DNA of 64,000 bases from Candidatus Polarisedimenticolia bacterium. Its GTDB lineage: Bacteria > Acidobacteriota > Polarisedimenticolia > Gp22-AA2. This document shows, one piece after another, positions 1-64,000 of the stretch. Location of the stretch: assembly GCA_036001465.1 (NCBI GenBank), contig DASYUH010000037.1, positions 1 to 64,000 on the forward strand, read 5' to 3'. The notes under the pieces were generated by a model. The model saw only the letters and a program-made list of their open reading frames with translations. It did not search any database and was not told the origin of the DNA. How positions within the stretch are numbered: the first letter of the stretch is position 1; the number at the start of each line of letters is the position of its first letter. Made by a program: the position numbers and the translations under genes.

Positions 1-137
1 CTCCCGAGGGGCTGCGTCAGACGCTCACGGTACCGCTGCATCGGGAGCTGGCGGCGGGTACGCTGCGGGCGATCTTCCGGCAGGCCTGCAGGTTCGTGCC
101 GGAGGAGGACCTGGAGCCGTTGTTTTTCGGCGAGTGA
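1..137 (+). CDS. HicA-like toxin (C-terminal fragment)
   Basis: Reading from base 3 to the TGA at 135-137 gives 44 residues that end the protein; the rest lies before the window. The stretch VPLHRELAAGTLRAIFRQA, followed by an acidic tail (PEEDL) and a short aromatic end, matches the C-terminus of the HicA/YcfA family. These are small double-stranded-RNA-binding-fold mRNA interferases of type II toxin-antitoxin systems, and the family motif is 'GTLR-I-RQA'. The catalytic His of HicA lies N-terminal and is not visible, so activity cannot be judged. No HicB antitoxin gene follows downstream on this strand, so it would have to lie upstream, outside the window. The call rests on a short fragment. 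Confidence 0.6.
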   Translation, partial: PEGLRQTLTVPLHRELAAGTLRAIFRQACRFVPEEDLEPLFFGE

Positions 138-366
138 CGACGGGCGGGCGGGGGACGCACGTCCATCCCGCATCCGGGACGGACAATCCCGGGACCGCAC
201 AGGGTGGGCCGCCCGGCTTTCCGTTGGCCCCCTCCATACCGGACATTGCCGGGGATCCAGGGCGCTCAATGACTGGCACGCCCCTTGAAATACTGACTGG
301 TTTCGCCGGTTCACCCCTGCCGGTTCGTTTCTTCAGCCCGGACGTTTTCCAGGGTAGGAGGCCTTG

Positions 367-2892
367 ATGGACAACTTCTGGCAGGACCTGCGCTACGGGT
401 GGCGCATGCTGCGCGCGCGGCCGGGGTTCGCGCTGGTCGCGGTGCTCACGCTGGCGCTCGGGATCGGGGCGAACACGGCAATTTTCAGCGCGGTGAACGC
501 GCTCCTGCTCCGGCCGCTGCCGATCGAGGACCCGGACCGGTTGGTGTTCGGGATGGCGCTGCGCGAAGGGTTCGACCCGTTCGGGACGTCCCTGCTGGAG
601 TACGACCTCTATCGCACCGAGAGCCGCTCGTTCGCGAACAGCGGGGTGGGGACGCCGCGCCTCTTCAACTTGGTCGGCTGGGGGGAGCCCGAGCGTCTTC
701 GCGGGGCGACGGTGACCGCCTCGTACCTGGCGACGGTCGGGGTGAAGCCGGCGCTGGGGCGCGTGTTCGCCGACGAGGACGACCGGCCCGGCGGGCCGGC
801 GGTGGCGCTGGTCGGCCACGAACTGTGGCAAAGGCGCCTGGGCGGGGACAGCTCGGTGCTCGGGCGGTCGCTGAACCTCGAGGGGCGCACCCACTCCATC
901 GTGGGCGTGCTGCCGCCGGGGTTCGACATGCCATACTCGGCGGAGGTCTGGGTGCCGATGCAGGTCAGCATCGGCGCGCTGCCGATCGACCAGCGGGCGG
1001 CGACGGCCAACGAGTTCGTGGGGCGCCTGAAGCCGGGGGTGGCGCTCGCGCAGGCGGACGCCGAGCTGAAGGGGCTCGCCCGGCGGCTCGAGCAAGAGCA
1101 TCCGCAGATCCGGCGCGGCTGGTCGTTCGGGATCATCCCGATCCGCCAGTTGCTGCTCGCCGACCTGGACGGGAGAACGCACCGCTCGCTGGTGGTCCTG
1201 GTCGTGGCGGTCGGGTTCCTGCTTCTCATCTGCTGCGCCAACGTGGCCGGGCTTCTCTTGGCGCGGGGCGTGGCGCGCGAGGGGGAGATCGCCGTCCGCC
1301 TGTCGCTGGGGGCGGGGCGCGGGCGGCTGGTCAGGCAGCTCCTCACCGAGAGCCTGCTCCTGGCGATGATCGGCGGCGCCGCCGGCGTCCTCCTGGCGTT
1401 CTGGATCCTGCCTGCCCTGACGACGCTCAACCCGGTGCGGGCCTTCGTTCTCATCCCGTATCTCAACGAATTCCGGATCGACGGGCCGGTGCTGCTCTTC
1501 TCACTGTCCCTCACGCTCGTGGCGGCGGGGATCTTCGGGCTGGTCCCGGCACTGCGGGCGGCCGGCTCGGCCGGCCTGATGGCCGTCCTGAAGCGCCGCG
1601 AGCAGCGCGCCGGCGCCGGGACGGCGGGCCGCCGCTCGCTCGGGACCCTGGTCGTCGCGGAGATGGCCATCGCCACGACCCTGCTGGTCGGCGGCGGCCT
1701 CGTGGTGCAGTCGTTCCAGAGGCTGCAGAGGGTCGAGCTCGGGTTCCGCCCGGACGGCGTCCTGACGATGGAGCTGCCGCTTTCCCCCGCGAAATACGAC
1801 GGGCTCGCGCGGCAGGTCCAGTTCATGGACCAGGTGCTCGAGCGCGTCCGCTCGCTCCCCGGAGTCGGGTCTGCCGGGATGACGACCAACGTGCCGCTGC
1901 AGCGCGGCGTGACCCTCGACTCGGTCTTCGAGGTCGAAGGGCGCCCGCGCGCCAATCCGTCCGACGTGCCGGTCACCGCCCACCGCCTGGTCACTCCGGG
2001 CTACATGGAGACGATCGGCCTGACGCTCCTCAAGGGGCGCATGCTCGACGCGCGCGACCGCGACGGCGCCCTGCCCGTGGCCGTCGTCAGCGAGGAGCTG
2101 GTCCGCCAGTCGTGGCCGGGGGAGGACCCGATCGGCAAGCGCCTGCGCCGCATCAGGACGGGGGAGCGCGGCCCCTGGATGACCGTCGTCGGCGTCGTCA
2201 AGGACATCAAGGAGGACCGGTTCAATTTCCGCGGCGTCCGGCCGGTCTGGTACCTGCCGTACGCGCAGCAGGCGTTCCCCGTGCCGGTCAGCCTGCCGCT
2301 GAACCTGGTCGTGCGCGCCGGCGGCGATCCCGCTGGCAGGCCGGGCGGCGCCGCGGCGGGCGATCCGGCCGGGCTCGCGAACGCCGACCCGGCGAGCCTC
2401 GCAGCCGCCGTCCGCGCCGCGGTGCACGCCGTCGACGCCGACCAGCCGGTCGCGGGCGTCATGCCGATGCCCGAGTCGATCTCCGACGTCCTGATCGCCG
2501 AACGCTTCAGCGCCGTCCTGATGGGGACGCTCGCCGCCCTGGGCCTGTTGCTCGCGGCGCTCGGCCTCTACGGTGTCATGGCCTATTCGGTCGACCGGCG
2601 CACCGGGGAGATCGGCCTGCGCATGGCCCTCGGCGCCCGCCCGCGCGACGTGCTGCGCCTGGTCGTCGGTCAGGGGGTCTGGCTCGTCGGGATCGGTCTC
2701 GCTCTGGGGGTCGCCGGCGCGTGGGGGCTGACGCGCCTCATCGCGAGCGGCCTGTACCAGGTCGACGCGGCCGACCCGGCGACCTTCGCCGGAGTGGCGC
2801 TGCTGCTCGCCGCCGTCGCGCTCCTGGCCTGCTGGGTCCCGGCCCGCCGCGCCACGCGCATCGACCCGATGGCGGCGCTCCGGAGCGAGTAG
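367..2892 (+). CDS. ADOP-family MacB/FtsX-type permease (no PadR-linked N-terminal extension)
   Basis: This 841-aa inner-membrane protein has the hallmark ADOP architecture: a first membrane helix and MacB periplasmic core, a block of helices near residues 270-400, then a second MacB core and a C-terminal FtsX permease domain (about 715-841). The N-terminal motif LTLALGIGANTAIFSAVNAL and the ending 'RRATRIDPMAALRSE' are characteristic. Such duplicated permeases resemble MacB but lack a fused ATPase, and their substrates are unknown. The ATG at 367 is chosen because a GGAGG-like site lies just before it. Unlike the second ADOP in this window, it starts directly at the permease and has no PadR neighbour. 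Between the last MacB core and the final helices there is a Gly/Ala/Pro-rich insertion (about residues 655-680) built from near-duplicate 'GDPAG' units. The 229 bases before the gene hold no recognisable gene. Confidence 0.9.
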   Translation: MDNFWQDLRYGWRMLRARPGFALVAVLTLALGIGANTAIFSAVNALLLRPLPIEDPDRLVFGMALREGFDPFGTSLLEYDLYRTESRSFANSGVGTPRLFNLVGWGEPERLRGATVTASYLATVGVKPALGRVFADEDDRPGGPAVALVGHELWQRRLGGDSSVLGRSLNLEGRTHSIVGVLPPGFDMPYSAEVWVPMQVSIGALPIDQRAATANEFVGRLKPGVALAQADAELKGLARRLEQEHPQIRRGWSFGIIPIRQLLLADLDGRTHRSLVVLVVAVGFLLLICCANVAGLLLARGVAREGEIAVRLSLGAGRGRLVRQLLTESLLLAMIGGAAGVLLAFWILPALTTLNPVRAFVLIPYLNEFRIDGPVLLFSLSLTLVAAGIFGLVPALRAAGSAGLMAVLKRREQRAGAGTAGRRSLGTLVVAEMAIATTLLVGGGLVVQSFQRLQRVELGFRPDGVLTMELPLSPAKYDGLARQVQFMDQVLERVRSLPGVGSAGMTTNVPLQRGVTLDSVFEVEGRPRANPSDVPVTAHRLVTPGYMETIGLTLLKGRMLDARDRDGALPVAVVSEELVRQSWPGEDPIGKRLRRIRTGERGPWMTVVGVVKDIKEDRFNFRGVRPVWYLPYAQQAFPVPVSLPLNLVVRAGGDPAGRPGGAAAGDPAGLANADPASLAAAVRAAVHAVDADQPVAGVMPMPESISDVLIAERFSAVLMGTLAALGLLLAALGLYGVMAYSVDRRTGEIGLRMALGARPRDVLRLVVGQGVWLVGIGLALGVAGAWGLTRLIASGLYQVDAADPATFAGVALLLAAVALLACWVPARRATRIDPMAALRSE

Positions 2893-2955
2893 CGCGAGGC
2901 GTGGACGCCTGCCCTGCAATCATCCGGACCGCTGCTCAATCCCGGTCCGCCTCCG

Positions 2956-4212
2956 TTACGATGAGCCGGATCGGGGCTCGGGACGCTTGGCCGCCCGTCT
3001 CAGAGCAGCCGGCGTGAAGGGGCGGCGTAGCACCTCGCCGTACCTCCGGATCCGGTCGGGACCGTCGCCGAGGTACCTCTCCATGAGGTCCATGCCGAGC
3101 CGATACGAACAGATGTAGGCGCCGTAGGTCCGGATGAACGGGACCAGGCTGCGCGCGTTGGCGGGGCTGACTCCGCCGCGGGTCATGAAGCGGATGATCT
3201 CCCGGGACGTCGCCCCTTCCTCCAGCGCTCGTCGCCCGGCCTCCATCGCCAGAGTGACCTCGTCTCGTCCGAGCCCGATCGCGGAGTCCACGGCCAGATA
3301 GGTCTCCACGTCCCTGCCGGATGCGCCGGTTTCGGTCGCGAAGATGCGCCGCAGGAATTCGCGGATGTCCGGCTCCGCCATGATCACGCGGAGCGCCATG
3401 CAGGCCGCCCCTTCGGCCACGACGGAGAGCGGCGAGGCCAGGACGAGCACGGCATGCTCCCGCCAGCCGTTCTCCCGCACCAGCACCTGCTCGCGCAGCG
3501 CCAGGAACGTATGGTGCCCCGGATAGGCCTCGTGAGCCATCGTCGCCAGAAGCCCCGCGGGGTGCTGCGGCCGATCGGCGTTGAGCTCGACGAGGCTGCG
3601 ACCGCCCCCGAGATACCTGGAGTACGCGCCCCATGGCTTCCCGCGGACCAGGCGGAGGCGGACGCCCTCGTTCGGGGGAAGCGCGAAACAGGCATCCGTG
3701 CGGGCGCGCAGGAGCCGCAGACAGTCGAGGGCCACGCCCCACAGGCGCGAGGGCCGTACGGCACAGCGGCGATAGAAACGGCCCATCCTGTCGGCGATCC
3801 GTCCACGCCCCGGCAGAATCGTCTCGAGGCGGTCGTGCAGGACCCGGATTTCGGACGCGCGGAACGGGACGGGCTCCGCGTCGAGCTGGGTCGAGAGCAG
3901 CTCGGGCCACGCCAGGCGCTCGCCGGAGAGCCGGCGGAGTCCCGACTCGACGGCCACGATCTGCCGTTCCAGGAACTCGCGGCGCTCGGACACGGGCTCG
4001 GCCCTGACGGCGTCCCGCAGCGTCCCTGCCTGGCTCAGGAGGCGGGGGAGCGGCCTGGGTTTCCCTCGCCGCGCCTCCACCCGCCAGGCCGGCGGACCGA
4101 AATAGCAATCAATGAAGTGTCGATCGTGCCGCTCCACCGCCAGGACCAGCCGGACGTAATCGTCCGCGAGCGCATCGAGTCGAGAGCCTTTCCGGTTCGC
4201 CACGCGGTGCAT
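2956..4212 (-). CDS. DUF885-like metallopeptidase-type protein
   Basis: A protein of 418 aa from the ATG at 4212; an ATG at 4233 is a near-equal alternative and neither has a clear Shine-Dalgarno. The motif HEAYPGHH (His227-Glu228, with further His near 233-234) is the signature of the DUF885 family, predicted zinc carboxypeptidase-like proteins with a HExxPGHH site. A downstream Glu in 'VAEGAACMAL' could supply the third ligand, as in gluzincins. No convincing signal peptide is present with either start, so it is probably cytoplasmic. It is convergent with the ADOP gene to its left and is insulated on its upstream side by the terminator at 4304-4340. The frame stays open upstream to 4536, but that part is Arg/Ser-rich, runs through the terminator of the neighbouring gene, and is not credible as protein. 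Substrate unknown. Confidence 0.7.
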   Translation of the reverse strand: MHRVANRKGSRLDALADDYVRLVLAVERHDRHFIDCYFGPPAWRVEARRGKPRPLPRLLSQAGTLRDAVRAEPVSERREFLERQIVAVESGLRRLSGERLAWPELLSTQLDAEPVPFRASEIRVLHDRLETILPGRGRIADRMGRFYRRCAVRPSRLWGVALDCLRLLRARTDACFALPPNEGVRLRLVRGKPWGAYSRYLGGGRSLVELNADRPQHPAGLLATMAHEAYPGHHTFLALREQVLVRENGWREHAVLVLASPLSVVAEGAACMALRVIMAEPDIREFLRRIFATETGASGRDVETYLAVDSAIGLGRDEVTLAMEAGRRALEEGATSREIIRFMTRGGVSPANARSLVPFIRTYGAYICSYRLGMDLMERYLGDGPDRIRRYGEVLRRPFTPAALRRAAKRPEPRSGSS

Positions 4213-4303
4213 ACTACCCCGGACCTGTTGCATCACGGCATGACCAGCGCGCGCGACGCGGGTGGCAAGCCCACCGTTGCGCGGCGCGTCGGACGGACTC
4301 CCG

Positions 4304-4340
4304 AAAAAGACCGGGCCCCGGCTGTGGGGCCGGGGCCCGG
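4304..4340 (-). terminator. intrinsic terminator after the first DUF6600 gene
   Basis: Perfect 12-bp GC stem (4311-4322 with 4329-4340) and 6-nt loop, followed on the minus strand by a run of five T (4304-4308). It lies 20 nt past the stop at 4361. Confidence 0.9.
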
Positions 4341-4360
4341 CGTCGGCTTCAATCCTTGTT

Positions 4361-5644
4361 TCAGTCGCCGTGCGGCGGCTTGTCCTGCTCGGGCTTGTGT
4401 TCCCTGGGCCTTTCCTTTCTCTGGTCGCGCTGCCGATCCTCACGGCGCGGCCGCTCCTGGCGCTGTCTCTGCTCTTCCCGCGGAGACCGATCCCTGAGCT
4501 GTGGCTTCCTGTCCTCGCGCCGTTCCCGCACGACACGCCTGTCTCTGTCCCGGTCTCGCTCTCTCACGTCGGGCCTGTCCTGCCCCGTCCTGTCCGGCCG
4601 GTATTCGCGTGGCTGCTGGACGGAATCGCGGCGGTCACGATCGAAGGAACGATCGTGCTCCCGCATGGGCGCCCTTCCTTCCGGGCCGGACGAGGAGTCC
4701 CGCAAGCCGGGCCTGCGCTGGTCCTCTCGGTCCCTGGCCTCGGGCCTGCGGTACCGGCTCTCCCGCCGCGACTCGGTCGAGTCGCGCCGGTCATCCAGCC
4801 GGTCCGCCCTCGGGTCGGCCCGGCGATCGTCTCGCCAGTGGTCGCGGGCCGACTCGCGCGAGGGGAGCGGTCTTCCCTTCGGGATCGGCTCGGTGACGCG
4901 GAGCCCCCGCGAGGCGCGCCGGTCGACGCGGAACTGCGCGCGGTCGAAGTCCCTGTCCGGAGCTGCTTTCGCGACCTCCTCGATCCGGTAGCGCCGCACC
5001 TGGCGCCCGCTCGCTCTCTCGATCCATCGGACGTCCGGGCCGCGGTTCACGACGACGTTGTTCTCGATTCGGATGTTGTTGACGATCCGCGTGTTGTTGA
5101 TGATCACGCTCCGCCGGTTGTCGCGGATGGCTGCCCCGCGGATGCGACGGGACGCGAAATCGCGCGACGACACGAAGACGAACTGGTCGTAGCGCGGCGA
5201 GCCGAACCGGAACGACACGCCGATGGAGTAACGTGGAGGCACCGGGCACCAGCCGATGTAGTCCGGTCCGGTGCGGAACACGACCCACGACGGCGCCCAG
5301 ATGGTGCCGGGCACCCAGACCCAGCCGTAGTAGGGGTCGAGGTACCAGGTTCCATAGTGATAGGGAATCGATCCCCACCGATAGTCCGAGACCCAGGTCC
5401 ACCCGTAGTCCGAATAGACCCACCGGCCGTCGTAGTAAGGATTCCAGTCGCGCTCGTAGTCGTACGGTTGCCAGACCCGCCCGTATTCGGCCGACACCAG
5501 CCACGATCCGTAGGGGCTGAGGTTGGAGTAGAAGAACCCGAAGGAGACGCTCGTCGACGCCTCGGCCCTGGTTGGAATCATCAGGCAGCCCGCAAGCAGA
5601 GCGACGAGGACGCCTGCCGACAGCCATCTCGATGACCTGACCAT
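4361..5644 (-). CDS. DUF6600-type lipoprotein with charged tail (copy 1)
   Basis: A 427-aa exported protein. The N-terminus has a hydrophobic segment and a lipobox (LLAGC, Cys near residue 19), so it is probably a lipoprotein; signal peptidase I cleavage after 'AEA' is an alternative. The aromatic block at about residues 35-145 has repeated G-W/Y motifs (GRVWQPYDYERDWNPYYDG, 'GYTWVSDY', 'HYGTWY', 'GWVWVPGTIWAPSWV') that match the DUF6600 family, usually found in secreted proteins of Acidobacteriota and relatives. The last 200 residues are almost entirely Arg/Asp/Glu/Gln/Pro and are probably disordered. The ATG at 5644 has a strong GGGGAGGT site 6 nt away. A sigma-54 promoter lies at 5710-5725, and a terminator follows. 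It is a tandem paralogue of the next gene upstream. Function unknown; envelope or stress roles are guesses. Confidence 0.8.
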   Translation of the reverse strand: MVRSSRWLSAGVLVALLAGCLMIPTRAEASTSVSFGFFYSNLSPYGSWLVSAEYGRVWQPYDYERDWNPYYDGRWVYSDYGWTWVSDYRWGSIPYHYGTWYLDPYYGWVWVPGTIWAPSWVVFRTGPDYIGWCPVPPRYSIGVSFRFGSPRYDQFVFVSSRDFASRRIRGAAIRDNRRSVIINNTRIVNNIRIENNVVVNRGPDVRWIERASGRQVRRYRIEEVAKAAPDRDFDRAQFRVDRRASRGLRVTEPIPKGRPLPSRESARDHWRDDRRADPRADRLDDRRDSTESRRESRYRRPEARDREDQRRPGLRDSSSGPEGRAPMREHDRSFDRDRRDSVQQPREYRPDRTGQDRPDVRERDRDRDRRVVRERREDRKPQLRDRSPREEQRQRQERPRREDRQRDQRKERPREHKPEQDKPPHGD

Positions 5645-5709
5645 GTGAGTACCTCCCCATCTGCGGCCCGACGCTGCGTGCGCGCTTTGGGGCCGCGGGT
5701 GTTCCCTAT

Positions 5710-5725
5710 GGCAATGTCCGTGCCA
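5710..5725 (-). promoter_or_regulatory. sigma-54 promoter of DUF6600 copy 1
   Basis: The minus strand reads TGGCACGGACATTGCC, matching the -24/-12 consensus TGGCACG-N4-TTGC at every fixed base. Transcription would start near 5700, leaving a leader of about 55 nt. The same 16-mer stands before copy 2 at 7407-7422. Confidence 0.85.
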
Positions 5726-5741
5726 CATGGCGTCGAATCGC

Positions 5742-5757
5742 CGCTAGTCGTTCAGCG
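5742..5757 (-). promoter_or_regulatory. conserved block upstream of sigma-54 promoter (copy 1)
   Basis: The plus strand reads CGCTAGTCGTTCA and is followed by a near-match to GCGCCA. The 13-mer recurs exactly at 7439-7451, again 17 nt from the -24 element. It could be a binding site for a bending protein or the activator, or residue of the duplication. Confidence 0.4.
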
Positions 5758-5811
5758 CCACCAGTTCGGCCGCGCTTTCCGGCCCAGCCAGGATGCGAGG
5801 GCCCCGGCTGG

Positions 5812-5836
5812 TCTCGTCCACTCCCGGGGACGGTCG
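5812..5836. promoter_or_regulatory. candidate activator site (UAS) for DUF6600 copy 1
   Basis: Plus strand TCTCGTCCACTC, then a GGACG arm, so GTCC and GGAC are palindromic with an 8-nt spacer (5816-5819/5828-5831). It lies about 100 bp upstream of the -24 element. The same element occurs at 7508-7532 at the same distance from the second promoter, while the DNA between is not conserved. Confidence 0.5.
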
Positions 5837-5884
5837 CGCCGATCGATCGTCTATTCTGGCGCGAGCAGCGCCCCCCCTGGATCG

Positions 5885-5921
5885 AAAAAGCCGGGCCCCG
5901 ACTGTTCTGCCGAAGCCCGGC
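5885..5921 (-). terminator. intrinsic terminator after DUF6600 copy 2
   Basis: Stem GCCGGGC (5890-5896) pairs with GCCCGGC (5915-5921). It is followed on the minus strand by five T (5885-5889) and lies 28 nt past the stop at 5950. Confidence 0.8.
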
Positions 5922-5949
5922 CGCGATCGGCGACTGCGATGGCGCGTCT

Positions 5950-7335
5950 TCAGCGGCGAGCGCCACCGCCGTCGTCGCTATCCTCTTGCGGAGGCTTGTC
6001 CTCCTCGGGCTTGTGCTCCTTCTCCTTCTGTTTCTTCTGTTCCTGCTTCTGCTTCCGTTCGTCCCGGGGAGGCCGCTTCTGCTTGGGCGGCTTCCTTGCC
6101 TCGTCCTGGTTCTGCTGATCCGGCGTGTCAACCGTCGGCCTGCCTCCCGGTCCGGAATCCCGCGGATGCAGCCATTCGTCGTGCTTCTTGTCTCGGTCTC
6201 GCTGGTCCGGCCGGTCCTGTCCTGGCCGCGCCTGTCCCGGCCGGTCCTGTTCCGGCCTGTCCTGCCGCGGGTTGCGCGGCCGGGCATCCGGTCGTCCCGG
6301 CTCTCGATCGGGACGATCCGGTGAACGCTCCGGCTCCTCCGACCTCGGCCGCGGACCTTCCGGACCGGATGCGGGGGCCCGCATCTCGGGTCCGCGCTGA
6401 TCCTCAGGATCCATCTCGCGGTCCTTGTCCCGGTCCCTGACCTCCGGCCTGCCTGGCCGTCTGTCGTCCCGCCGCGATTCGGCCGCGTCGCGCGGGTCCA
6501 CGCGGTCCTCGCGCCCGGACGCCTTCGGCCCGGAGGGCGTGTCCCTCGTCACCGGCTCGGTGGCGCGGAGCTCCCGCCCGCCTCGCCGATCGACCTTGAG
6601 CTGCTCGCGGTCGACCGTTCTGCCCGGCGCGACCTTCGCGACCTCTTCGATCCGGTAGCGCCGCACCTGGCGTCCGCTCGCCCTCTCGACCGTCGCGACG
6701 TCCGGGCCGCGGTTCACCACGATGTTGTTCTCGATCGTGATGTTGTTGACGATCTGCGTGTTGTTGATGATCGTGGTCCTCCGGTTGTCCGGGACGACCG
6801 CCGTCCGGATTCGCGGCGACAGGAAGTCGCGCGACGAGACGAACACGAACAGATCGCTGCGCGGCTCGTCGAAGCGGAACGAGGCGGTCACGGTGTAGCG
6901 CGGAGGCACCGGACACCAGCCGATGTAGTCCGGTCCGGTGCGGAACACGACCCACGATGGCGCCCACACAGTGCCCGGAACCCAGACCCACCCGTAGTTG
7001 GCGTCGACATACCAGGTCCCGTAGTGGTACGGGATCGCGCCCCACGAATAGTCCGAGACCCAGGTCCACCCGAAGTCGGTGTAGACCCACCGTCCGTCAT
7101 AGTAGGGGTTCCAGCCGCGGTCGTACTCGTTCGGCTGCCAGACCCGCCCGTATTCGGCCGAGACCAGCCAGGATCCGTGCGGACTGAGGTTGGAATAGAA
7201 CAAGTCGAACGAGACTCCGGTCGAGACGTCGCTCCTCGAAGAATATTCGTACTCGCCCGAAGACCCGACCGTGACACAGGCCGAAAGCAGCGCGGCCGTC
7301 ACGATGACGCAGAGGACTCTCCATGATCGGATCAT
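5950..7335 (-). CDS. DUF6600-type lipoprotein with charged tail (copy 2)
   Basis: A 461-aa paralogue of the gene at 4361-5644. It begins with a lipoprotein signal (AALLSAC) from the ATG at 7335, preceded by GGGAGGT at a good distance. The aromatic DUF6600 block (FYSNLSPHGSWLVSAEYGRVW and what follows) is nearly the same as in copy 1 through 'WCPVPPRY', with a conserved middle region ending in 'RASGRQVRRYRIEEVAK'. The C-terminal 230 residues are a different low-complexity Arg/Asp/Pro/Gln/Lys tail, so the tails have diverged faster than the domain. It has its own sigma-54 promoter (7407-7422), its own candidate upstream site (7508-7532) and its own terminator, so each copy is a separate transcription unit under apparently identical control. 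Role unknown. Confidence 0.8.
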   Translation of the reverse strand: MIRSWRVLCVIVTAALLSACVTVGSSGEYEYSSRSDVSTGVSFDLFYSNLSPHGSWLVSAEYGRVWQPNEYDRGWNPYYDGRWVYTDFGWTWVSDYSWGAIPYHYGTWYVDANYGWVWVPGTVWAPSWVVFRTGPDYIGWCPVPPRYTVTASFRFDEPRSDLFVFVSSRDFLSPRIRTAVVPDNRRTTIINNTQIVNNITIENNIVVNRGPDVATVERASGRQVRRYRIEEVAKVAPGRTVDREQLKVDRRGGRELRATEPVTRDTPSGPKASGREDRVDPRDAAESRRDDRRPGRPEVRDRDKDREMDPEDQRGPEMRAPASGPEGPRPRSEEPERSPDRPDREPGRPDARPRNPRQDRPEQDRPGQARPGQDRPDQRDRDKKHDEWLHPRDSGPGGRPTVDTPDQQNQDEARKPPKQKRPPRDERKQKQEQKKQKEKEHKPEEDKPPQEDSDDGGGARR

Positions 7336-7406
7336 GAATACACCTCCCGATGTGCGGCCCGAAGCTGCGAGTGATCGCGATGATGGCGGCCGCAGGGAAT
7401 TACTAT

Positions 7407-7422
7407 GGCAATGTCCGTGCCA
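7407..7422 (-). promoter_or_regulatory. sigma-54 promoter of DUF6600 copy 2
   Basis: Identical 16-mer TGGCACGGACATTGCC on the minus strand, with -24 and -12 boxes in exact register. The leader to the ATG at 7335 is about 60 nt. Confidence 0.85.
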
Positions 7423-7438
7423 CATCGCGTCGCGTCGA

Positions 7439-7454
7439 CGCTAGTCGTTCATCG
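7439..7454 (-). promoter_or_regulatory. conserved block upstream of sigma-54 promoter (copy 2)
   Basis: Exact copy of the 13-mer CGCTAGTCGTTCA found at 5742-5754, at the same 17-nt offset from the -24 element. Confidence 0.4.
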
Positions 7455-7507
7455 CCAACACTTCGCGCACACATGGCCATCGTGGAGCATCGGGTTGCGT
7501 GGACCCA

Positions 7508-7532
7508 TCTCGTCCACTCGTGTGGACGCTCG
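7508..7532. promoter_or_regulatory. candidate activator site (UAS) for DUF6600 copy 2
   Basis: TCTCGTCCACTC followed by a GTGGACG arm. Here the palindrome is fuller than at copy 1, with GTCCAC (7512-7517) facing GTGGAC (7522-7527). The centre is about 98 bp upstream of the -24 box, a usual distance for a sigma-54 activator site. Confidence 0.5.
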
Positions 7533-7589
7533 TCCCGGAAGGTCGTCGGTTCCGGCGCGCTCGGCTGGAGCCGTCCTCATCCTGGCGGC

Positions 7590-10298
7590 TCATTCCTCGC
7601 GCAGGGCCACCATCGGATCCACGTTCAGCGCTCGCCGCGCCGGGATCCAGCAAGCCAGGAGCGCGACGAAAGTCAGCAGCCCGGCGGTCACGAGGAATGT
7701 CAGCGGGTCGGTGGCGCTGACGCCGAAGAGCAGGCTCTTCATCAGGCGCGTCAGCCCGAAAGCCGCCAGGAGGCCGAGTGCGATGCCGCCGAGCGTCATC
7801 GACATCCCCTGTCCGATGACCAGCCGCAACACGTCACCGGCCTGGGCGCCCAGCGCCACGCGGATGCCGATCTCGCGCGTGCGCTGCGCCACGCCGCAGG
7901 AGATCACCCCGAAGAGTCCCGTGCCGGCGAGCACCAGCGCCGCCCCCGCGAACACGGTCAGCAGCCACAGATTGAACCGTCGTGGAGCGACCGAGGCGGC
8001 CAGGTATTGCTCCATCGTGCGGATGCTCGAGGCCGGCACGTCCCGGTCGACCGCCTGGATCTCGCGGCGCGCCGCAGCCGACAGCGTCAACGGATCGACC
8101 GCCGTCCGGAGCAGCCAGTATTGATTGCCGGTCAACCAGACCACGGCATCCTCGTGGGCCTGATGCAGGGGCAGGTAGATGTGCGGCGCCGGCTCGACGT
8201 CGAGGCTCAGGTGCTGCACATCCCCGACCACGCCCACGATCTCGACCGGTCGGGGGCCTTGATCGTTGTCGTCGATCCGCAGATGCGCGCCGACCGGGTT
8301 CCCGTCCGGCCAGTACCGGTGGGCGAGCTTCTGGCTGATGAGCGCCACGCTGGGGGCCTGCGACGTGTCGCGCTCGTTGAATGCCCGTCCCGCGAGCAGC
8401 GGAATCCTGAGGGCGCGGAAATAGCCGGCGCTGACCATGCGGTAGTCCGCCCGCGGGGCTTCGTCCTGTGCCGTGGCGCGCCCCTCGATGGTGAAGGGAA
8501 TGCTCGCCATCGTGCCGCTCAAAGGCAGCGCGGAGACGACCCCCACGGTTTCGACGCCGGGCAGGCTCTCCAGCCGCGGCCGCAGCCTGTCATGGAACGC
8601 GGCCGCGGCGGCGCGGTCGGGGTATCGCCCCTTCGGCAGGGAGAGCCGGACGACCAGGACGTTCTCCGCGTCGAAGCCGGGATGGACCCCCTGCAGCCGG
8701 AGGAAGCTCTTGACGAGCAGGCCCGCGCCGACCAGCAGCACCAGGGAGAGCGCGATTTCCGAGACGACCAGCAGGCCCCGCGCCCGGCTCTGCCGCGCGC
8801 CGCCCGCTCCGCCGCGCCCGCTTTCCTTGAGCTCGTCGTTGAGGCTCACGCGCGTGGCCTGCCAGGCCGGGGCCAGGCCGAAGATCAATCCGGCCAGGAG
8901 CGAAAGGGCCAGCGTGAAGCCCAGCACGCGGAAGTCCACGCCGACTTCGGCGGCGCGCGGCAGGTTCGCCGGGCTGAGCGCGAGCAGCAGGTCGATGCCA
9001 TAGGAGGCCAGCAGAAGCCCGGCCGCGCCCCCCAGGCCGGCGAGCAGCAGGCTCTCGGTCGCCAGCTGCTGGACCAGGCGCCAGCGCGTGGCGCCCAGCG
9101 CGGTGCGGATGGCCATCTCCCGGTGCCGCGCCACGGCCCGCGCCAGCGCCAGGTTGGCCAGGTTCACGCAGGTGATCAAGAGCACCACCCCGACCGCTCC
9201 GAGCAGCACCCACAACGCGAGGCGGAAGCCGCCCACCACCTCCTCGTACAGCGGGCCGAGCGTCACCCCCACCTTCCGCGCATTGGCGACCGGATACTGC
9301 CGCCGGAGCCGCTGCGCCACGGCGGTCAAATCCGCCTCCGCCTGCTCGCGCGTGACCCCCGGCTTCAATCGCGCCAGCCCGCGCAGGAAATGCACCGACG
9401 TGCGCACGTCCCGCCACGGGTCGGCATCGGGAGCCAGCGGAATCGCCAGCTCGGCCTCCTTGATCGGAAAGAAGAACTGCGGCGGCAGGACCCCGACCAC
9501 GGTGTAGCTGGCGCCATTGAGGGTCAGCGGCTTTCCCACCATCTGCGGATCGGCGCCGAAGCGCCGTTTCCAGAGGCCATCGCTCAAGACCACGACGCGC
9601 TCCTGCCCCGGCGTGTCATCGGCGGGCAGCAGAGCGCGACCGACCACGGCCTCGACCCCCAGCATCAGGAAGGCGTTGGCCGATATCCGCAGCCCCTGCA
9701 GGCGCTCGGGGTCGCCGCGATCGGTGAGATTGGCGCTCCAGTTGGCGAAGGCGGCGATCCCGTCCAGCCCCCGGTTCTGATCCCGATAGTCGATGAAATC
9801 CGGGAGCGTGAACGGGAACTGGCCCGGTTCGGGGCGGCGCACGGAGACCCACACCAGCTGCTCCGGATTCCGGAACGGCAGCTGGCGCAGCAGGATGGCG
9901 TTCACCAGGCTGAAGATCGCCGTGTTGCCGCCGATCCCCAGCGCGAGCGCCAGCGCCGCCACTCCCGTGAAGACCGGCTGCCTGAGCAGCGTGCGCAGGC
10001 CGTATCGCAGGTCCCGCCAGAGATCCCCGATCCAGTGTCTCCTGCCGGCCCCCGGCACGACGGGCTCCGCGGCCACCTGCCGCTCGACGCGTCGCAGCTC
10101 ACGCGCCAGCCATCCGCCTTCGCTCAGCTCGGCGAGCGCGGCGCGCGAGGCGTCCGCTTGCGTCGCGCCTCCGGCCCGCAGTTCGTGATAGCGATCATCG
10201 AGATGCTGCGCCAGCTCCTCGACGATCTCCATCTCGCGCGTCGGCTCCAGCGTGAGCGTCGCCAGCCGCCGTCGGATGTCCTCGTTCCAGTCAGGCAT
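7590..10298 (-). CDS. ADOP-family MacB/FtsX-type permease, PadR-linked form
   Basis: This 902-aa protein starts with the roughly 90-residue soluble segment typical of PadR-associated ADOP proteins (MPDWNEDIRRRLATL, then EIVEELAQHLDDRY). Then come the first helix (LALALGIGGNTAIFSLVNAI), two MacB-type periplasmic cores and two FtsX permease blocks, ending 'RRALNVDPMVALREE'. It is an inner-membrane transport or mechanotransmission-like protein with no ATPase of its own; substrate unknown. The gene begins 34 nt after the padR stop on the same strand, so the two form an operon controlled from the padR promoter. The membrane helices lie near residues 105-130, 370-400, 425-450 and in the last 120 residues. 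It differs from the ADOP at 367-2892 by having the N-terminal extension. Confidence 0.92.
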   Translation of the reverse strand: MPDWNEDIRRRLATLTLEPTREMEIVEELAQHLDDRYHELRAGGATQADASRAALAELSEGGWLARELRRVERQVAAEPVVPGAGRRHWIGDLWRDLRYGLRTLLRQPVFTGVAALALALGIGGNTAIFSLVNAILLRQLPFRNPEQLVWVSVRRPEPGQFPFTLPDFIDYRDQNRGLDGIAAFANWSANLTDRGDPERLQGLRISANAFLMLGVEAVVGRALLPADDTPGQERVVVLSDGLWKRRFGADPQMVGKPLTLNGASYTVVGVLPPQFFFPIKEAELAIPLAPDADPWRDVRTSVHFLRGLARLKPGVTREQAEADLTAVAQRLRRQYPVANARKVGVTLGPLYEEVVGGFRLALWVLLGAVGVVLLITCVNLANLALARAVARHREMAIRTALGATRWRLVQQLATESLLLAGLGGAAGLLLASYGIDLLLALSPANLPRAAEVGVDFRVLGFTLALSLLAGLIFGLAPAWQATRVSLNDELKESGRGGAGGARQSRARGLLVVSEIALSLVLLVGAGLLVKSFLRLQGVHPGFDAENVLVVRLSLPKGRYPDRAAAAAFHDRLRPRLESLPGVETVGVVSALPLSGTMASIPFTIEGRATAQDEAPRADYRMVSAGYFRALRIPLLAGRAFNERDTSQAPSVALISQKLAHRYWPDGNPVGAHLRIDDNDQGPRPVEIVGVVGDVQHLSLDVEPAPHIYLPLHQAHEDAVVWLTGNQYWLLRTAVDPLTLSAAARREIQAVDRDVPASSIRTMEQYLAASVAPRRFNLWLLTVFAGAALVLAGTGLFGVISCGVAQRTREIGIRVALGAQAGDVLRLVIGQGMSMTLGGIALGLLAAFGLTRLMKSLLFGVSATDPLTFLVTAGLLTFVALLACWIPARRALNVDPMVALREE

Positions 10299-10332
10299 GC
10301 TCAGTCAGGCCCATGCGGTCCCGTCGGCCCGG

Positions 10333-10662
10333 TCAGGCTCGTTCGGGCCGGGTGACGCGATGGATCGCCGCCACGAAGGACTCCCAGGTGCTGCGCTGCG
10401 CCGCGAGCACTTTCCTGCCTCGAGACGTCAATTTGTAATAGCGCCGCCGCCGCTGCCCGGGCCTTTCGACCCAGCGGCCTTCGATCCAGCCGCGCCCCGC
10501 GAGCCGGTAGAGGAGCGGATAGAGCGACGCGACATGGAATCTCAGGGCGCCGCCCGAACGCGCTTCGATCAGCTTGCCGATTTCATAGCCGTGCCGGGGC
10601 CTCGCCTCGAGGAGCGCAAGGATCATGAGCTCGGCGCTGCCCTTCTTCAATTCGCGGTCCAT
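10333..10662 (-). CDS. PadR-family transcriptional regulator
   Basis: A 109-aa winged-helix repressor. The segment MDRELKKGSAELMILALLEA, then 'RHGYEIGKLIEARSGG...FHVASLYPLLYRL...GWIEGRW', is the PadR DNA-binding domain, with the C-terminal helix formed by 'RKVLAAQRSTWESFVAAI'. The start at 10662 (MDREL) is chosen by family; ATGs at 10686 and 10692 are in frame. The predicted transcription start is near 10686, so a leaderless start at that ATG cannot be excluded. A perfect ATATGT-N9-ACATAT inverted repeat covers the promoter, which fits autoregulation. It is the first gene of the operon with the ADOP permease, the usual pairing in Acidobacteriota. Confidence 0.9.
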   Translation of the reverse strand: MDRELKKGSAELMILALLEARPRHGYEIGKLIEARSGGALRFHVASLYPLLYRLAGRGWIEGRWVERPGQRRRRYYKLTSRGRKVLAAQRSTWESFVAAIHRVTRPERA

Positions 10663-10675
10663 GATGCGGTGGTCG

Positions 10676-10696
10676 ATATGTATCATAGCCACATAT
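10676..10696. promoter_or_regulatory. PadR operator (inverted repeat)
   Basis: ATATGT (10676-10681), 9-nt spacer, ACATAT (10691-10696). This agrees with the ATGT/ACAT half-sites known for PadR proteins. It overlaps the -10 box and the predicted start of transcription, so binding should repress. Confidence 0.7.
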
Positions 10697-10721
10697 TACG
10701 CAGACAGGGATCCCGCGTCAA
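10693..10721 (-). promoter_or_regulatory. sigma-70 promoter of the padR-ADOP operon
   Basis: On the minus strand TTGACG (10721-10716), 17-bp spacer, TAATAT (10698-10693). Confidence 0.75.
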
Positions 10722-10739
10722 GTGGGTGGCTCGGTCCGT

Positions 10740-11753
10740 TCAGCCTCGTCCGGGGGGACGCCCGCGGGGCTTCGCGGCCCGCGGGGGCGCCGCGGAGGAC
10801 TTGGACTGCCTGCGGAACCTCGCGGGGGGCGCGCCGAACGCGCGCTTGAAGGCCCGGTTGAACGCCGGCTCCGATTCGTAGCCCACCGCGGCCGCGACCT
10901 GGGCGACGCTCTGGCTGGTCGAGCCGAGCAGGCGCGCGCCGAGCTGCAGGCGCCAGCCCGTCAGGTAGGTCATGGGCGGGGCCTTCATGAAATGGCGGAA
11001 CCGCTCGGCCAGCACCGAGCGGGAGACCCCCGATTCCTTCGCGAGGGCCGCCAGCGTCCACGGGTGCGCCGGTCGCCGGTGCATCAACGCGAGCGCCTTG
11101 CCGACCTCGGGGTCGCGGGCCCCCGCGAGCCATCCGGCCCTCCCTTCGGGCCACTGCGCGACGTAGCGCCGCAGCGTCTCCACGAACAGGACCTCCGACA
11201 GCTTCGCGAGGACCGCCTCTCCGCCGGGCCGCGCCCCTCCGGCCTCGTCCACCGAGAACCGGATCGACTGCTCGATGAAGCGGCCGGACGCGTCGTCCCT
11301 GATGTTGACCTTGAACATCGGGGGCAATCCCGCCAGCACGAGCCGGCTCATCCGCGGGTCGCAGGCCATGTACCCGCAGACGAACCGCGTCACCTCTCCG
11401 CCGCCCCCCTGGCGGGAGAGCTTGAGCCCCTGGGAAAACATGCGCTGGAGCTCCTTCCCGTTGTCCTGTCTGCTGGCCGGCGAGCCGTTCTCCATGACGT
11501 GCGGATCGCCATGGGGAAAGACCACGATGTCGCCCGCCACCAGCGGCGTCCGCTCTCCGTGTTCCACCATCGCGATGCCGCGGCCCTCGGTCAAGAGATG
11601 GAAGATGATCACGTGCGCCCCCGCCGGCGAGAGGTAGGGGGCCATCTCGTGCGAGGGCGGCTCGCGGAATCCCCACGGGGCCGAGAACTCGGCGTTGTAG
11701 AACATCGCCCCTTCGAGCGTCACGATCTTCAGGACTTCCGACAGGATATCCAC
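10740..11753 (-). CDS. AraC-family regulator with cupin-type sensor domain
   Basis: A protein of 337 aa from the GTG at 11753. The N-terminal half is a cupin-like ligand domain (PYLSPAGAHVIIFHLL, 'GDIVVFPHGDPHVM'), as in the AraC_binding_2/cupin_6 regulators often placed next to oxidoreductases. The C-terminal 100 residues carry two helix-turn-helix units ('WTLAALAKESGVSRSVLAERF' region and 'SVAQVAAAVGYESEPAFNRAFKRAFG'), then an Ala/Pro/Arg-rich tail. GAGGGA lies 4-5 nt before the GTG. The frame is open to 11912, but that longer start would place the four operator half-sites inside the gene, so it is disfavoured. It is divergent from the AhpD-like gene, its probable target. The effector is unknown. 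Confidence 0.85.
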   Translation of the reverse strand: MDILSEVLKIVTLEGAMFYNAEFSAPWGFREPPSHEMAPYLSPAGAHVIIFHLLTEGRGIAMVEHGERTPLVAGDIVVFPHGDPHVMENGSPASRQDNGKELQRMFSQGLKLSRQGGGGEVTRFVCGYMACDPRMSRLVLAGLPPMFKVNIRDDASGRFIEQSIRFSVDEAGGARPGGEAVLAKLSEVLFVETLRRYVAQWPEGRAGWLAGARDPEVGKALALMHRRPAHPWTLAALAKESGVSRSVLAERFRHFMKAPPMTYLTGWRLQLGARLLGSTSQSVAQVAAAVGYESEPAFNRAFKRAFGAPPARFRRQSKSSAAPPRAAKPRGRPPGRG

Positions 11754-11775
11754 GGGGTCCCTCTTCGCGGCATGC

Positions 11776-11860
11776 GACGCCCGGACAACTCCGCCGGACT
11801 CCCGGGCAAATGACGCACATGCTACCGCGTCGCGGGCAAGAGAACCAGACGCCCGGGCAA
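11776..11860 (+). promoter_or_regulatory. AraC-type operator: four direct half-sites in two 21-bp pairs
   Basis: Copies of GACGCCCGGGCAA start at 11776 (1 mismatch), 11797 (1 mismatch), 11827 (4 mismatches) and 11848 (exact). The steps are 21, 30 and 21 bp. A 21-bp period is the spacing of AraC tandem half-sites. The last copy abuts the -35 position of a likely promoter (-10 CATAGT at 11883-11888), the usual place for an AraC-type activator. Confidence 0.6.
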
Positions 11861-11900
11861 TGCAATCCCCGCACTCGTGCGGCATAGTCATCGCCGATGA

Positions 11901-11920
11901 CCGGGTGGACATCCACCCGG
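11901..11920 (+). promoter_or_regulatory. perfect hairpin in the leader of the AhpD-like gene
   Basis: 8-bp GC-rich stem CCGGGTGG/CCACCCGG with loop ACAT, 21 nt upstream of the AGGAGG site. If -10 is at 11883-11888, the stem lies inside the 5' leader. It may stabilise the RNA or act as a repressor site; there is no direct evidence for either. Confidence 0.4.
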
Positions 11921-11953
11921 CCCAGGCCGGTCAACCGGACAGGAGGAATGACA

Positions 11954-12286
11954 ATGAGCGAGCACTATCACGACGCCGCGGACCTTCGTCTCTTGAGGGA
12001 CATGCGCAAGCTGGCCCCGGCGGAGTTCGAGGCCTGGATCGGCCTCGACAACATCGTCGGGCGCGCCGACGGGGCGATCCCGAAGAAGCACCGCGAGCTG
12101 ATCGCGCTGGCGGTCGCCTGCACGACCCAGTGCCCGTACTGCATCGAGGTCCACGCCAAGGCCGCCCGGTCCGCCGGCGCGACCCGCGAGGAGATCGTCG
12201 AGTCCGCCTTCCTCGCGGCGGCGTTGCGGGCCGGAGGCGCCGCGACCCACGGCGCGATGGCGCTGAAATTCTTCGACCAGCAGTGA
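11954..12286 (+). CDS. AhpD-like carboxymuconolactone decarboxylase family protein
   Basis: A 110-aa cytosolic protein. The motif TQCPYCIEVH gives Cys60, Cys63 and His67, the CxxCxxxH active site of AhpD-type alkylhydroperoxidases within the CMD family. The Glu that relays protons in AhpD is plausibly in 'KHRELIALAVA'. The helical pattern 'GATREEIVESAFLAAALRAGGAATHGAMAL' is typical. The start at 11954 is preferred because AGGAGG (11941-11946) is 7 nt away; the ATG at 11948 is too close to it. Such enzymes reduce peroxides using the Cys pair, and the redox partner is not in the window. The divergent AraC regulator and the operator array between the two genes suggest inducible expression. Confidence 0.88.
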   Translation: MSEHYHDAADLRLLRDMRKLAPAEFEAWIGLDNIVGRADGAIPKKHRELIALAVACTTQCPYCIEVHAKAARSAGATREEIVESAFLAAALRAGGAATHGAMALKFFDQQ

Positions 12287-12349
12287 TCGCCGAGCCATGA
12301 ACCCCGCGAAGTCGCGGTCAGGCGCCGCCCGGTCGCCCCCCCGGCACGC

Positions 12350-12379
12350 TTGCGCCGCGTGGTATCGCGGCGCTATTCT
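12350..12379 (+). promoter_or_regulatory. possible sigma-70 promoter for the M48 peptidase gene
   Basis: TTGCGC (12350-12355), 18-bp spacer, TATTCT (12374-12379), about 40 nt before the chosen ATG. Confidence 0.4.
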
Positions 12380-12418
12380 GGCGCCACGCCCCACCCGATG
12401 CGGGCCGACGGCGGACGC

Positions 12419-14479
12419 ATGAGACATCGACCGACACTCGCGGTCCTCGCGCACGTGCCCATCGCGCTTGCGATTCTCGCGCTCGCAGCCGGCGCGCCCG
12501 GCACCGGATCAGCCATCGCCGACCCGGCGTCGACGCCCCCGGAGCTGGAGAGCCTGCGCCAGGGCAGGGAAGCGGACAGGCGATTCACCGCGCAGATTGA
12601 AGCGATGGATCCCGAGGCGGCGGAGCTGTTCAGGCAGGCGAACGCGGCGCGCGAACGGGCGGACCATGCCCGGGCGAAAGCGCTCTACGAGCAGGTGGTC
12701 GGCATGGTGCCGTCCTTCGTGCATGCGCTGCGACGGCAATGCCACGAGGAGCTGGCGCTCGGGAACAGGGAGATGGCCGTGGCCCTGTGCAGACAGGCCG
12801 TCCGGCAGCAGGAGTCCGCCGACAACCTGGCCGCGCTGGCGCTCGCGCTCATCAAGGGCACGGAGACCTTCCCGAGCCGCATGCCCGACAAGCTGGAGGC
12901 CGTGCGCGTGGCGACGCGCGCGGCGGAGCTGGAGCCCGACAACATCTTCGCCGCGACGACGCTGTGCATGGTGGCGCTCGACAGAGAGGATGGCACCCTC
13001 TTCGGGCAATGCCTCCGGAACCTGGAGGCCCGCTATCCTTCCGATGGCGAGACCCATTACTTCGCGATGATTCAGGCCGCCGAGGAGGGGCGCTTCGACG
13101 AGGCCATGAGCCACCTCGCGCAGGCCCGCGACTCCGGTCTGCTCGACGGCGCGCAATACCAGGCGAGCTTGAAATACCTGAACGAGAGGCGGCGGTCACC
13201 CTGGCACATCGCGTCGCTCCTGCTGCCCTTCGGCGGCATCTGGCTGGGGCTCCTCGGGGTGCTGCTCGTCGCGGGCTACCTTCTCAGTCGCCTGGCGCTG
13301 CGCGCCTCCGCGCAGGTCCCGTCCGCCGGCGAGGGGGCAGTGACCGGCATGGACGCATGGCTCCGCCGCGTCTACCGGGGCGTCCTCTGGCTGTGCTGCG
13401 GCTATTACTATGTGTCCATCCCGATCGTCGTCCTGCTCGTCCTGGGGGTGTGCGCCGGGACGATCTACGCCTTCCTCTGGCTCGGCCGGATTCCGGTCCA
13501 GCTGTTCGTCGTCCTGTTGCTGGTCACCTTCTACACGCTCGCGGCCGTCGCCCGGAGCCTGTTCGTTCGCGGCGTGGACCAGGAGCCGGGCGAGCGCCTC
13601 GATCTGGATCGGTATCCGCGGCTCCGGGCGATCCTCGAGGAGGTGGCGCAGAGGGTCGGGACCCGCCCCGTGGACAGCGTGTACCTGACGCCGGGCGCGC
13701 AGGTGGCGGTCATGGAGCGGGGGAGAAGCCTCCGTGCCCTCGCCTGGGGCCGCGCGGAGCGCTGCCTGATCCTCGGCGTGGCCGCCCTCGACGGCTTGCG
13801 CCTCGGACCGCTCAAGGCGGTCCTCGCCCACGAGTACGGGCACTTCTCGAACCGCGACACGGCGGGCGGAGAATTCGCCCTGGCCGTTCGCCGGTCCCTC
13901 TGGACGATGGGGCAGGGGATCGCCGCCGGCGGGGCGGCCACCTGGTACAACCCCGCCTGGATCTTCGTGAACGGCTTCCACCGCGTCTTCCTGCGCATCT
14001 CCCAGGGGGCGTCACGGCTCCAGGAGGTGCTGGCCGACCGCTGGGCCGCCCTCAGCTACGGCTCGCGGGCCTTCGAGGAGGGGCTGCGGCACGTCGTGGC
14101 CCGCGGCGTGCGCTTCGGCGCCCATGCCAACGCGACCCTCGACGAGGTGATCAACGCGAAACGGCCGCTCGAGAACCTCTACTCCTACAAGCCCGAGCGC
14201 CCGCCGATCGAGCGCGGCGTCGAGGTGAGCGTCCGGGAAGCGCTCGAGGCGAAGCCTTCCCCGTACGACAGCCATCCGTCTCCGGTCGATCGGTTCGCCT
14301 GGGTGCAGGCGATGAACGCGCCGGGAACCGGAGCCTCGGCGGAGGATGAGGCCGAAGCCTGGGTCCTCTTCCCCGACCGCGATGCGATCGAGCGTGCCAT
14401 GACCGCCGTCGTCCGCCGGAACGTCGCCCAGGTCAATGGCATCGAGATCGGCGCTACCGTCGATCGTCCACCGCGCTGA
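12419..14479 (+). CDS. membrane-bound M48 family zinc metallopeptidase with N-terminal TPR region
   Basis: A 686-aa protein. A signal peptide (MRHRPTLAVLAHVPIALAIL to about residue 34) precedes a TPR-like helical region (about 45-250: 'AANAARERADHARAKALYEQV', 'DNIFAATTLCMVAL'). Then come three or four membrane helices (about 262-290, 322-350, 355-380) and the catalytic domain, with HEYGH starting at His471 (AVLAHEYGHFSNRDT), the HExxH zinc site of HtpX/Ste24-type peptidases. The third ligand is probably a Glu in 'SRLQEVLADRWAAL', the family's E-x-x-AD motif. The start at 12419 leads straight into the signal peptide; an ATG at 12398 is in frame. Its last 26 bases overlap the end of the convergent sugar dehydrogenase gene. 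It is likely a membrane-protein quality-control or processing enzyme; substrate unknown. Confidence 0.85.
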   Translation: MRHRPTLAVLAHVPIALAILALAAGAPGTGSAIADPASTPPELESLRQGREADRRFTAQIEAMDPEAAELFRQANAARERADHARAKALYEQVVGMVPSFVHALRRQCHEELALGNREMAVALCRQAVRQQESADNLAALALALIKGTETFPSRMPDKLEAVRVATRAAELEPDNIFAATTLCMVALDREDGTLFGQCLRNLEARYPSDGETHYFAMIQAAEEGRFDEAMSHLAQARDSGLLDGAQYQASLKYLNERRRSPWHIASLLLPFGGIWLGLLGVLLVAGYLLSRLALRASAQVPSAGEGAVTGMDAWLRRVYRGVLWLCCGYYYVSIPIVVLLVLGVCAGTIYAFLWLGRIPVQLFVVLLLVTFYTLAAVARSLFVRGVDQEPGERLDLDRYPRLRAILEEVAQRVGTRPVDSVYLTPGAQVAVMERGRSLRALAWGRAERCLILGVAALDGLRLGPLKAVLAHEYGHFSNRDTAGGEFALAVRRSLWTMGQGIAAGGAATWYNPAWIFVNGFHRVFLRISQGASRLQEVLADRWAALSYGSRAFEEGLRHVVARGVRFGAHANATLDEVINAKRPLENLYSYKPERPPIERGVEVSVREALEAKPSPYDSHPSPVDRFAWVQAMNAPGTGASAEDEAEAWVLFPDRDAIERAMTAVVRRNVAQVNGIEIGATVDRPPR

Positions 14480-16505
14480 CGGCCGCCGACCACGGGCAGT
14501 ACGAGCCGACAGTCCCCAGCCAGTAGGCCTTGTTCGCCTCGATGTGGGAGGGCAGGCCGTCGCACAGCTCGATGGCGGCGTCGGCGAAGGAGACGTTCTG
14601 CGGATCGACGTGCCAGGTCCACTGCGGGTCGGAGGTCTGGCCGTCGAGGAGGGTGCCGAACACCGGGATCTGGCGCGCGCCGGTCGAGAGAAGCTCCTTC
14701 GCGCGGTCGATGAAGGGGCCGTTCGTGATCCAGGCGGTCAGCGATTCGTTGACGATGCGGAAGGTGATGTACGCGCCGCCGGTCTGCACGCCTCCCGGGC
14801 ACGCGGCTGGAAGCGTCGCGTCGAGGAGGTCCCTAGGGTCGGGCGAGCCGCTGCCGTCGCCGAACGTGCCGTCGGCGCAGGCGTTCTCGGCGCGCACGAG
14901 GTAGTAGGTCGCCGACCCGGCCGGCGGGTCGGGGCGCGCGTCGGTGAGGGACGTCGCGGCGAGGCCGCGGGCCAAGGTGCACGCCGAGGCGAATCCGCCG
15001 TCCGGCCTGAGGGCCCTCGCGTCGCCCGTCACGACCGTGTAGGCGGTGGCCGGACCGGCGGTCGCCGCCTGGGTATCCCAGATCAGATCGGCCGGAGCGC
15101 CCCCCGCCGCGCGCAGCCGCGGGACCTCGAACGGCCTCGCGAAGGCCCCCGCATCCGAAGGGGCGCAGTCGCAGCGGTCGTCGGCCCGGTCGCCGTCGGC
15201 GTCCGGGAAGGCGCCGGCCTTGGGACCGAGCCGGTAGATCGCCCCGGAATTCAGGGCCACGACGTACAGCTTGCCGTCCGGGCCGTTCTCGAGGTCGGTG
15301 ATCACCGGGAAGCCGCTCCCGAACAGGATCTCGGCCATCTCGTCCGAGCAGACCGCGCCGGCGTTGTTCGCCACGGTGTCCTGCAGGGCCGGCGAAGAGA
15401 ACGTCAGGGCGTCGCGCGCGGCGTTCGGCCTGAAGCGGTAGAGCTGGCCGCAGTTGTTGTCCCCCACGAGCAGCGTGTGCAGCTGGCCGCAGCCGAGGAT
15501 CGGGCTCGAGGGAAACACCGGGGCGGTCGGCGCGACCGGGACGTTCCACGAAAACTCGGGATCGCTGTAAGCCGACCCGGGAGCGACCCAGAGATCGGCC
15601 TGGCCCTGCGGATCGTCCACGTCCCGCCCCATGATCTGGTTCCAGCCGCTGTTGAAGCCGGGGGTGACCCGGTTCACCTCATCGAAGACGTTCGGCCCGT
15701 TCTCGGTGTCCCACAGGTCGCCGGTGAGCGGATCGAACGTCAGGCCGAAGGAGTTGCGCACGCCGTAGGCGAAGTACCGGTTCATCGGGTCGGACGGGTT
15801 GAGGGCGTTGTAGAACGGGTTGCCCGCGAGCCCCGCGCCGTTCGTGTCCACGCGGAAGATCACCCCGCTGTCGTCGGGATCGGGGCCGGTCGGAATGTTC
15901 TGCAGCTTGCCGTTCCGGTTCAGGTCGCCGATGACGACGTACAGGGCGCCGTCCGGTCCGAAGGCGATGACGCCGCCGTTGTGGTTCGGCCCCGACGTGA
16001 CCGGCAGGTTCAGGATGAGCACCGGGTTGACCAGGGCGGTCCCGTTCCAGGTGTAGCGGTAGACGCGGTTCCCCAGGGGAATGGACGTGCTGGACGAGGT
16101 GTCCGCCCCGGTGGAGCTCTCCGTGTAATAAAGATAGACCTGGCGGTTGAGGACGAAATCGGGATCGACGGCGATGCCGAGCAGCCCCCGCTCGCTCAGG
16201 AAATGCACCGCCACATCGAGCACGAACCCGGGTTGCAGGACGCCCCCCACGATCCGCCGCACCTGCCCGTTCGCCTTCTGCAGCACCAGGATGTCGTCGT
16301 CGCCGATGAAGGCCATGCTCGTCGGCTGGGTCAGGCCGGTGGCGACGGTCTCGACCTGGAGCCCCGGGTCGTTGACCGTTTGCGCCTCGGCGGGGAAGAC
16401 CGCCAGGACGGCTCCCGACAGAACGGCGACCGCCAGCACGGCGACCGGAAGGACGCCCGCGCCCGACACCGCGCGCGCGGAGGACATGTGCAGGCCTGGG
16501 GTCAT
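14454..16505 (-). CDS. PQQ-dependent sugar dehydrogenase fused to C-terminal modules
   Basis: A 683-aa secreted protein. A signal peptide ends near 'FPAEAQ'. The six-bladed GSDH/PQQ sugar dehydrogenase domain spans about residues 40-430 (TGLTQPTSMAFIGDDDILVL, 'RGLLGIAVDPDF', 'GPNHNGGVIAFGPDGALYV', 'YGVRNSFGLTFDP', 'TENGPNVFDEVN'). Then comes a short DxDxD segment, a module at about 445-570 ending 'YYLVRAENACADGTFGDGS' that recurs at the end of the 40354-43758 protein, and finally about 110 residues resembling the BP74/calmodulin-binding-type domain (YITFRIVNESLTAW, 'WTWHVDPQNVSFADAAIELCDG'). A promoter at 16512-16540 puts the start of transcription at the ATG at 16505 (leaderless); the ATG at 16487 is the alternative. 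Oxidation of extracellular aldose sugars is inferred from the family only. Confidence 0.82.
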   Translation of the reverse strand: MTPGLHMSSARAVSGAGVLPVAVLAVAVLSGAVLAVFPAEAQTVNDPGLQVETVATGLTQPTSMAFIGDDDILVLQKANGQVRRIVGGVLQPGFVLDVAVHFLSERGLLGIAVDPDFVLNRQVYLYYTESSTGADTSSSTSIPLGNRVYRYTWNGTALVNPVLILNLPVTSGPNHNGGVIAFGPDGALYVVIGDLNRNGKLQNIPTGPDPDDSGVIFRVDTNGAGLAGNPFYNALNPSDPMNRYFAYGVRNSFGLTFDPLTGDLWDTENGPNVFDEVNRVTPGFNSGWNQIMGRDVDDPQGQADLWVAPGSAYSDPEFSWNVPVAPTAPVFPSSPILGCGQLHTLLVGDNNCGQLYRFRPNAARDALTFSSPALQDTVANNAGAVCSDEMAEILFGSGFPVITDLENGPDGKLYVVALNSGAIYRLGPKAGAFPDADGDRADDRCDCAPSDAGAFARPFEVPRLRAAGGAPADLIWDTQAATAGPATAYTVVTGDARALRPDGGFASACTLARGLAATSLTDARPDPPAGSATYYLVRAENACADGTFGDGSGSPDPRDLLDATLPAACPGGVQTGGAYITFRIVNESLTAWITNGPFIDRAKELLSTGARQIPVFGTLLDGQTSDPQWTWHVDPQNVSFADAAIELCDGLPSHIEANKAYWLGTVGSYCPWSAAVSAVDDRR

Positions 16506-16511
16506 GTAAGG

Positions 16512-16540
16512 ACTATACGAGCGATCGTGCGGGGCGACAA
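16512..16540 (-). promoter_or_regulatory. sigma-70 promoter of the sugar dehydrogenase gene
   Basis: Minus strand TTGTCG (16540-16535), 17-bp spacer, TATAGT (16517-16512). The start of transcription falls at about 16505, on the first ATG. Confidence 0.7.
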
Positions 16541-16632
16541 CAATTTGATTCGGGCTTTTGCTCCGACCTCCCGACCCCCCGGGGAGCCGGCGCGCCGGAA
16601 GGTTCGGACCCGGCGGCAGGATTCGGCGGCGG

Positions 16633-16661
16633 TTGACGGCGCCGCCATTTGGCACTATCAT
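16633..16661 (+). promoter_or_regulatory. sigma-70 promoter of the Xre/RES toxin-antitoxin operon
   Basis: TTGACG (16633-16638), 17-bp spacer, TATCAT (16656-16661). Transcription should begin about 3 nt before the antitoxin ATG, so the mRNA is effectively leaderless. Confidence 0.75.
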
Positions 16662-16675
16662 ATATGCCAAATGGC
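16644..16675. promoter_or_regulatory. toxin-antitoxin operator (perfect 11-bp inverted repeat)
   Basis: GCCATTTGGCA (16644-16654), a 10-nt AT-rich spacer holding the -10 box, then TGCCAAATGGC (16665-16675). The right arm covers the antitoxin start codon, so bound antitoxin would block both the promoter and the translation start. Confidence 0.75.
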
Positions 16676-17120
16676 ATCCACCCACGCAAGAGAAGCCCGG
16701 AAGCTGGCGATGCTGCTGGGCGGCCGCAAGACCCTGGCGCACGCGGTCAGCGAGCCGGGAGATTTCCAGGACGCCATTCGCAAGGGGTTGCCATTCGGCA
16801 CGTTCGAGGTCCTCATGCGCGTGCTTGGAATCCGCGCGCTGGATCTCGCGCGGCTCCTGGGTCTGGCGGCGCGGACGCTGGCCCGGAGAAAGTCCGGCGG
16901 CGAGCTGTCGCCCGCCGAATCGGATCGCCTCTATCGCATCGCGCGCCTCGCCCTGACGGCCGCCGAGGTGCTGGGGACCCCCGAGAAGGCCCGGGAGTGG
17001 CTGCATCGGAGGAACCGAGCGCTGGGGGGAATCACGCCGATCAGTTGTCTTGACACGGCTGTCGGTGAGCGGCAGGTCGAGGACCTGCTGGGGCGGATCG
17101 AGCATGGGATCTCCAGCTAG
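16671..17120 (+). CDS. Xre/MbcA/ParS-type antitoxin (DUF2384)
   Basis: A 149-aa protein starting at ATG 16671. The N-terminal half resembles a Xre-like helical DNA-binding region ('AIRKGLPFGTFEVLMRVLGI...LARLLGLAARTLARRKSGGELSPAESDRLYRI'). The C-terminal part ('LTAAEVLGTPEKAREWLHRRNRALGGITPISCLDT...GERQVEDLLGRIEHG') is the MbcA/ParS toxin-binding domain. In this family the antitoxin binds and covers the RES toxin active site, and the complex represses the operon. No Shine-Dalgarno precedes the ATG, in keeping with a leaderless transcript from the promoter at 16633. The stop TAG shares its last base with the GTG of the toxin gene, giving tight translational coupling. Confidence 0.9.
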   Translation: MASTHAREARKLAMLLGGRKTLAHAVSEPGDFQDAIRKGLPFGTFEVLMRVLGIRALDLARLLGLAARTLARRKSGGELSPAESDRLYRIARLALTAAEVLGTPEKAREWLHRRNRALGGITPISCLDTAVGERQVEDLLGRIEHGISS

Positions 17121-17581
17121 TGCGGGTCTGGCGAATCTGCCGTAAGGCGCATGCCGCCGACCCGCTCGGCGGGCGCGGTGGTCTGTACGCCCCAGGCCGA
17201 TGGCACCAGCAGGGTGTCCGGATCGTCTACACCTCCGCTACCCTGTCGCTCGCGGCCCTCGAGCTGCTGGTCCACGTCGATCGGGACCTTCTGCCGTCCG
17301 ATCTCGTCCAGATTGAAATCGACCTGCCGGACGACCTGCCGATGGAGCAGATCAAGGCGGGCAGGCTCCCTTCCGGCTGGAGGCGCTACCCGGCGCCTGC
17401 CGCGCTCCAGCGGATGGGCGCGGCCTTCATCGAGCGCGGGAAGACTGCCGTCCTCCGCGTTCCGTCCGCCGTCATCCCCGACGAGGACAACCTTCTGCTC
17501 AACTCCGCGCACCCGGCCATCGAACGGCTCAAGATCGCCGGCCGGCGGGCGTTCGTCCTGGATCCCCGGCTGGGAAAATAG
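17120..17581 (+). CDS. RES-domain toxin
   Basis: A 153-aa protein from GTG 17120, overlapping the antitoxin stop by one base. The RES fold signature is visible: Arg27 in 'APGRWH', Tyr37, Glu48 in 'SLAALELLVH', and Ser near 129 in 'LLNSAHP' (most members have NPxHP at that point). RES toxins such as MbcT and ParT act on NAD+ or ADP-ribosylate targets and stop growth unless the cognate Xre antitoxin binds them. Length and order (antitoxin first, toxin second) are standard for the family. The Arg, Tyr, Glu and Ser positions are all kept, so it is probably active. No other gene appears to belong to the operon; the next start is 71 nt away with its own ribosome site. Confidence 0.9.
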   Translation: MRVWRICRKAHAADPLGGRGGLYAPGRWHQQGVRIVYTSATLSLAALELLVHVDRDLLPSDLVQIEIDLPDDLPMEQIKAGRLPSGWRRYPAPAALQRMGAAFIERGKTAVLRVPSAVIPDEDNLLLNSAHPAIERLKIAGRRAFVLDPRLGK

Positions 17582-17652
17582 GGAACTTTCAGGGGCTGGG
17601 CCTGTCCAATCCTCCGAGCCCGAGAATCGGGCCCCTATGGAGGTGGACGACC

Positions 17653-18579
17653 ATGACCCGGATTGGCACCAGGTTCCCCATGACGCTTTTCGCCGCCGCC
17701 CTGTTCCTCGCGGCGGCGCTCCTTCCCGCCGGCGACGCTCTCGCCGTCGAACGCGGCGGGTACTCGATGGAAATCCTGATTGGCGGGAGGCCGGTTGACG
17801 AGTACGCCGCGCGGGGGACGACCTACGTCGAGGCCCTGAGGAGACGCGAGTACTCCGTGCGGCTGCGCAACCGGACCGCCGAGCGGATCGCCATCGCCCT
17901 CTCGGTCGACGGCCTCAACTCGATCGACGCCCGGACCACCACGGCCAGGGACGCCCGGAAATGGATCCTCGGCCCGTACGAGACGATCACCCTCGACGGC
18001 TGGCAGGTCTCCTCGGACACGGCCCGGAGGTTCTTCTTCACGACCGAGGACAAGTCGTACGGAAACTGGCTCGGGAAGACGAAGAATCTCGGCCTGGTCG
18101 CCGCGGCCGTGTTCCGCGAGAAGCGGCCGCCGATCTCGATCTACGGCGTCCCGCGCTACAACGAGCCGCGCTATGGCGACTCGCGCCTCCAGCGTGGGGA
18201 GGGCAGGTCCCGGGGGGATGAATCGAACAGCGCTCCGGCCCCGGCGGAACCGTCGGCCCCCATGGCCGATCCTAATCCCACGGGGGACACGGCGGGCTCG
18301 GTGATGGGGGGCATCGCCCAGCCGAAGAAGTCCGACGATCTCGCGGCGACCGGCATAGGGGAGGAGACCAGCCACCCGGTCCAGCAGGTCTACTTCGACT
18401 CCGAGGATGCACCGACAACCGTCCTCGAGCTGCGCTACGAGTATCGCGACAGCCTGGTCCGCCTGGGCGTCCTGCCGCCGTTCGACCCGTACGGAGACAC
18501 GCTGTCACGGCGGGAGAGGGCGCGCGGGTTTGACGATTCGGGTTTCTCCCCGGATCCGTTTCGCCGACGGAATCGGTGA
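17653..18579 (+). CDS. secreted protein of unknown function
   Basis: A 308-aa protein with a clear signal peptide (MTRIGTRFPMTLFAAALFL to about residue 33, ending 'GDALA'). The conserved part, residues about 38-155, reads as a beta-rich domain (MEILIGGRPVDEYAARGTTY, 'REYSVRLRNRTAERIAIALSVDGLNSIDAR', 'ARKWILGPYETITLDGWQ', 'FFFTTEDKSY'). A second part, about 155-308, is Pro/Ser/Arg-rich with a short ordered piece (HPVQQVYFDSEDAPTTVLEL). I recognise no named family with certainty; similar 'DGLNxIDAR' proteins without assigned function occur in this phylum. GGAGGTGG 7 nt before the ATG supports the start. Its last 75 bases overlap, tail to tail, the convergent gene at 18505-21207. It is probably periplasmic or extracellular; the role cannot be inferred. 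Confidence 0.75.
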   Translation: MTRIGTRFPMTLFAAALFLAAALLPAGDALAVERGGYSMEILIGGRPVDEYAARGTTYVEALRRREYSVRLRNRTAERIAIALSVDGLNSIDARTTTARDARKWILGPYETITLDGWQVSSDTARRFFFTTEDKSYGNWLGKTKNLGLVAAAVFREKRPPISIYGVPRYNEPRYGDSRLQRGEGRSRGDESNSAPAPAEPSAPMADPNPTGDTAGSVMGGIAQPKKSDDLAATGIGEETSHPVQQVYFDSEDAPTTVLELRYEYRDSLVRLGVLPPFDPYGDTLSRRERARGFDDSGFSPDPFRRRNR

Positions 18580-21207
18580 GGAGGCGCGCGCCCTCCCCGT
18601 GGACTGTACCGGCCCGGGGCGGCGGCCGATGAGGACGAGGGTGGTTTCCGCGTACGGCTGGGAGACTTCCTGAGTCTCCGGGTCGTACGCGGTCGTCGCG
18701 ACAAAGGAATACGACGGACCGGGGCGGAAGAGACCGGACGATGGAATCAGGGTAGCTGACCACGGGGTGTCTCCGCTGCATGCCACCGGAATCGTGGAGG
18801 TGCCCTGCGTATCCCCGGCGAGGTCCTGGAACGCCGCGACGAAGAGGTCGAAGGTGATCGGCCGCGAGCAGATTGCCCTGCCACTGACCGTGGCGGTGCC
18901 GCGACGGACGTCCACCGTGCCCCGGGGATCGAGAGTGACCTGGACCTGGAGCGGGACCAGGCCGCGGACCGAGAAGACCAGGTTCCCCCCCGGGAAATAG
19001 GCGTTGAGAGAGCCGATCATGAAGTAGTAGGTCGTCCCCGCGAAAGCCGTGAACGAAATGCGGGGCAGCTCTCCATCGAGGGAATTGTCACAGGCGATCG
19101 GCCGGAGCGAGCCGCGAGCGCCGGTGAGTGCCGCCAGAGTCGGGCGGAAGTCGCTGCCGATCGTGTCGGCGACGATCCGCACGTCCGTCGAGGGCGTGAA
19201 CGCATACCATACCGTATACGCCGCGTAGGTGCACGGCAGGTACGGGAAGGACGGATCGTCGGGCGCCGTCGTGGCGCGCAGCGTGTTCACGCTGTCGCCG
19301 AACGGCAGGGCCCCGATCGCCGTCGCGGCGTCGAAGTCGTCGTTCTGCGGCACAGGGGGAGCGACCCAGGCCGAAATGGTGAGCGGCACTCCCGGCTGGG
19401 AGATCCCGGCCATGAGGTAATAGGTCACGCCCGCGCTCGCTGGAAAAGTGATCATGCCCTGGGACAGGCACGCCAGCCGGGTCAAGGCGCCGCGCGGGCC
19501 GGTGAAGGCGCCCAGCGTGACGTACGGCGTGCCGCTGCCGGCGCTGTCGACGTTCACCGTCACGTCCTCTGACGGTGTGAAGGAGTACCAGACGGTCGCC
19601 GCGCCGGAGTACCCGCAGTCCGGATCGTCGGGCGCGCGCGTCGCCCAGAACCGATCGAGGGTGGCGGTGGACGGCAGATCGCCCAGAGGGGCCGCGTGGT
19701 CGAGGTCGTCGTTGGCGGCGTACACGGTGAAATCGGTCGCCATCGCGTCGAGGGCACCCAGAGAATCCTCCGCCTCGAACGTCACCCGGCTCGGGCCGAG
19801 CTGTCCGGGCCCGGGGGTCCATTCCAGCCGCCCCGTCCCTTCCCCCTCCTCCGTGAACACGGCGCCGTCCTGAAGTCCGGTGGCGCGCAGGATGGGCGGG
19901 AGGCCCTCGGCCGTGAACCCGGCGACCGGCACCATCAGGCGCTCGCCCGAGCGGGTCTCGATCCGGCCTGGGGCCCGCATCCAGACGAGAGGATCGGCAT
20001 TGAACCGGACCTCTCCGCGCAGGGAGGCCTGGCCGCCGCAGTACTGTTCGAAGGAAGCCCAGAATGATCGGATGTAGCCGAATGGCCCGTAGTCGGCCTG
20101 ATGGACCTCGAACCTGCCGGTCCCCGCGCTGCATCCGTGGCCGGACCCCGAAATGGACATTCCGGCCTGCCCGGGTCCCTGAAAGTAGACCCCCGCCACG
20201 TTCTCGTAGACACCTGGATCCGGCAGGCGTCCGTCGGGGCCCGCGAACTGCAGTTGCCAGTTGATGCGACTGGACCGGAAAGAGAGGACGGCGATCGAGA
20301 GCGGAGTATTGCTGAAGACGAGGGTCCGGCCGATCATCTCGGCGTCCGCGGTCGTGTAGATGAATCGGCTTCCACCGGTGACGGGATCTCCCGGGGTGCT
20401 CTCGATCACCAGGGACGTGACGCCGCCGACGCGGATTCGGGTGGTCGCCGCGGCGGCCTGGATCCCGTCGGCGCGGAAGGGCACGTCGTATTGGCCCGCC
20501 TGGAGGTAAGTCGGGGTCCAGGACAGATTCGCCGAGCCGTCGCGCATGTCCGTGAACTCCGCGCCAACCGGCAGGCCGGTCGCGGTGAGGTTGGGAGGGG
20601 CGGAGGAGAATCCGTCCGTGCCCACCGATACGGTCAGCGGGCGCGTGCGCTCGACGTCGGCGGTGATCGGGACGCTCACCGCCGGGACCGTCTCCACGTT
20701 GAACCGGACCTCCCCCCGCTTTTCGCCGGAGAACAGCTCGCAGCTCTGCTCGAAGGTGGCCCAGAAGGAGGTGAGCGCGCCTCCGCTCACCGTCATCTGC
20801 CTGATCTCGAACGCGCCGGTCAACCTGTCGCAGTCGAGGCTGCCCCCGCTGATCCACAGACCGGGCTGGCCGGGCCAGCGATATCCCGCGCGCGCGGCTT
20901 CGTAGTACACGCCGGGAGCGAGCGACTGGCCGTCCGGCGGCCTGAATTCCAGCCACCAGGACGGCTGGAGGAGATCGTTCGGCCTGAAGGTGATGATCAC
21001 GCCACCCGATCCGCCTCCGCCGGTGAATCGCCCCTCCGTGGGAGTCAGCAGGAACGATCGATCGGCATTGACGTAGTCCCGGGAGTGCGTCTCCAGGCGG
21101 ATGGACGTCTCGGCGGCTTCGGCTGTCCAGGCGGCCGCCGTCCCGATCGCCATGGCCAGCACACAGACTCCGACCGAAGTCGCGCCCCAACGGTGCACCA
21201 GGGTCAT
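18505..21207 (-). CDS. large secreted multidomain protein with duplicated beta modules
   Basis: A 900-aa protein with a signal peptide (to about residue 32, 'AAWTAEAAE'). The start at ATG 21207 has GGAGGA 5-6 nt away. Two copies of a roughly 130-residue module are seen, one near 40-170 and one near 290-420, each with 'W-L-F-PDG-L-PGVY', 'GPGQAGMSISGSGHGC'-like, and 'F-A-FEQ-C...GEVRFN'. Between and after them are Ig-like 'ATGLPxGAxFT...W' segments. Two tandem prepeptidase-C-terminal-like domains follow (about 510-640 and 640-765), each with 'ATRAPDDP', 'TVWYSFTPS', 'AGTTYYFMIG'. The last 120 residues are beta-rich with a basic end. No catalytic motif is seen, so it is more likely a binding or structural surface protein. 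It begins 50 nt after the M36-like peptidase gene and is probably cotranscribed with it. Confidence 0.75.
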   Translation of the reverse strand: MTLVHRWGATSVGVCVLAMAIGTAAAWTAEAAETSIRLETHSRDYVNADRSFLLTPTEGRFTGGGGSGGVIITFRPNDLLQPSWWLEFRPPDGQSLAPGVYYEAARAGYRWPGQPGLWISGGSLDCDRLTGAFEIRQMTVSGGALTSFWATFEQSCELFSGEKRGEVRFNVETVPAVSVPITADVERTRPLTVSVGTDGFSSAPPNLTATGLPVGAEFTDMRDGSANLSWTPTYLQAGQYDVPFRADGIQAAAATTRIRVGGVTSLVIESTPGDPVTGGSRFIYTTADAEMIGRTLVFSNTPLSIAVLSFRSSRINWQLQFAGPDGRLPDPGVYENVAGVYFQGPGQAGMSISGSGHGCSAGTGRFEVHQADYGPFGYIRSFWASFEQYCGGQASLRGEVRFNADPLVWMRAPGRIETRSGERLMVPVAGFTAEGLPPILRATGLQDGAVFTEEGEGTGRLEWTPGPGQLGPSRVTFEAEDSLGALDAMATDFTVYAANDDLDHAAPLGDLPSTATLDRFWATRAPDDPDCGYSGAATVWYSFTPSEDVTVNVDSAGSGTPYVTLGAFTGPRGALTRLACLSQGMITFPASAGVTYYLMAGISQPGVPLTISAWVAPPVPQNDDFDAATAIGALPFGDSVNTLRATTAPDDPSFPYLPCTYAAYTVWYAFTPSTDVRIVADTIGSDFRPTLAALTGARGSLRPIACDNSLDGELPRISFTAFAGTTYYFMIGSLNAYFPGGNLVFSVRGLVPLQVQVTLDPRGTVDVRRGTATVSGRAICSRPITFDLFVAAFQDLAGDTQGTSTIPVACSGDTPWSATLIPSSGLFRPGPSYSFVATTAYDPETQEVSQPYAETTLVLIGRRPGPVQSTGRARASSPIPSAKRIRGETRIVKPARPLPP

Positions 21208-21257
21208 GAGGGTCCTCCGCGTGGTGGCCAGGAATCTACCGCGAGGCAGGGTCGAGA

Positions 21258-23360
21258 TCAACGAAGAAGCGTCACCCTGGCGGACGCCTTCTCGAAACAG
21301 ACCGCGGGGTCGGACGTCACGGGGTCGACGTGGAAGTCCGCCACGAGGGGAGGCGGGCCGAAGGCAGGAGAGTCAGCCGCATTGTTGGTCTCGTCCGCCT
21401 CAGGTTCGGCGCCCCCCGAGTCCACGAGAACGCGGTAGATGCAGGGCTCCTGCCGCGCCGGCAGCATGAGGTCGAACGCCGCCGAGCCTGCGCGCGCCAG
21501 GCCGGCTGTCGCGACCGACGCGACCTCTCCGAGATCGCCGCTGGCCGCGCACACCAGGCGGATCGAGTGGGTCGTCCCCCCGGCGGCGCACGGCCCCCGG
21601 TTCACGATCTCGAGGTGCAGGTCCGCCGTGGAGGGGCCGGCGTTCGTGACCGCCAGGTTGGCCGCGGCCAGGTCAGAGGCGATGCCGTGCGCGGCGACGG
21701 TCGTCCCGATGACCGCCCCGTGGGCCCCGCCGTACAGGGCGTTGTCCGCGTCCCGCAGGGCGCGCGCGCCGTCGCAGAACCGCGGGAAGAACGGCACGAG
21801 GAAATGGCTCTGCAGGACGATCCGGTCGGTCGTCTCCTTCCCCATGGCCAGGAACAGGTCGTGCAGCGTGGAGGACCAGATCTCCCCGTCGTCGTGCACT
21901 TCGAACGCCAGGTCCTCGGGGTAGTGCCTGGTCGAGTCGAGGCGGCGCAGGCAGGTCCCCGCAAAGTCCCACTCCGCCAGGCAGGCGGGGTCGAAGGCGC
22001 CCGGGCCGGTCGGTCCGTTGCTGAACGCCCAGTAGTCCCCGAAGCCCTCCCCCTGCGCCCCCGATTCACCGAACCCGAAATACTTCCCCATGGTCGTGTT
22101 GTCCTGGATGGCATGCCCGTACTCGTGCAGGATGACGTCGGCGTCCTCGGCGTCGTCCACGCCCCCCTCGCCGAAGGCGATCCACCCCATGCCGAACGGG
22201 AAGCCCACGTAGTGCGAGTTGTCGGCGCCGTTCAGGCCGTGCGGGTCGACGCGGATCATCCGGTTGTTGACCGTGGTGAAGCCGATCGACTGGATGTAGC
22301 GCTGCGTGCGGTCGATGTGGAAGTAGGCCATCACGTCCTCGAACTCCTGCCGGTCGCGGGTGTAGAGGAAGTCGCCGTTCATCGAGAACGGCTGGCTGTC
22401 GAACGGCGCCTCGATGAGGTCGTTGATCTTGACGTACGGCCCCGACAGGATCAGCGCGCCGAAGAGATCGAAGAGCCAGCGGCTCACTCCCGGAAGCGGC
22501 ACGGCCCGGTAGGCCGGGGCGAACAGGGGGTCGTCGGCGTTGTCCAGGTCGCTGAGGCCCATGTCGTTCAGGGTGTTGACCGGGTTCGGGTCGAACACCT
22601 GCCCGCGTCCGGTGAGATGGGAATCCTGCTCGAGGCTGCGCCGCCTCAGGATCGTGCCGGTGTGGGCGTCCACGATGTACTCGACGACCCCCCACGGCGT
22701 CTCCGCGAAGATCACCAGGCGGTAGGCCAGGCGCGGCCGCACCGCGGCACCGCCGCCGTCTGCGGCCGACATGTCGGCGAAGACGCCCAGCTCCGGGGCG
22801 ATCTCCTTCGCCCGCTTCAGCGACCCGCCGCGGAAGGGCCGCCTGCCCCCTTTCTTGTCGACGGCGGCGCTCCAGGTCTTCAGGAAATCCTCGGCCGCGA
22901 TCGCGGCGATCGCGGCCGGCGCGCGCGACGGCGAGATCGCGAGGTCGATTCCGGGGACGTAGTCGTTGCGCGCCAGGAAGACCCGCCCGTCGGCCGCGAC
23001 GTGCACCTCGGCGCCGGCGTCGAACACCGGCAGGCCCCTGTAAAGCTGCTCGAAGCGGAGGTGACGCCCGGCAGGGCTCTCGACGGACCGGGCCAGGCGC
23101 AGGTCCGGAAGCCCCGGCTTCATCCCGAAGCGGGCCGCCTGCGCGGACAGGAAGCGCTCGGCGATGGCACGCGGCGCCTCGGGGCTGGGCGGCGACAAGG
23201 GGCCCCGCAGCGCCCGGATCCTGCCGTCGCCGGGGGCGCGCTCGATCTCTTCCACGGGAGCACGCGCGGGATCCTTCCCGGAGCGCCCGGGCGGCGCGGC
23301 GGCCAGGGGGACCAGCAGGAGCAGGACGATTAGGGGGATGACCCGGAGCGCGTTTCGCAT
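21258..23360 (-). CDS. secreted M36/thermolysin-like zinc metallopeptidase
   Basis: A 700-aa preproenzyme. A signal peptide (LIVLLLLVPLAAAPP) is followed by a propeptide with FTP/PepSY character (about 60-240: 'HLRFEQLYRGLPVFDAGAEVHVAADGRV', 'VEYIVDAHTGTILRRRS'). The catalytic region has HEYGH at His412-Glu413-His416, and the third zinc ligand is Glu438 in 'QGEGFGDYWA'; this is the gluzincin arrangement of M36 fungalysins and related peptidases. The C-terminal 110 residues form a CARDB-like domain ('LAVTNAGPSTADLHLEIVNRG...EPEADETNN'), often used for binding surfaces. GAGGTG lies just before the ATG. It should be exported as a zymogen and cleave protein outside the cell. It leads the gene pair with the 900-aa protein downstream. 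Confidence 0.85.
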   Translation of the reverse strand: MRNALRVIPLIVLLLLVPLAAAPPGRSGKDPARAPVEEIERAPGDGRIRALRGPLSPPSPEAPRAIAERFLSAQAARFGMKPGLPDLRLARSVESPAGRHLRFEQLYRGLPVFDAGAEVHVAADGRVFLARNDYVPGIDLAISPSRAPAAIAAIAAEDFLKTWSAAVDKKGGRRPFRGGSLKRAKEIAPELGVFADMSAADGGGAAVRPRLAYRLVIFAETPWGVVEYIVDAHTGTILRRRSLEQDSHLTGRGQVFDPNPVNTLNDMGLSDLDNADDPLFAPAYRAVPLPGVSRWLFDLFGALILSGPYVKINDLIEAPFDSQPFSMNGDFLYTRDRQEFEDVMAYFHIDRTQRYIQSIGFTTVNNRMIRVDPHGLNGADNSHYVGFPFGMGWIAFGEGGVDDAEDADVILHEYGHAIQDNTTMGKYFGFGESGAQGEGFGDYWAFSNGPTGPGAFDPACLAEWDFAGTCLRRLDSTRHYPEDLAFEVHDDGEIWSSTLHDLFLAMGKETTDRIVLQSHFLVPFFPRFCDGARALRDADNALYGGAHGAVIGTTVAAHGIASDLAAANLAVTNAGPSTADLHLEIVNRGPCAAGGTTHSIRLVCAASGDLGEVASVATAGLARAGSAAFDLMLPARQEPCIYRVLVDSGGAEPEADETNNAADSPAFGPPPLVADFHVDPVTSDPAVCFEKASARVTLLR

Positions 23361-23408
23361 CTCACACCTCGTGCTCGGATGGGATGGAGCATGAAGAGCG
23401 GCGGGAAC

Positions 23409-24659
23409 TTACCGCGGAGGGTGGCGCCTGTCAACAACCGGCGCGGCCGCGATCCGCGACGCCTCCCGCCGCGCCGCGTCGCGGCGCGGCCCCTTCACGA
23501 GGCGGGCGCGCGTGACGATCGCGTCGCCGTACTTGTCGCCGAGAGCGTCGGTGGCCCGGGCGACCCGGTCCGAGCGCTCGCGACCCGCGTCCGGAAAGAG
23601 ATCGGCCTGGCCGGCCCCGCGCGACACGAAGTGGCTGGCGCCGATGCCGATGAGCCGCGCGCCGCGTCCCCCGAGGCGGATGCGGGTCCGGAACAGATCG
23701 CGCGCCGCGGCGTAGATCTCCTCCGTGAGACAGGTCGGCGCCTTGAGGGTCCGGGCGCGGGTCCAGGTCGTGAAGTCCGCCGTGCGCACCTTGATGCGCA
23801 CCGTGCGCGCCGCCAGCCCCTCGCGCCTCAGCGCGCGCGCCACGCCGTCGGCGCGATCGAGCAGCTCCCTCTCGATGGCCTCGCCGCCGCGCCGGTCGAT
23901 GGCGAACGTCCGCTCCTCGGAGATCGACCTGGCGTCGCGCCCGGAGACCACCTCGCGGGGATCGTCCCCCCGGGCCAGCGCCAGGACGTGCCGCGCCGCG
24001 GCGGGGCCGAGCGCCGCCTGGAGCCTCGCCTCGCCGGCCGCGACGAGGTCGTGGACGCTCCGGATTCCCAGCGCATGCAGCCGCGCGGCCGACTTCGGCC
24101 CCACGCCCCAGAGCTTCTCCACGGGCAGCGGCCCGAGGCGCCCGGGGACGTCGGCCAGGGGAAAGACCACGAGGCCGTCCGGCTTCTCCAGGTCGGACGC
24201 GAGCTTGGCGAGGAACTTCGTCGGGGCGACCCCGACCGAGGCGCTGAGCCGCTCGTCCCTCCGGATGCGATCCTTCAGGCGGCGCGCCGCCTGGGCCCCC
24301 TCCTCGAGGCCGGCCGCGATGGCGGTCAAATCGAGAAACGCCTCGTCGATCGACAGAGGCTCGACCCGCGGCGTGAAGTCGTCGAGGATCGTCCGAATAC
24401 GCCGCGACACCTCGACGTACAGCCCCATCCGCCCGGGAAGCCAGACCGCCTGCGGGCAGAGGCGCATGGCGGTCACGGACGGCATCGCCGAGCGCACGCC
24501 GAACGGCCGCGCCTCGTACGAGCAGGTGGCCACGACGCCGCGCCGCCCCTTGTGCCCGATGATCAGCGGCTTCCCGGCGAGCGCCGGGTTCTCGCGCACT
24601 TCGATCGCCGCATAGAACGCGTCCATGTCGACGTGCAGGATGACGCGGGGAAGGGGCAC
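23409..24659 (-). CDS. dinB: DNA polymerase IV (Y-family)
   Basis: A 416-aa translesion polymerase. The metal-binding residues are Asp11 in DMDAFYA and Asp105-Glu106 in SIDEAFLD. The palm, thumb and little-finger segments are recognisable ('SVGVAPTKFLAKLASD', the helix-hairpin-helix 'KLWGVGPKSAARLHALGI', and the region from 'SISEERTFA'). The C-terminus is Arg/Ala-rich and lacks an obvious clamp-binding peptide, except possibly 'GQADLFPD' (QxxLF-like), which is a good beta-clamp motif candidate. The start is GTG at 24659 with GGAGA about 6 nt upstream. It lies 25 nt after thiD and probably shares that transcript, so its expression may not depend on an SOS promoter; no LexA box is visible in the gap. 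Confidence 0.93.
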   Translation of the reverse strand: MPLPRVILHVDMDAFYAAIEVRENPALAGKPLIIGHKGRRGVVATCSYEARPFGVRSAMPSVTAMRLCPQAVWLPGRMGLYVEVSRRIRTILDDFTPRVEPLSIDEAFLDLTAIAAGLEEGAQAARRLKDRIRRDERLSASVGVAPTKFLAKLASDLEKPDGLVVFPLADVPGRLGPLPVEKLWGVGPKSAARLHALGIRSVHDLVAAGEARLQAALGPAAARHVLALARGDDPREVVSGRDARSISEERTFAIDRRGGEAIERELLDRADGVARALRREGLAARTVRIKVRTADFTTWTRARTLKAPTCLTEEIYAAARDLFRTRIRLGGRGARLIGIGASHFVSRGAGQADLFPDAGRERSDRVARATDALGDKYGDAIVTRARLVKGPRRDAARREASRIAAAPVVDRRHPPR

Positions 24660-24684
24660 GCCGGGTCTCCGTCTGGCCGGACCT

Positions 24685-25476
24685 TCAGGCCTTGTGCAAG
24701 GCGTGGAAGTGGTTGACCGGGCCGATCCCCTTGCCGAGGCCGGGATCGGCCTGCAGGGCGGCGGTCAGGTACTCCTTGGCGCGGGCGACCGATTCGAGGG
24801 GGGGGAGGCCGTGCGCCAGGTAGGCGGCGATGGCGGCCGAAAAGGTGCAGCCGGTGCCGTGGGTGGCGCGCGTCTGCACGCGCTCGGCCCGGAGCTCCTC
24901 GAAGGACTTCCCGTCGAAGTAGAGGTCGACGACGTACGGCCCCGGCCTGTGGCCCCCCTTGATGACCACGCACCGCGGGCCGAGATCGTGGATGCGGCGC
25001 GCCGCGGCGCGCATCGACTCGGCGTCCGCGACCTGCATCTCCGCCAGGACCTCCGTCTCGGGAATGTTCGGCGTGACGATTTCGGCGAGCGGCAGGAGGA
25101 GCGACTTGAGGGCGTCGACCGCGTCCTCCTTGAGGAGGCGCGCGTTGGTCTTCGACACCATGACCGGGTCGATGACCAGGTTCGGCACCCTCGCCCGTCC
25201 CAGGACGGCGGCGACCGCCTCGATGATCGGGGTCGTGACGAGCATGCCGGTCTTCACCGCGTCGACCCCGATGTCCTCGAGGACCATCTCGATCTGCGCG
25301 GCCACCATGGCGGGATCGATCTCCACGATGCGCGCGACCTTGAGGGTGTTCTGCGCCGTCACCGCCGTGATCGCCGAGGCGCCGTAGACCCCCAGGGCGC
25401 CGAACGTCTTGAGGTCGGCCTGGATGCCGGCCCCGCCTCCGGAGTCCGATCCCGCGATCGTCAGGACGCGCTTCAC
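24685..25476 (-). CDS. thiD: hydroxymethylpyrimidine/phosphomethylpyrimidine kinase
   Basis: 263 aa. It phosphorylates HMP and HMP-phosphate to HMP-diphosphate for thiamine synthesis. The N-terminal '[24 protein letters not shown]' signature and the ribokinase-family anion hole '[19 protein letters not shown]' with its catalytic Cys are intact, as is 'VIDPVMVSK'. It starts at a GTG whose bases overlap the thiE stop (GTGA), so translation is coupled. The length is normal and there is no fusion with thiE, unlike in some bacteria. The gene order thiE-thiD here, without thiC, thiG or thiM in the window, suggests the rest of the pathway is elsewhere. No TPP riboswitch was recognised upstream of thiE; the 31-bp gap there is too short for one. 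Confidence 0.94.
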
Positions 25477-26123
25477 GCCTTCACCTGTCTGGATCCCGCC
25501 ATCGCGCGCTTGAGGGCCCGCGCCGCCGCCGCCATGTCGTCCGCCGCGACCACGGCCGACACGACCGCGGCGCCGCTCGCCCCGGAGGCGAAGACCTGCG
25601 CCACGTTCCCCTGGGTGATGCCGCCGATCGCCACGACTGGGATATGGACGGCGGCCGCGATCCGGGACAGCTCCTCGAGCCCCAGGGGCGCCCCGGCGTC
25701 CGGCTTGGTGGCGGTGGCGAACACCGGCCCGACGCCGACGTAGTCGGCCCCCTCACGTTCCGCCCGCCGGGCCTCCTCGGGGGTGCCGGCCGAGACGCCG
25801 ATCAGTCGCGGCCGCGGGAGGAGGCGCCTCGCCTCCCGGGCCGGCAGGTCCTCCTGGCCGACGTGCGCCCCGTCCGCCCCGGCCAGAAGGGCCACGTCCA
25901 CCCGGTCGTTCACGAAGAAGGCCGCCCCGAATTTTCGCGCCAGTGGCTGGATTTCGCCGGAAATGAGACTTAAGTTGTAGGCCGTGGAGGACTTGTCCCT
26001 GATCTGAATGGCGTCGGCACCTCCCTCCAGCGCGGCGCGGGCGACCTCGAGATGCGATCGTCCGCGCGCCAGGAGAGGGTCGGAGATGACGTACAGATCG
26101 TAACGGGGCCACCCGGCGATCAT
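25473..26123 (-). CDS. thiE: thiamine-phosphate synthase
   Basis: 216 aa. It joins HMP-diphosphate and thiazole-phosphate to thiamine phosphate. The TIM-barrel signatures are present: '[13 protein letters not shown]', '[26 protein letters not shown]', '[37 protein letters not shown]', and the phosphate-binding '[11 protein letters not shown]'. The ATG at 26123 is preceded by GGGAGG. The frame remains open further upstream, but it would run antisense through the histidine kinase gene and is not used. The gene is divergent from that kinase, with only 31 bp between the two start codons; AT-rich TAGAAT on the minus strand (26149-26144) could serve as its -10 box. It is the first gene of thiE-thiD-dinB. 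Confidence 0.94.
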
Positions 26124-26154
26124 CAGGCCTCCCGAGGAGCCCGATTCTAGCACC

Positions 26155-29100
26155 ATGGCAGAACCGGATCCGGTCTCTTCCCAGGACAGCCGCGGCGCGG
26201 ACGGCACCGCCTCGGGGGAGGGTGTGCCCCGCCCTCCCGCGCCGCCGGCGCGCGACCCCGCCAACGCGTTCCTCGCCCACCTGCAATCGCTCCGCGAGCT
26301 GCAGATCACGCTGTCGCAGGAGGGGCGTGCCGAAGCGATCCTGAGCGAGGGGACCACCGGCACGGTCGAGATCGTCGGGGCCGACTGCGCCATCGCCATC
26401 GTCGAGCCGTCCAGCGGCATTCCTCCCCTGCGCTTCGGCTGGATCGAGGGGAGGCTGATGGCGCAGCACGAGCTCTCCGTCCTGACCCGGCGCCTCGAGG
26501 AGCCGATCCAGAGGGTCCGCTCGGGCGCGGTGTCGCGCATCGTCCTCGGGGAGGGGGGGAACGGCAACGGCCACGACGCCCACGCCGCGGTCCCGGGCGG
26601 CGGCGCGAAGGAGGCCGGCCCCTTCGGGGCGCTGCTCGTGCTCGGCGTCGATTCCGCCATGGGATCGCGGGGCGCGCTCGTCCTGGGACGGCACGACCCG
26701 GTCCCGTTCAGCCGCGAGCAGGTCTTCCTGGCCGACATCCTGGCGTCGTTCATCGCGCTGCAGATCGAGCGGGCGCTGCGGGCCACCGACGCGCGGCGCG
26801 CCAGCGAGCGCCTTCAAGAAGAATCCGCCGCGACGCACCGGCGGCTCCAGGAGATTTCCCTGGAGCTGGCGGCGCTGAACTCGATCGCGGCGGCCGCGTC
26901 CCCCTCTCTCGACCTCGGGCGGCAGATCGAGGTCTCCCTGCGCAAGGCGATCGAGGTGACCGGCTTCAAGGCGGGGGCCATCGCCCTGGTCGAGGAGAGC
27001 GGCGGCGCCGAGATCCTGAAAGCGGCGCAGAGCGTCGGCGACACGGCCTACCTCGACCTGACCCGCTCGCTGCAGCGCGCCCGCGGCGAGGGGATCGCCG
27101 GCAGGGTCTGGGCGACCGGCGAGGCGGTCGCGTTCGCCGACCTGTCCGCCGGCGCCGCCCTGGAAGGGTGCGCCGACGAGCTGGCCGGGCTCAGGCGCGC
27201 CGGGTACCGGGCGCTGGCCTGCGTGCCGCTGCGCGCCCGCGGGCGCATCATCGGCACCATGGATCTCCTGTCGAACGACGCGCGTCCCGAGCTCGAGAGC
27301 CGCCCGGGGCTGGCCGAATCGATCGCCGGCCAGATCGCCATCGTGATCCAGAACAGCCGGCTGCTCTCGGACATGATGCGTCACAGCCTCGATCTCGAGG
27401 CGCGCAGCGAGAAGAACCTCGCCGATCGGGCGCGCTCCGAGGAGATCCTCGCGGGCCTGCTCGCCGCCGCGCAGGCGGCCAGCCGGACCACCGACCTGCG
27501 CGCTCTCGCCGAGGCCCTGCTGGGCCGCGCGATCGATCTCGCGTCGGCCTCCGCGGGCACCGTCCACCTCGTCGATCCCGGCACGCGCGAGCTCCGGCTC
27601 AAGGCCGAGCGGGGGATGCCGCGCCGGGTCCTGGAGGAGCTCGACGGGCGGGTCGGACGGACGATCATCGGCCGCGCCTTCGAGACCGGCCGGCCGCACC
27701 TCGACCCCGGCGGGACGGCCGAGCACCTGGACGCCGCCACGGGGCTGCGTTTCCAGGCGGCCTTTCCGCTGCGCGCCCTCAGCGGCGTGCACGGCATCCT
27801 GGCGATCGCGCGGGCCGACGATCGCCTGCCCGGCGAGGCCGAGATGCTGGCGCTCACCGCCCTGAGCGAGCTCTTCGGACTGTCGGTCGAGAACGCCCGG
27901 GCCTTCGAGAAGGCGCCCCCGTCGGTCTCGCCCCAGGCCGAGCTCCTGCCGCAGCTCGTGCAGGCGCAGAAGATGGAATCGATCGGCACCCTGGCGGGCG
28001 GCATCGCGCACGAGTTCAACAACATCCTCGCGTCGATCCTCGGCTACGCCAGCCACATCGAGAGCCTCACCTCGAGCGACAACCCGATTCGCCGGGAGGC
28101 CGCGACGATCGCGCGGCAGGCGAAGCGGGCGGCCGAGCTGACCCAGCAGCTGGTGGCGTTCGCGCGCGGCGGGCAGTACTCGCTCGAGCCGGTCGACCTG
28201 AACCGATCGATCGCGGAGACCGTGTCCTTCCTGTCCAAGAGCATCGACCCGCGGATCGTCGTCGAGATCCGCAAGGACCCCGACCTGCCGCTCATCGAGG
28301 CCGACGCCGGGCAGATGCAGCAGGTCCTGATGAACCTGGCGGTGAACGCGGCCGAGGCGATGCCGGATGGGGGCCGCATCACCTTCGAGACGCGGGTCGC
28401 CCATCTCGACCAGTCGTTCGTGCGCTCGCAGCCGGGACTGGCTCCCGGCGACTACGTCGAGGCCGTGGTCGGCGACACCGGCACCGGGATGCAGCCGGAC
28501 ATCGCCGACCGCGTCTTCGAGCCGTTCTTCACGACCAAGACCAACGGCAAGGGGACCGGGCTCGGTCTCTCGGTGGTCTACGGCATCGTGAGGAACCACC
28601 AGGGCCACATCAGCCTCGCGAGCACGCCGGGGCTCGGGACCACCGTGCGCGTCTATTTCCCGGTGCTCGACCGCGGCGCGCGGCGCCCCGCCATGCCCCC
28701 CCAGGAGCCCGCCTCGTCCGGCGGTCCATGGCCCGCTCCCGGGCCCCCGCCCGCCCCGCGACAGCCCGCGAGGACGCCTTTGGGCGCCGGGCCGTTCGAG
28801 CGCGTGAGTGTCTACGAGCCGGACCGGCGCCGGGGGAAGCCGCCCGAACCCGCCGGGCCGCCGTCCGCCGCCACCCCCGCGCCATCGGTCGTCACGACCG
28901 CGCCGTCTCCCGGCCCCGCGGAGCCGCGCGTCCGGGCCCCCGCGGCCGGCAAGGGCCCGGCCCGGGCGCGCATCCTGGTGGTGGACGACGAGGAGGCGAT
29001 CCGCGAGATGACCAGGGACATCCTCGAGTCGGGCGGCTGCGAGGTGGTGCTGGCCACCGACGGCGTGGACGCGCTCGACGTCTACCGGCGCGAGTGGGGC

Positions 29101-29331
29101 CGGCTGGACCTCGTCCTTCTGGACATGGTGATGCCGCGGATGGGCGGCCTCGAGACGTTCCGCCGGCTGATCGGCATGGATCGCGGCGCGCGCATCCTCC
29201 TGTGCAGCGGCTACGCCGACAACGACAAGGCGCAGCGGGCCCTGAAGGAAGGGGCGCTGGGGCTCCTGCCCAAGCCGTTCACCATGACGGAGCTGCTCTC
29301 CCGCATCGACAGAATCCTCGCCAAGCGGTAG
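26155..29331 (+). CDS. cytosolic hybrid histidine kinase with GAF sensor domains
   Basis: A 1058-aa protein with no signal peptide or membrane helix. The order is an N-terminal region with a degenerate GAF-like segment (about 40-215), a coiled coil, a GAF domain (about 240-410), a second coiled coil, a third GAF (about 430-585), then the kinase core. The phosphoacceptor is His619 in GGIAHEFNNILASILGY. The ATP-binding motifs are 'NLAVNAAEAMPDGG' (N box), 'VVGDTGTGM' (G1) and 'GKGTGLGLSVVYGIV' (G2). A Pro/Ala-rich linker of about 90 residues leads to a receiver domain with Asp990 (LVLLDMVMPRMGG) and Lys in 'LPKPF'. It probably senses a small intracellular molecule or redox state. No cognate regulator is adjacent; the regulators at 57644 and 58921 are distant candidates only. 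The selenoprotein-like gene follows 29 nt later on the same strand. Confidence 0.9.
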   Translation: MAEPDPVSSQDSRGADGTASGEGVPRPPAPPARDPANAFLAHLQSLRELQITLSQEGRAEAILSEGTTGTVEIVGADCAIAIVEPSSGIPPLRFGWIEGRLMAQHELSVLTRRLEEPIQRVRSGAVSRIVLGEGGNGNGHDAHAAVPGGGAKEAGPFGALLVLGVDSAMGSRGALVLGRHDPVPFSREQVFLADILASFIALQIERALRATDARRASERLQEESAATHRRLQEISLELAALNSIAAAASPSLDLGRQIEVSLRKAIEVTGFKAGAIALVEESGGAEILKAAQSVGDTAYLDLTRSLQRARGEGIAGRVWATGEAVAFADLSAGAALEGCADELAGLRRAGYRALACVPLRARGRIIGTMDLLSNDARPELESRPGLAESIAGQIAIVIQNSRLLSDMMRHSLDLEARSEKNLADRARSEEILAGLLAAAQAASRTTDLRALAEALLGRAIDLASASAGTVHLVDPGTRELRLKAERGMPRRVLEELDGRVGRTIIGRAFETGRPHLDPGGTAEHLDAATGLRFQAAFPLRALSGVHGILAIARADDRLPGEAEMLALTALSELFGLSVENARAFEKAPPSVSPQAELLPQLVQAQKMESIGTLAGGIAHEFNNILASILGYASHIESLTSSDNPIRREAATIARQAKRAAELTQQLVAFARGGQYSLEPVDLNRSIAETVSFLSKSIDPRIVVEIRKDPDLPLIEADAGQMQQVLMNLAVNAAEAMPDGGRITFETRVAHLDQSFVRSQPGLAPGDYVEAVVGDTGTGMQPDIADRVFEPFFTTKTNGKGTGLGLSVVYGIVRNHQGHISLASTPGLGTTVRVYFPVLDRGARRPAMPPQEPASSGGPWPAPGPPPAPRQPARTPLGAGPFERVSVYEPDRRRGKPPEPAGPPSAATPAPSVVTTAPSPGPAEPRVRAPAAGKGPARARILVVDDEEAIREMTRDILESGGCEVVLATDGVDALDVYRREWGRLDLVLLDMVMPRMGGLETFRRLIGMDRGARILLCSGYADNDKAQRALKEGALGLLPKPFTMTELLSRIDRILAKR

Positions 29332-29360
29332 ACTCCGGCCCGCACGTCGCGGAGGCGGAC

Positions 29361-29714
29361 ATGGCGCCGGCGGAGCTGCTCTTCTTCCACAAGAAGACCT
29401 GAACGACGTGCCGCAGGGCAAGAGGTCTCTTGCTCAAGAAGGGTGCCCGGCTCATCGAACGCGACCTCGGGCGCGAGCCCCTGTCCGAAGACGAGCTTTG
29501 GGATCTCATCGGCACCCTCGATCCGCGCGGGTTCCTCAACACCCGCAACGAGCTGTACCGCAAGAAGAAGATGGCGGAGAACCCCCCGTCCCCTGCGGAG
29601 GCGGTCCGCCTGATGGCGGCCAACCCCAACCTGATCAGGCGGCCGATCGTGGCGCGCGGCCGCGACCGGGTCCTGGGCTTCGACGAGGTGGCGCTGGCGC
29701 GGCTCCTGCGCTGA
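29361..29714 (+). CDS. ArsC/Spx-family thiol reductase with in-frame UGA (probable selenocysteine)
   Basis: Reading from ATG 29361, with GGAGG 5 nt upstream, gives MAPAELLFFHKKT, then TGA at 29400-29402, then TTCRRARGLLLKKG and an uninterrupted ArsC/Spx domain to the stop at 29712. If the TGA is read as Sec the protein is 117 aa, the normal family length. The family has CxxC at this spot (KxCxTCR); here it is U-T-T-C, so Sec replaces the first, catalytic Cys and the second Cys remains. The C-terminal hallmark 'MAANPNLIRRPIVARG' is intact, including the active-site Arg. A hairpin with loop AGGUCU begins 15 nt after the UGA. ArsC-like selenoproteins have been predicted before from ocean metagenomes. 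The alternatives are a nonsense mutation or a sequencing error, or a short start at TTG 29430, which would lose the active site. Function (arsenate or other thiol-dependent reduction) is inferred from the family. Confidence 0.8.
29416..29435 (+). promoter_or_regulatory. candidate bacterial SECIS element
   Basis: GGGCAAG (29416-29422) pairs with CTTGCTC (29429-29435), with one G-U pair. The 6-nt apical loop AGGTCT (29423-29428) is the same as in E. coli fdhF, where SelB recognises it. The GG of the loop starts 22 nt after the last base of the UGA, inside the window expected for bacterial SECIS. No bulged U is visible in the stem. Confidence 0.75.
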
Positions 29715-29752
29715 AACATCCTGACGATCCCCCCGGGAATCGACATAGTGGA

Positions 29753-30349
29753 GTGGAGGGCAACCTGTCCGAAGCGAGTGCCGGGCCCGATCAGCTACTC
29801 TTTCAACGGTTCTTGGAGGGAGATCCGGCTGCCGTGACCCGCGTCGAATCACTGATCGAGCGCGTCGTGCGGTTCCGCGGGTATTACATCCCCGCGTCGG
29901 AGCGCGGCGACCTGGTCCAGGAGGTGCTGCTGGACGTCTGGCAGGCGATCAACGAAAAGGGGTTCTCCCTCAGCAAGAATCTCGACGCGCTCGTGCGGTC
30001 CGTCGCCTACCGCTCATGCGTCGATTGGGTCCGCCGGTGCCGGCCCACGGAGGCGGTCGATCCCCAGGCGCCGGACGAGACGCAGAGGCCCGATCGGGAG
30101 GTGCTCGTGCGTGAGCAGGTCCTGCTGGGAAGGCAGGTGCTCCGGGAGCTTCGCCCTCCCTGCCGCGAGCTCTTCGGCCAGTTCGTGGCCGGAGGATCGA
30201 CGTATCGGGACATCGCGGATCGGCAGGGCAGGACCGAAGGGGCGGTGCGGACCCAGATGGCGCAGTGCCTGAAGGAGGCGAGGGAGCTGCTCGACCGCAT
30301 CCGCCGCAGGCGCGGGGCGGCAACCTGGAGGCAGAGGAGTCCGGCGTGA
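29753..30349 (+). CDS. ECF-type RNA polymerase sigma factor
   Basis: 198 aa from GTG 29753. Region 2 is seen in 'LLFQRFLEGDPAAVTRVESLIERVVRF...SERGDLVQEVLLDVWQAI', and region 4 in 'LRELRPPCRELFGQFVAGGSTYRDIADRQGRTEGAVRTQMAQCLKEAREL', with the helix-turn-helix of sigma-70 region 4. Together they are typical of the extracytoplasmic-function group. The start is not firm: no strong ribosome site precedes it, and a promoter-like pair (CTGACG at 29721, CATAGT at 29744, spacer 17) would place transcription very near it. The stop overlaps the GTG of the next gene in a GTGA, so the two are translationally coupled, as expected for a sigma/anti-sigma pair. Likely targets include the secreted-protein operon starting at 31483. 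Confidence 0.85.
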   Translation: MEGNLSEASAGPDQLLFQRFLEGDPAAVTRVESLIERVVRFRGYYIPASERGDLVQEVLLDVWQAINEKGFSLSKNLDALVRSVAYRSCVDWVRRCRPTEAVDPQAPDETQRPDREVLVREQVLLGRQVLRELRPPCRELFGQFVAGGSTYRDIADRQGRTEGAVRTQMAQCLKEARELLDRIRRRRGAATWRQRSPA

Positions 30350-31323
30350 ATCACGACGAAGCGGCGATCTTCCTTCCCGAGCTCCTGCGCGGCGGGCTGC
30401 ATGACAGCGTCCGCTCGGATCTGGCGGCCCATCTCGCCGCCTGCGGCGAGTGCCGGACGCTGGCGGTCACCTACGACGTCCTGGCCGAGGCGCTGGGCCG
30501 GGGAGGTGCCGAAGCGCCGGGCCGGGATGGCGAGGAGGTCTCGACGGGGCACCCGCACGCCCGGGAGATCGTTGCCTACGCCCTCGAGAGGGAGGCGCTT
30601 CCGGCAGCGGAGATCGAGCGAATCGCCGCCCACTTGAGCTCCTGCCGATCCTGCGTGAGGGACGTGGAGATGACCCGGGGGGCGCACGACGAGACCCGAC
30701 GGGGCTCGATCCTCCCGTTCGCTCCCGCGCGCCTGGCCGCGCTGCGCGTGCCGGTCGTCAGGGCGGCCATGGCGGCGGCCGCCGCCGTCCTGGTCCTCCT
30801 CGGCTACCCGGCCTGGCTGGGGCTGGCACGGCTGCCCCGGACGGCGCGCGACGCCTCCGACCTGCGCGCGGCGAACGAAGCGGTCGGGCGGGAGGCGGCG
30901 GAGCTGCGGTCGTCGCTCGATCGGACGACGGCGAATCTCCGCGCCGTCACCTCATGGAGCGGCCCGGTCGCGCTGAACGTTCTGGAGAGCCCGGCGCGGG
31001 GCGCCGGCGAGTCGAAGGTCCTGACGGTTCGACCCGGGCAGCCGTTCCTGCTGGTCGCCGTCCAGCCGGCGATCCCGGCCGCGGCCGGGCCACAGGACAC
31101 GTTTCGCTTCGCCATCGGGAGGGAGCGGGAGGAGCCGCTCTGGTCCGACGATCTGACGGTCGCGCGGCTACGGGATTCCGTGCGCCTGTCCGGGGTCGTC
31201 ACCTTCGCCGTCCCGGCTGACCGGGTCCCCCCCGGGAGTTACCGGCTGACGGCGACTCCGCTCGGCGTCCGCCCCGGCCCGCCCGTCCTGGACATCCCCT
31301 TCGAAGTGGCACTCACCAGCTGA
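30346..31323 (+). CDS. zinc-finger anti-sigma factor-like membrane protein
   Basis: 325 aa from GTG 30346, with GAGGAG 7 nt upstream. Two zf-HC2-like motifs are seen: HLAACGEC (about residue 29-36) and HLSSCRSC (about 97-104), the Hx3Cx2C pattern that holds ECF sigma factors in the cytosol. One membrane helix lies at about 142-165 (AAMAAAAAVLVLLGYPAWLGL). The outer part has a short coiled coil ('LRAANEAVGREAAELRSSLDRTTANLRAV') and a beta-rich domain. The protein should hold the upstream sigma factor at the membrane until an external signal arrives. The double zinc-finger arrangement is less common than a single one. The 159 bases that follow, up to the next start, hold no gene and no clear promoter. 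Confidence 0.8.
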   Translation: MNHDEAAIFLPELLRGGLHDSVRSDLAAHLAACGECRTLAVTYDVLAEALGRGGAEAPGRDGEEVSTGHPHAREIVAYALEREALPAAEIERIAAHLSSCRSCVRDVEMTRGAHDETRRGSILPFAPARLAALRVPVVRAAMAAAAAVLVLLGYPAWLGLARLPRTARDASDLRAANEAVGREAAELRSSLDRTTANLRAVTSWSGPVALNVLESPARGAGESKVLTVRPGQPFLLVAVQPAIPAAAGPQDTFRFAIGREREEPLWSDDLTVARLRDSVRLSGVVTFAVPADRVPPGSYRLTATPLGVRPGPPVLDIPFEVALTS

Positions 31324-31482
31324 ATCCGCTCCCACCCTCTGCTTCGAAACACTTTCCAGTTGCCGCAAGCCGGCCTCACGGTACCTTTCGAGTAATACCT
31401 CCTGACGTTTCACGCCTGCGGCGACTAAGAGGCGAGAAGCTGTCCCGGAGACCCCGAACTCGCGGGTCACCAGGAGATCGAA

Positions 31483-34400
31483 ATGTTCCAGACATCCATC
31501 CGGCTCAAGCGCTCGTCCCTGGTCGTCGCGGTGGCCGTGTTCCTCGGCGCCCGATCGAGTGCGCTCGCCGACCTCCGCCCGGGAGACTGGCTGACGCGAG
31601 CCCAGGAGGAGATTCGCCGGTCGGAGTACGGGTTCTCCCCCCTCGGGGATGGAGCCTGGGCGGCACCCAACCGAGCCCAGAACCTCAGGTCGCGCCTCGG
31701 CGCGGACGGCCTCGAGGTCGCCGTCCGGATGCCCGCCGGCGGCGGGGACGGATGGGCGTTCCGGCTGCGCCTGAGCCGCTTCGGCCGCGCCGGCGCTCTC
31801 GAGACCGTCGAGAATGCGCCGCCAATCCTCGCGTCGGACCGGATCGAACTGCACCGGGAGGCCCTGGCGCTCGTCGAGTGGTATCTCAATGACGCGAGAG
31901 GGATCGAGCAGGGGTTCACCGTCGGAAAAGCTCCTGAGGGCGGAACGGGGCCGATCGTCCTCGAGATGGCCTTCCCCGGTGAGGCGACGACCCGAATGGA
32001 GGACGGCGGCGGCACGGTCGCCTTCACTCCGGCCCCGGGGGGGCCGGTGCTGCGCTATGGAGGTCTCGCCGCCTGGGACGCGGCCGGCCGGGCTCTCGCG
32101 TCCGGCATGGACCTGCGTCCGGGCAGGCTCCGCCTGCACGTCGATGATTCCGGCGCGATCTACCCGATCACCATCGATCCCTTGCTCACGAATCCCGCGT
32201 GGACCACGGAGGGGAACCAGGGGGGCGCCCAGCTCGGCCTCTCGGTCGCCTCGGCCGGGGACGTCAACGGCGACGGCTTCGATGACGTCATCGTGGGCGC
32301 CTACATGTACGACGGCGGCGAGCTCAACGAAGGAAAGGTCTTCGTCTACCACGGCTCCGTCCTGGGGCTGTCCGCCAGCGCCGACTGGACCGCCGAGGGC
32401 AACCAGGCCAACGCGCAGCTCGGCCGGGCGGTGGCGTCGGCGGGGAACGTCAACGGCGACTGCTGCGACGACATCATCGTCGGCGTCCCGTTCTATGACA
32501 TCGGGCCGGTCGCGGGGAACGACCGTGGGCTGGCGCTCGTCTGGCATGGCTCCCTCGCGGGGCTTGGAGATCCCGGGACCCCGACCAACGCCGATTGGGG
32601 GGCGGAGAGCGGTCAGAACAGCTCCCAGTTCGGCTGGTCGGTGGCCTCGGCGGGGGATGTCGACGGCGACGGGTTCGACGAGGTTCTGGTCGGCGCGCCG
32701 CTCTATGAGACCCCGGCCGCCGGAACCGACGACGAGGGGAGGGCATTTCTCTACCGTGGCCTGGCCGGCGGACTCTCCCCGGGGCCTGTCTGGATCGCCG
32801 AGAGCAACCAGTTGGGAGCGCAGTTCGGCTACTCGGTGGCCTCGGCCGGCCATGTGGACTTCGGTCCCTTCGCCGACATCGTGATCGGCGCCCCGCTCTT
32901 CGACGCCGTCGCCGGCGACAACAAGGGGGCGGCCTTCGTGTGGGAGGGTTCTCCCGGCGGGCCGGCCATTCCGGGAATTCCCGGGACCGCCAGCTGGAGC
33001 GCCCTGGGGGAGGACGGCGACCGCTACGGCTGGTCGGTGGCGTCGGCGGGGGACGTGAACGGCGACGGCTTCGGCGACCTCATCGTCGGCGCCCCCCAGG
33101 CCGACGTCCCCGACGCCGACACGAACGAAGGGAGAGCCTTCGTCTACCTCGGTGCGCCGGGGGGCCTGGTCCCGGCGGCACCCGCCGCCTGGACCGTGCA
33201 GAGCAACCAGCTGAACGCCCAGCTCGGCTATTCGGTGGCGTCGGCGGGGGACGTGGACGACGACGGGTATGACGACGTCATCCTGGGGGCACCTTTCTAC
33301 GACGATACCCTGGGAGCCAATAGCGGGCAGGCGTTCCTCTGGCACGGCTCGGCCGCGGACCTGGGGGTGGATGGAACTCCGACCAACGCCCACTGGTTTG
33401 CAACCGTCCAGGCCGGCGCCCAATTCGGGATTTCGGTCGCCTCGGCCGGGGACGTGAACGGCGACGACAACGCCGACGTCCTCGTCGGAGCCTCCTTCTA
33501 CCGTGCCCCGGAACTGAGCGAGGGGGGCGCCTTCGTCTACCTGGGATTCGATCCGCCCGTCTACCTGGAGTTCGGGCCGAAGGGGGATCCGCGCCGGGTC
33601 GAGGCGGTCGTGACCGGCTACTCTTCCGTGGGCTACCTGCCGGCCTCGCAGTACCTGGTGTCGGGCTCCGCCACGGTCAAGATGGGGAACTGCGCCGTGC
33701 CGGCCGCCTGCACGAGATCGTTCTCGTTCGCCGCCCTCACGGTGACGCGCGACGCCGCGGACACCGCCCTGAATGGCAAGCCGGCGTTCCGGGTCGTGGC
33801 GGGATCGGCGACCGTGTCCGCGCCTCTCGACCCGATCATCTTCCCGGCGGCCGACGATCTCGACATCCGCCTGCACTCCTTCACCCTCGGTCCGTCCGGG
33901 GCCGCGAGCCTCCCGGGGGTCGTGGGGCCGCCCAGGCTCGGGATGTGGCTGAAGCTTCCGGACAGCCTGACGAGCGCTGGCGGCGAGGATCTGCCGTTCC
34001 CGCCGGTACTTCTCGAGCAGGACCTCGATTTCGCCATCTCGATCGCCCTGGATCCGGCCCTGTTCTACATCGCTCCGAAGGACTACCCGTTCCAGATCAG
34101 GCCCCAGGCCGGCACCTCGGTCGTCCTCACCCGCAGCCGGGCGGAGCTCGGCCTCTCGGATCTCGTCTTCCCGGAGAAGGAGAGAGGCGAGGAGATCGCG
34201 CCCGGGCAGACGCGCTGCGATGTCTCCGGCGCCTGCGGGTCGGCGGACGACGCGAACGACGGCATCTTCGGCCTCGGCTGGAGCGTGAACTCGCCCGCCA
34301 CCCCTTATTTCGTACGGAGCGGCCTGCGCGCCACCCTGTCCTCGGCGCCGGCCGGGGCGACGTACGCGCTCCTGTTCCCGGCCGGGGCGAGCATCGGCCT

Positions 34401-37400
34401 GAGCGCCGGGTCGAGCATCGAGTTCACGGACACCGAGCCGGGCGGCGGATCGCTCTCCGGCACCCTGACGCTGACGCTTCACACCGGCGACGTGATCGCC
34501 GAAGCGGCGTTGGACGGCTACCTGATCCATGACGACTGCACGGGACAGAGATCGATCTCCCTCGCCTTCATCGGCGGGACGCTCCTGCCAGGCGGCGAGC
34601 TGCGCATCCCTCCGCCGGGGCTGTCCGGCCTCAGCGAGCTGTTCTGGGGAGACACGGGAAACTGGGACGACCCGGACCTGCGCGATCCGCGTGGCTTCTT
34701 CGCCGGGGGGCTCGGTCCGGACTCGCTGTCATTCTTCGCCCCGGGAACGGTGGCCCGGATCGGCGTGACGGAGCCGACGGTCCAGGACCACCTGCTCGCC
34801 AGGCAGGGAGGTGGCCCCACGGATGAGCCCGGAATCTATGCCGGGCTCAACATCGACCTGACCGCGGCGGCGGGGACGGTCGGGATCGACACCACCTGTC
34901 CGCCCCCCGACCCGCCGGCCTCCCCTCATTCCTTCACCGCCAGCTCGGACAGGACGCAGCTCTACGTCCGCCGCTCGGGGGTCAGCGGCATCGCCGACGC
35001 CGGGACCCTGGCGCTGCCGGGGGTCGACTTCCCCTACATGGGATACCGGATGACGCTCGGGCGGTTCGGAGCGTCCATCCTGGACAACATTCCCTTGGCG
35101 GCCGGCAGCGGCCTTGTGGTGAACAGCATCGTCATCCCTTCCCCCTCCGACGTCCGATTCACCTTCAGCTCGCCGACCTCCGTCGATGGCTGCGCCAACC
35201 TGGGCGAGAACGGCCTCGGCCAGATGGCCGACGCGGGCGATCCCAAGGTCCTGGCCTGCTGGCAGGCCGACATCGTCCCGCGAGCGGCGCGGCTGGACGT
35301 GGCCGACTGCGCCGGCGGTCCCTGCTCGCCGGTGATCCCGGCCAACTGCCCCGATCTCCTCTGCGAGCAGCTCCGTTACCTCCGGGTCTCGGCGGAAGCG
35401 CCGCTCGATCTGCAATCCCAGATCCTCGGAGTGCCCGACCCGCCACCGCCCGCCTCGGATCGCTTCGAGGACATGGTTCCGATGGACTTCACCCCCGAGC
35501 CGGAGGGGCCTCTGGCGTGCAGCGACATCATCCTGACCGGGAGCCACGGGTCGATCCGCAACAAGCTGGAGAAGGACCACGGGTTCGACATCGACCTGAT
35601 GCACGCCAGCCTGGAGCCGAGGAACCCTTCGTGCGGAGGAGCGGGGGCGGGTCGCGGGCCCGGCGCATCCCCCTCCGTGATCGACGCCGACACCCCGCGC
35701 TACGACGTGACCGGGGAGATCCTGGTGCCCTTCTACGATGCGCCGGACAGTTGCATCCGAGTCACCCAGGGGGGCGGCGTCGATACGTTCGGAGACTGCG
35801 GCGCTTTCGACAGCGTGGCCAACAAGGTGCACGTCAGCCGGAGGATCCTGGCGGGGCTCGTGAATCTCGATTTCGACCTGAAGTACATGCCGCCGATTCG
35901 CGATGTCGGCTCCGTCCGGGACACCGCCGCCCGCTTCGTCTCCGAGAGCGGCGTCCTCGATTTCAAGTTCTTCAAGCTGCCGGCCCTGGTCAAGCTGTTC
36001 GGCGACAATGCCAGCCTCGGCGACTTTTCGCCCGACGAGTTCCTGCCGCGCCTGCGGCCGGAGCTCTACCTTGGGTTCCTGTCCGATCTGGCCCTGTACA
36101 CCGAGGCGACCGAGAACCCGTCCGTCTGCGACTCGGACTGCACGGGGTTCCTGAACGGCATGATGAAATTCGAAAACCTCGACCTGCCGGGGGAAATTCC
36201 CTCGGACGCCGGCGAGCTGGTGCCGGCCCTCAAGGCGGGGGCCGCCCGGCTGGGATTGCCGGCGAGCTTCAATCTGCGCTCCTACGCCGCGGGGGCGATG
36301 CGCGATGCCGTGAGCGACCTCCTGCCGGCCGATGTGGTGCGGGCCGCGGGCCGCGTGAAGGGGGTCATCAACGGCATCCGGGACGTGGCGAGCGTCGCCC
36401 AGCAGCCGTTCAAGGTCCTCAACCTGTCGGGGCCGGGAGCGTTCCGGCTGGGCCAGGGCGCCTCGGTCGCCAGGGACTTCGCCATCGACACCCTCAACAT
36501 CGACGCCGACGTCGACATCCTCGGCTTCCTGAACTTCAAGGGGTTCGTGAACTTCAACAGCCACACCGCCAACACCGAGGACGAGTTCGGCGCCGAGGAC
36601 ACGGCGGACGTGACCGTCGGGGCGCACAACGTCGATCTCGGCTGGGCCATCGACGGCGTGCGGGCGAAGACGGTGCAGGCCACGTTCCGCTTCGATCCTC
36701 CCACCTTCGCCGAGCCGGATCGTTTCCGGGTCTGGGGCTTCGACGGAGAGATCGATCTCTCGGGCGTGAAGTTCGGCGAGGTGGAGTTCGACGAGCTCGG
36801 CTTCTGCCTGGGGATGGGGGACCCCGACAAGGACGTCTCCGGCGACGACTACTACTACCTCGCCGGCATGGGGCGCGGCAAGTACAAGGCGGTGACCGCC
36901 TCCGGCGGGTTCTTCCTCGGCAAGTCGGTGGACATCGCGCCGATCCAGCGGATCGACCCGGAGGTCGGCGAGGTCCTCGAAGGGCTCGACACGCTCACCG
37001 GGATCTACGCGCGGGCGGAGGCCAGCTTCCCGGTGATGGGCGGACCGGAGTGCGTCCCGTACCGCCTGAACGCGGGAGGCGGGGCGGCCTTCTGGCTCTT
37101 CGAGGAGGGCCCGACGTTCGGCGCCAAGATCCGAGCCTATGCGACGGGCTCGCTCGTCTGTGCCGTCACGGCGCGGGCCGACCTGACCCTCCTGGGAGGG
37201 CTGACCGACGACGTCTGGCATCTCGGCGGATACGGGTTCCTGGCCGGCGGTGTCGGGTGGTGCGAGCCGAACGACTGGGACACCCGCCGGGACGTCCTGA
37301 ACGACGACTGGTGCCTCTCCTGCGTCATGGACGGTGAGTTCAGCACCGATTCGCAGAGCGGCACGATCGATGGAGATCTCAATGGCCCCGACTGCAGCGG

Positions 37401-37407
37401 TCCTTAG
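31483..37407 (+). CDS. giant secreted FG-GAP propeller protein
   Basis: A 1974-aa protein with a signal peptide (KRSSLVVAVAVFLGARSSALA). AGGAG stands 7 nt before the ATG. Residues about 240-690 hold seven FG-GAP/integrin-type repeats with the core SVASAGDVNGDGFDDVIVGA, enough for a full seven-bladed beta-propeller; the DxDxDG loops should bind calcium. The N-terminal 200 residues and the last 1270 are not matched to any family I know. They contain beta-rich stretches, several Cys pairs ('CDVSGACGSAD', 'CDSDCTGF') and an amphipathic region near 1590-1680. No membrane anchor, LPXTG, PEP-CTERM or type IX sorting signal is obvious. The end overlaps the next start by 26 nt. It may be a surface or matrix protein; function unknown. 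Confidence 0.8.
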   Translation: MFQTSIRLKRSSLVVAVAVFLGARSSALADLRPGDWLTRAQEEIRRSEYGFSPLGDGAWAAPNRAQNLRSRLGADGLEVAVRMPAGGGDGWAFRLRLSRFGRAGALETVENAPPILASDRIELHREALALVEWYLNDARGIEQGFTVGKAPEGGTGPIVLEMAFPGEATTRMEDGGGTVAFTPAPGGPVLRYGGLAAWDAAGRALASGMDLRPGRLRLHVDDSGAIYPITIDPLLTNPAWTTEGNQGGAQLGLSVASAGDVNGDGFDDVIVGAYMYDGGELNEGKVFVYHGSVLGLSASADWTAEGNQANAQLGRAVASAGNVNGDCCDDIIVGVPFYDIGPVAGNDRGLALVWHGSLAGLGDPGTPTNADWGAESGQNSSQFGWSVASAGDVDGDGFDEVLVGAPLYETPAAGTDDEGRAFLYRGLAGGLSPGPVWIAESNQLGAQFGYSVASAGHVDFGPFADIVIGAPLFDAVAGDNKGAAFVWEGSPGGPAIPGIPGTASWSALGEDGDRYGWSVASAGDVNGDGFGDLIVGAPQADVPDADTNEGRAFVYLGAPGGLVPAAPAAWTVQSNQLNAQLGYSVASAGDVDDDGYDDVILGAPFYDDTLGANSGQAFLWHGSAADLGVDGTPTNAHWFATVQAGAQFGISVASAGDVNGDDNADVLVGASFYRAPELSEGGAFVYLGFDPPVYLEFGPKGDPRRVEAVVTGYSSVGYLPASQYLVSGSATVKMGNCAVPAACTRSFSFAALTVTRDAADTALNGKPAFRVVAGSATVSAPLDPIIFPAADDLDIRLHSFTLGPSGAASLPGVVGPPRLGMWLKLPDSLTSAGGEDLPFPPVLLEQDLDFAISIALDPALFYIAPKDYPFQIRPQAGTSVVLTRSRAELGLSDLVFPEKERGEEIAPGQTRCDVSGACGSADDANDGIFGLGWSVNSPATPYFVRSGLRATLSSAPAGATYALLFPAGASIGLSAGSSIEFTDTEPGGGSLSGTLTLTLHTGDVIAEAALDGYLIHDDCTGQRSISLAFIGGTLLPGGELRIPPPGLSGLSELFWGDTGNWDDPDLRDPRGFFAGGLGPDSLSFFAPGTVARIGVTEPTVQDHLLARQGGGPTDEPGIYAGLNIDLTAAAGTVGIDTTCPPPDPPASPHSFTASSDRTQLYVRRSGVSGIADAGTLALPGVDFPYMGYRMTLGRFGASILDNIPLAAGSGLVVNSIVIPSPSDVRFTFSSPTSVDGCANLGENGLGQMADAGDPKVLACWQADIVPRAARLDVADCAGGPCSPVIPANCPDLLCEQLRYLRVSAEAPLDLQSQILGVPDPPPPASDRFEDMVPMDFTPEPEGPLACSDIILTGSHGSIRNKLEKDHGFDIDLMHASLEPRNPSCGGAGAGRGPGASPSVIDADTPRYDVTGEILVPFYDAPDSCIRVTQGGGVDTFGDCGAFDSVANKVHVSRRILAGLVNLDFDLKYMPPIRDVGSVRDTAARFVSESGVLDFKFFKLPALVKLFGDNASLGDFSPDEFLPRLRPELYLGFLSDLALYTEATENPSVCDSDCTGFLNGMMKFENLDLPGEIPSDAGELVPALKAGAARLGLPASFNLRSYAAGAMRDAVSDLLPADVVRAAGRVKGVINGIRDVASVAQQPFKVLNLSGPGAFRLGQGASVARDFAIDTLNIDADVDILGFLNFKGFVNFNSHTANTEDEFGAEDTADVTVGAHNVDLGWAIDGVRAKTVQATFRFDPPTFAEPDRFRVWGFDGEIDLSGVKFGEVEFDELGFCLGMGDPDKDVSGDDYYYLAGMGRGKYKAVTASGGFFLGKSVDIAPIQRIDPEVGEVLEGLDTLTGIYARAEASFPVMGGPECVPYRLNAGGGAAFWLFEEGPTFGAKIRAYATGSLVCAVTARADLTLLGGLTDDVWHLGGYGFLAGGVGWCEPNDWDTRRDVLNDDWCLSCVMDGEFSTDSQSGTIDGDLNGPDCSGP
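32209..33545 (+). repeat. seven FG-GAP coding repeats (one propeller)
   Basis: The core SVASAGDVxGDGxxD is encoded near 32245, 32425, 32640, 32838, 33040, 33235 and 33436, a step of about 180-215 bases. Repeat 4 (SVASAGHVDFGPFADI) has lost the DxDxDG calcium loop. Confidence 0.85.
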
Positions 37408-40357
37408 ATCCCGTACGCGGCGTGCGGCGAGGCTCCTGGCGCCGGCGCTCGCCCTGCTCGGCGCGGCCCTCCTTCCGGTCGCCTCACGGGCGGAGCCACC
37501 CCGGGCCGGCGGACGCTTCCTGTTCTCCGCCACCGTCGGCGGCGGAGCGGCGGCGCCCAAGGTGCTCCTCCTCTGGGTGGTGACCGAGGGTCCGTCTCCC
37601 TACGCCACCTATCTCCTGAAGCGGCGGGCCGACTTCAAACCGGCGCTCGCCGACCTGGCGACCGTGGCGCGCATCGACGATCAGCTCGCGATCGAGGCGG
37701 TCTTCCCGCCCGGCTCCGCGATCCGCGACGATCTGATGCTGGCCCTTGAGCCCGAGCTCGGGCCGGCGCTGTCGGCGCGGCTCCTGGCCCTGCGAGGCCT
37801 GTCCGATCCCGCCTCGAAGATGCAGTACCGGATGCTCGTCAACGCCAACTACGGCGTCTCCATCACCGAAGGCGTGGCCTACCTGGACACCGCCGTCGTC
37901 GTCGGCACGCGCTACCTCTACGAGCTGTGGGGGATCGATCCCGGCACCGGAGCGGCGGTCGAGCGCCTCGGCAAGGTCTGGGCCCTGGCGGGGACCGACA
38001 CGATGCTGCCGCAACCCGAGGGCCTGGATGCGGTGCGCATGGCCGACATCGATCTTCCTCCGCGAGGCAACTTCCCCGATCCCGCCGACGGGGACATCGA
38101 CGTGGACGGTGACGGGGAGCTCGACGGCGGCGAGTTCGGCGACGGGAAGATCTACCTGACGTGGAAGCCGAACCGCGCCGCATCGCCCGTCGGCCGAGAG
38201 ACCGAGCCGCCGGGCTTCGGCTACAACATCCTGCGCTCCGACAAGCCCCCCCTCGACCCCTGCCCCCCGCTGCCGCCGGCGGGAGTCTTCCAGGTGAACC
38301 AATGGCCGGTCCTGGCGATCTCGGCGCCGCCGGATCCGAAGAAGATGCTCGACTTCTTCTTCGTCGACGACGGCTCCAACGAGGCGATCCCTCCCTTGGC
38401 CAAGGGGCAGAAATACTGCTACTGGCTCGTGCCCCGCAACCTGCTGGGTCAGGGGGGAACTCCGAGCGAGGTCCGAGAGGCCTGCGCCCCCGATCTGGGG
38501 GTTCCGCGGCAGGTGCGCGAGGTCAAGGCGCAGGTCCTGAGTCCTTCGAGCGCCGGCATCAAAGTTTCGTGGGCGCCCAACACGAACGACCCGGTCACGC
38601 TGGACGGCGGCACCCGGTACATCGACGACACCGCGACCTACCGCGTCTACCGCTTCACCGACTTCAAGTCGCTCCTCAAGCCGCCTCCGGACCCGACACT
38701 CTGCGCCGTCGACCCGTCGCTCAATCCCTGCGTGGTCTGTTCGGTTGCTGCGCCGCTGACGTCGTGCACCGATTCCCAGCCGGCGAGCAGCTTCAACCGG
38801 GGGAAGATCTACTGGTACGCGGTCACGGCCCTCGACACTCCGGCGTGCGACAACCCCGCCAACGAGAGCCCCTATTCCGCCCCTGTGCGCGGCGTCGTGT
38901 ATGACGAGACGCCTCCGACCATCAACTACGTTGTGCCGTTCTGCAAACCGGGGCCGACCTGTCCCCCTGCAACCGGCAGCCACGAGTTGCCCTGCATCCG
39001 TTGCTGGCCGTGCGATCCCAGCCACACCGTCTGTCCCCCAGCCGATCCGAACGACGATGCCTGGTGCCTCGCCGGAGGGAGCATCGGCATGTTCCCGCGC
39101 TCCTGCGATGACTGGGGCTACGAAGTGAGAGCGGCCGGGCCGCCGCCCATGGATGCCGACACGATGAGCGTCCGGCTGTACCGGGGGGCGAAGGGAAAGG
39201 ATTTCCGCCCCGTGGAGGAGGCGTTTCTCACCGGCCCGGCGGACACCGCCTGGGACGCGCATGAGCAGTTCCGTACCCGGGTCTCCCAGAAGCTCGAATA
39301 CCGGCTCCGTGCCCTCGACCGCGACGCGAACATCGGGGTCTCCGTGAATCCCGCCGTTCCCGCCTACCTGCAGGGGACCGCGCCGCCGCCCAGGTCGACG
39401 ATCGTCCGCTCCGTCCTCCAGGCGGACGGCGACTGGCAGATCCAGTGGCACGCTCCGGGAGCCGAGGCGCTGGTCGGCTTCCTGCTGCGGGTCGGAAAGG
39501 CCGGCGACCGCTTCTCGGCCCTGCTGTTCGAGATCCTCCCCGACAACAACGCCCTCGCCAGCGAGGCGATGATTGGGATGGACGTGGACGGCTCCGGGGG
39601 ACCCCCCTCTCCGTACCGGATCATCACGAGAAACGCGACCCAGATCCTGGCCGACAAGGAGGACCTGGGGCCCCTGCTGAGCTGGGACCCCGTCGCCAAG
39701 CAATTCGGGCGCACGCTGAGCGGACTCGCCCTGGAGGAGGACGCGGTGGTCGAGATCTACGCGATCGACGTCGCCGGCGTCCTGAGCGAGCCGGCGATCG
39801 CCGGGCCCCTCCCTCCGGATCCCGACCCGGACGCCCTGACGTGGCCGGCCCGTCCGTCGCCTTCCGCCTTCCCTCTGGCCGCGGTCTTCGTGAACGCCCC
39901 GACCGACTACGTGGCGCTCTGCTGGGACCGGGGGCAGCCATTCCCGGGCGGGGCGGTCGGGAGCCATCCGAAGCATGTCGCCGTCTTCCGGGCCCGCGTC
40001 GAGTCCGACGGCGACCGGCCAGACGGTTTCCAGCAGCGCAGCCCCCGTCTCGACGTCGACGCCTACGACAGGGGCGGCCCGGCGCTCGGCGATGAACTCG
40101 ATTGCAGCGACTGCGAGGGGGCGCTCGAGGATCTGCGGGGAGGTGTCGGGGCGGTCCGGCCCGCTTGCTGGCGGGACTACGGGATCCCCGGCGCCGGGAT
40201 CCCTTCGGGGACGTACCGCTACACGGTTCTCGGCTTCAGCGACCCACCCCCCACCGTCGACCCGGAGGTGACGGCCACCGCGGACCCGAGAAAGCGGAAC
40301 GAGGGGGAGATCGATACGGTCTACGGCAGCCCGCCGGCGGAGGTCGTCGTTCCATGA
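37382..40357 (+). CDS. large secreted protein with fibronectin-like segments
   Basis: A 991-aa protein. The start ATG at 37382 follows GGAG by 6 nt and lies inside the end of the previous gene, which suggests coupled translation. A twin-Arg-rich n-region and hydrophobic segment (ARLLAPALALLGAALLPVASRA) form a signal peptide. The mature protein contains several fibronectin-III-like units, each with a conserved 'YCYWLVPRN', 'YWYAVTALDTPACDNPANESPYS' or 'LEYRLRALDRDANIGVS' strand, spaced Cys residues, and one DxDxDGE calcium-like loop ('DIDVDGDGELDGGEF'). No enzyme motif is visible. The stop overlaps the next start (ATGA), making this the middle gene of a three-gene unit. It may be an extracellular scaffold or adhesin; the role is inferred only from the architecture. 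Confidence 0.75.
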   Translation: MAPTAAVLRSRTRRAARLLAPALALLGAALLPVASRAEPPRAGGRFLFSATVGGGAAAPKVLLLWVVTEGPSPYATYLLKRRADFKPALADLATVARIDDQLAIEAVFPPGSAIRDDLMLALEPELGPALSARLLALRGLSDPASKMQYRMLVNANYGVSITEGVAYLDTAVVVGTRYLYELWGIDPGTGAAVERLGKVWALAGTDTMLPQPEGLDAVRMADIDLPPRGNFPDPADGDIDVDGDGELDGGEFGDGKIYLTWKPNRAASPVGRETEPPGFGYNILRSDKPPLDPCPPLPPAGVFQVNQWPVLAISAPPDPKKMLDFFFVDDGSNEAIPPLAKGQKYCYWLVPRNLLGQGGTPSEVREACAPDLGVPRQVREVKAQVLSPSSAGIKVSWAPNTNDPVTLDGGTRYIDDTATYRVYRFTDFKSLLKPPPDPTLCAVDPSLNPCVVCSVAAPLTSCTDSQPASSFNRGKIYWYAVTALDTPACDNPANESPYSAPVRGVVYDETPPTINYVVPFCKPGPTCPPATGSHELPCIRCWPCDPSHTVCPPADPNDDAWCLAGGSIGMFPRSCDDWGYEVRAAGPPPMDADTMSVRLYRGAKGKDFRPVEEAFLTGPADTAWDAHEQFRTRVSQKLEYRLRALDRDANIGVSVNPAVPAYLQGTAPPPRSTIVRSVLQADGDWQIQWHAPGAEALVGFLLRVGKAGDRFSALLFEILPDNNALASEAMIGMDVDGSGGPPSPYRIITRNATQILADKEDLGPLLSWDPVAKQFGRTLSGLALEEDAVVEIYAIDVAGVLSEPAIAGPLPPDPDPDALTWPARPSPSAFPLAAVFVNAPTDYVALCWDRGQPFPGGAVGSHPKHVAVFRARVESDGDRPDGFQQRSPRLDVDAYDRGGPALGDELDCSDCEGALEDLRGGVGAVRPACWRDYGIPGAGIPSGTYRYTVLGFSDPPPTVDPEVTATADPRKRNEGEIDTVYGSPPAEVVVP

Positions 40358-43300
40358 AGAGGTCGCAGGCGTTGAAGAGGCTCGCTCTCGCCGCAGGGTT
40401 TGTGGTCGCGGCCGTCGCCACCGCCTGGCCCGCCGTGGCGCAGGGCCCGTTGCATTCTGTCCTGCAGATCCATTTCGAGAACCCGAGCGGCAGCGGGATG
40501 TTCACCCGCACCGACTCGTACGCCCTGCCCGATCCGGCCGGCGGCACGATCGGCGACTGGGGTGGCCGCTTCTGGGCCATCCAGGATCCGGTGGCGGTCG
40601 CCGCGGGGGTGAGCAATCCGCTCGTCGTGGTGGCCTACGAGGTCCTGGTCTCCCCGGGGGACTCCCGCCAGAGCCGGCTCGCCGTCCTGAGATACGACGG
40701 CGCCCGGTTCACGACGCGCCAGTTCATGAACGTCGGGCTTCCGAACAGCCAGGTCTACTTCCTGAAGCTCGAGATCCTGGGAGGGATCATCAAGCTGAAG
40801 GTGTACGAGGGGATCAATCCCTCGGGCGAGGTCACGCTGCACCACTACGACTGGGACGGGATCTCCGCCTTCATCGAGATCTTCAGCGAGCCGGACCCGC
40901 TTCCGGCGCCACTCGAGCTCCTGGAGGCCGCGCCGGAGGGGGCGATGCATGTCGGCCTCGGCGAAGGCGTCCCGTTCCGCGTGACCACGAACTCCGTCGC
41001 ACCGGCAGGCTCGCGCGTCCACCTGGTCGACGTCCCGGGGCCGGAGTTCCTGACCGTCGAAGCGAACCCGAAGGGGGGACGCTACGTGGCGACGCAGGCC
41101 GTCGTCCTGGCCTCGAATTCGCCGACGGCGACGATCCGGTACACGACGGACGGCAGCGATCCCGGCGGGGCCTCGCCGATCTTCAATCCCGCCACTCCGA
41201 TCTACGTCATGCCGTGCGACGCGGCCGGGAGCTGCCAGGCGCTGCGGACCCTGAAGTTCCAGGCGACCGAGGCGGCGAGGCCCGCGAGCCCCATCGTGAC
41301 CGAGACCTACGAGGTGGTCCAGGCGAAGAACGCCGACACCGACGGGGACGGCCTGATCGACATCTGGGAAGCGGGTCGCTGCGTGCGCTTCTGCCGCCGG
41401 CCGGGAGCCTGCGATCTGGCGGAGTTCGAGCCCGATCACTGCTTCGATCCGCTGGTGGCGGACGCGGACGTCGACTGCGATCTCGACGGATGGAGCGATT
41501 TCGAGGAGATGCGGCTGGGGAGCAATCCGTCCTGCGGCGAATCGATCCCGCCCCCGGGAGCGGAGATGCGCCAGGTCCGCTTCTCGGGGACGGCCGCGCG
41601 GCCGGACGGCATCCCGCTCGCCGGCTCGCAGGTCGAGACGCTCTCCCCCCGCGGCTCCGACCTTCTCCTCCTGCCGGTCCCGCCGCCCGACCCGCCCGCC
41701 CCGAGGCCGGCGACCGGCGCGAACGGGATATTCAGCCAGGTGCCGACGCGGGGCGAGGCGGATCTCATCTTGAGGATAGCGGACCAGGGGGAGCCCCGGG
41801 TGGTGCTCCACCGCCTGGTGCCGTTCTTCGCCTGGTCGTCCCTGCTGCCGCGCCGTATCTTCGCCGACGGCGAGTTCATCGGCGCCGACGACTGGTTCAT
41901 GAAGTACGCCATGGCGCTGCAGTACGTCATCGACAGGCCGGGGATCGCCGTCGATGCCCGCGCCTCGGCCATGCTCCAGATGCTGGAGCACGCGATCGAG
42001 ACGCCCCTTCCCGCGCTGGCTCTGGACTACACGGGCATCCCGATCGCCGACGTCGACCGGCCGCCGCTCGGCAATTTCCCCGGCGCGGAGGATCATGACT
42101 TCGATCCCGACGGTTCCGGCCCGCTCGCTCCGGACGGACTGTACGCGCGCAACGATCTGATCCTCGGGCAGCGAGGCCGGGGCCTGACGGGCCGGCAGGC
42201 CGAGGTCCTGCGGCACGCGACGCATCTGGGGCTCCTGGGTGCGACGCTTCTGGAAGCGGCCGAGGATCCGCTCAACCCGACCTACGGCGACTGGGTCGCC
42301 TTCGCGGAGGACATCGTCCGGGCCGTCCCGACGCCCCTGGCCGACGGCTACTTCGGGACGAGCGACGAGGCTATGACCAAGGCGCTCGACGGAGCGCCGC
42401 TCGATGACGATCTCCTCGCGGCCCTCGCCGACCCGCCGGCGGATCCTTCCGTCCTGGTCGGGGCTGCGAACGCGGCCGCCGCAACCACCCTCTCCATCTA
42501 CGGACGGATCGTGGCGCGAGCCGAGGAGGCCGTCTACGAGACCGGGGACGCCTTCGCCTCGGGGGGGTTCTACCGCGGCATCGTCGCCGACGTCGTCGCG
42601 GAGCGTGCGGGCGATCTCGCGGCCCTGGCCGACATCACCGCTGGCGCCGAGCAGGTGGCGCGGGCCGTGGAGGAGGCGCGGGCCATGGCGGGGGACGGAG
42701 GAGCGGCTGCGGGAGGAGCGGCGTCCCTGGCCGCCGTCGAGGGCCTCGAGCCCGGGCAACGGGCCGCCTCCCTCATGGCCGGGCCGCAGGTCACCGCGGC
42801 GGCACTCGTCAACCTGCGCGCCGGCGTGGGCGTCCTGGCGGCGGCGCTCGACGAGGCCAACGGAGATCCGGCGGCCCTCGCCAACCTGGACGCGCGGATA
42901 GCCGAGCTGGTGTATCGCATCGTTCGTGCGTCCGGCGACCCCACGGCCCTGGCGCAACTCGAGGCGGACGCCGGTGAGTTCCTCCTGCCGGACTTGAGGC
43001 CGCCCGTGGTCACGGCGTCACCCGCCGGATCCCTGTTCACGGGTGTCCTGAGCGTCACGCTCCGTTCCGACGAGCCGGCGACGATCTACTACACTCTCGA
43101 CGGATCGATACCGCTCCCGGGCGGGAGTGGCACCTTCAGCGGACCGAACAGCGTCGTCATCGTCCTCACCATGGATACGGTCGTCTCCTTCTTCGCGCGC
43201 GACCCGTTCCTGAACGACTCGTCGGCGGTCCAGGCCACCTACCGTCGCGACGGCGACGCCGACGGCATCGCCGACGCGTTCGACAACTGCCCGCTGGTCG

Positions 43301-43758
43301 CGAACGCGGGGCAGCAGGACTTCGACGGCGATCTCCTGGGGGACGCCTGCGATCCGAACGACGACAACGATCCGCTCGACGACTTCGCCGACTGCCGGCC
43401 GCTCGATCCGACCCTGTGGTCCGCCCCGGGGGAATCCTCCCTGACCCTCTCGTTCCTCGACCAGGCGACGCTCGCCTGGACTTCGCTGGCCGGGGCGTCG
43501 GGTCCGGCCACGGTGTACGACCTGGTCCGCGGGCCCCTCTCGGATCTGCACGGCGGCCAGCCAGCCGGGAGCGAGTTCGCCGGCGCCGCCTGCCTGCGGA
43601 ACGATTTCGCGAGCCCGCCGCTCACGACCACCGACACCGAGCTCCCGGCGCGGGGACAGGGCTTCTACTACCTCCTCCGCGGCGACAACGCCTGCGGCAT
43701 GGGGAGCTACGGGCGCCGCTCGGACGGCAGCGAGCGGGTCATCCTGGCGTGTCCGTAG
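40354..43758 (+). CDS. large secreted protein with chitobiase-like and thrombospondin-3 modules
   Basis: A 1134-aa protein with a signal peptide (LALAAGFVVAAVATAWPAVAQ). Two CHB_HEX_C-type beta-sandwich modules are seen (about 232-310: 'ATIRYTTDGSDPG', and about 884-962: 'ATIYYTLDGSIPLPGGSG'). Calcium-binding DxDxDG motifs occur at about 330 ('DTDGDGLIDIWEAG') and again at about 963-1020 as thrombospondin type-3 repeats ('DGDADGIADAFDNCPLVANAGQQDFDGD'). The last 107 residues ('YYLLRGDNACGMGSYGRRSDG') match the module inside the sugar dehydrogenase at 14454-16505. The central Ala-rich helical region (about 640-880) is unassigned. Its stop codon is the first base pair of a strong hairpin. It is the third gene of the unit that begins at 31483. 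Confidence 0.78.
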   Translation: MKRSQALKRLALAAGFVVAAVATAWPAVAQGPLHSVLQIHFENPSGSGMFTRTDSYALPDPAGGTIGDWGGRFWAIQDPVAVAAGVSNPLVVVAYEVLVSPGDSRQSRLAVLRYDGARFTTRQFMNVGLPNSQVYFLKLEILGGIIKLKVYEGINPSGEVTLHHYDWDGISAFIEIFSEPDPLPAPLELLEAAPEGAMHVGLGEGVPFRVTTNSVAPAGSRVHLVDVPGPEFLTVEANPKGGRYVATQAVVLASNSPTATIRYTTDGSDPGGASPIFNPATPIYVMPCDAAGSCQALRTLKFQATEAARPASPIVTETYEVVQAKNADTDGDGLIDIWEAGRCVRFCRRPGACDLAEFEPDHCFDPLVADADVDCDLDGWSDFEEMRLGSNPSCGESIPPPGAEMRQVRFSGTAARPDGIPLAGSQVETLSPRGSDLLLLPVPPPDPPAPRPATGANGIFSQVPTRGEADLILRIADQGEPRVVLHRLVPFFAWSSLLPRRIFADGEFIGADDWFMKYAMALQYVIDRPGIAVDARASAMLQMLEHAIETPLPALALDYTGIPIADVDRPPLGNFPGAEDHDFDPDGSGPLAPDGLYARNDLILGQRGRGLTGRQAEVLRHATHLGLLGATLLEAAEDPLNPTYGDWVAFAEDIVRAVPTPLADGYFGTSDEAMTKALDGAPLDDDLLAALADPPADPSVLVGAANAAAATTLSIYGRIVARAEEAVYETGDAFASGGFYRGIVADVVAERAGDLAALADITAGAEQVARAVEEARAMAGDGGAAAGGAASLAAVEGLEPGQRAASLMAGPQVTAAALVNLRAGVGVLAAALDEANGDPAALANLDARIAELVYRIVRASGDPTALAQLEADAGEFLLPDLRPPVVTASPAGSLFTGVLSVTLRSDEPATIYYTLDGSIPLPGGSGTFSGPNSVVIVLTMDTVVSFFARDPFLNDSSAVQATYRRDGDADGIADAFDNCPLVANAGQQDFDGDLLGDACDPNDDNDPLDDFADCRPLDPTLWSAPGESSLTLSFLDQATLAWTSLAGASGPATVYDLVRGPLSDLHGGQPAGSEFAGAACLRNDFASPPLTTTDTELPARGQGFYYLLRGDNACGMGSYGRRSDGSERVILACP

Positions 43759-43787
43759 GAGCCTGTCCGGGCATTCGGACAGGCTCC
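43758..43787. terminator. bidirectional hairpin between convergent genes
   Basis: Perfect 12-bp stem (43758-43769 with 43776-43787), loop GGCATT, no T run on either side. It starts at the last base of one stop codon and ends 5 nt before the other gene's stop. It resembles the hairpin at 56020-56042. Confidence 0.65.
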
Positions 43788-43791
43788 CAGG

Positions 43792-44259
43792 CTATTTCCA
43801 GTCGAAGTCCTGAAGGAATTCCTCGCGCACCATCTCCCGGATTCCGGGCAGGTCCTCCTCGAACAGGCGGCGGCGCTCCGCCTCGTCCGGGTGGAGCTTC
43901 TTCTGCACTTCGGCCCAGGCCCGCTGCTCGTCGTCCAGCGCGGCGAAATTGCGCAGCTGCGCCACGAACACGTGGGTGTAGTCGCTGCACGGCGCGACGC
44001 CGTGATAGGGGACCGTCAGGAAGAAGTATTTCTGCCAGATGCCGCGCGCCACCATGGCGTCGAGCATCGGTCGGAACACGGTCTTCACGAACCGGTCGTA
44101 GTCGTCCGACTTGCCGGGGAAGGCGCGCAGGTACTCGACGTGGTAGATCCGGCCGCCGATGGGGGAGAGCCCTCCGTAGGGGGACTCGCCGGCCGGCGGG
44201 GCGGCCGCGGCGGCGGTGCACAGGACGCAGGCTGCGAGCAGGGATGCGACCTTTCTCAT
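43792..44259 (-). CDS. small secreted protein, possible dimeric alpha/beta barrel
   Basis: 155 aa from ATG 44259, with AGGAGG 8 nt upstream. The signal peptide (VASLLAACVLCTAAAAAPP) contains Cys residues but no clean lipobox. The mature region (RIYHVEYLRAFPGKSDDYDRFV, 'MLDAMVARGIWQKYFFLTVPYHGV', 'DYTHVFVAQLRNFAALDDEQ') has the strand-helix-strand rhythm of NIPSNAP/Dabb-type ferredoxin-like proteins, but I cannot name the family. It ends in an acidic helix. The gene stands alone, convergent with the giant-protein operon and divergent from the DUF4139 gene. Function unknown. Confidence 0.65.
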   Translation of the reverse strand: MRKVASLLAACVLCTAAAAAPPAGESPYGGLSPIGGRIYHVEYLRAFPGKSDDYDRFVKTVFRPMLDAMVARGIWQKYFFLTVPYHGVAPCSDYTHVFVAQLRNFAALDDEQRAWAEVQKKLHPDEAERRRLFEEDLPGIREMVREEFLQDFDWK

Positions 44260-44400
44260 GATCGAGTCCTCCTGGTGGATCGGGCCGGGTGAACGGCGGT
44301 GCCCGTCGGCGCGCGCATCGTAGGCGGCTCGAGGTCCGCGGTCAAGCCAACGGCGCGCCGGCGGCGCATGCATGACAGGCGCGGAAGCGCGCCGGCGGCG

Positions 44401-44429
44401 TTGTCGCGCCGCCCCCGGGGTGCTATCGT
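44401..44429 (+). promoter_or_regulatory. sigma-70 promoter of the DUF4139 gene
   Basis: TTGTCG (44401-44406), 17-bp spacer, TATCGT (44424-44429), followed by GGAGGAG before the ATG at 44451. The -35 box is the same as that of the sugar dehydrogenase gene. Confidence 0.6.
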
Positions 44430-44450
44430 GCGGGGCCGGGAGGAGACCGC

Positions 44451-45917
44451 ATGGGCACCGCTCGAATCCGCATCGCACCGATGGCCGCAGCACTCGGGCT
44501 CGCCGCGCTGGCCACCGGCCGGGCGGCGGCCGACGAGGCGCCGCAGATCACCATCTACAACCAGGACTTCGCCCTCGTCCGGGAGGTGCGGACGCTGCGC
44601 CTGAAGGAGGGGGAGAACGAGGCGCGCTTCGGCGGCGTGCCCGCCCTCCTGGAGCCGGAGTCGGTCGTCCTGCGCGATCGGCAGGACCCGAAGGGGCTGC
44701 GCGTCCTGGCGCAGCGCCACGAGGGGGATCCCCTCAGCCGCGAATCCCTTCTCAGGAAGAGCGAGGGGAAGGTGGTGGCGTTCCTGACTCTCAATCCGGC
44801 CACCGGCAGGAGGGAGATCGTGAGCGGGCGCGTCCTCAGGAGCGGGACGACGCCGGGGCCGGAAGGGGCGCTTTCGCCCATCGTCGAGGTCGACGGCAAG
44901 ATCCAGCTCTCGCTCCCGGGAGAGCCGCTGTTCGACGCGCCGGTCGCCGGCGCGCTTCTGGGGCCCGCGCTCGCGTGGGATCTCTGGTCGGCGCGCGCCG
45001 GGGAGCGGGCCCTGGAGCTCTCCTACCTGACCACGGGGGTGGGGTGGAAGACGACCTACAACGCCGTGACGTCGGAGAAGGGGGATCGTTTCGATCTCTC
45101 CGCCTGGGTCACGCTCGCCAACTCGAGCGGCGCCTCGTGGGACAACGCCCGGATCCAGCTCATGGCCGGCGAGGTCGGCCGGGTCCAGGGGCCGCGCGCC
45201 CGGGGCATGGTGCTCGCGCTCGAATCCGCTCCCGCGCCGCCCCAGGAGGCCTCGGAACGGTCGTTCGACGAGTATCATCTTTATGCGCTGCCGCGCCCCG
45301 TCTCCCTCAGGGACGGCGAGCCGCGGCAGATCGAGCTCTTCCGGGGGGCGGACGTCCCCGCCGCGCGCCTCTACATCTATGACGGGGCGATGATGGGGGC
45401 GTACATGGGATGGGACCCCGAGATGGTTCGCACCCGCCCCGACTACGGCACGGAGGGGGGGACGCGCGTGACCACGATGCTCGAGTTCACCAACAGCAGG
45501 ACGGCCGGGCTCGGACTGCCGATGCCCCGAGGCACCATCAAGGTCTACCGCGCCGACACGGACGGATCGCGCCAGTTCATCGGCGAGAGCCTCCTGGGCC
45601 ACACGGCGGAGAACGAGAAGGTGCGCCTCCTCCTCGGGAACGCCTTCGACCTCGCCGGCGAGCGCCGCCAGACCGGCTATCGCGTCGATTCCGGCAAGGA
45701 GAGCGCCGAGGAATCGTTCGAGCTCAAGGTGAGAAACCACAAGAAGGAGCCGGTGGAGGTGCGGGTCGTCGAGCACCTGTACCGCTGGTCCACCTGGAAG
45801 GTCCTCGTGTCGTCCGACCCGTACGACAAGCTCGACTCGCGGACGATTGAGTTCAGGGTGAAGATCCCGCCGGACGGCGAGAAGACGGTGACCTACCAGG
45901 TGCGGTACACGTGGTAG
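44451..45917 (+). CDS. secreted DUF4139 domain protein
   Basis: A 488-aa protein with a signal peptide (to about residue 28, 'GRAAADE'). The N-terminal part 'ITIYNQDFALVREVRTLRLKEGENEARFGGVPALLEPESV' and the later 'ELSYLTTGVGWKTTYNAV', 'LANSSGASWDNARIQLMAGEV', 'TTMLEFTNSRTAGLGLPMPRGTIKVYR' and 'FELKVRNHKKEPVEVRVVEHL' are characteristic of the DUF4139 family, long beta-rich proteins found in periplasmic or extracellular locations in many phyla. No catalytic role is established for the family. A TTGTCG-17-TATCGT promoter and a strong ribosome site precede it. It is a single-gene unit, ending 36 nt from a convergent gene. Confidence 0.85.
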   Translation: MGTARIRIAPMAAALGLAALATGRAAADEAPQITIYNQDFALVREVRTLRLKEGENEARFGGVPALLEPESVVLRDRQDPKGLRVLAQRHEGDPLSRESLLRKSEGKVVAFLTLNPATGRREIVSGRVLRSGTTPGPEGALSPIVEVDGKIQLSLPGEPLFDAPVAGALLGPALAWDLWSARAGERALELSYLTTGVGWKTTYNAVTSEKGDRFDLSAWVTLANSSGASWDNARIQLMAGEVGRVQGPRARGMVLALESAPAPPQEASERSFDEYHLYALPRPVSLRDGEPRQIELFRGADVPAARLYIYDGAMMGAYMGWDPEMVRTRPDYGTEGGTRVTTMLEFTNSRTAGLGLPMPRGTIKVYRADTDGSRQFIGESLLGHTAENEKVRLLLGNAFDLAGERRQTGYRVDSGKESAEESFELKVRNHKKEPVEVRVVEHLYRWSTWKVLVSSDPYDKLDSRTIEFRVKIPPDGEKTVTYQVRYTW

Positions 45918-45953
45918 CGGAAGCGCGTCCCGGCCTGTGGCCCGGGCGGGCTC
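45918..45953. terminator. imperfect hairpin between convergent genes
   Basis: GC-rich inverted repeat (CCCGGCC, loop TGT, GGCCCGGG with a bulged C) fills the gap between two convergent stop codons. It has the same general shape as those at 43758 and 56020 but is weaker. No T run. Confidence 0.4.
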
Positions 45954-46340
45954 CTACCCCTCGAGGCGGGTCAGCTTCAGCGCGGCGGCGGGCCGCACGC
46001 GGGTCAGGCGGGTCGCATCGCCCGTGATCCTCCCGAAGACATTGACCGGCGAGGCGGCCACGGGGGCGGCGCCGGTCGAGGCCGGGGTCGGACCGAAGAA
46101 CAGGGCGATGGCACGCCCCTCCGGCCAGTAGCCGATCTCCCCGACCGCGGCCTCGGTCCGGGCCCCCTTCTCGAGGGGCAGGTCGAGCGGGACCTCGAAA
46201 TAGACCTCCTCCCCCCAGCGCTGCGCCGAGCCCTTGATGGGGAGCGCGTCCCACACGGCGTCGGCCGTCGGACTCCCGTCCAGGACGGCGTACACCCGCA
46301 CACCGTCCGCTTCGATCCGGATCGCCCGCTCGGAAGCCAC
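45954..46340 (-). CDS. cyclophilin-like fold protein
   Basis: 128 aa from GTG 46340, with AGGAG about 6 nt upstream. The sequence 'AVWDALPIKGSAQRWGEEVYFEVPL', 'GEIGYWPEGRAIALFFGPTPAS' and 'ASPVNVFGRITGD' matches the small Cyclophil_like family (TM1367 type), which has a cyclophilin beta-barrel fold but lacks the peptidyl-prolyl isomerase active site. It lies 8 nt after the GST stop, making it the last gene of a three-gene unit. Its cellular role is unknown. Confidence 0.8.
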   Translation of the reverse strand: MASERAIRIEADGVRVYAVLDGSPTADAVWDALPIKGSAQRWGEEVYFEVPLDLPLEKGARTEAAVGEIGYWPEGRAIALFFGPTPASTGAAPVAASPVNVFGRITGDATRLTRVRPAAALKLTRLEG

Positions 46341-46348
46341 GAGATCTC

Positions 46349-47011
46349 CTAGTACGTCTCGCGCGGCGGCAGGGCGCTGGCGGCGTCCATCCAGCGCTTC
46401 ACCGCGGGGTGCGACAGGACCGCCTCCATGTAGGCCGGCGTATTCGGGGCGGCCGCGGTCGGCACGCGGAAGGTGGTCAGCCTCACGATGGCGGTGGCGT
46501 ACATGACGTCGGCGGCGGTGAAGGGGCCGAACAGGAACGGGCCCGGCGCCTTCTTCCCGTCCAGGGCGTCCTGGAGGAGGGACAGCATCTCGGCCGCCTC
46601 CTGCATCGCCTCGGCCGTCGGCCGGGGCGGCTCCTTCAGGAAGCACAGGTTGAACGACATCGACTCGCGCAGCTTCATGAAGCCCGAGTGCATCGTCGCC
46701 GCCAGCCACCGCGCGTGGGCGCGCTCGGCCCGGTCCTGCGGCCAGAGCGCCGGGTGGGCGGGCGGGGGGAATGTCTCTTCCAGGTACTCGATGATCGCCA
46801 GCGAGTCGGGGATGACCAGATCGCCGTGGCGCAGGACCGGCACCCGCCCGGTCGGCGAGACGCGCCGTCTCTGCGCGCGGTCCTTGTCCTCGCGCAGGGG
46901 GATGGTGCGCTCGTCGAACTCGAGGTTCTTGGCGGACAGCGCGACGAAGGCGCGCATCGACCAGGAGGAGATGTTCTTCTCCCCCACGTACAGGATCAGC
47001 TCATCGCTCAT
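46349..47011 (-). CDS. glutathione S-transferase family protein
   Basis: 220 aa. The N-terminal thioredoxin-like domain has 'LYVGEKNISSWSMRAFVALSAKNLEFDERTIPL', with Ser in the active-site 'SSWS' position as in zeta/theta-like bacterial GSTs. It also has 'RVPVLRHGDLVIPDSLAIIEYLEE', whose cis-Pro and Asp-Ser glutathione-binding residues are kept. The C-terminal helical domain follows ('GPFTAADVMYATAIVRL' is the usual N-capping box). The start overlaps the end of the phosphatase gene by 11 nt, so translation is coupled. It probably conjugates or isomerises an electrophile with glutathione or another thiol; substrate unknown. Confidence 0.88.
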   Translation of the reverse strand: MSDELILYVGEKNISSWSMRAFVALSAKNLEFDERTIPLREDKDRAQRRRVSPTGRVPVLRHGDLVIPDSLAIIEYLEETFPPPAHPALWPQDRAERAHARWLAATMHSGFMKLRESMSFNLCFLKEPPRPTAEAMQEAAEMLSLLQDALDGKKAPGPFLFGPFTAADVMYATAIVRLTTFRVPTAAAPNTPAYMEAVLSHPAVKRWMDAASALPPRETY

Positions 47012-47762
47012 CGGTGCCCCCCGTGGCCGCGCGGGCGGGAGGCGCCGCCGCGCGATCGTGGAGAATGAGGTTCCAGTGCCGGCGGACGAGGGCGTCCCGG
47101 ATCCCGTCCCGCTCCCCCAGCTCGTAGACCAGAAGCGACGCCGGCCGCGCCTCGTCCTGCCGGTCGAGCGCGATGATGTCCTCCTCCTCCAGGCGCTCGA
47201 GGAGCTTCCGGATGGAGAGGACGACCACCTGGTGGGTGATCACCAGCACGCGCTGCCTCGGGTGCTCGCGCACCAGCGTGCCGATGAACGAGTGGACGCG
47301 CAGGTTGACGTCGGCGTACGACTCCCCGCCGGCCGGCCGGAAGAAGTACTTGCCGACGCGCTTCCGGCGCTCGTCCTCCTCGGGATATTTCTCGCGGATG
47401 CCGCGCCGGGTCAGCCCCTCGAAGACGCCCCACTCCTTCTCGCGCAGGCGCTCCTCCTTCACCAGGAGCGGACGGCTCCGGAGCGCGGCCAGGACTTCGG
47501 CGGCGGTCTCGAGGGTGCGCTTGTACGGCGAGACGTACAGGACGTCGAACGGCTCCCATTCGTCCAGGCAGCGCCCGGTGCGCCGGGCGTTCTCCCTGCC
47601 CTCGTCCGTGAGCGGAACGTCCACGTCGCGCATGTCGAGGCCCAGGTGGATGTCGCGCGAGTGCATCTCCTCGAGGTGCTTGCGTCTTTCCGTGGCCAGG
47701 CTCTCGGCATGCCGCATCACGGCGAACAATGAGGGCCAGCGGGTCGTGGCGACTTCGGCCAA
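47001..47762 (-). CDS. histidine phosphatase family protein
   Basis: 253 aa. The phosphoglycerate-mutase-like core is seen: 'FAVMRHAES' (usual RHGE, here RHAE), 'DVPLTDEGRENARRTGRCL', 'LYVSPYKRTLETAAEV', 'EKEWGVFEGLTRRGI' and the second catalytic His in 'VLVITHQVV'. The residues needed for phosphohistidine chemistry are present. The start is a TTG at 47762, favoured by an AGGAGG 6 nt before it; no ATG or GTG gives a better fit. It is the first gene of the phosphatase/GST/cyclophilin-like unit. The physiological substrate (sugar phosphate, phosphoprotein or other) cannot be told. Confidence 0.85.
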   Translation of the reverse strand: MAEVATTRWPSLFAVMRHAESLATERRKHLEEMHSRDIHLGLDMRDVDVPLTDEGRENARRTGRCLDEWEPFDVLYVSPYKRTLETAAEVLAALRSRPLLVKEERLREKEWGVFEGLTRRGIREKYPEEDERRKRVGKYFFRPAGGESYADVNLRVHSFIGTLVREHPRQRVLVITHQVVVLSIRKLLERLEEEDIIALDRQDEARPASLLVYELGERDGIRDALVRRHWNLILHDRAAAPPARAATGGTDER

Positions 47763-47871
47763 GGGGTCCTCCTCGCGTTCCGATCGAGTTTCCGGATTCT
47801 ACACCAGGAGCCGGTCCGAATCCTCGGTCGGCTCCTGAGCCGTCGCCGCTCTGGTAGAATCCGGCGCCATC

Positions 47872-48807
47872 ATGACGAATCCCGCCGCCGTTGCGGCCAC
47901 CGAGCAGCGGCACCGGTTCCTGATCACCCTCAACTTCGCGGCGGTCTACACGCTGTGGGGATCGACCTACCTGGCCATCCGCTTCGGGGTGCGCGATCTC
48001 CCGCCGGCGCTGATGGCGGGCGCCCGCTTCACGATCGCCGGCGCTCTCCTGCTCGCCTGGCTGAGATGGCGCCGCGTCCCGCTGCCACCACGCTCTCTGT
48101 TCGTCCCCATCGCCATCACCGGCCTGCTGCTCATGTTCGGGGGGAACTGGCTGGTGACCTGGGCCGAGCTGACGGTCCCGTCCGGCATGGCGGCGGTCAT
48201 CGTGGCGAACCTGCCGTTCTTCGTCGCCGGGATCGAGGCCGTCCGCCCCGACGGCGAGCGGCTCTCCCCGATCGGTGTCCTGGGACTCGTGATCGGCTTC
48301 GGCGGCATGCTCATCCTGATGGGACCGAAGCTCGCGGGCCTTGGAGGGGGCGGGCGGGGGCTCGGCGACTTCAAGGGAGAGCTGGCGCTCCTCCTGGCCA
48401 ACCTGTGCTGGGCCTGGGGGTCGATCTACGCCCGGCGCCGGATTCGCGGCATCCCTCCCCTCATGGGCGCGGCGCTGGAGATGCTGATCGCCGGCCTGGC
48501 GCTGACCGGGACCGGGCTCCTTCTGGGGGAGGCGCCCCGGTTCCACCTCACGCGGTCGGCCGCGCTGGCCCTCGCCTGGCTCATCGTCGCCGGGTCGCTC
48601 TGCGGCTACACGGCCTACATCTGGCTCCTGCACCACGTCCCGGCCGCCAAGGTGTCGACCTACGCCTACGTCAACCCGATCATCGCCGTGGTCCTCGGCT
48701 GGCTCGTCCTGGACGAGGCGCTCGACTGGCGCATGGCCGCCGGCACCGCCGTCATCCTGGGGGGTGTGGCGGTGGTCAATACCGCCCGGGTGCGCGCCCG
48801 TCGCTGA
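47872..48807 (+). CDS. EamA (DMT) family permease
   Basis: A 311-aa inner-membrane protein with ten hydrophobic segments arranged as two EamA repeats. The first has 'VYTLWGSTYLAIRFGVRDLPPALMAGARFTIAGALLL', and the second begins after a Gly-rich loop at 'FKGELALLLANLCWAWGSIYARR' and ends 'YAYVNPIIAVVLGWLVLDEALDWRMAAGTAVILGG'. This is the YedA-like branch of drug/metabolite exporters. Substrate unknown; amino acid or metabolite export is typical. TAGAAT at 47855-47860 puts the start of transcription within about 6 nt of the ATG, so the mRNA may have almost no leader. It is divergent from the phosphatase operon. Confidence 0.9.
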   Translation: MTNPAAVAATEQRHRFLITLNFAAVYTLWGSTYLAIRFGVRDLPPALMAGARFTIAGALLLAWLRWRRVPLPPRSLFVPIAITGLLLMFGGNWLVTWAELTVPSGMAAVIVANLPFFVAGIEAVRPDGERLSPIGVLGLVIGFGGMLILMGPKLAGLGGGGRGLGDFKGELALLLANLCWAWGSIYARRRIRGIPPLMGAALEMLIAGLALTGTGLLLGEAPRFHLTRSAALALAWLIVAGSLCGYTAYIWLLHHVPAAKVSTYAYVNPIIAVVLGWLVLDEALDWRMAAGTAVILGGVAVVNTARVRARR

Positions 48808-48907
48808 GCCCGCTCCGCGGCAACCGGCCCCCCCGGAGAGGTTTCTGGCCGGGGCGTCCCGCCCTGCGGTATATTGCCCCATAGACATCCGCACCCGCGG
48901 AGGCGGC

Positions 48908-51900
48908 ATGGATCCGGGATCGAGCCAGGCACCGCTCTGCCCTCCACGCGTCCGTCTCCGCGGCCTCCTCCCGGCGGCCGCCCTGGCGCTCGGGGCGCTC
49001 CTGCCGTCCAGGGCCCTGCCGGTCTCGATCAACCCGGGATCCCCGCAGCCGAAGGCCCAGACGGCGGGCGGCGAAACCCGCTGGGTCCCGGGGGAGGTCC
49101 TAATCAAGTTCAAGACGGGGGCGCCGGGTGCGGAGCGCGCGAAGGCGCGTTCCGAGTTCGCCGCGCAGACCGTGCGCGGGTTCAGGAGCCGTGCGGAGCA
49201 CTGGCGTCTTCGTCCGGGGCTTACGACCGAGGCGGCCGTCGCGCGCCTGCGCCGCAATCCGCACGTCGAGTACGCCGAGCCCAACTATCTCCTGCACGCC
49301 GCCCTCGTCCCGAACGACGCGAACTACGCCCTCCTCTGGGGTCTCCACAACACGGGCCAGACCGGAGGGCTGCCGGGCGCGGACATCGGCGCCGAGGCGG
49401 CGTGGAGCGTCAGCACCGGAAGCCGCTCCGTCCTGGTCGGCGTCATCGACAGCGGCATCGACATCACCCATCCGGATCTCGCCGCCAACATCTGGACGAA
49501 TCCGGGCGAGGTGCCCGGGAACGGCCAGGACGACGACGGCAACGGCTTCGTGGACGACGTGCACGGATGGGACTTCGCCGACGGGGACAACGATCCGGCG
49601 GACGACTTCGGCCACGGGACGCACGTCGCCGGGACGATCGGCGCCGTCGGCGACAACGGCCTCGGGGTCACCGGCGTCGCCTGGCAGGTGTCGCTCGTCC
49701 CCCTCAAGTTCCTGAACTCAGCCGGATCCGGCAGCACGGCCGACGCGATCGAGGCGATCGAATACGCCGTCGCGATCGGCGCGGACATCCTGAACAACTC
49801 CTGGGGGAGCTACAACGACGAGCCCTCGCAGGCGCTTCTGGATGCCATCCGCGAGGCGCTCGCCGCCGACGCGGTCTTCGTCGCCGCCGCCGGCAACAGC
49901 GGAACCAACAACGACGTCACCCCGTTCTACCCGGCGTCGTACGACCTGCCGAACCTCATCTCGGTGGCGGCCACGGATCAGTTCGACCTCAAGGCGGTGT
50001 TTTCCAACTACGGGATAGGCTCGGTGGACCTCGGCGCCCCCGGGGTGGACATCGTCAGCACGCTGCCGGGGGGCGGATACGGCTTCCTGAGCGGCACGTC
50101 GATGGCGGCCCCCTTCGTCTCCGGGGCCGCGGTCCTGATCCGATCCCTGGCCCCCGAGATCCCGGCGGCCCAGGTCAGGCAGAAGCTCCTCGATCTGGCC
50201 GTGTATGTCCCGACGCTCGCCGGGTTGGTGAGCAGCGGCGGAAGGCTGAGCGCCTTCTTTCCGATCGCGACGCGCGATGACGTCCCGCCGGGACCGATCG
50301 ACGACCTGAAGGTGGACTACACCACCAGCAATTCGATCGGGCTGCGCTTCACCGCCACCGGGGACGACGGCGAGAGCGGACGCGCCACGAACTACGACGT
50401 GCGCTACGGCCCCGATCCGATCGATGCCCTCAACTTCGACTCCCAGATCAGGGCGCCCGGGACGCCCGCGCCGTCGCCGTCGGGTACGGTGGAGACCATG
50501 GAGGTCGCGGGCCTCGAGGCCGGCACCACGTATTACTTCGCGGCCAGGGCCCGGGATGAATGGGGCAATCCCGGCCCCGTCGGCAACGGCGCCACGGGCG
50601 TCACGCTGCCGCCTCCGACGTTCGACTCCACGCCGTCCTCGTTCAGCGTGGCTCTGCGCACGGGGGAGGCGGCCACCCGGACGCTGACCCTGCGCAATGC
50701 GGGGGTGGGATCGCTCGACTGGGAGATCCCCCCGCCGATCACGGGCGGCGCCGGCCAGTCGGCGGGAGCCGCCCCGGCAGCGGGGGCCGCCCCGGTGGGC
50801 GCACCGGTGTCCGCCGCGGGCACGGGGGGCCCGGATCCCGCCGGCTATCGCTATATCGACAGCGACCAGGTCGGGGGCCCCGAATTCGCCTGGGACGACC
50901 TCGTGCTCACCGGCCGGGGATCGCCGATCGACTCCCTGACCACCGATGACCAGATCTCCGAGGCGATCCCTCTCGGATTCCCGTTCCCGTTCTACGGACA
51001 GACCTATACGGCGGTGCGCGTCAGCACCAACGGCTTCCTGACGTTCATCGGGAACGACGCTCCCTACTCCAACAAGTCGCTGCCGGGCATCCTGGCGCCG
51101 CCGGCGCTCATCGCGCCGTTCTGGGACGACCTCGATTTCGACCATGCCAACCGGGCCGTGTTCGCGCGCGGACCCGACAGCTTCACGGTGCAGTACACCG
51201 GGGTGCTGGCGTTTTCGGGCGGGGGCATCGGTTCCTCGACCTTCCAGGTGACCCTCGAGAGCTCCGGGGAAATCCTCTTCCGCTACCTGTCGATGACCGC
51301 GGACACCGGCAGCGCGACCATCGGCATCCAGGACGAGACGCAATCGATCGGGCTCCTCGTGGCCTTCAACAGGATCTACCTGCACGATCGCATGGCGATT
51401 CGGATCTACAACGCGCCGCCGTGGCTGCGCGCGTCTCCGACCTCGGGGCGTCTGTTCGCAGGCGAGAGCGGGGAGGTCGCGGTGACCGTCGACGCGCGGG
51501 GCCTGGACGGCGGGACCTATGAGGGCACGGTCTTCGTCCTCACGAACGACCCCCTGCGGCCGCTGGTTCCCCATCCCGTGATGCTCGAGGTGACTCCGGT
51601 GCCGGCGATCGGCGCGCAGCCGGCCGCGCTCGATTTCGGGAACGTCTTCGTAGGGGACTCCCGCGCCCTGGACCTCCTGGTCAGGAACACCGGGACCGAG
51701 ACCCTGCACGTCACGGGCCTTCAGACGGGCGATCCGGTCGTCTCCGCCGCTCCGGCGTCCTTCTCCCTGGCCCCGCGCGCCAGCCAGGCCGTCGCGGTGA
51801 CCTACGCGCCGGTCTCGACCGACCCCCTCGCGTCGGAGATCGTCATCACGAGCGACGCCGCCAACGCGCCGGTGCTCGGGATCCCGCTGGTCGGGACCGC

Positions 51901-54553
51901 CACCCCGCCGCCGCAGATGACCGTCGTTCCGGCCGCCTTCGCCGAGACCCTGCGCACCGGCTCGATGACGGACCGGACGCTGCGCCTCGGCAACACCGGA
52001 GGCAGCAATCTCGAGGTGGCGGTCAGGGCCGACGTGATCGGCCTCGTGCCCTGGCTGCGGGTCAGCCCCGACCGGGAGACGATCCCGCCGGGAGAGAGCC
52101 GCGACTTCAGCGTCACGCTCGATGCGGGCGACTTCGGCAGCATGCTGCTGACCGGGGCGGTCGTCATCGAGACGAATGTCCCCGGAGCCCTCACGCAAGG
52201 CGTCCCGGCGACCCTCACCGTCATCGGCGCGCCCAACCTCGCGATCTCCGACGACCCCGTGGAGACCGTGACACAGCAGGGCTACAGCGTCTTCGGGGCG
52301 CGCACCGTCCACAGGCTGCCGGTTACGTTCGCCCCGGGAGGCCCGGCCTCGATCGAGGTTCAGGTCGACGGCAATTACGGCAACGCCACCGAGACCGCCC
52401 TGGCGACCGTCGAGGGGACGGTCCTCGGTACTCTCGGCCACATCGGCACCGAGTGCGGCACCGCCCGCAGGACGTTCTCCCTGGATGCGGCCCCGTTCCT
52501 CGCGATGGCGCGGGACGGCGTGATCGAAGTGACGGTGCAGAACACCCCGGCCGTGGACATCTTCTGTCAGGCCAACCGGCACACCGTGCACCTCACGTAT
52601 CAGGGGGCCCGGACAGCCCTCGACTTCGGCCCGTTGTTCCTCGGGCTCCGGCGCAGCCTGATGATCGCGCTCCACAATCGGGGCAGCGAGACTCTCAAGA
52701 TTCACTCGATCGGGACCGGCTCGCCCGTGTTCGTTCCATCGGCCTCGGCGCTGAACATTCCGGCGCGGACCACGGCGGCGCTGACCGTCGTCTTCACCCC
52801 CGTTGCGGAGGCCCCGTACGCGGCGACGCTGTCGATCGCCAGCAACGATCCCGACACCCCGGCCATCCTGATCCCGCTGGAGGGGCGGGGACTCCTGGCC
52901 CCGGTGATCACCGCACATCCCGCGGCGCTCTCGACGACGGTGTTCAGGAGGACCCGGGATCTGCAGACGCTCAGCCTGTCGAACCTCGGCGGCAACGACC
53001 TCGACTTCTCCATCCAGCTCAAGGTCAAGACACCGGCGAGCGGGCCGGCCGCCTGCGCTCCCTTCGCCTACGTGTCGGAGTGGAGCGGCGGCCGGGTCGC
53101 GGCCATCAATCTGCTGACCGGCGCCGCTTCCGCGGTCGCCTACGCGCTGCGCGGGCCCCAGGCGAACCTGGTGATCGACGCGGCCGGGATCACCGCCTAT
53201 GTGAACGAGTCGGATACCGGCACGCTCGCGGCCATCGATCTGGCGACCGGGAGCGTGGTGCGCGTGGCGTCGGGCCTGGACTTCCCGGTCGGGCTGGCGC
53301 TCAGCCCGTACGGGAACACGGCCTACATCGGCGAGGCGACGCGGACCCCGCGAGGCCGGATCAAGGCGTTGAACCTGTCGACCGGCGAAGCGACGCTCGT
53401 GGCCTCCGATCTGCAGTCGCCGCAGGGCCTGGCTCTCGATGCCGGCGCCACGACGCTCTATGTCAGCGAGGTCAGCGAGCAGATGGCCGGGACGCTCCTC
53501 GCCATCGACCTGGGAAGCGGGGCGGTGTCGACCGTCGCCTCGGGTCTCGGCGCCCCGAGCGGCATCGCGCTCGATTCCGGAGGGGCCAAGGCGTACGTCA
53601 CGGACCCCGGCGGCGGGCGGCTGCTGTCGATCGATCTTCAGTCCGGCGTGGTGCAGCCCGTCCTCGCGGGCCTCGACGATCCCCTGGGCGTCGCGTTGAA
53701 CGCCGCGGGGACCGTCGCGTACGTGGCGGAGCTGGGCCGAAGCAACCTGACCGCCATCGACCTGGCGACCCGGGCCGTCACCCACCTCGGATCCGGACTG
53801 TCCGGGCCGGCGGGGGTGGCGATCCTGTTCCCGTCGGGATGCACGTCCGATTTCCTGTCCGTGGATCCCATGTCGGGGACCCTCGCGCCGGCCGCCTCGA
53901 TCGACCTCGCGGTCCTCTTCGACAGCGGCGATCTGTTCGGAGGGACCTACGAGACCAGCATCGAGATCTCGAGCAACGATCCGTTCACCCCGATCCTGAG
54001 AGTCCCGGCCGTGCTCAACGTCAATCCGATCTGCCCCGACCTGGACAGCGACGGATACGCCGTCTGCTCGACGGCCTGCGCGCTCGGCGGCGGCGATCGC
54101 TGCGGGGACTGCGACGATCGCAGCACGGCCATCCACCCCTTCGTCGCGGAGGTGTGCAACGGTCTCGACGACAACTGCAACGGCCTGAGGGACGAAGGCA
54201 CGGCCGGCCTGGACAGCGACGGCGACCTGATCGGAGACAGCTGCGACAACTGCGGCATCGTCTGGAACCCGGACCAGGGGGACGCGGACGCCGACGGGGT
54301 GGGCGATTCCTGCGAGGTCCAGGCGATCTGCGGCCGCTCGAACGTGGATCTCGAAGGAGCCTCGGCGCTGCGTGTCGACGGCCGGGATCTGGCCACGTTT
54401 GCGCGCGCCTTCGGGCTCTGTCCCGGGACGCCGCCGACCGGATTCCTGGCGGCCAATCTCGATCTCGCCCCGAGCGGGCCGGCCGCCTGCGTCGACCTGG
54501 CGGATTTCCACCTGTTCATGACCGTGTTCGCGCGCACCTGCGGCGGAGACTGA
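48908..54553 (+). CDS. giant subtilisin-family protease with dockerin-like C-terminus
   Basis: A 1881-aa protein. A signal peptide (to about residue 38) is followed by a propeptide with the 'WVPGEVLIKFK...VEYAEPNYLL' pattern of the S8 inhibitor region. The S8 domain has Asp181 (VIDSGID), His236 (GHGTHVAGT) and Ser398 (GTSMAAPF), with 'AAAGNSG' for the oxyanion hole, so it is probably active. Then come a fibronectin-III module, a beta module with 'GFPFPFYGQTYTAVRVSTNGF', several ASPM/HYDIN-type beta-sandwiches ('LDFGNVFVGDSRALDLLVRNTG'), an NHL-like propeller at about 1380-1640, and calcium-binding DxDSDG/MopE-like repeats. The last 75 residues form a dockerin-like pair ('LRVDGRDLATFARAFG' and 'CVDLADFHLFMTVFA'). 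GGAGGCG stands 5 nt before the ATG. Two cohesin-like lipoprotein genes follow. Confidence 0.88.
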   Translation: MDPGSSQAPLCPPRVRLRGLLPAAALALGALLPSRALPVSINPGSPQPKAQTAGGETRWVPGEVLIKFKTGAPGAERAKARSEFAAQTVRGFRSRAEHWRLRPGLTTEAAVARLRRNPHVEYAEPNYLLHAALVPNDANYALLWGLHNTGQTGGLPGADIGAEAAWSVSTGSRSVLVGVIDSGIDITHPDLAANIWTNPGEVPGNGQDDDGNGFVDDVHGWDFADGDNDPADDFGHGTHVAGTIGAVGDNGLGVTGVAWQVSLVPLKFLNSAGSGSTADAIEAIEYAVAIGADILNNSWGSYNDEPSQALLDAIREALAADAVFVAAAGNSGTNNDVTPFYPASYDLPNLISVAATDQFDLKAVFSNYGIGSVDLGAPGVDIVSTLPGGGYGFLSGTSMAAPFVSGAAVLIRSLAPEIPAAQVRQKLLDLAVYVPTLAGLVSSGGRLSAFFPIATRDDVPPGPIDDLKVDYTTSNSIGLRFTATGDDGESGRATNYDVRYGPDPIDALNFDSQIRAPGTPAPSPSGTVETMEVAGLEAGTTYYFAARARDEWGNPGPVGNGATGVTLPPPTFDSTPSSFSVALRTGEAATRTLTLRNAGVGSLDWEIPPPITGGAGQSAGAAPAAGAAPVGAPVSAAGTGGPDPAGYRYIDSDQVGGPEFAWDDLVLTGRGSPIDSLTTDDQISEAIPLGFPFPFYGQTYTAVRVSTNGFLTFIGNDAPYSNKSLPGILAPPALIAPFWDDLDFDHANRAVFARGPDSFTVQYTGVLAFSGGGIGSSTFQVTLESSGEILFRYLSMTADTGSATIGIQDETQSIGLLVAFNRIYLHDRMAIRIYNAPPWLRASPTSGRLFAGESGEVAVTVDARGLDGGTYEGTVFVLTNDPLRPLVPHPVMLEVTPVPAIGAQPAALDFGNVFVGDSRALDLLVRNTGTETLHVTGLQTGDPVVSAAPASFSLAPRASQAVAVTYAPVSTDPLASEIVITSDAANAPVLGIPLVGTATPPPQMTVVPAAFAETLRTGSMTDRTLRLGNTGGSNLEVAVRADVIGLVPWLRVSPDRETIPPGESRDFSVTLDAGDFGSMLLTGAVVIETNVPGALTQGVPATLTVIGAPNLAISDDPVETVTQQGYSVFGARTVHRLPVTFAPGGPASIEVQVDGNYGNATETALATVEGTVLGTLGHIGTECGTARRTFSLDAAPFLAMARDGVIEVTVQNTPAVDIFCQANRHTVHLTYQGARTALDFGPLFLGLRRSLMIALHNRGSETLKIHSIGTGSPVFVPSASALNIPARTTAALTVVFTPVAEAPYAATLSIASNDPDTPAILIPLEGRGLLAPVITAHPAALSTTVFRRTRDLQTLSLSNLGGNDLDFSIQLKVKTPASGPAACAPFAYVSEWSGGRVAAINLLTGAASAVAYALRGPQANLVIDAAGITAYVNESDTGTLAAIDLATGSVVRVASGLDFPVGLALSPYGNTAYIGEATRTPRGRIKALNLSTGEATLVASDLQSPQGLALDAGATTLYVSEVSEQMAGTLLAIDLGSGAVSTVASGLGAPSGIALDSGGAKAYVTDPGGGRLLSIDLQSGVVQPVLAGLDDPLGVALNAAGTVAYVAELGRSNLTAIDLATRAVTHLGSGLSGPAGVAILFPSGCTSDFLSVDPMSGTLAPAASIDLAVLFDSGDLFGGTYETSIEISSNDPFTPILRVPAVLNVNPICPDLDSDGYAVCSTACALGGGDRCGDCDDRSTAIHPFVAEVCNGLDDNCNGLRDEGTAGLDSDGDLIGDSCDNCGIVWNPDQGDADADGVGDSCEVQAICGRSNVDLEGASALRVDGRDLATFARAFGLCPGTPPTGFLAANLDLAPSGPAACVDLADFHLFMTVFARTCGGD

Positions 54554-54555
54554 CC

Positions 54556-55143
54556 ATGCGAGTCCTCAGAGGTCCGGCCATCCTGGTATGCGGCGCGCTT
54601 CTGGCGTGCGGCGGGCCGGGAGGCGGCTCGGACGGTCCCCCGCTTGGTCCTCCGGGGCCCGTCCCGACGTTCCGCTGCGAAGACTCGGCGCCGGCAGCCG
54701 ACCACGTGGTGCTGCGCTGCGCCGGGCAGATCGCCCCGGACGAGTGGCTGATCGACGTCGTGGTCGGTTTTCCGACCACTTCGGATGACATCAATGGGTT
54801 CAGCTTCTACGTGGAATTCGATCCGCTGCAGCTGGCGTTCGTCACCGGAAGCGGGATCGAGGGAGACTTCCTGAACCAGGACCATGAAACGGTGCTGTTC
54901 GCCGCGGCAATCGACCCGACCGATCCGGGCCGCCTCATCGTCGGCATCAACAGAGCCGGAGGGTCCGGGACTGCCGGCGTCCCCGGTCACGACCTGATCA
55001 TGAGCTTCCGGATCCGGGCGCTGATCGCGGCGCCGTTCGGGCCGGTGTTCCCTGCCTTCAAGAACGCCAGGGCGGATGATTCGTCGGGTCAGGCCATCCC
55101 GGAGATCGTTTTCGATGACCAACTGCAGCTTTCCGTCGAGTAG
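54556..55143 (+). CDS. cohesin-domain lipoprotein 1
   Basis: 195 aa, beginning 2 nt after the protease stop. The lipobox LLAC (Cys near 22) with a Gly-rich linker after it marks a lipoprotein. The body from about residue 55 to the end ('VVVGFPTTSDDINGFSFYVEFDPLQLAFVTGSGIEGDFLNQDHETVLFAA...GRLIVGINRAGG...LIMSFRIRALI') has the strand order and motifs of a cohesin domain: the 'GF-F-V-FDP-L-F' signature, then 'F', then 'L-F-R'. Cohesins bind dockerins, and the neighbouring protease ends in a dockerin-like pair. It is therefore a candidate anchor for that protease at the cell surface. No repeated domains or other anchoring parts are present. Confidence 0.78.
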   Translation: MRVLRGPAILVCGALLACGGPGGGSDGPPLGPPGPVPTFRCEDSAPAADHVVLRCAGQIAPDEWLIDVVVGFPTTSDDINGFSFYVEFDPLQLAFVTGSGIEGDFLNQDHETVLFAAAIDPTDPGRLIVGINRAGGSGTAGVPGHDLIMSFRIRALIAAPFGPVFPAFKNARADDSSGQAIPEIVFDDQLQLSVE

Positions 55144-56017
55144 AGCCCTCCTGAGCGCACGCGGCGCCGTTCTGGCGTGCGTTCTGATGGCGTGCGCCGT
55201 CGCCGGATGCGCCTCGGTCCCGCCGGCGGGGGCTGTTTCCCCTCCGACCCCGGAGTCGCCCGGCGGGGGACAGGCGGAATCCGCGACCGACGGCCAGGCT
55301 GCCGACGGTCAGGGGACGCCCGTGCCTGCTCCCGGTCGCGCCGAGGCAGCCGTCGCGCCCGGCGACTCGGAGTCCGACGCGACGACCGATGAGGCGACGG
55401 GGACGCCGGCCGCGCCCGCCGTCGACCGTCCGACCACGGGCACCGGGTTGATCCTTGCCGCCCCCGCCGTTTCGCCGGCGGCCGCCCCGGATCGGCCCGA
55501 GGATGACCGGCCGCGGGACACCGGCGGAGGCGCGGGGATTTCGGCCGGCGCGTCCGTCCCGGGCTCCGTGTCTTCGGATCAGGAGCGCGACGGCGCGGGC
55601 GCGGCTCTGGTGCTCCGTCTCTCCGCAAGTCCCGCCGCTCTTCGGGTCGGCGATTCGGTGACGGTGGAGATCCGGGCAAGCTCGACGGCGCGTGTCGTCG
55701 ACGCGCCGCTGCACCTGGTGTACGACGCGGCGCGGCTCCGCTACCTTGGGGGTGAGGAGGGGGACTTCCTGAGGCAGGACGGGAGCGGCACCGTCTTCCT
55801 GATCAACGGCCGCTCCCAGCCCGGCGTGGTCACGATCGGCGTGGGCCGGCTCGACCGCTCGCATGGCCAGAGCGGGGCCGGCACGCACTGCCGCGTGCGC
55901 TTCGAGGTGATCGCCCCTGGGCGGTCACGGGTCGCCGTCGGCCAGGCGATGGCCTGGGCCGATGACGGGTCGATGCTCCCGGTGGGAACGGACGCGATCG
56001 ACATTTCCGTCCCGTAG
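55115..56017 (+). CDS. cohesin-domain lipoprotein 2
   Basis: 300 aa from ATG 55115, overlapping the previous gene by 29 nt. A longer start at 55076 is possible, but GGAG lies 10 nt before 55115. The lipobox VAGC is at about residue 32-35. A disordered Ala/Pro/Thr/Asp/Glu-rich spacer of about 130 residues could span the periplasm or lift the domain from the membrane. The cohesin-like domain is at the end, about 165-300: 'LRLSASPAALRVGDSVTVEIRASSTARVVDAPLHLVYDAARLRYLGGEEGDFLRQDG...VITIGVGRL'-type strands and 'CRVRFEVIAPGRSRVAV'. It is the third gene of the protease/cohesin unit. Both anchors could bind the same dockerin or different ones. Confidence 0.78.
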   Translation: MTNCSFPSSRALLSARGAVLACVLMACAVAGCASVPPAGAVSPPTPESPGGGQAESATDGQAADGQGTPVPAPGRAEAAVAPGDSESDATTDEATGTPAAPAVDRPTTGTGLILAAPAVSPAAAPDRPEDDRPRDTGGGAGISAGASVPGSVSSDQERDGAGAALVLRLSASPAALRVGDSVTVEIRASSTARVVDAPLHLVYDAARLRYLGGEEGDFLRQDGSGTVFLINGRSQPGVVTIGVGRLDRSHGQSGAGTHCRVRFEVIAPGRSRVAVGQAMAWADDGSMLPVGTDAIDISVP

Positions 56018-56019
56018 GC

Positions 56020-56042
56020 GCCGGCCCGGTGCTCGGGCCGGC
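56020..56042. terminator. bidirectional hairpin between convergent genes
   Basis: Stem GCCGGCCCG (56020-56028) with CGGGCCGGC (56034-56042), 5-nt loop, no T run. It is placed 2 nt from one stop and 2 nt from the other. Confidence 0.65.
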
Positions 56043-56044
56043 TC

Positions 56045-56497
56045 CTAGCTCCCCGCCGCCTCCCTGGACTCCTGCTCGCCCCCCTCGAGGTCGACTTTCA
56101 GATTCATCTCCTGCCCGGCCACGATTCTCACCTTGCGGCTCAGCGTCTCGCCGTCCGGCGTCTTGAGGGCGATCAGGTGCGCTCCGGCACGCAGGTAGAG
56201 CTTGTCCGGAAAGCCGTCGAAATCGTCGACCTGGCCGCGCATCGCCCCGTCCACGTACACCTCGGTGGTCTCGGGCGTGACGTCGAAGTCGATCGCCCCG
56301 TGGGGGACGCCCGCAATGATCACCGGTCGCTCCATGACCACCGGCCGGCCCACGACGATCGCCACGCGGGCGCGGTGCCGATGGCGCGGCCGGACGACGA
56401 CGCGCGCGCTCACGGGAGACACGAGAAGCGGGGCGAAGCTGACGAAAGCGGCGATCGCCATCGCCGACGCGACTGCTGCCTGGAAACGCGGCTTCAT
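56045..56497 (-). CDS. secreted PEGA-domain protein
   Basis: 150 aa from ATG 56497, with GGAG about 10 nt upstream. A signal peptide (ASAMAIAAFVSFAPLLVSPVSA) is followed by a His/Arg/Val-rich strand region and a PEGA domain ('GAIDFDVTPETTEVYVDGAMRGQVDDFDGFPDKLYLRAGAHLIALKTPDGETLSRKVRIVAGQEMNLKVDL'), a beta-sandwich seen in S-layer-associated and kinase ectodomain proteins. Its C-terminus is Glu/Ser-rich. It is a single small gene, convergent with the cohesin unit. Role unknown. Confidence 0.82.
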   Translation of the reverse strand: MKPRFQAAVASAMAIAAFVSFAPLLVSPVSARVVVRPRHRHRARVAIVVGRPVVMERPVIIAGVPHGAIDFDVTPETTEVYVDGAMRGQVDDFDGFPDKLYLRAGAHLIALKTPDGETLSRKVRIVAGQEMNLKVDLEGGEQESREAAGS

Positions 56498-56608
56498 CAC
56501 GAGGTTTCTCCTTCCGGCCACCCCTCCCGTCAAGCGGGCGGCGGGAGAACCGGGGCGGCCCGGTGTCGGCCCGTGTCATTGGACCCCCGGGCGGTGCGCA
56601 AGGTTGAG

Positions 56609-56637
56609 TTGACAGTGCGCCGCCTGTCGACTATTTT
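56609..56637 (+). promoter_or_regulatory. sigma-70 promoter of the Gate-protein pair
   Basis: TTGACA (56609-56614), 17-bp spacer, TATTTT (56632-56637). The leader is about 17 nt. Confidence 0.75.
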
Positions 56638-56660
56638 CGCGGCCTTTCCTCGAGGGCACG

Positions 56661-57119
56661 ATGGATCGGCCGCAGCGGGACCTGCCATCTCTCAAGAGCC
56701 GCTTCCACCGGGGGCTGCGGCGCGGCGGGCACGCCTGCTGGCTCATCGTCCGGGTCACCATCCCGACCTTCGTCGTGATGGACTTCCTCAAGAGGCTGGG
56801 TGCGATCGATCTGATCGGGCAGGCCTGCGCCCCGGTCATGACGGTCTTCCGCCTGCCCGGAGAGGCGGCCATCCCGGTCCTCCTCGGGCTCCTGCTCAAC
56901 GTCTTCACGGCGACCGCCGCTCTGGGGAGCCTCGGGCTCTCCGGCGGCCAGGTGACCACCCTCGGATTGATGCTCGGCATGGCGCACACTCTCGTGGTCG
57001 AGACGGCCGTCCTGCGAACGGCCGGGGCGGGCGCCCTCCGACTTCTCCTCTATCGGCTGTTGATGGCGGTCGTGGTGGGTCTCCTGGCGTCCCGCCTGCT
57101 CATCGGGGCGTCCCCATGA
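56661..57119 (+). CDS. nucleoside-recognition (Gate) domain membrane protein, first half
   Basis: A 152-aa inner-membrane protein with about four helices. The first is near residues 24-45 ('CWLIVRVTIPTFVVMDFL'), then 'AAIPVLLGLLLNVFTATAALGSL', a Gate motif with 'GLMLGMAHTLVVETAVLRTAGAG' and a last helix ('LLYRLLMAVVVGLLASRLL'). Gate-domain proteins include SpmA/SpmB and YjiG/YjiH pairs whose substrate is unknown. It overlaps the next gene by ATGA, so the two halves are translated together. A consensus promoter stands upstream. It probably acts as one complex with the next protein. Confidence 0.75.
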   Translation: MDRPQRDLPSLKSRFHRGLRRGGHACWLIVRVTIPTFVVMDFLKRLGAIDLIGQACAPVMTVFRLPGEAAIPVLLGLLLNVFTATAALGSLGLSGGQVTTLGLMLGMAHTLVVETAVLRTAGAGALRLLLYRLLMAVVVGLLASRLLIGASP

Positions 57120-57589
57120 TCGCGACGGCGCTTCTTGAATCGGTCCTCTCCGGAGCGATCTTCAGCCTCAAGATCGCCGCCATCCTCGTGCCGGCCCTGG
57201 TCCTCTACGACCTCCTCGCCCCCCTGCCGATCTTCGGCCGCATCGGCCGGGCGCTCGCTCCGGTCCTGGCGCGGCTCGGCATGTCCCCCCCCTGCACGGT
57301 GCCATTGGCCGCGGGGCTGTTCCTGGGGATCACCTATGGCGCGGGGATGATCCTCCCGATTGCCGAGGAGAAGCGGGTCGGGCCCGACGAGGTGCAGAGC
57401 CTCGGGCTCTTCCTGTGCACCTGCCACGCGGTGATCGAGGACACTTTTCTCTTCGCCGTGGTGGGCGCGAGCGGAGGGCGAGAGGTGACGGCCAGGGTGT
57501 GCACCCTGGTCGGGGTGCGCCTGGCTCTGGCCGTGATCGTCACCGGCGGCCGCCAGTCCTGGCTGCGGCGGAAGTCCCTGCCGGCGTAG
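57116..57589 (+). CDS. nucleoside-recognition (Gate) domain membrane protein, second half
   Basis: 157 aa. Helices are seen at about 10-32 ('SGAIFSLKIAAILVPALVLYDLL'), 60-85 ('PLAAGLFLGITYGAGMILPIAEEKR') and 95-145. The motif 'FLCTCHAVIEDTFLFAVVGASG' resembles 'GLMLGMAHTLVVETAVL' in the partner gene, so the two proteins are halves of one duplicated Gate family fold. The start codon ATG 57116 is inside the stop of the first gene. The pair is comparable to SpmA/SpmB-type systems but without any spore context here. Substrate unknown. Confidence 0.75.
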   Translation: MIATALLESVLSGAIFSLKIAAILVPALVLYDLLAPLPIFGRIGRALAPVLARLGMSPPCTVPLAAGLFLGITYGAGMILPIAEEKRVGPDEVQSLGLFLCTCHAVIEDTFLFAVVGASGGREVTARVCTLVGVRLALAVIVTGGRQSWLRRKSLPA

Positions 57590-57643
57590 GGAAACCCCCC
57601 CGGATGTCCTGGATCGGCGCCGATCCGGCCCCTATATTCCCCC

Positions 57644-58693
57644 ATGTCCCGATTGCGGGCGGGGGTGGGGAGCGTGGACGGATCGGCGAATCGGCAAGGG
57701 TCTTTGGAGCTGGAGCCGGACGATCTGACCGCTCAGCCGTCGCGGCGCCGGACCGACCTGATCGTCGGGGGCGGCCCCGCCATGGCCCGGGTCTTCGAGC
57801 TGATCGCCGTCGCGGCGCGCACCGAGATTCCCGTCCTCATCATGGGAGAGAGCGGCACCGGCAAGGAGCTCGTGGCGCGGGCCATCCACTACACGGGAGG
57901 GCGGGCCGCACGCCCCTTCCTGACCATGAACTGCGGCGCCGTCCCCGAGACGCTGATGGAGGACGAGCTGTTCGGCCACGCCCGCGGCTCGTACACCGGG
58001 GCGCATGCCGACAAGAAAGGGGTCTTCGAGGAGGCGGAAGGCGGCAGCCTGTTCCTGGACGAGATCGCCGACCTCTACCCCTCCTGCCAGGTGAAGCTGC
58101 TGCGCGTCCTGCAGGAGCGGGAGGTCCGGAGGATCGGCGAGACCAGGACGCGGCAAGTCGACGTGCGGATCATCGCGGCGACCAACAAGGACCTCGGGAC
58201 CGAGAGGCTCGAGAAACGCTTCCGCGAGGATCTGTACCATCGGATCCACGTCCTGCCGATCGCCCTGCCTCCCCTGCGTGAGCGGCGCGAGGACGTGCCG
58301 CTCCTCATCGATCAGTTCCTGCGGCAGTTCAACCGGGAGCTGGGGCGGACCATCCGGGGATTCACGCCGGCCGCCATCCAGAGGCTGAAGGCGCACGACT
58401 GGCCCGGCAACGTGCGCGAGCTCGAGAACCGCATCAAGCAGGCGATGATCATGGCCAAGGACGACCTGATCGACGTCGAAAGCCTGGACGTCTCGACCGC
58501 CCCGGCGTCGGGCGTGGCGTTCCTCCCGTTCCGCAAGGCGAAGGAGGAATTCGTCAGGGGCTATCTCGTCGGCTGCCTGAAGGCCTCCGCTGGCAACGTC
58601 GCCCAGGCGGCGCGCCTGGCCGGCAAGGACCGCAAGGATTTCTACGACATGATGAAAAAGCACCACGTGGACCCCGCCGCCTACAGGCGCTGA
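57644..58693 (+). CDS. sigma-54-dependent transcriptional activator without a sensor domain
   Basis: 349 aa. The AAA+ core has Walker A GESGTGKE (Gly68 to Glu75), a GSYTGA loop (about residue 115-120; the usual form is GAFTGA), Walker B '[12 protein letters not shown]', 'NKDL' sensor I and '[25 protein letters not shown]'. A Fis-type helix-turn-helix follows at the end ('[26 protein letters not shown]'). Only about 40 residues precede the core, so it has no receiver, PAS or GAF domain and resembles PspF in layout. Control must come from expression or a partner. TATATT at 57633-57638 puts the start of transcription on the ATG (leaderless). It is a candidate activator of the two sigma-54 promoters at 5710 and 7407; that is only inference. 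Confidence 0.9.
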
Positions 58694-58920
58694 CCTGAAG
58701 GGGATTCCCCCCACATCCCCGGAATGCCCCACGCCCCGAGCGCCGTGATCGAGGCCCGGTGGGGAATTCCCCCCAACGCGCCTTCCTCTTTTTGTCATCC
58801 GACCAGCGCAGGGCTCCGGGCCCTGTCTCCAAACCTTTGAAAAGACGAGGGAAACCGCTGACGGGGCGATCCTCCCACGGGGCACGGGCTTCGCAGTGCA
58901 GGGACGCGGAGGTCCGTGGC
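58694..58920 (+). promoter_or_regulatory. intergenic region with two near-identical palindromic sites
   Basis: GGGGATTCCCC (58700-58710) and GGGGAATTCCCC (58761-58772), both followed by CCA, are 61 bp apart. They lie between the sigma-54 activator and the next regulator gene. No sigma-54 promoter consensus is seen; they may be binding sites for a dimeric regulator. The rest of the region holds no gene. Confidence 0.4.
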
Positions 58921-60822
58921 ATGGGGTCCGTCAAGGGGAGAGAGCCGCAGCCGGAGGGGCAGCCCGAGGGGCAGCCTCGACCGGAGATCGCCGGCCGCGT
59001 GCTCGCCTACTTCCGCCGCAACGCCGAAGCGATGGACTCGGCGGAGGGGATCGCCCGCTTCTGGATACGCGAGGACCGGGACGTCGTCGAGCGCTGCCTC
59101 ACCGACCTGCATTCACGCGGGCTGCTGGAGCGGCGCCTGATCGGCGGCACCGCGTTCTACTCGTGCCACCACGATCCAGGCCGTCCGGATTCCGGCCGCA
59201 CCGACTTCGACCGGACCGGGGGCGCCGCCGCGCTGCCGGCCCGGACCGGGCAGCCCGCCTCGGAGAGCGGGACGGAGAGCGCAGGGCGCATCCTGGTGGT
59301 CGACGACGATCGGTCGGTCCGCGAGTTCCTGATGTCGACCCTCGCCGCGGAAGGGCACCAAGTCGTCGCGGCCGAGGGGGGCCAGCGCGGCATCGAGCTG
59401 TTCCGGGACGGCGCGTTCGACCTGGTGATCACCGACGTCCGCATGCCCGGCACGACCGGGCTCGAGCTGCTGCGGACGATCAAGCGTCAGAGCCCGGACG
59501 TCGAGGTGATCGTGGTGACCGCGCACGCCAGCCTCGACACGGCGATCGAGGCCCTGCGGGACGGCGCCTACGATCTGATCACCAAGCCCCTCCCGGACAT
59601 CGAGGCCCTGTTCCGGGTCGTCCGCCGCGCTCTGGAGAAGCGCCGCCTTTCCGACGACAATCGGCGCCTCGTCCGCAGCCTGCACGGACGCAACGTCGAG
59701 CTGACCCAGACGGTGGCGCGCCTCGCCGCCGTCAACGAGATCGGCAAGGCGACCGCGGGGCTGCTCGACGTCGGCGACCTGTACGGGTCCCTCGTGCGGC
59801 TGGTCGCCCAGCACCTGCAGGCGCGCCGCGTCTCCGTCCTCGTGTCCGGCCCCGATTCGGATCTCCTGACGCTCATCGCCTCGGTCGGCATTCCCGAGGA
59901 GGAAGGGACCACCTTCAGCCTGCGCGTCGGGGAGGGGATCGCCGGCCGGGTGGCCGCCTCACAGGCGCCCCTCCTGGTGCAGGACATCGGCAAGTCCGAC
60001 CTGAAGTCCATGCGCACCGGCGCGCGCTACAGCACGCCGTCGTTCATGATCACCCCCCTCACGGTCTCCTACCCGATCCGCTACCAGCGGAAGCGCATCG
60101 GCGTGATCAACGTCAGCGACAAGCACTCGGGCGAGCCGTTCGACGAGAGGGACCTCGAGTTCCTCTCGACGCTCGCGTCGCAGATGGCGGTGGCGATCGA
60201 GAACGCCCGCCTGGTCAAGGAGATGGAGGACGGATACCAGGGGACTCTCGTCGCCCTGATCCAGGCCATGGAGGACCTGGGCCCCGAGACCCGCGGGCAT
60301 TCGCGGCGCGTGGCGGAGCTCTGCGCCGCCGTGGCCAGCGGGCTCGGCCTGCCCGGGGAGCGCGTCGATCTCGTGGTGCGCGCCGCGGCGCTGCACGAGC
60401 TGGGGCGCGTCGCCGCGCGCCCGGCGGAGGCGGATCTCCCGCCCGGCGGACCCCGGGAGGACGCGGACCGGTACGCCGCCACGGTGGCCGCCGCGGCGCG
60501 CATGCTCGCCCCGATCACCTCGCTGCGCAAGGTGCGGGAGATCATCCTGCGCTCCGCCGAGTGGTTCGATCCCGCCTCCCACCCGATCGACCCCGACGGC
60601 GCCGGCATCCCGATCGAATCGCGCATCCTGGCGAGCTGCGAGGAATTGGTCGCGCTGTGCGCGGACGCCGGCGGGGCCGCGCGGCCTGCCGGCGGTGCGG
60701 GGAGCGACGCGCTGGCCCTGCAGGAGCTTCGCAGTCGCACCGGGCGCCGGCACGACGCGGAAGTCGAAGCGGCCCTGGCGCGGGCGATCGCGGAACGCGA
60801 CGTCCCCGGAGGGCCGCGATGA
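58921..60822 (+). CDS. response regulator with winged-helix-like N-terminus, GAF and degenerate HD domain
   Basis: 633 aa from ATG 58921 (GGAGGT 8 nt upstream; the longer start at 58759 runs through the intergenic repeats). Residues about 15-80 resemble a winged-helix domain ('AGRVLAYFRRNAEAMDSAEGIARFWI...DLHSRGLLERRL'). The receiver domain is at about 120-235 with Asp172 ('DLVITDVRMPG') and 'TKPL'. A coiled coil and a GAF domain follow (about 270-440: 'VLVSGPDSDLLTLIASVGIPEEEGTTFSLRVGEGIAGRVAA'). The C-terminus (about 455-560) aligns with an HD-GYP-type HD domain, but the HD pair is 'HELGRV' and the GYP motif is absent, so c-di-GMP hydrolysis is unlikely. The stop overlaps the start of the DUF11 gene (ATGA). 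Confidence 0.82.
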   Translation: MGSVKGREPQPEGQPEGQPRPEIAGRVLAYFRRNAEAMDSAEGIARFWIREDRDVVERCLTDLHSRGLLERRLIGGTAFYSCHHDPGRPDSGRTDFDRTGGAAALPARTGQPASESGTESAGRILVVDDDRSVREFLMSTLAAEGHQVVAAEGGQRGIELFRDGAFDLVITDVRMPGTTGLELLRTIKRQSPDVEVIVVTAHASLDTAIEALRDGAYDLITKPLPDIEALFRVVRRALEKRRLSDDNRRLVRSLHGRNVELTQTVARLAAVNEIGKATAGLLDVGDLYGSLVRLVAQHLQARRVSVLVSGPDSDLLTLIASVGIPEEEGTTFSLRVGEGIAGRVAASQAPLLVQDIGKSDLKSMRTGARYSTPSFMITPLTVSYPIRYQRKRIGVINVSDKHSGEPFDERDLEFLSTLASQMAVAIENARLVKEMEDGYQGTLVALIQAMEDLGPETRGHSRRVAELCAAVASGLGLPGERVDLVVRAAALHELGRVAARPAEADLPPGGPREDADRYAATVAAAARMLAPITSLRKVREIILRSAEWFDPASHPIDPDGAGIPIESRILASCEELVALCADAGGAARPAGGAGSDALALQELRSRTGRRHDAEVEAALARAIAERDVPGGPR

Positions 60823-63800
60823 CGCGCGGACGCGCACGCAAGGCGGCGCTCTTCACCGCGGCGCTCCTCCTCGCGCTCGTGTTCGGCGTCCGGGACGCCG
60901 CCGCGCAGGCGATCACCTTCGACAGCGCCAGCAATACCGCCGGGGTGAACGTGAGCAGCCTGACCTGGTCCCATACCGTCGGAGCGGGAAACGGCCGGAT
61001 CCTGGTGGTCGGCGTCTCGATTCGAGGCAACAACGCGGCGACCGGCGTGACCTACGCGGGGCAGGCTCTGACGCTCGCGGGGACGGTGAGCAACGGCGGA
61101 TCCAATCGCGTGGAGATGTGGGCGCTCGTCGCGCCGCCGACCGGGACGGCGAACGTCGTTGTCAGCCTGTCCGGGTCCGTTCACGTCGTGGGCGGCGCCT
61201 CGTCGTTTTCCAATGTGGATCCGACGACCCCGTACGGAGCGTTCGCCTCGACCACCGGCAACACCACTCCCATCTCGCTGGCGGTGACGAGCGCGGTCGG
61301 CGAGGTCGTCATCGACACCGTGGTCACGAACGGTGACGTCGTGAGTCTGACTCCGGGGGCCGGGCAGACCGAGCGCTGGAACAACTTCACGGGAAACAAC
61401 GCCAGCAACGCCCGCGGGGCCGGGAGCACCCAGCCCGGTGCGGCCTCGCTGACGATGACCTGGACGATGGGCTCGGGTAAACCCTATTCGATCGGGGCGA
61501 TCTCCCTGAGACCAATACCGCCGCCGGTTCTGACGATCTCGAAGACCGACGCGCCCGACCCGGTCGCGGCGGGCTCGAACATCACCTACACGATCAGTTA
61601 CGGCAATACGGGCGGGAGCCAGGCGACCGGCGTGGTGATCACCGACACGATCCCCGCAAACACCAGCTTCGTGAGCGCGACCGGCGGCGGAACGCTGGCG
61701 GCCGGCGTCGTGACCTGGAACATCGGCAATCTGAACGCGGGCGCCTCCAGCAGCGTCCAGCTGGTCGTGGCGGTCGCCAGCCCGCTCAACAACGGGACGG
61801 TCATCACCAACGGGACCTACGACATCGACAGCACGCAGACGGCGCCGACGAGCGGCGCGGCGGTGACCACGACGGTGTCGTCGGCTCCGGTGATGAACAT
61901 CAGCAAGACCGACGCGCCGGACCCGGTCACGGCCGGCTCGAACATCACCTACACGATCAACTACTCGAACACGGGAAACATGAACGCCACGGGGGTGGTG
62001 ATCACCGACACCATCCCGGCGAACACCTCTTTCGTGAGCGCCACCGGCGGCGGCACCCTGGCGGCCGGCGTCGTGACCTGGAACATCGGCAATCTGAACG
62101 CAGGGGCGTCGAGCAGCGTTCAGCTGGTCGTCGCCGTGACGAGCCCACTGGCCAACGGGACGGTCATCACCAACGGGACCTACAGCATCGACAGCACGCA
62201 GACGGCGCCGACGAGCGGCGCGGCGGTGACCACCACGGTGTCGTCGGCGCCGGTCCTGAACATCAGCAAGACGGACGCGCCCGACCCGGTCGCGGCCGGC
62301 AGCAACATCACGTACACGATCAGCTACTCGAACACCGGGAACATGAACGCCACGGGGGTCGTCATCAGCGACACCATTCCGGCCAACACCAGCTTCGTGT
62401 CGGCGACGGGCGGCGGCACCCTGGCGGCGGGGGTGGTGACCTGGAACATCGGCAACCTGGCGGCGGGGGGGTCGACGTCGGTGCAACTGGTCGTGCAGGT
62501 GACCAGCCCCTTGCCCAACGGCACGGTCATCACCAACGGCACCTATTCGATCGACTCGAACGAAACGGCCCCCGTGAGCGGCGCGGCGACCACCACGACC
62601 GTCACGTCCGGTCCAATCCTCAACATCAGCAAGACCGACTCTCCCGACCCGGCGGTCGCCGGCACCGACACCATCACCTACACGATCTCCTACTCGAACA
62701 CGGGGAACGCCAACGCCACGGGGGTGGTGATCAGCGACACGGTGCCGGCCGGCACCTCGTTCGTGTCGGCGACCGGAGGCGGGACGCTGGCCGCGGGGGT
62801 GGTGACCTGGAACATCGGCAACCTGTCTTCGGGGGCGTCCGGGTCGGTGCAATTCGCGGTGTCCATCAATACTCCGGTCGCGAACGGTACGATCATCACG
62901 AACTCCACGTACTCGATCGACTCGAACGAGACGGCCCCCGTGAGCGGCGCCGCGGATACGACGACGGTCCTCTCGGATCCCCGGTTCACCCTCCTGAAGA
63001 GCGACGCCCCCGACCCGGTCGGAGCGGGCAGCAACATCACGTACACCTTGTCCTATCAGAACATCGGCACGAACAGCGCCACCGGGGTCGTGGTCACCGA
63101 TCCGATCCCCGTGAACACGACGTTCGTGTCGGCGACTGGAGGCGGGACGCTGGCCGCAGGAGTCGTGACCTGGAACGTCGGCAACCTGGCGTCCGGGGTG
63201 TCGGGGTCCGTGCAACTGGTGGTGCAGGTGAACAGCCCTCTGGCGGCCGGGACCGTCATCACCAATACCGGCTGGGCGCTCGATAGCAATGAAAGTCTGC
63301 CCGCAACCGGCCCGGACGCCACGACGACCGTCACGTCCGCGCCGGTGATGAGCATCGGCAAGACGGACGCCCCGGACCCGGTGGTGGCGGGGAGCAGCAT
63401 CACCTACACGCTGAGCTACTCGAACACGGGGAACGCGAACGCCACCGGCGTCGTGATCACCGACGCCATCCCGGCCAATACGGCGTTCGTGTCGGCGACG
63501 GGCGGCGGGACGCTGGCGGCGGGCGTGGTGACCTGGAACATCGGCAACCTGGCGGCGGGGGCGTCGGGGTCGGTGCAGCTGGTGGTGGCGGTGACCAGCC
63601 CGCTGGCGAACGGGACGGTGATCACCAATGCATCCTACCAGATTGCCTGCAACGAGACGGCGCCGACGGCCGGCGCGGCGATCACGACGACGGTGTCGTC
63701 GGCGCCGGTGCTGAGCATCGGCAAGACGGACGCCCCCGACCCGGTGGTGGCGGGGGCCAACATCACCTACACGCTGAGCTACTCGAACACGGGGAACGCC

Positions 63801-64000
63801 AACGCCACGGGCGTGGTGATCAGCGACACGGTGCCGGCGAACACGGCCTTCGTGTCGGCGACGGGCGGCGGGACGCTCGCGGCGGGGGTGGTGACCTGGA
63901 ACGTCGGCAACGTGGCGGCCGGGGCCTCGGGGTCGGTGCAGCTGGTGGTGGCGGTGACCAGCCCGCTGGCGAACGGGACGCTGATCACCAACGCGACCTA
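60819..64000 (+). CDS. surface protein with DUF11 repeats (3' end beyond window)
   Basis: 1060 codons are visible, with no stop before the window ends. A signal peptide (AALFTAALLLALVFGVRDAAAQ) is followed by a roughly 200-residue domain ('ITFDSASNTAGVNVSSLTWSHTVGAGNGRILVVGVSIRG') that is often found before DUF11 arrays. Then come seven DUF11 repeats of 121 residues with the frame 'ISKTDAPDPV-AGSNITYTI-Y-NTG-A-GVVI-DTIP-NT-FVSATGGGTLAAGVVTWNIGNL'. DUF11 repeats build long rods on bacterial surfaces. The start codon overlaps the previous stop (ATGA), with GGAGGG before it, so the gene is coupled to the regulator upstream, an unusual pairing. The C-terminal anchoring signal lies outside the window. 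Repeats are strongly alike at the DNA level. Confidence 0.85.
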   Translation, partial: MTRGRARKAALFTAALLLALVFGVRDAAAQAITFDSASNTAGVNVSSLTWSHTVGAGNGRILVVGVSIRGNNAATGVTYAGQALTLAGTVSNGGSNRVEMWALVAPPTGTANVVVSLSGSVHVVGGASSFSNVDPTTPYGAFASTTGNTTPISLAVTSAVGEVVIDTVVTNGDVVSLTPGAGQTERWNNFTGNNASNARGAGSTQPGAASLTMTWTMGSGKPYSIGAISLRPIPPPVLTISKTDAPDPVAAGSNITYTISYGNTGGSQATGVVITDTIPANTSFVSATGGGTLAAGVVTWNIGNLNAGASSSVQLVVAVASPLNNGTVITNGTYDIDSTQTAPTSGAAVTTTVSSAPVMNISKTDAPDPVTAGSNITYTINYSNTGNMNATGVVITDTIPANTSFVSATGGGTLAAGVVTWNIGNLNAGASSSVQLVVAVTSPLANGTVITNGTYSIDSTQTAPTSGAAVTTTVSSAPVLNISKTDAPDPVAAGSNITYTISYSNTGNMNATGVVISDTIPANTSFVSATGGGTLAAGVVTWNIGNLAAGGSTSVQLVVQVTSPLPNGTVITNGTYSIDSNETAPVSGAATTTTVTSGPILNISKTDSPDPAVAGTDTITYTISYSNTGNANATGVVISDTVPAGTSFVSATGGGTLAAGVVTWNIGNLSSGASGSVQFAVSINTPVANGTIITNSTYSIDSNETAPVSGAADTTTVLSDPRFTLLKSDAPDPVGAGSNITYTLSYQNIGTNSATGVVVTDPIPVNTTFVSATGGGTLAAGVVTWNVGNLASGVSGSVQLVVQVNSPLAAGTVITNTGWALDSNESLPATGPDATTTVTSAPVMSIGKTDAPDPVVAGSSITYTLSYSNTGNANATGVVITDAIPANTAFVSATGGGTLAAGVVTWNIGNLAAGASGSVQLVVAVTSPLANGTVITNASYQIACNETAPTAGAAITTTVSSAPVLSIGKTDAPDPVVAGANITYTLSYSNTGNANATGVVISDTVPANTAFVSATGGGTLAAGVVTWNVGNVAAGASGSVQLVVAVTSPLANGTLITNAT
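61524..64000 (+). repeat. array of seven DUF11 coding repeats, 363-base period
   Basis: Units are marked by the AAG(A)C(C/G)GAC core near 61542, 61905, 62268, 62631, 62997, 63360 and 63723. Steps are 363 bases except one of 366. The last unit is cut by the window end. Units 6 and 7 are about nine-tenths identical in DNA by eye, which points to recent duplication or gene conversion. Confidence 0.9.

What the first reader, a model, noticed from the sequence alone, without database searches (positions are those of the whole stretch)
29361..29714. Probable selenocysteine-containing ArsC/Spx-family protein with a SECIS hairpin
The ArsC/Spx frame is open from an ATG with a good ribosome site except for one TGA (29400-29402), at exactly the position of the first, catalytic Cys (family KxCxTCR, here U-T-T-C). 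The second Cys, the RRPIV motif and the family length are intact. Twenty-one bases separate the UGA from a GGUC in the loop of a 7-bp hairpin whose apical loop, AGGUCU, equals that of the E. coli fdhF SECIS. Frame, position, hairpin and loop all agree, which a random nonsense mutation would not produce. Automated gene callers would start at TTG 29430 and lose the active site. ArsC-like selenoproteins are known as predictions; its placement between a hybrid kinase and an ECF sigma factor is, as far as I know, not described.
Basis: partly seen in the sequence, partly recalled or inferred. Interest (0 to 1): 0.9.

Follow-up and report, generated by a model that had tools for sequence, protein, structure and literature searches.

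The report
Selenocysteine-containing ArsC/Spx-like redox protein
A small bacterial redox protein of the arsenate-reductase/Spx family is encoded with a UGA 'stop' codon at its active site that the cell almost certainly reads as the rare amino acid selenocysteine; it is a solid new member of an already known kind of selenoprotein, which standard gene annotation would cut short.

Summary
Confirmed. The ArsC/Spx-family gene 29361-29714 (+) has one in-frame UGA (29400-29402) at the catalytic Cys position (UTTC), followed 21 nt later by GGUC in the loop of a 7-8 bp hairpin. The genome, an Acidobacteriota MAG, encodes SelA, SelB, SelD and tRNA-Sec(UCA). Over 30 Acidobacteriota genomes carry an ArsC-like homologue with in-frame UGA; in close relatives the hairpin is kept and covaries (G-C to A-U), and nested Cys homologues lack it. 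Sequence after the UGA is under purifying selection. All 32 surveyed genomes with a UGA homologue have tRNA-Sec or selA. The stem is written in codons of 2-4% usage; synonymous recoding gives such a GGUC hairpin about 5 times per million. UxxC ArsC/Spx selenoproteins were predicted in 2008 (GOS survey) and one family is modelled as NF041106; this subfamily falls far below that cut-off. The upstream hybrid kinase is conserved within the family, the sigma factor was not found in relatives; in related lineages a rhodanese gene lies upstream. Most likely role: Sec-dependent thiol/selenol oxidoreductase, substrate unknown. Good annotation find, modest surprise.

The parts
29361..29714 (+). Sec-containing ArsC/Spx-like protein, 117 aa with Sec at residue 14
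29351..29355 (+). Shine-Dalgarno GGAGG, 5 nt before the ATG
   Evidence: sequence
29400..29402 (+). in-frame UGA read as selenocysteine (codon 14)
29409..29411 (+). Cys17, second residue of the UxxC redox motif
29416..29435 (+). SECIS hairpin GGGCAAGA-GGUC-UCUUGCUC; loop 29424-29427, 21 nt after the UGA
29544..29546 (+). Arg62, invariant in the alignment; aligns with Spx R60
29640..29642 (+). Arg94 of the RRP motif, nearly invariant; aligns with Spx R92
26155..29331 (+). GAF-HisKA-HATPase-REC hybrid kinase, 29 nt upstream; homologue found upstream in G001-G004 and G006

Best explanation
The gene encodes a 117-residue ArsC/Spx-fold protein whose catalytic residue is selenocysteine. During translation the ribosome meets UGA at codon 14; the hairpin beginning 13 nt downstream binds SelB carrying Sec-tRNA(Sec), and Sec is inserted instead of termination (mechanism inferred from established bacterial SECIS biology; all components are present in the genome). 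In the product, Sec14 and Cys17 form a UxxC pair at the start of the first helix, expected to cycle between selenol/thiol and selenenylsulfide, with Arg62 and Arg94 near the active site to hold an anionic or thiolate substrate. The protein most probably works as a fast thiol/selenol oxidoreductase; the physiological substrate (disulfide, persulfide or an oxyanion such as arsenate) is not established. Shown: frame, conserved UGA, SECIS conservation and covariation, Sec machinery, purifying selection, predicted fold. Inferred: Sec insertion itself, the redox chemistry, any physiological role. The confidence given is for selenocysteine insertion; for the oxidoreductase role it is about 0.7.
For: selB 347 bits, selA 541 bits, selD 364 bits with an in-frame TGA, tRNA-Sec 73.9 bits with anticodon TCA, all in the same MAG. 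UGA at the same column in genus, family and other Acidobacteriota, Cys in nested relatives L025, L030, L068. Hairpin kept in close UGA forms with the double change CAAGAGGUCUCUUG <-> CAAAAGGUCUUUUG, 100% of cells paired; a second SECIS sequence type with its own GC/AU double change; not kept in the Cys forms. Stem codons are rare ones; a GGTC-loop >=7 bp stem arises at 5e-6 by synonymous recoding. dN/dS after the UGA 0.21-0.36 against seven homologues. tRNA-Sec in 25/32 genomes with a UGA homologue vs 19/53 with a Cys one, Fisher p = 2.7e-4; the other seven UGA genomes all have selA, three Cys controls have none. Predicted fold pLDDT 93, best PDB matches Spx, YffB and ArsC, mostly TM 0.7-0.85.
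Against: No direct evidence of selenium in the protein. G003 (same genus) lacks the UGA because the 5' part of the gene is missing, by deletion or misassembly. The total folding energy around the hairpin is not exceptional, and Rfam gave no SECIS match.
Confidence: 0.95

Rival explanations
1. Pseudogene or sequencing error: the UGA is a random nonsense change in a dying Cys-type ArsC-like gene.
For: A single in-frame stop in a MAG is often just that; G003 in the same genus has a damaged 5' end.
Against: The same UGA in independent genomes of the genus, family and phylum, purifying selection after it, conserved covarying hairpin, Sec machinery present.
Confidence: 0.02
2. Translation restart: a protein without the active site begins at TTG 29430, and the upstream part with the UGA is a regulatory leader.
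For: A TTG start gives a 94-aa ORF.
Against: The lost part holds the catalytic motif and first strand and is conserved as protein in homologues (K11, U/C14, T15, C17, R18 invariant). TTG 29430 lies inside the conserved hairpin stem.
Confidence: 0.03
3. The Sec protein is an Spx-like RNA polymerase-binding regulator, with the UxxC pair as the redox switch.
For: Closest solved structures by sequence and fold are Spx; C10, C13, R60 and R92 of Spx align with U14, C17, R62 and R94; TIGR01617 (Spx/MgsR) is the best NCBIfam match.
Against: Spx G52, part of the alpha-CTD interface (PMC2801614), aligns with P55 here and P/C/Y/H in close relatives. The score 54.2 is below the TIGR01617 cut-off 75.05.
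Confidence: 0.1
4. It is a Sec-dependent arsenate reductase in the strict sense.
For: ArsC fold, E. coli ArsC structures match, two of the arginines expected near the active site are kept.
Against: TIGR00014 score 33 is far below the cut-off 106; the third arsenate-binding arginine (R107 in E. coli ArsC, from memory) appears replaced by the GFDE segment; no ars genes were recognised by eye among the flanking ORFs.
Confidence: 0.15

Closest known systems
'Arsenate reductase 2' selenoproteins of the Global Ocean Sampling survey (cd03032, UxxC; PMC2398784)
   Same: ArsC-type family (cd03032 is the Spx subgroup of ArsC, from memory) with Sec as the first residue of UxxC; 42 Sec sequences listed there.
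   Different: Predicted from marine metagenomes; no sequence from that set could be aligned here, so whether this subfamily was among them is unknown.
NF041106 ArsC_rel_Se_1, ArsC family (seleno)protein (UxxC; listed in PMC13188914)
   Same: ArsC relative with Sec in UxxC.
   Different: P0001 scores 28.9 bits against a cut-off of 85; the best E-value of any A1 member is only 2.4e-8.
Spx (B. subtilis and relatives)
   Same: Fold and active-site layout; CxxC at the same place.
   Different: Sec in place of Cys10, Gly52 not conserved, 25-28% identity in the structure alignments.
E. coli fdhF SECIS
   Same: AGGUCU apical loop close behind the UGA (fdhF details from memory).
   Different: UGA-to-GGUC spacing is 21 nt here (18 in fdhF, from memory), and there is no bulged U in the stem.

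Membership tests
Pfam PF03960 ArsC family | score above the gathering cut-off | tested here: met
   56.2 vs 24 bits
Bacterial selenoprotein | in-frame UGA at a redox Cys position, Cys in homologues | tested here: met
Bacterial selenoprotein | SECIS hairpin just downstream of the UGA with G in the apical loop | tested here: met
Bacterial selenoprotein | SelA, SelB, SelD and tRNA-Sec in the genome | tested here: met
Bacterial selenoprotein | selenium in the protein | not testable with these tools
   needs 75Se labelling or mass spectrometry
NF041106 ArsC_rel_Se_1 | score above the curated cut-off | tested here: not met
   28.9 vs 85 bits
TIGR01617 Spx/MgsR | score above the curated cut-off | tested here: not met
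   54.2 vs 75.05 bits
Spx | alpha-CTD contact residue Gly52 | tested here: not met
   aligns with Pro55; role of G52 from PMC2801614
TIGR00014 ArsC arsenate reductase | score above the curated cut-off | tested here: not met
   33.3 vs 106.05 bits
GOS 'Arsenate reductase 2' (cd03032) | best match to CDD cd03032 together with UxxC | tested here: inconclusive
   UxxC met; CDD is not available here, Spx is the nearest solved structure

The most novel reading that the evidence does not exclude
The Sec protein is a dedicated partner in a redox-signalling or sulfane-sulfur module: encoded behind a rhodanese in several Acidobacteriota lineages and behind a GAF-hybrid kinase in this family, it would read or repair the persulfide/thiol state and pass it to the kinase, making a selenium-based sensor input.
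Probability: 0.08. Interest if true: 0.65.

Novelty: new member of a known kind. Interest (0 to 1): 0.38.

Why it matters
It adds a well-supported selenoprotein subfamily spread through Acidobacteriota, with SECIS elements of several sequence types and nested Cys replacements that lack the element. The NCBIfam models scanned do not cover the window protein above cut-off, and an ordinary ORF rule would give a headless 94-aa protein. Its linkage to a rhodanese or to a hybrid kinase makes a role testable.

Tried and rejected
Generic folding energy of the 56-nt stretch: uninformative (z = 0.43), so replaced by a synonymous-recoding control. Rfam scan for SECIS families: nothing. A conserved kinase-ArsC-sigma operon: the sigma factor was not found beside the gene in relatives, though many loci carry only 1.5 kb of flank. 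The rhodanese found beside the gene in other lineages: its only match in the own genome is a different rhodanese on contig C75. Tree of 50 homologues: Sec and Cys change state about 8 times; deep joins are long-branched, so no direction is claimed there. Weak tRNA-Sec hits of about 50 bits also occur in Cys control genomes, and in the own genome hits of that strength are tRNA-Ser, so selA was used instead for those genomes.

Full report
What is there. The ArsC/Spx frame runs from ATG 29361 to TGA 29714 with one internal TGA at 29400-29402. Read with Sec, the protein is MAPAELLFFHKKTUTTCRRARGLLLKKG..., Pfam ArsC 56.2 bits, nearest solved sequences Spx. The UGA aligns with Spx Cys10, and Cys17 with Cys13. 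Twenty-one nt after the UGA lies GGUC in the loop of an 8-bp hairpin (29416-29435). A mechanical ORF list gives only the TTG 29430 version.

The genome decodes Sec. The MAG (Acidobacteriota, judged from the titled records of its closest relatives; 4.58 Mb, 114 contigs, completeness 100) has SelB (347 bits, cut-off 242), SelA (541 bits), SelD (364 bits, itself with an in-frame TGA) and a tRNA-Sec with anticodon TCA.

The UGA is conserved and the gene is alive. Of the six other genomes of the genus and family with a homologue, five have the UGA at the same column; the sixth (G003) has lost the 5' end of the gene. Many other Acidobacteriota have it too. Relatives L025 (TGC), L030 (TGT) and L068 (TGT) have Cys and sit inside the Sec-rich clade. 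dN/dS after the UGA is 0.21-0.36 against seven homologues; the 13 codons before it are too few to judge.

The hairpin is a selected element. In eight close sequences all seven pairs counted are kept in every sequence, with one double change (A-U in four, G-C in four); only 3 of 500 shuffles reach the covariation score, and slid versions pair 32-57% of cells. That is one covarying pair, so the covariation alone is modest. A second sequence type (GCCAGGAGUUUCCUGGC) in other lineages shows its own GC/AU double change, and a distant clade (L046-L051) carries a third, CAAGGC-GGUC-GCCUUG, 17 nt after the UGA. Not every distant UGA homologue shows an obvious hairpin of these types (for example L052, L057, L079). 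The nested Cys homologues L025 and L030 lack it, and L068 keeps only a short stem with an A-rich loop and no loop G. In the window the stem uses GCA, AGA, GGT and TTG, codons of 2-4% usage in neighbouring genes; 200,000 synonymous recodings gave a >=7-bp stem with a GGTC loop at 5e-6. Any >=7-bp hairpin with any loop is common (19%), so the loop identity and the conservation carry the weight.

Machinery follows the UGA. Of 32 genomes whose homologue contains an in-frame TGA, 25 have a strong tRNA-Sec hit; of 53 with an uninterrupted (Cys-type) homologue, 19 do (Fisher p = 2.7e-4; genomes are related, so the p-value is optimistic). The remaining seven UGA genomes all have selA over its cut-off; three Cys control genomes, including G297 of the nested Cys form L068, have none.

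Fold and function. AlphaFold2 gives pLDDT 93, pTM 0.81; Foldseek ranks Spx first (E 2e-8, TM about 0.8), with YffB and ArsC close behind. U14, C17, R62 and R94 line up with Spx C10, C13, R60 and R92; Spx G52, an alpha-CTD contact (PMC2801614), is not kept. I therefore favour a thiol/selenol oxidoreductase over an Spx regulator or a strict arsenate reductase; the substrate is unknown.

Neighbourhood. A homologue of the hybrid kinase (GAF, HisKA, HATPase, REC) lies in the upstream flank in G001, G002, G003, G004 and G006; the sigma-factor-like gene (sigma-70 regions 2 and 4 just under the Pfam cut-offs) was seen only in the window itself. In six other loci (L023, L025-L028, L031, covering Sec and Cys forms) a rhodanese with a [YF]CHHGxRSLN-type motif ends from a few to about 200 nt before the ArsC-like gene; Pfam Rhodanese 56 bits in the two tested. 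This hints at sulfur or persulfide chemistry but is only an association.

Known or new. UxxC ArsC relatives with Sec are catalogued: GOS 'Arsenate reductase 2', cd03032, UxxC, 42 sequences (PMC2398784), and NF041106 in the 2026 review (PMC13188914). This protein fails the NF041106 cut-off (29 vs 85) and the Spx/MgsR and ArsC cut-offs. I file it as a new member of a known kind. No paper in the held library combined selenoprotein, selenocysteine, arsenate reductase and Acidobacteria, which is weak evidence since most subscription papers are missing.

Noticed in passing
G000 contig C75:1944-2258 (L093): A rhodanese-domain protein in the own genome has an in-frame TGA in the motif YCTUPNEATSA, shared by G001, G003 and G004: very likely another selenoprotein (rhodanese with CxU is a kind listed in PMC13188914).
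   Followed up: partly
G000 contig C13:57411-58343 (L017): selD of the own genome is itself interrupted by one in-frame TGA, as in known Sec-containing SelD.
   Followed up: no
L038 (G003), about 1780-1850 on the - strand: In one congener the response-regulator end runs straight into the SECIS hairpin of the ArsC-like gene; the ATG and UGA are missing. Deletion by short homology or misassembly.
   Followed up: partly
L023 3474-3797, L028 3659-3994, L031 3639-3989, and L025-L027: Rhodanese gene directly upstream of Sec and Cys forms of the ArsC-like gene in several lineages.
   Followed up: partly
L046-L051: A more distant ArsC-like clade (motif ICTRTUSTCRKA) with a third SECIS sequence type; the member tested is also below all NCBIfam cut-offs.
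   Followed up: partly
L028, L081: The stem of the second SECIS type seems to need a bulged U in these two, reminiscent of E. coli fdhF (bulge from memory).
   Followed up: no
window 31483-37407: Open reading frame of 1974 aa with repeated GDVNGDGxDD (FG-GAP-like) motifs, after a sigma-70-like and a zf-HC2-like gene.
   Followed up: no
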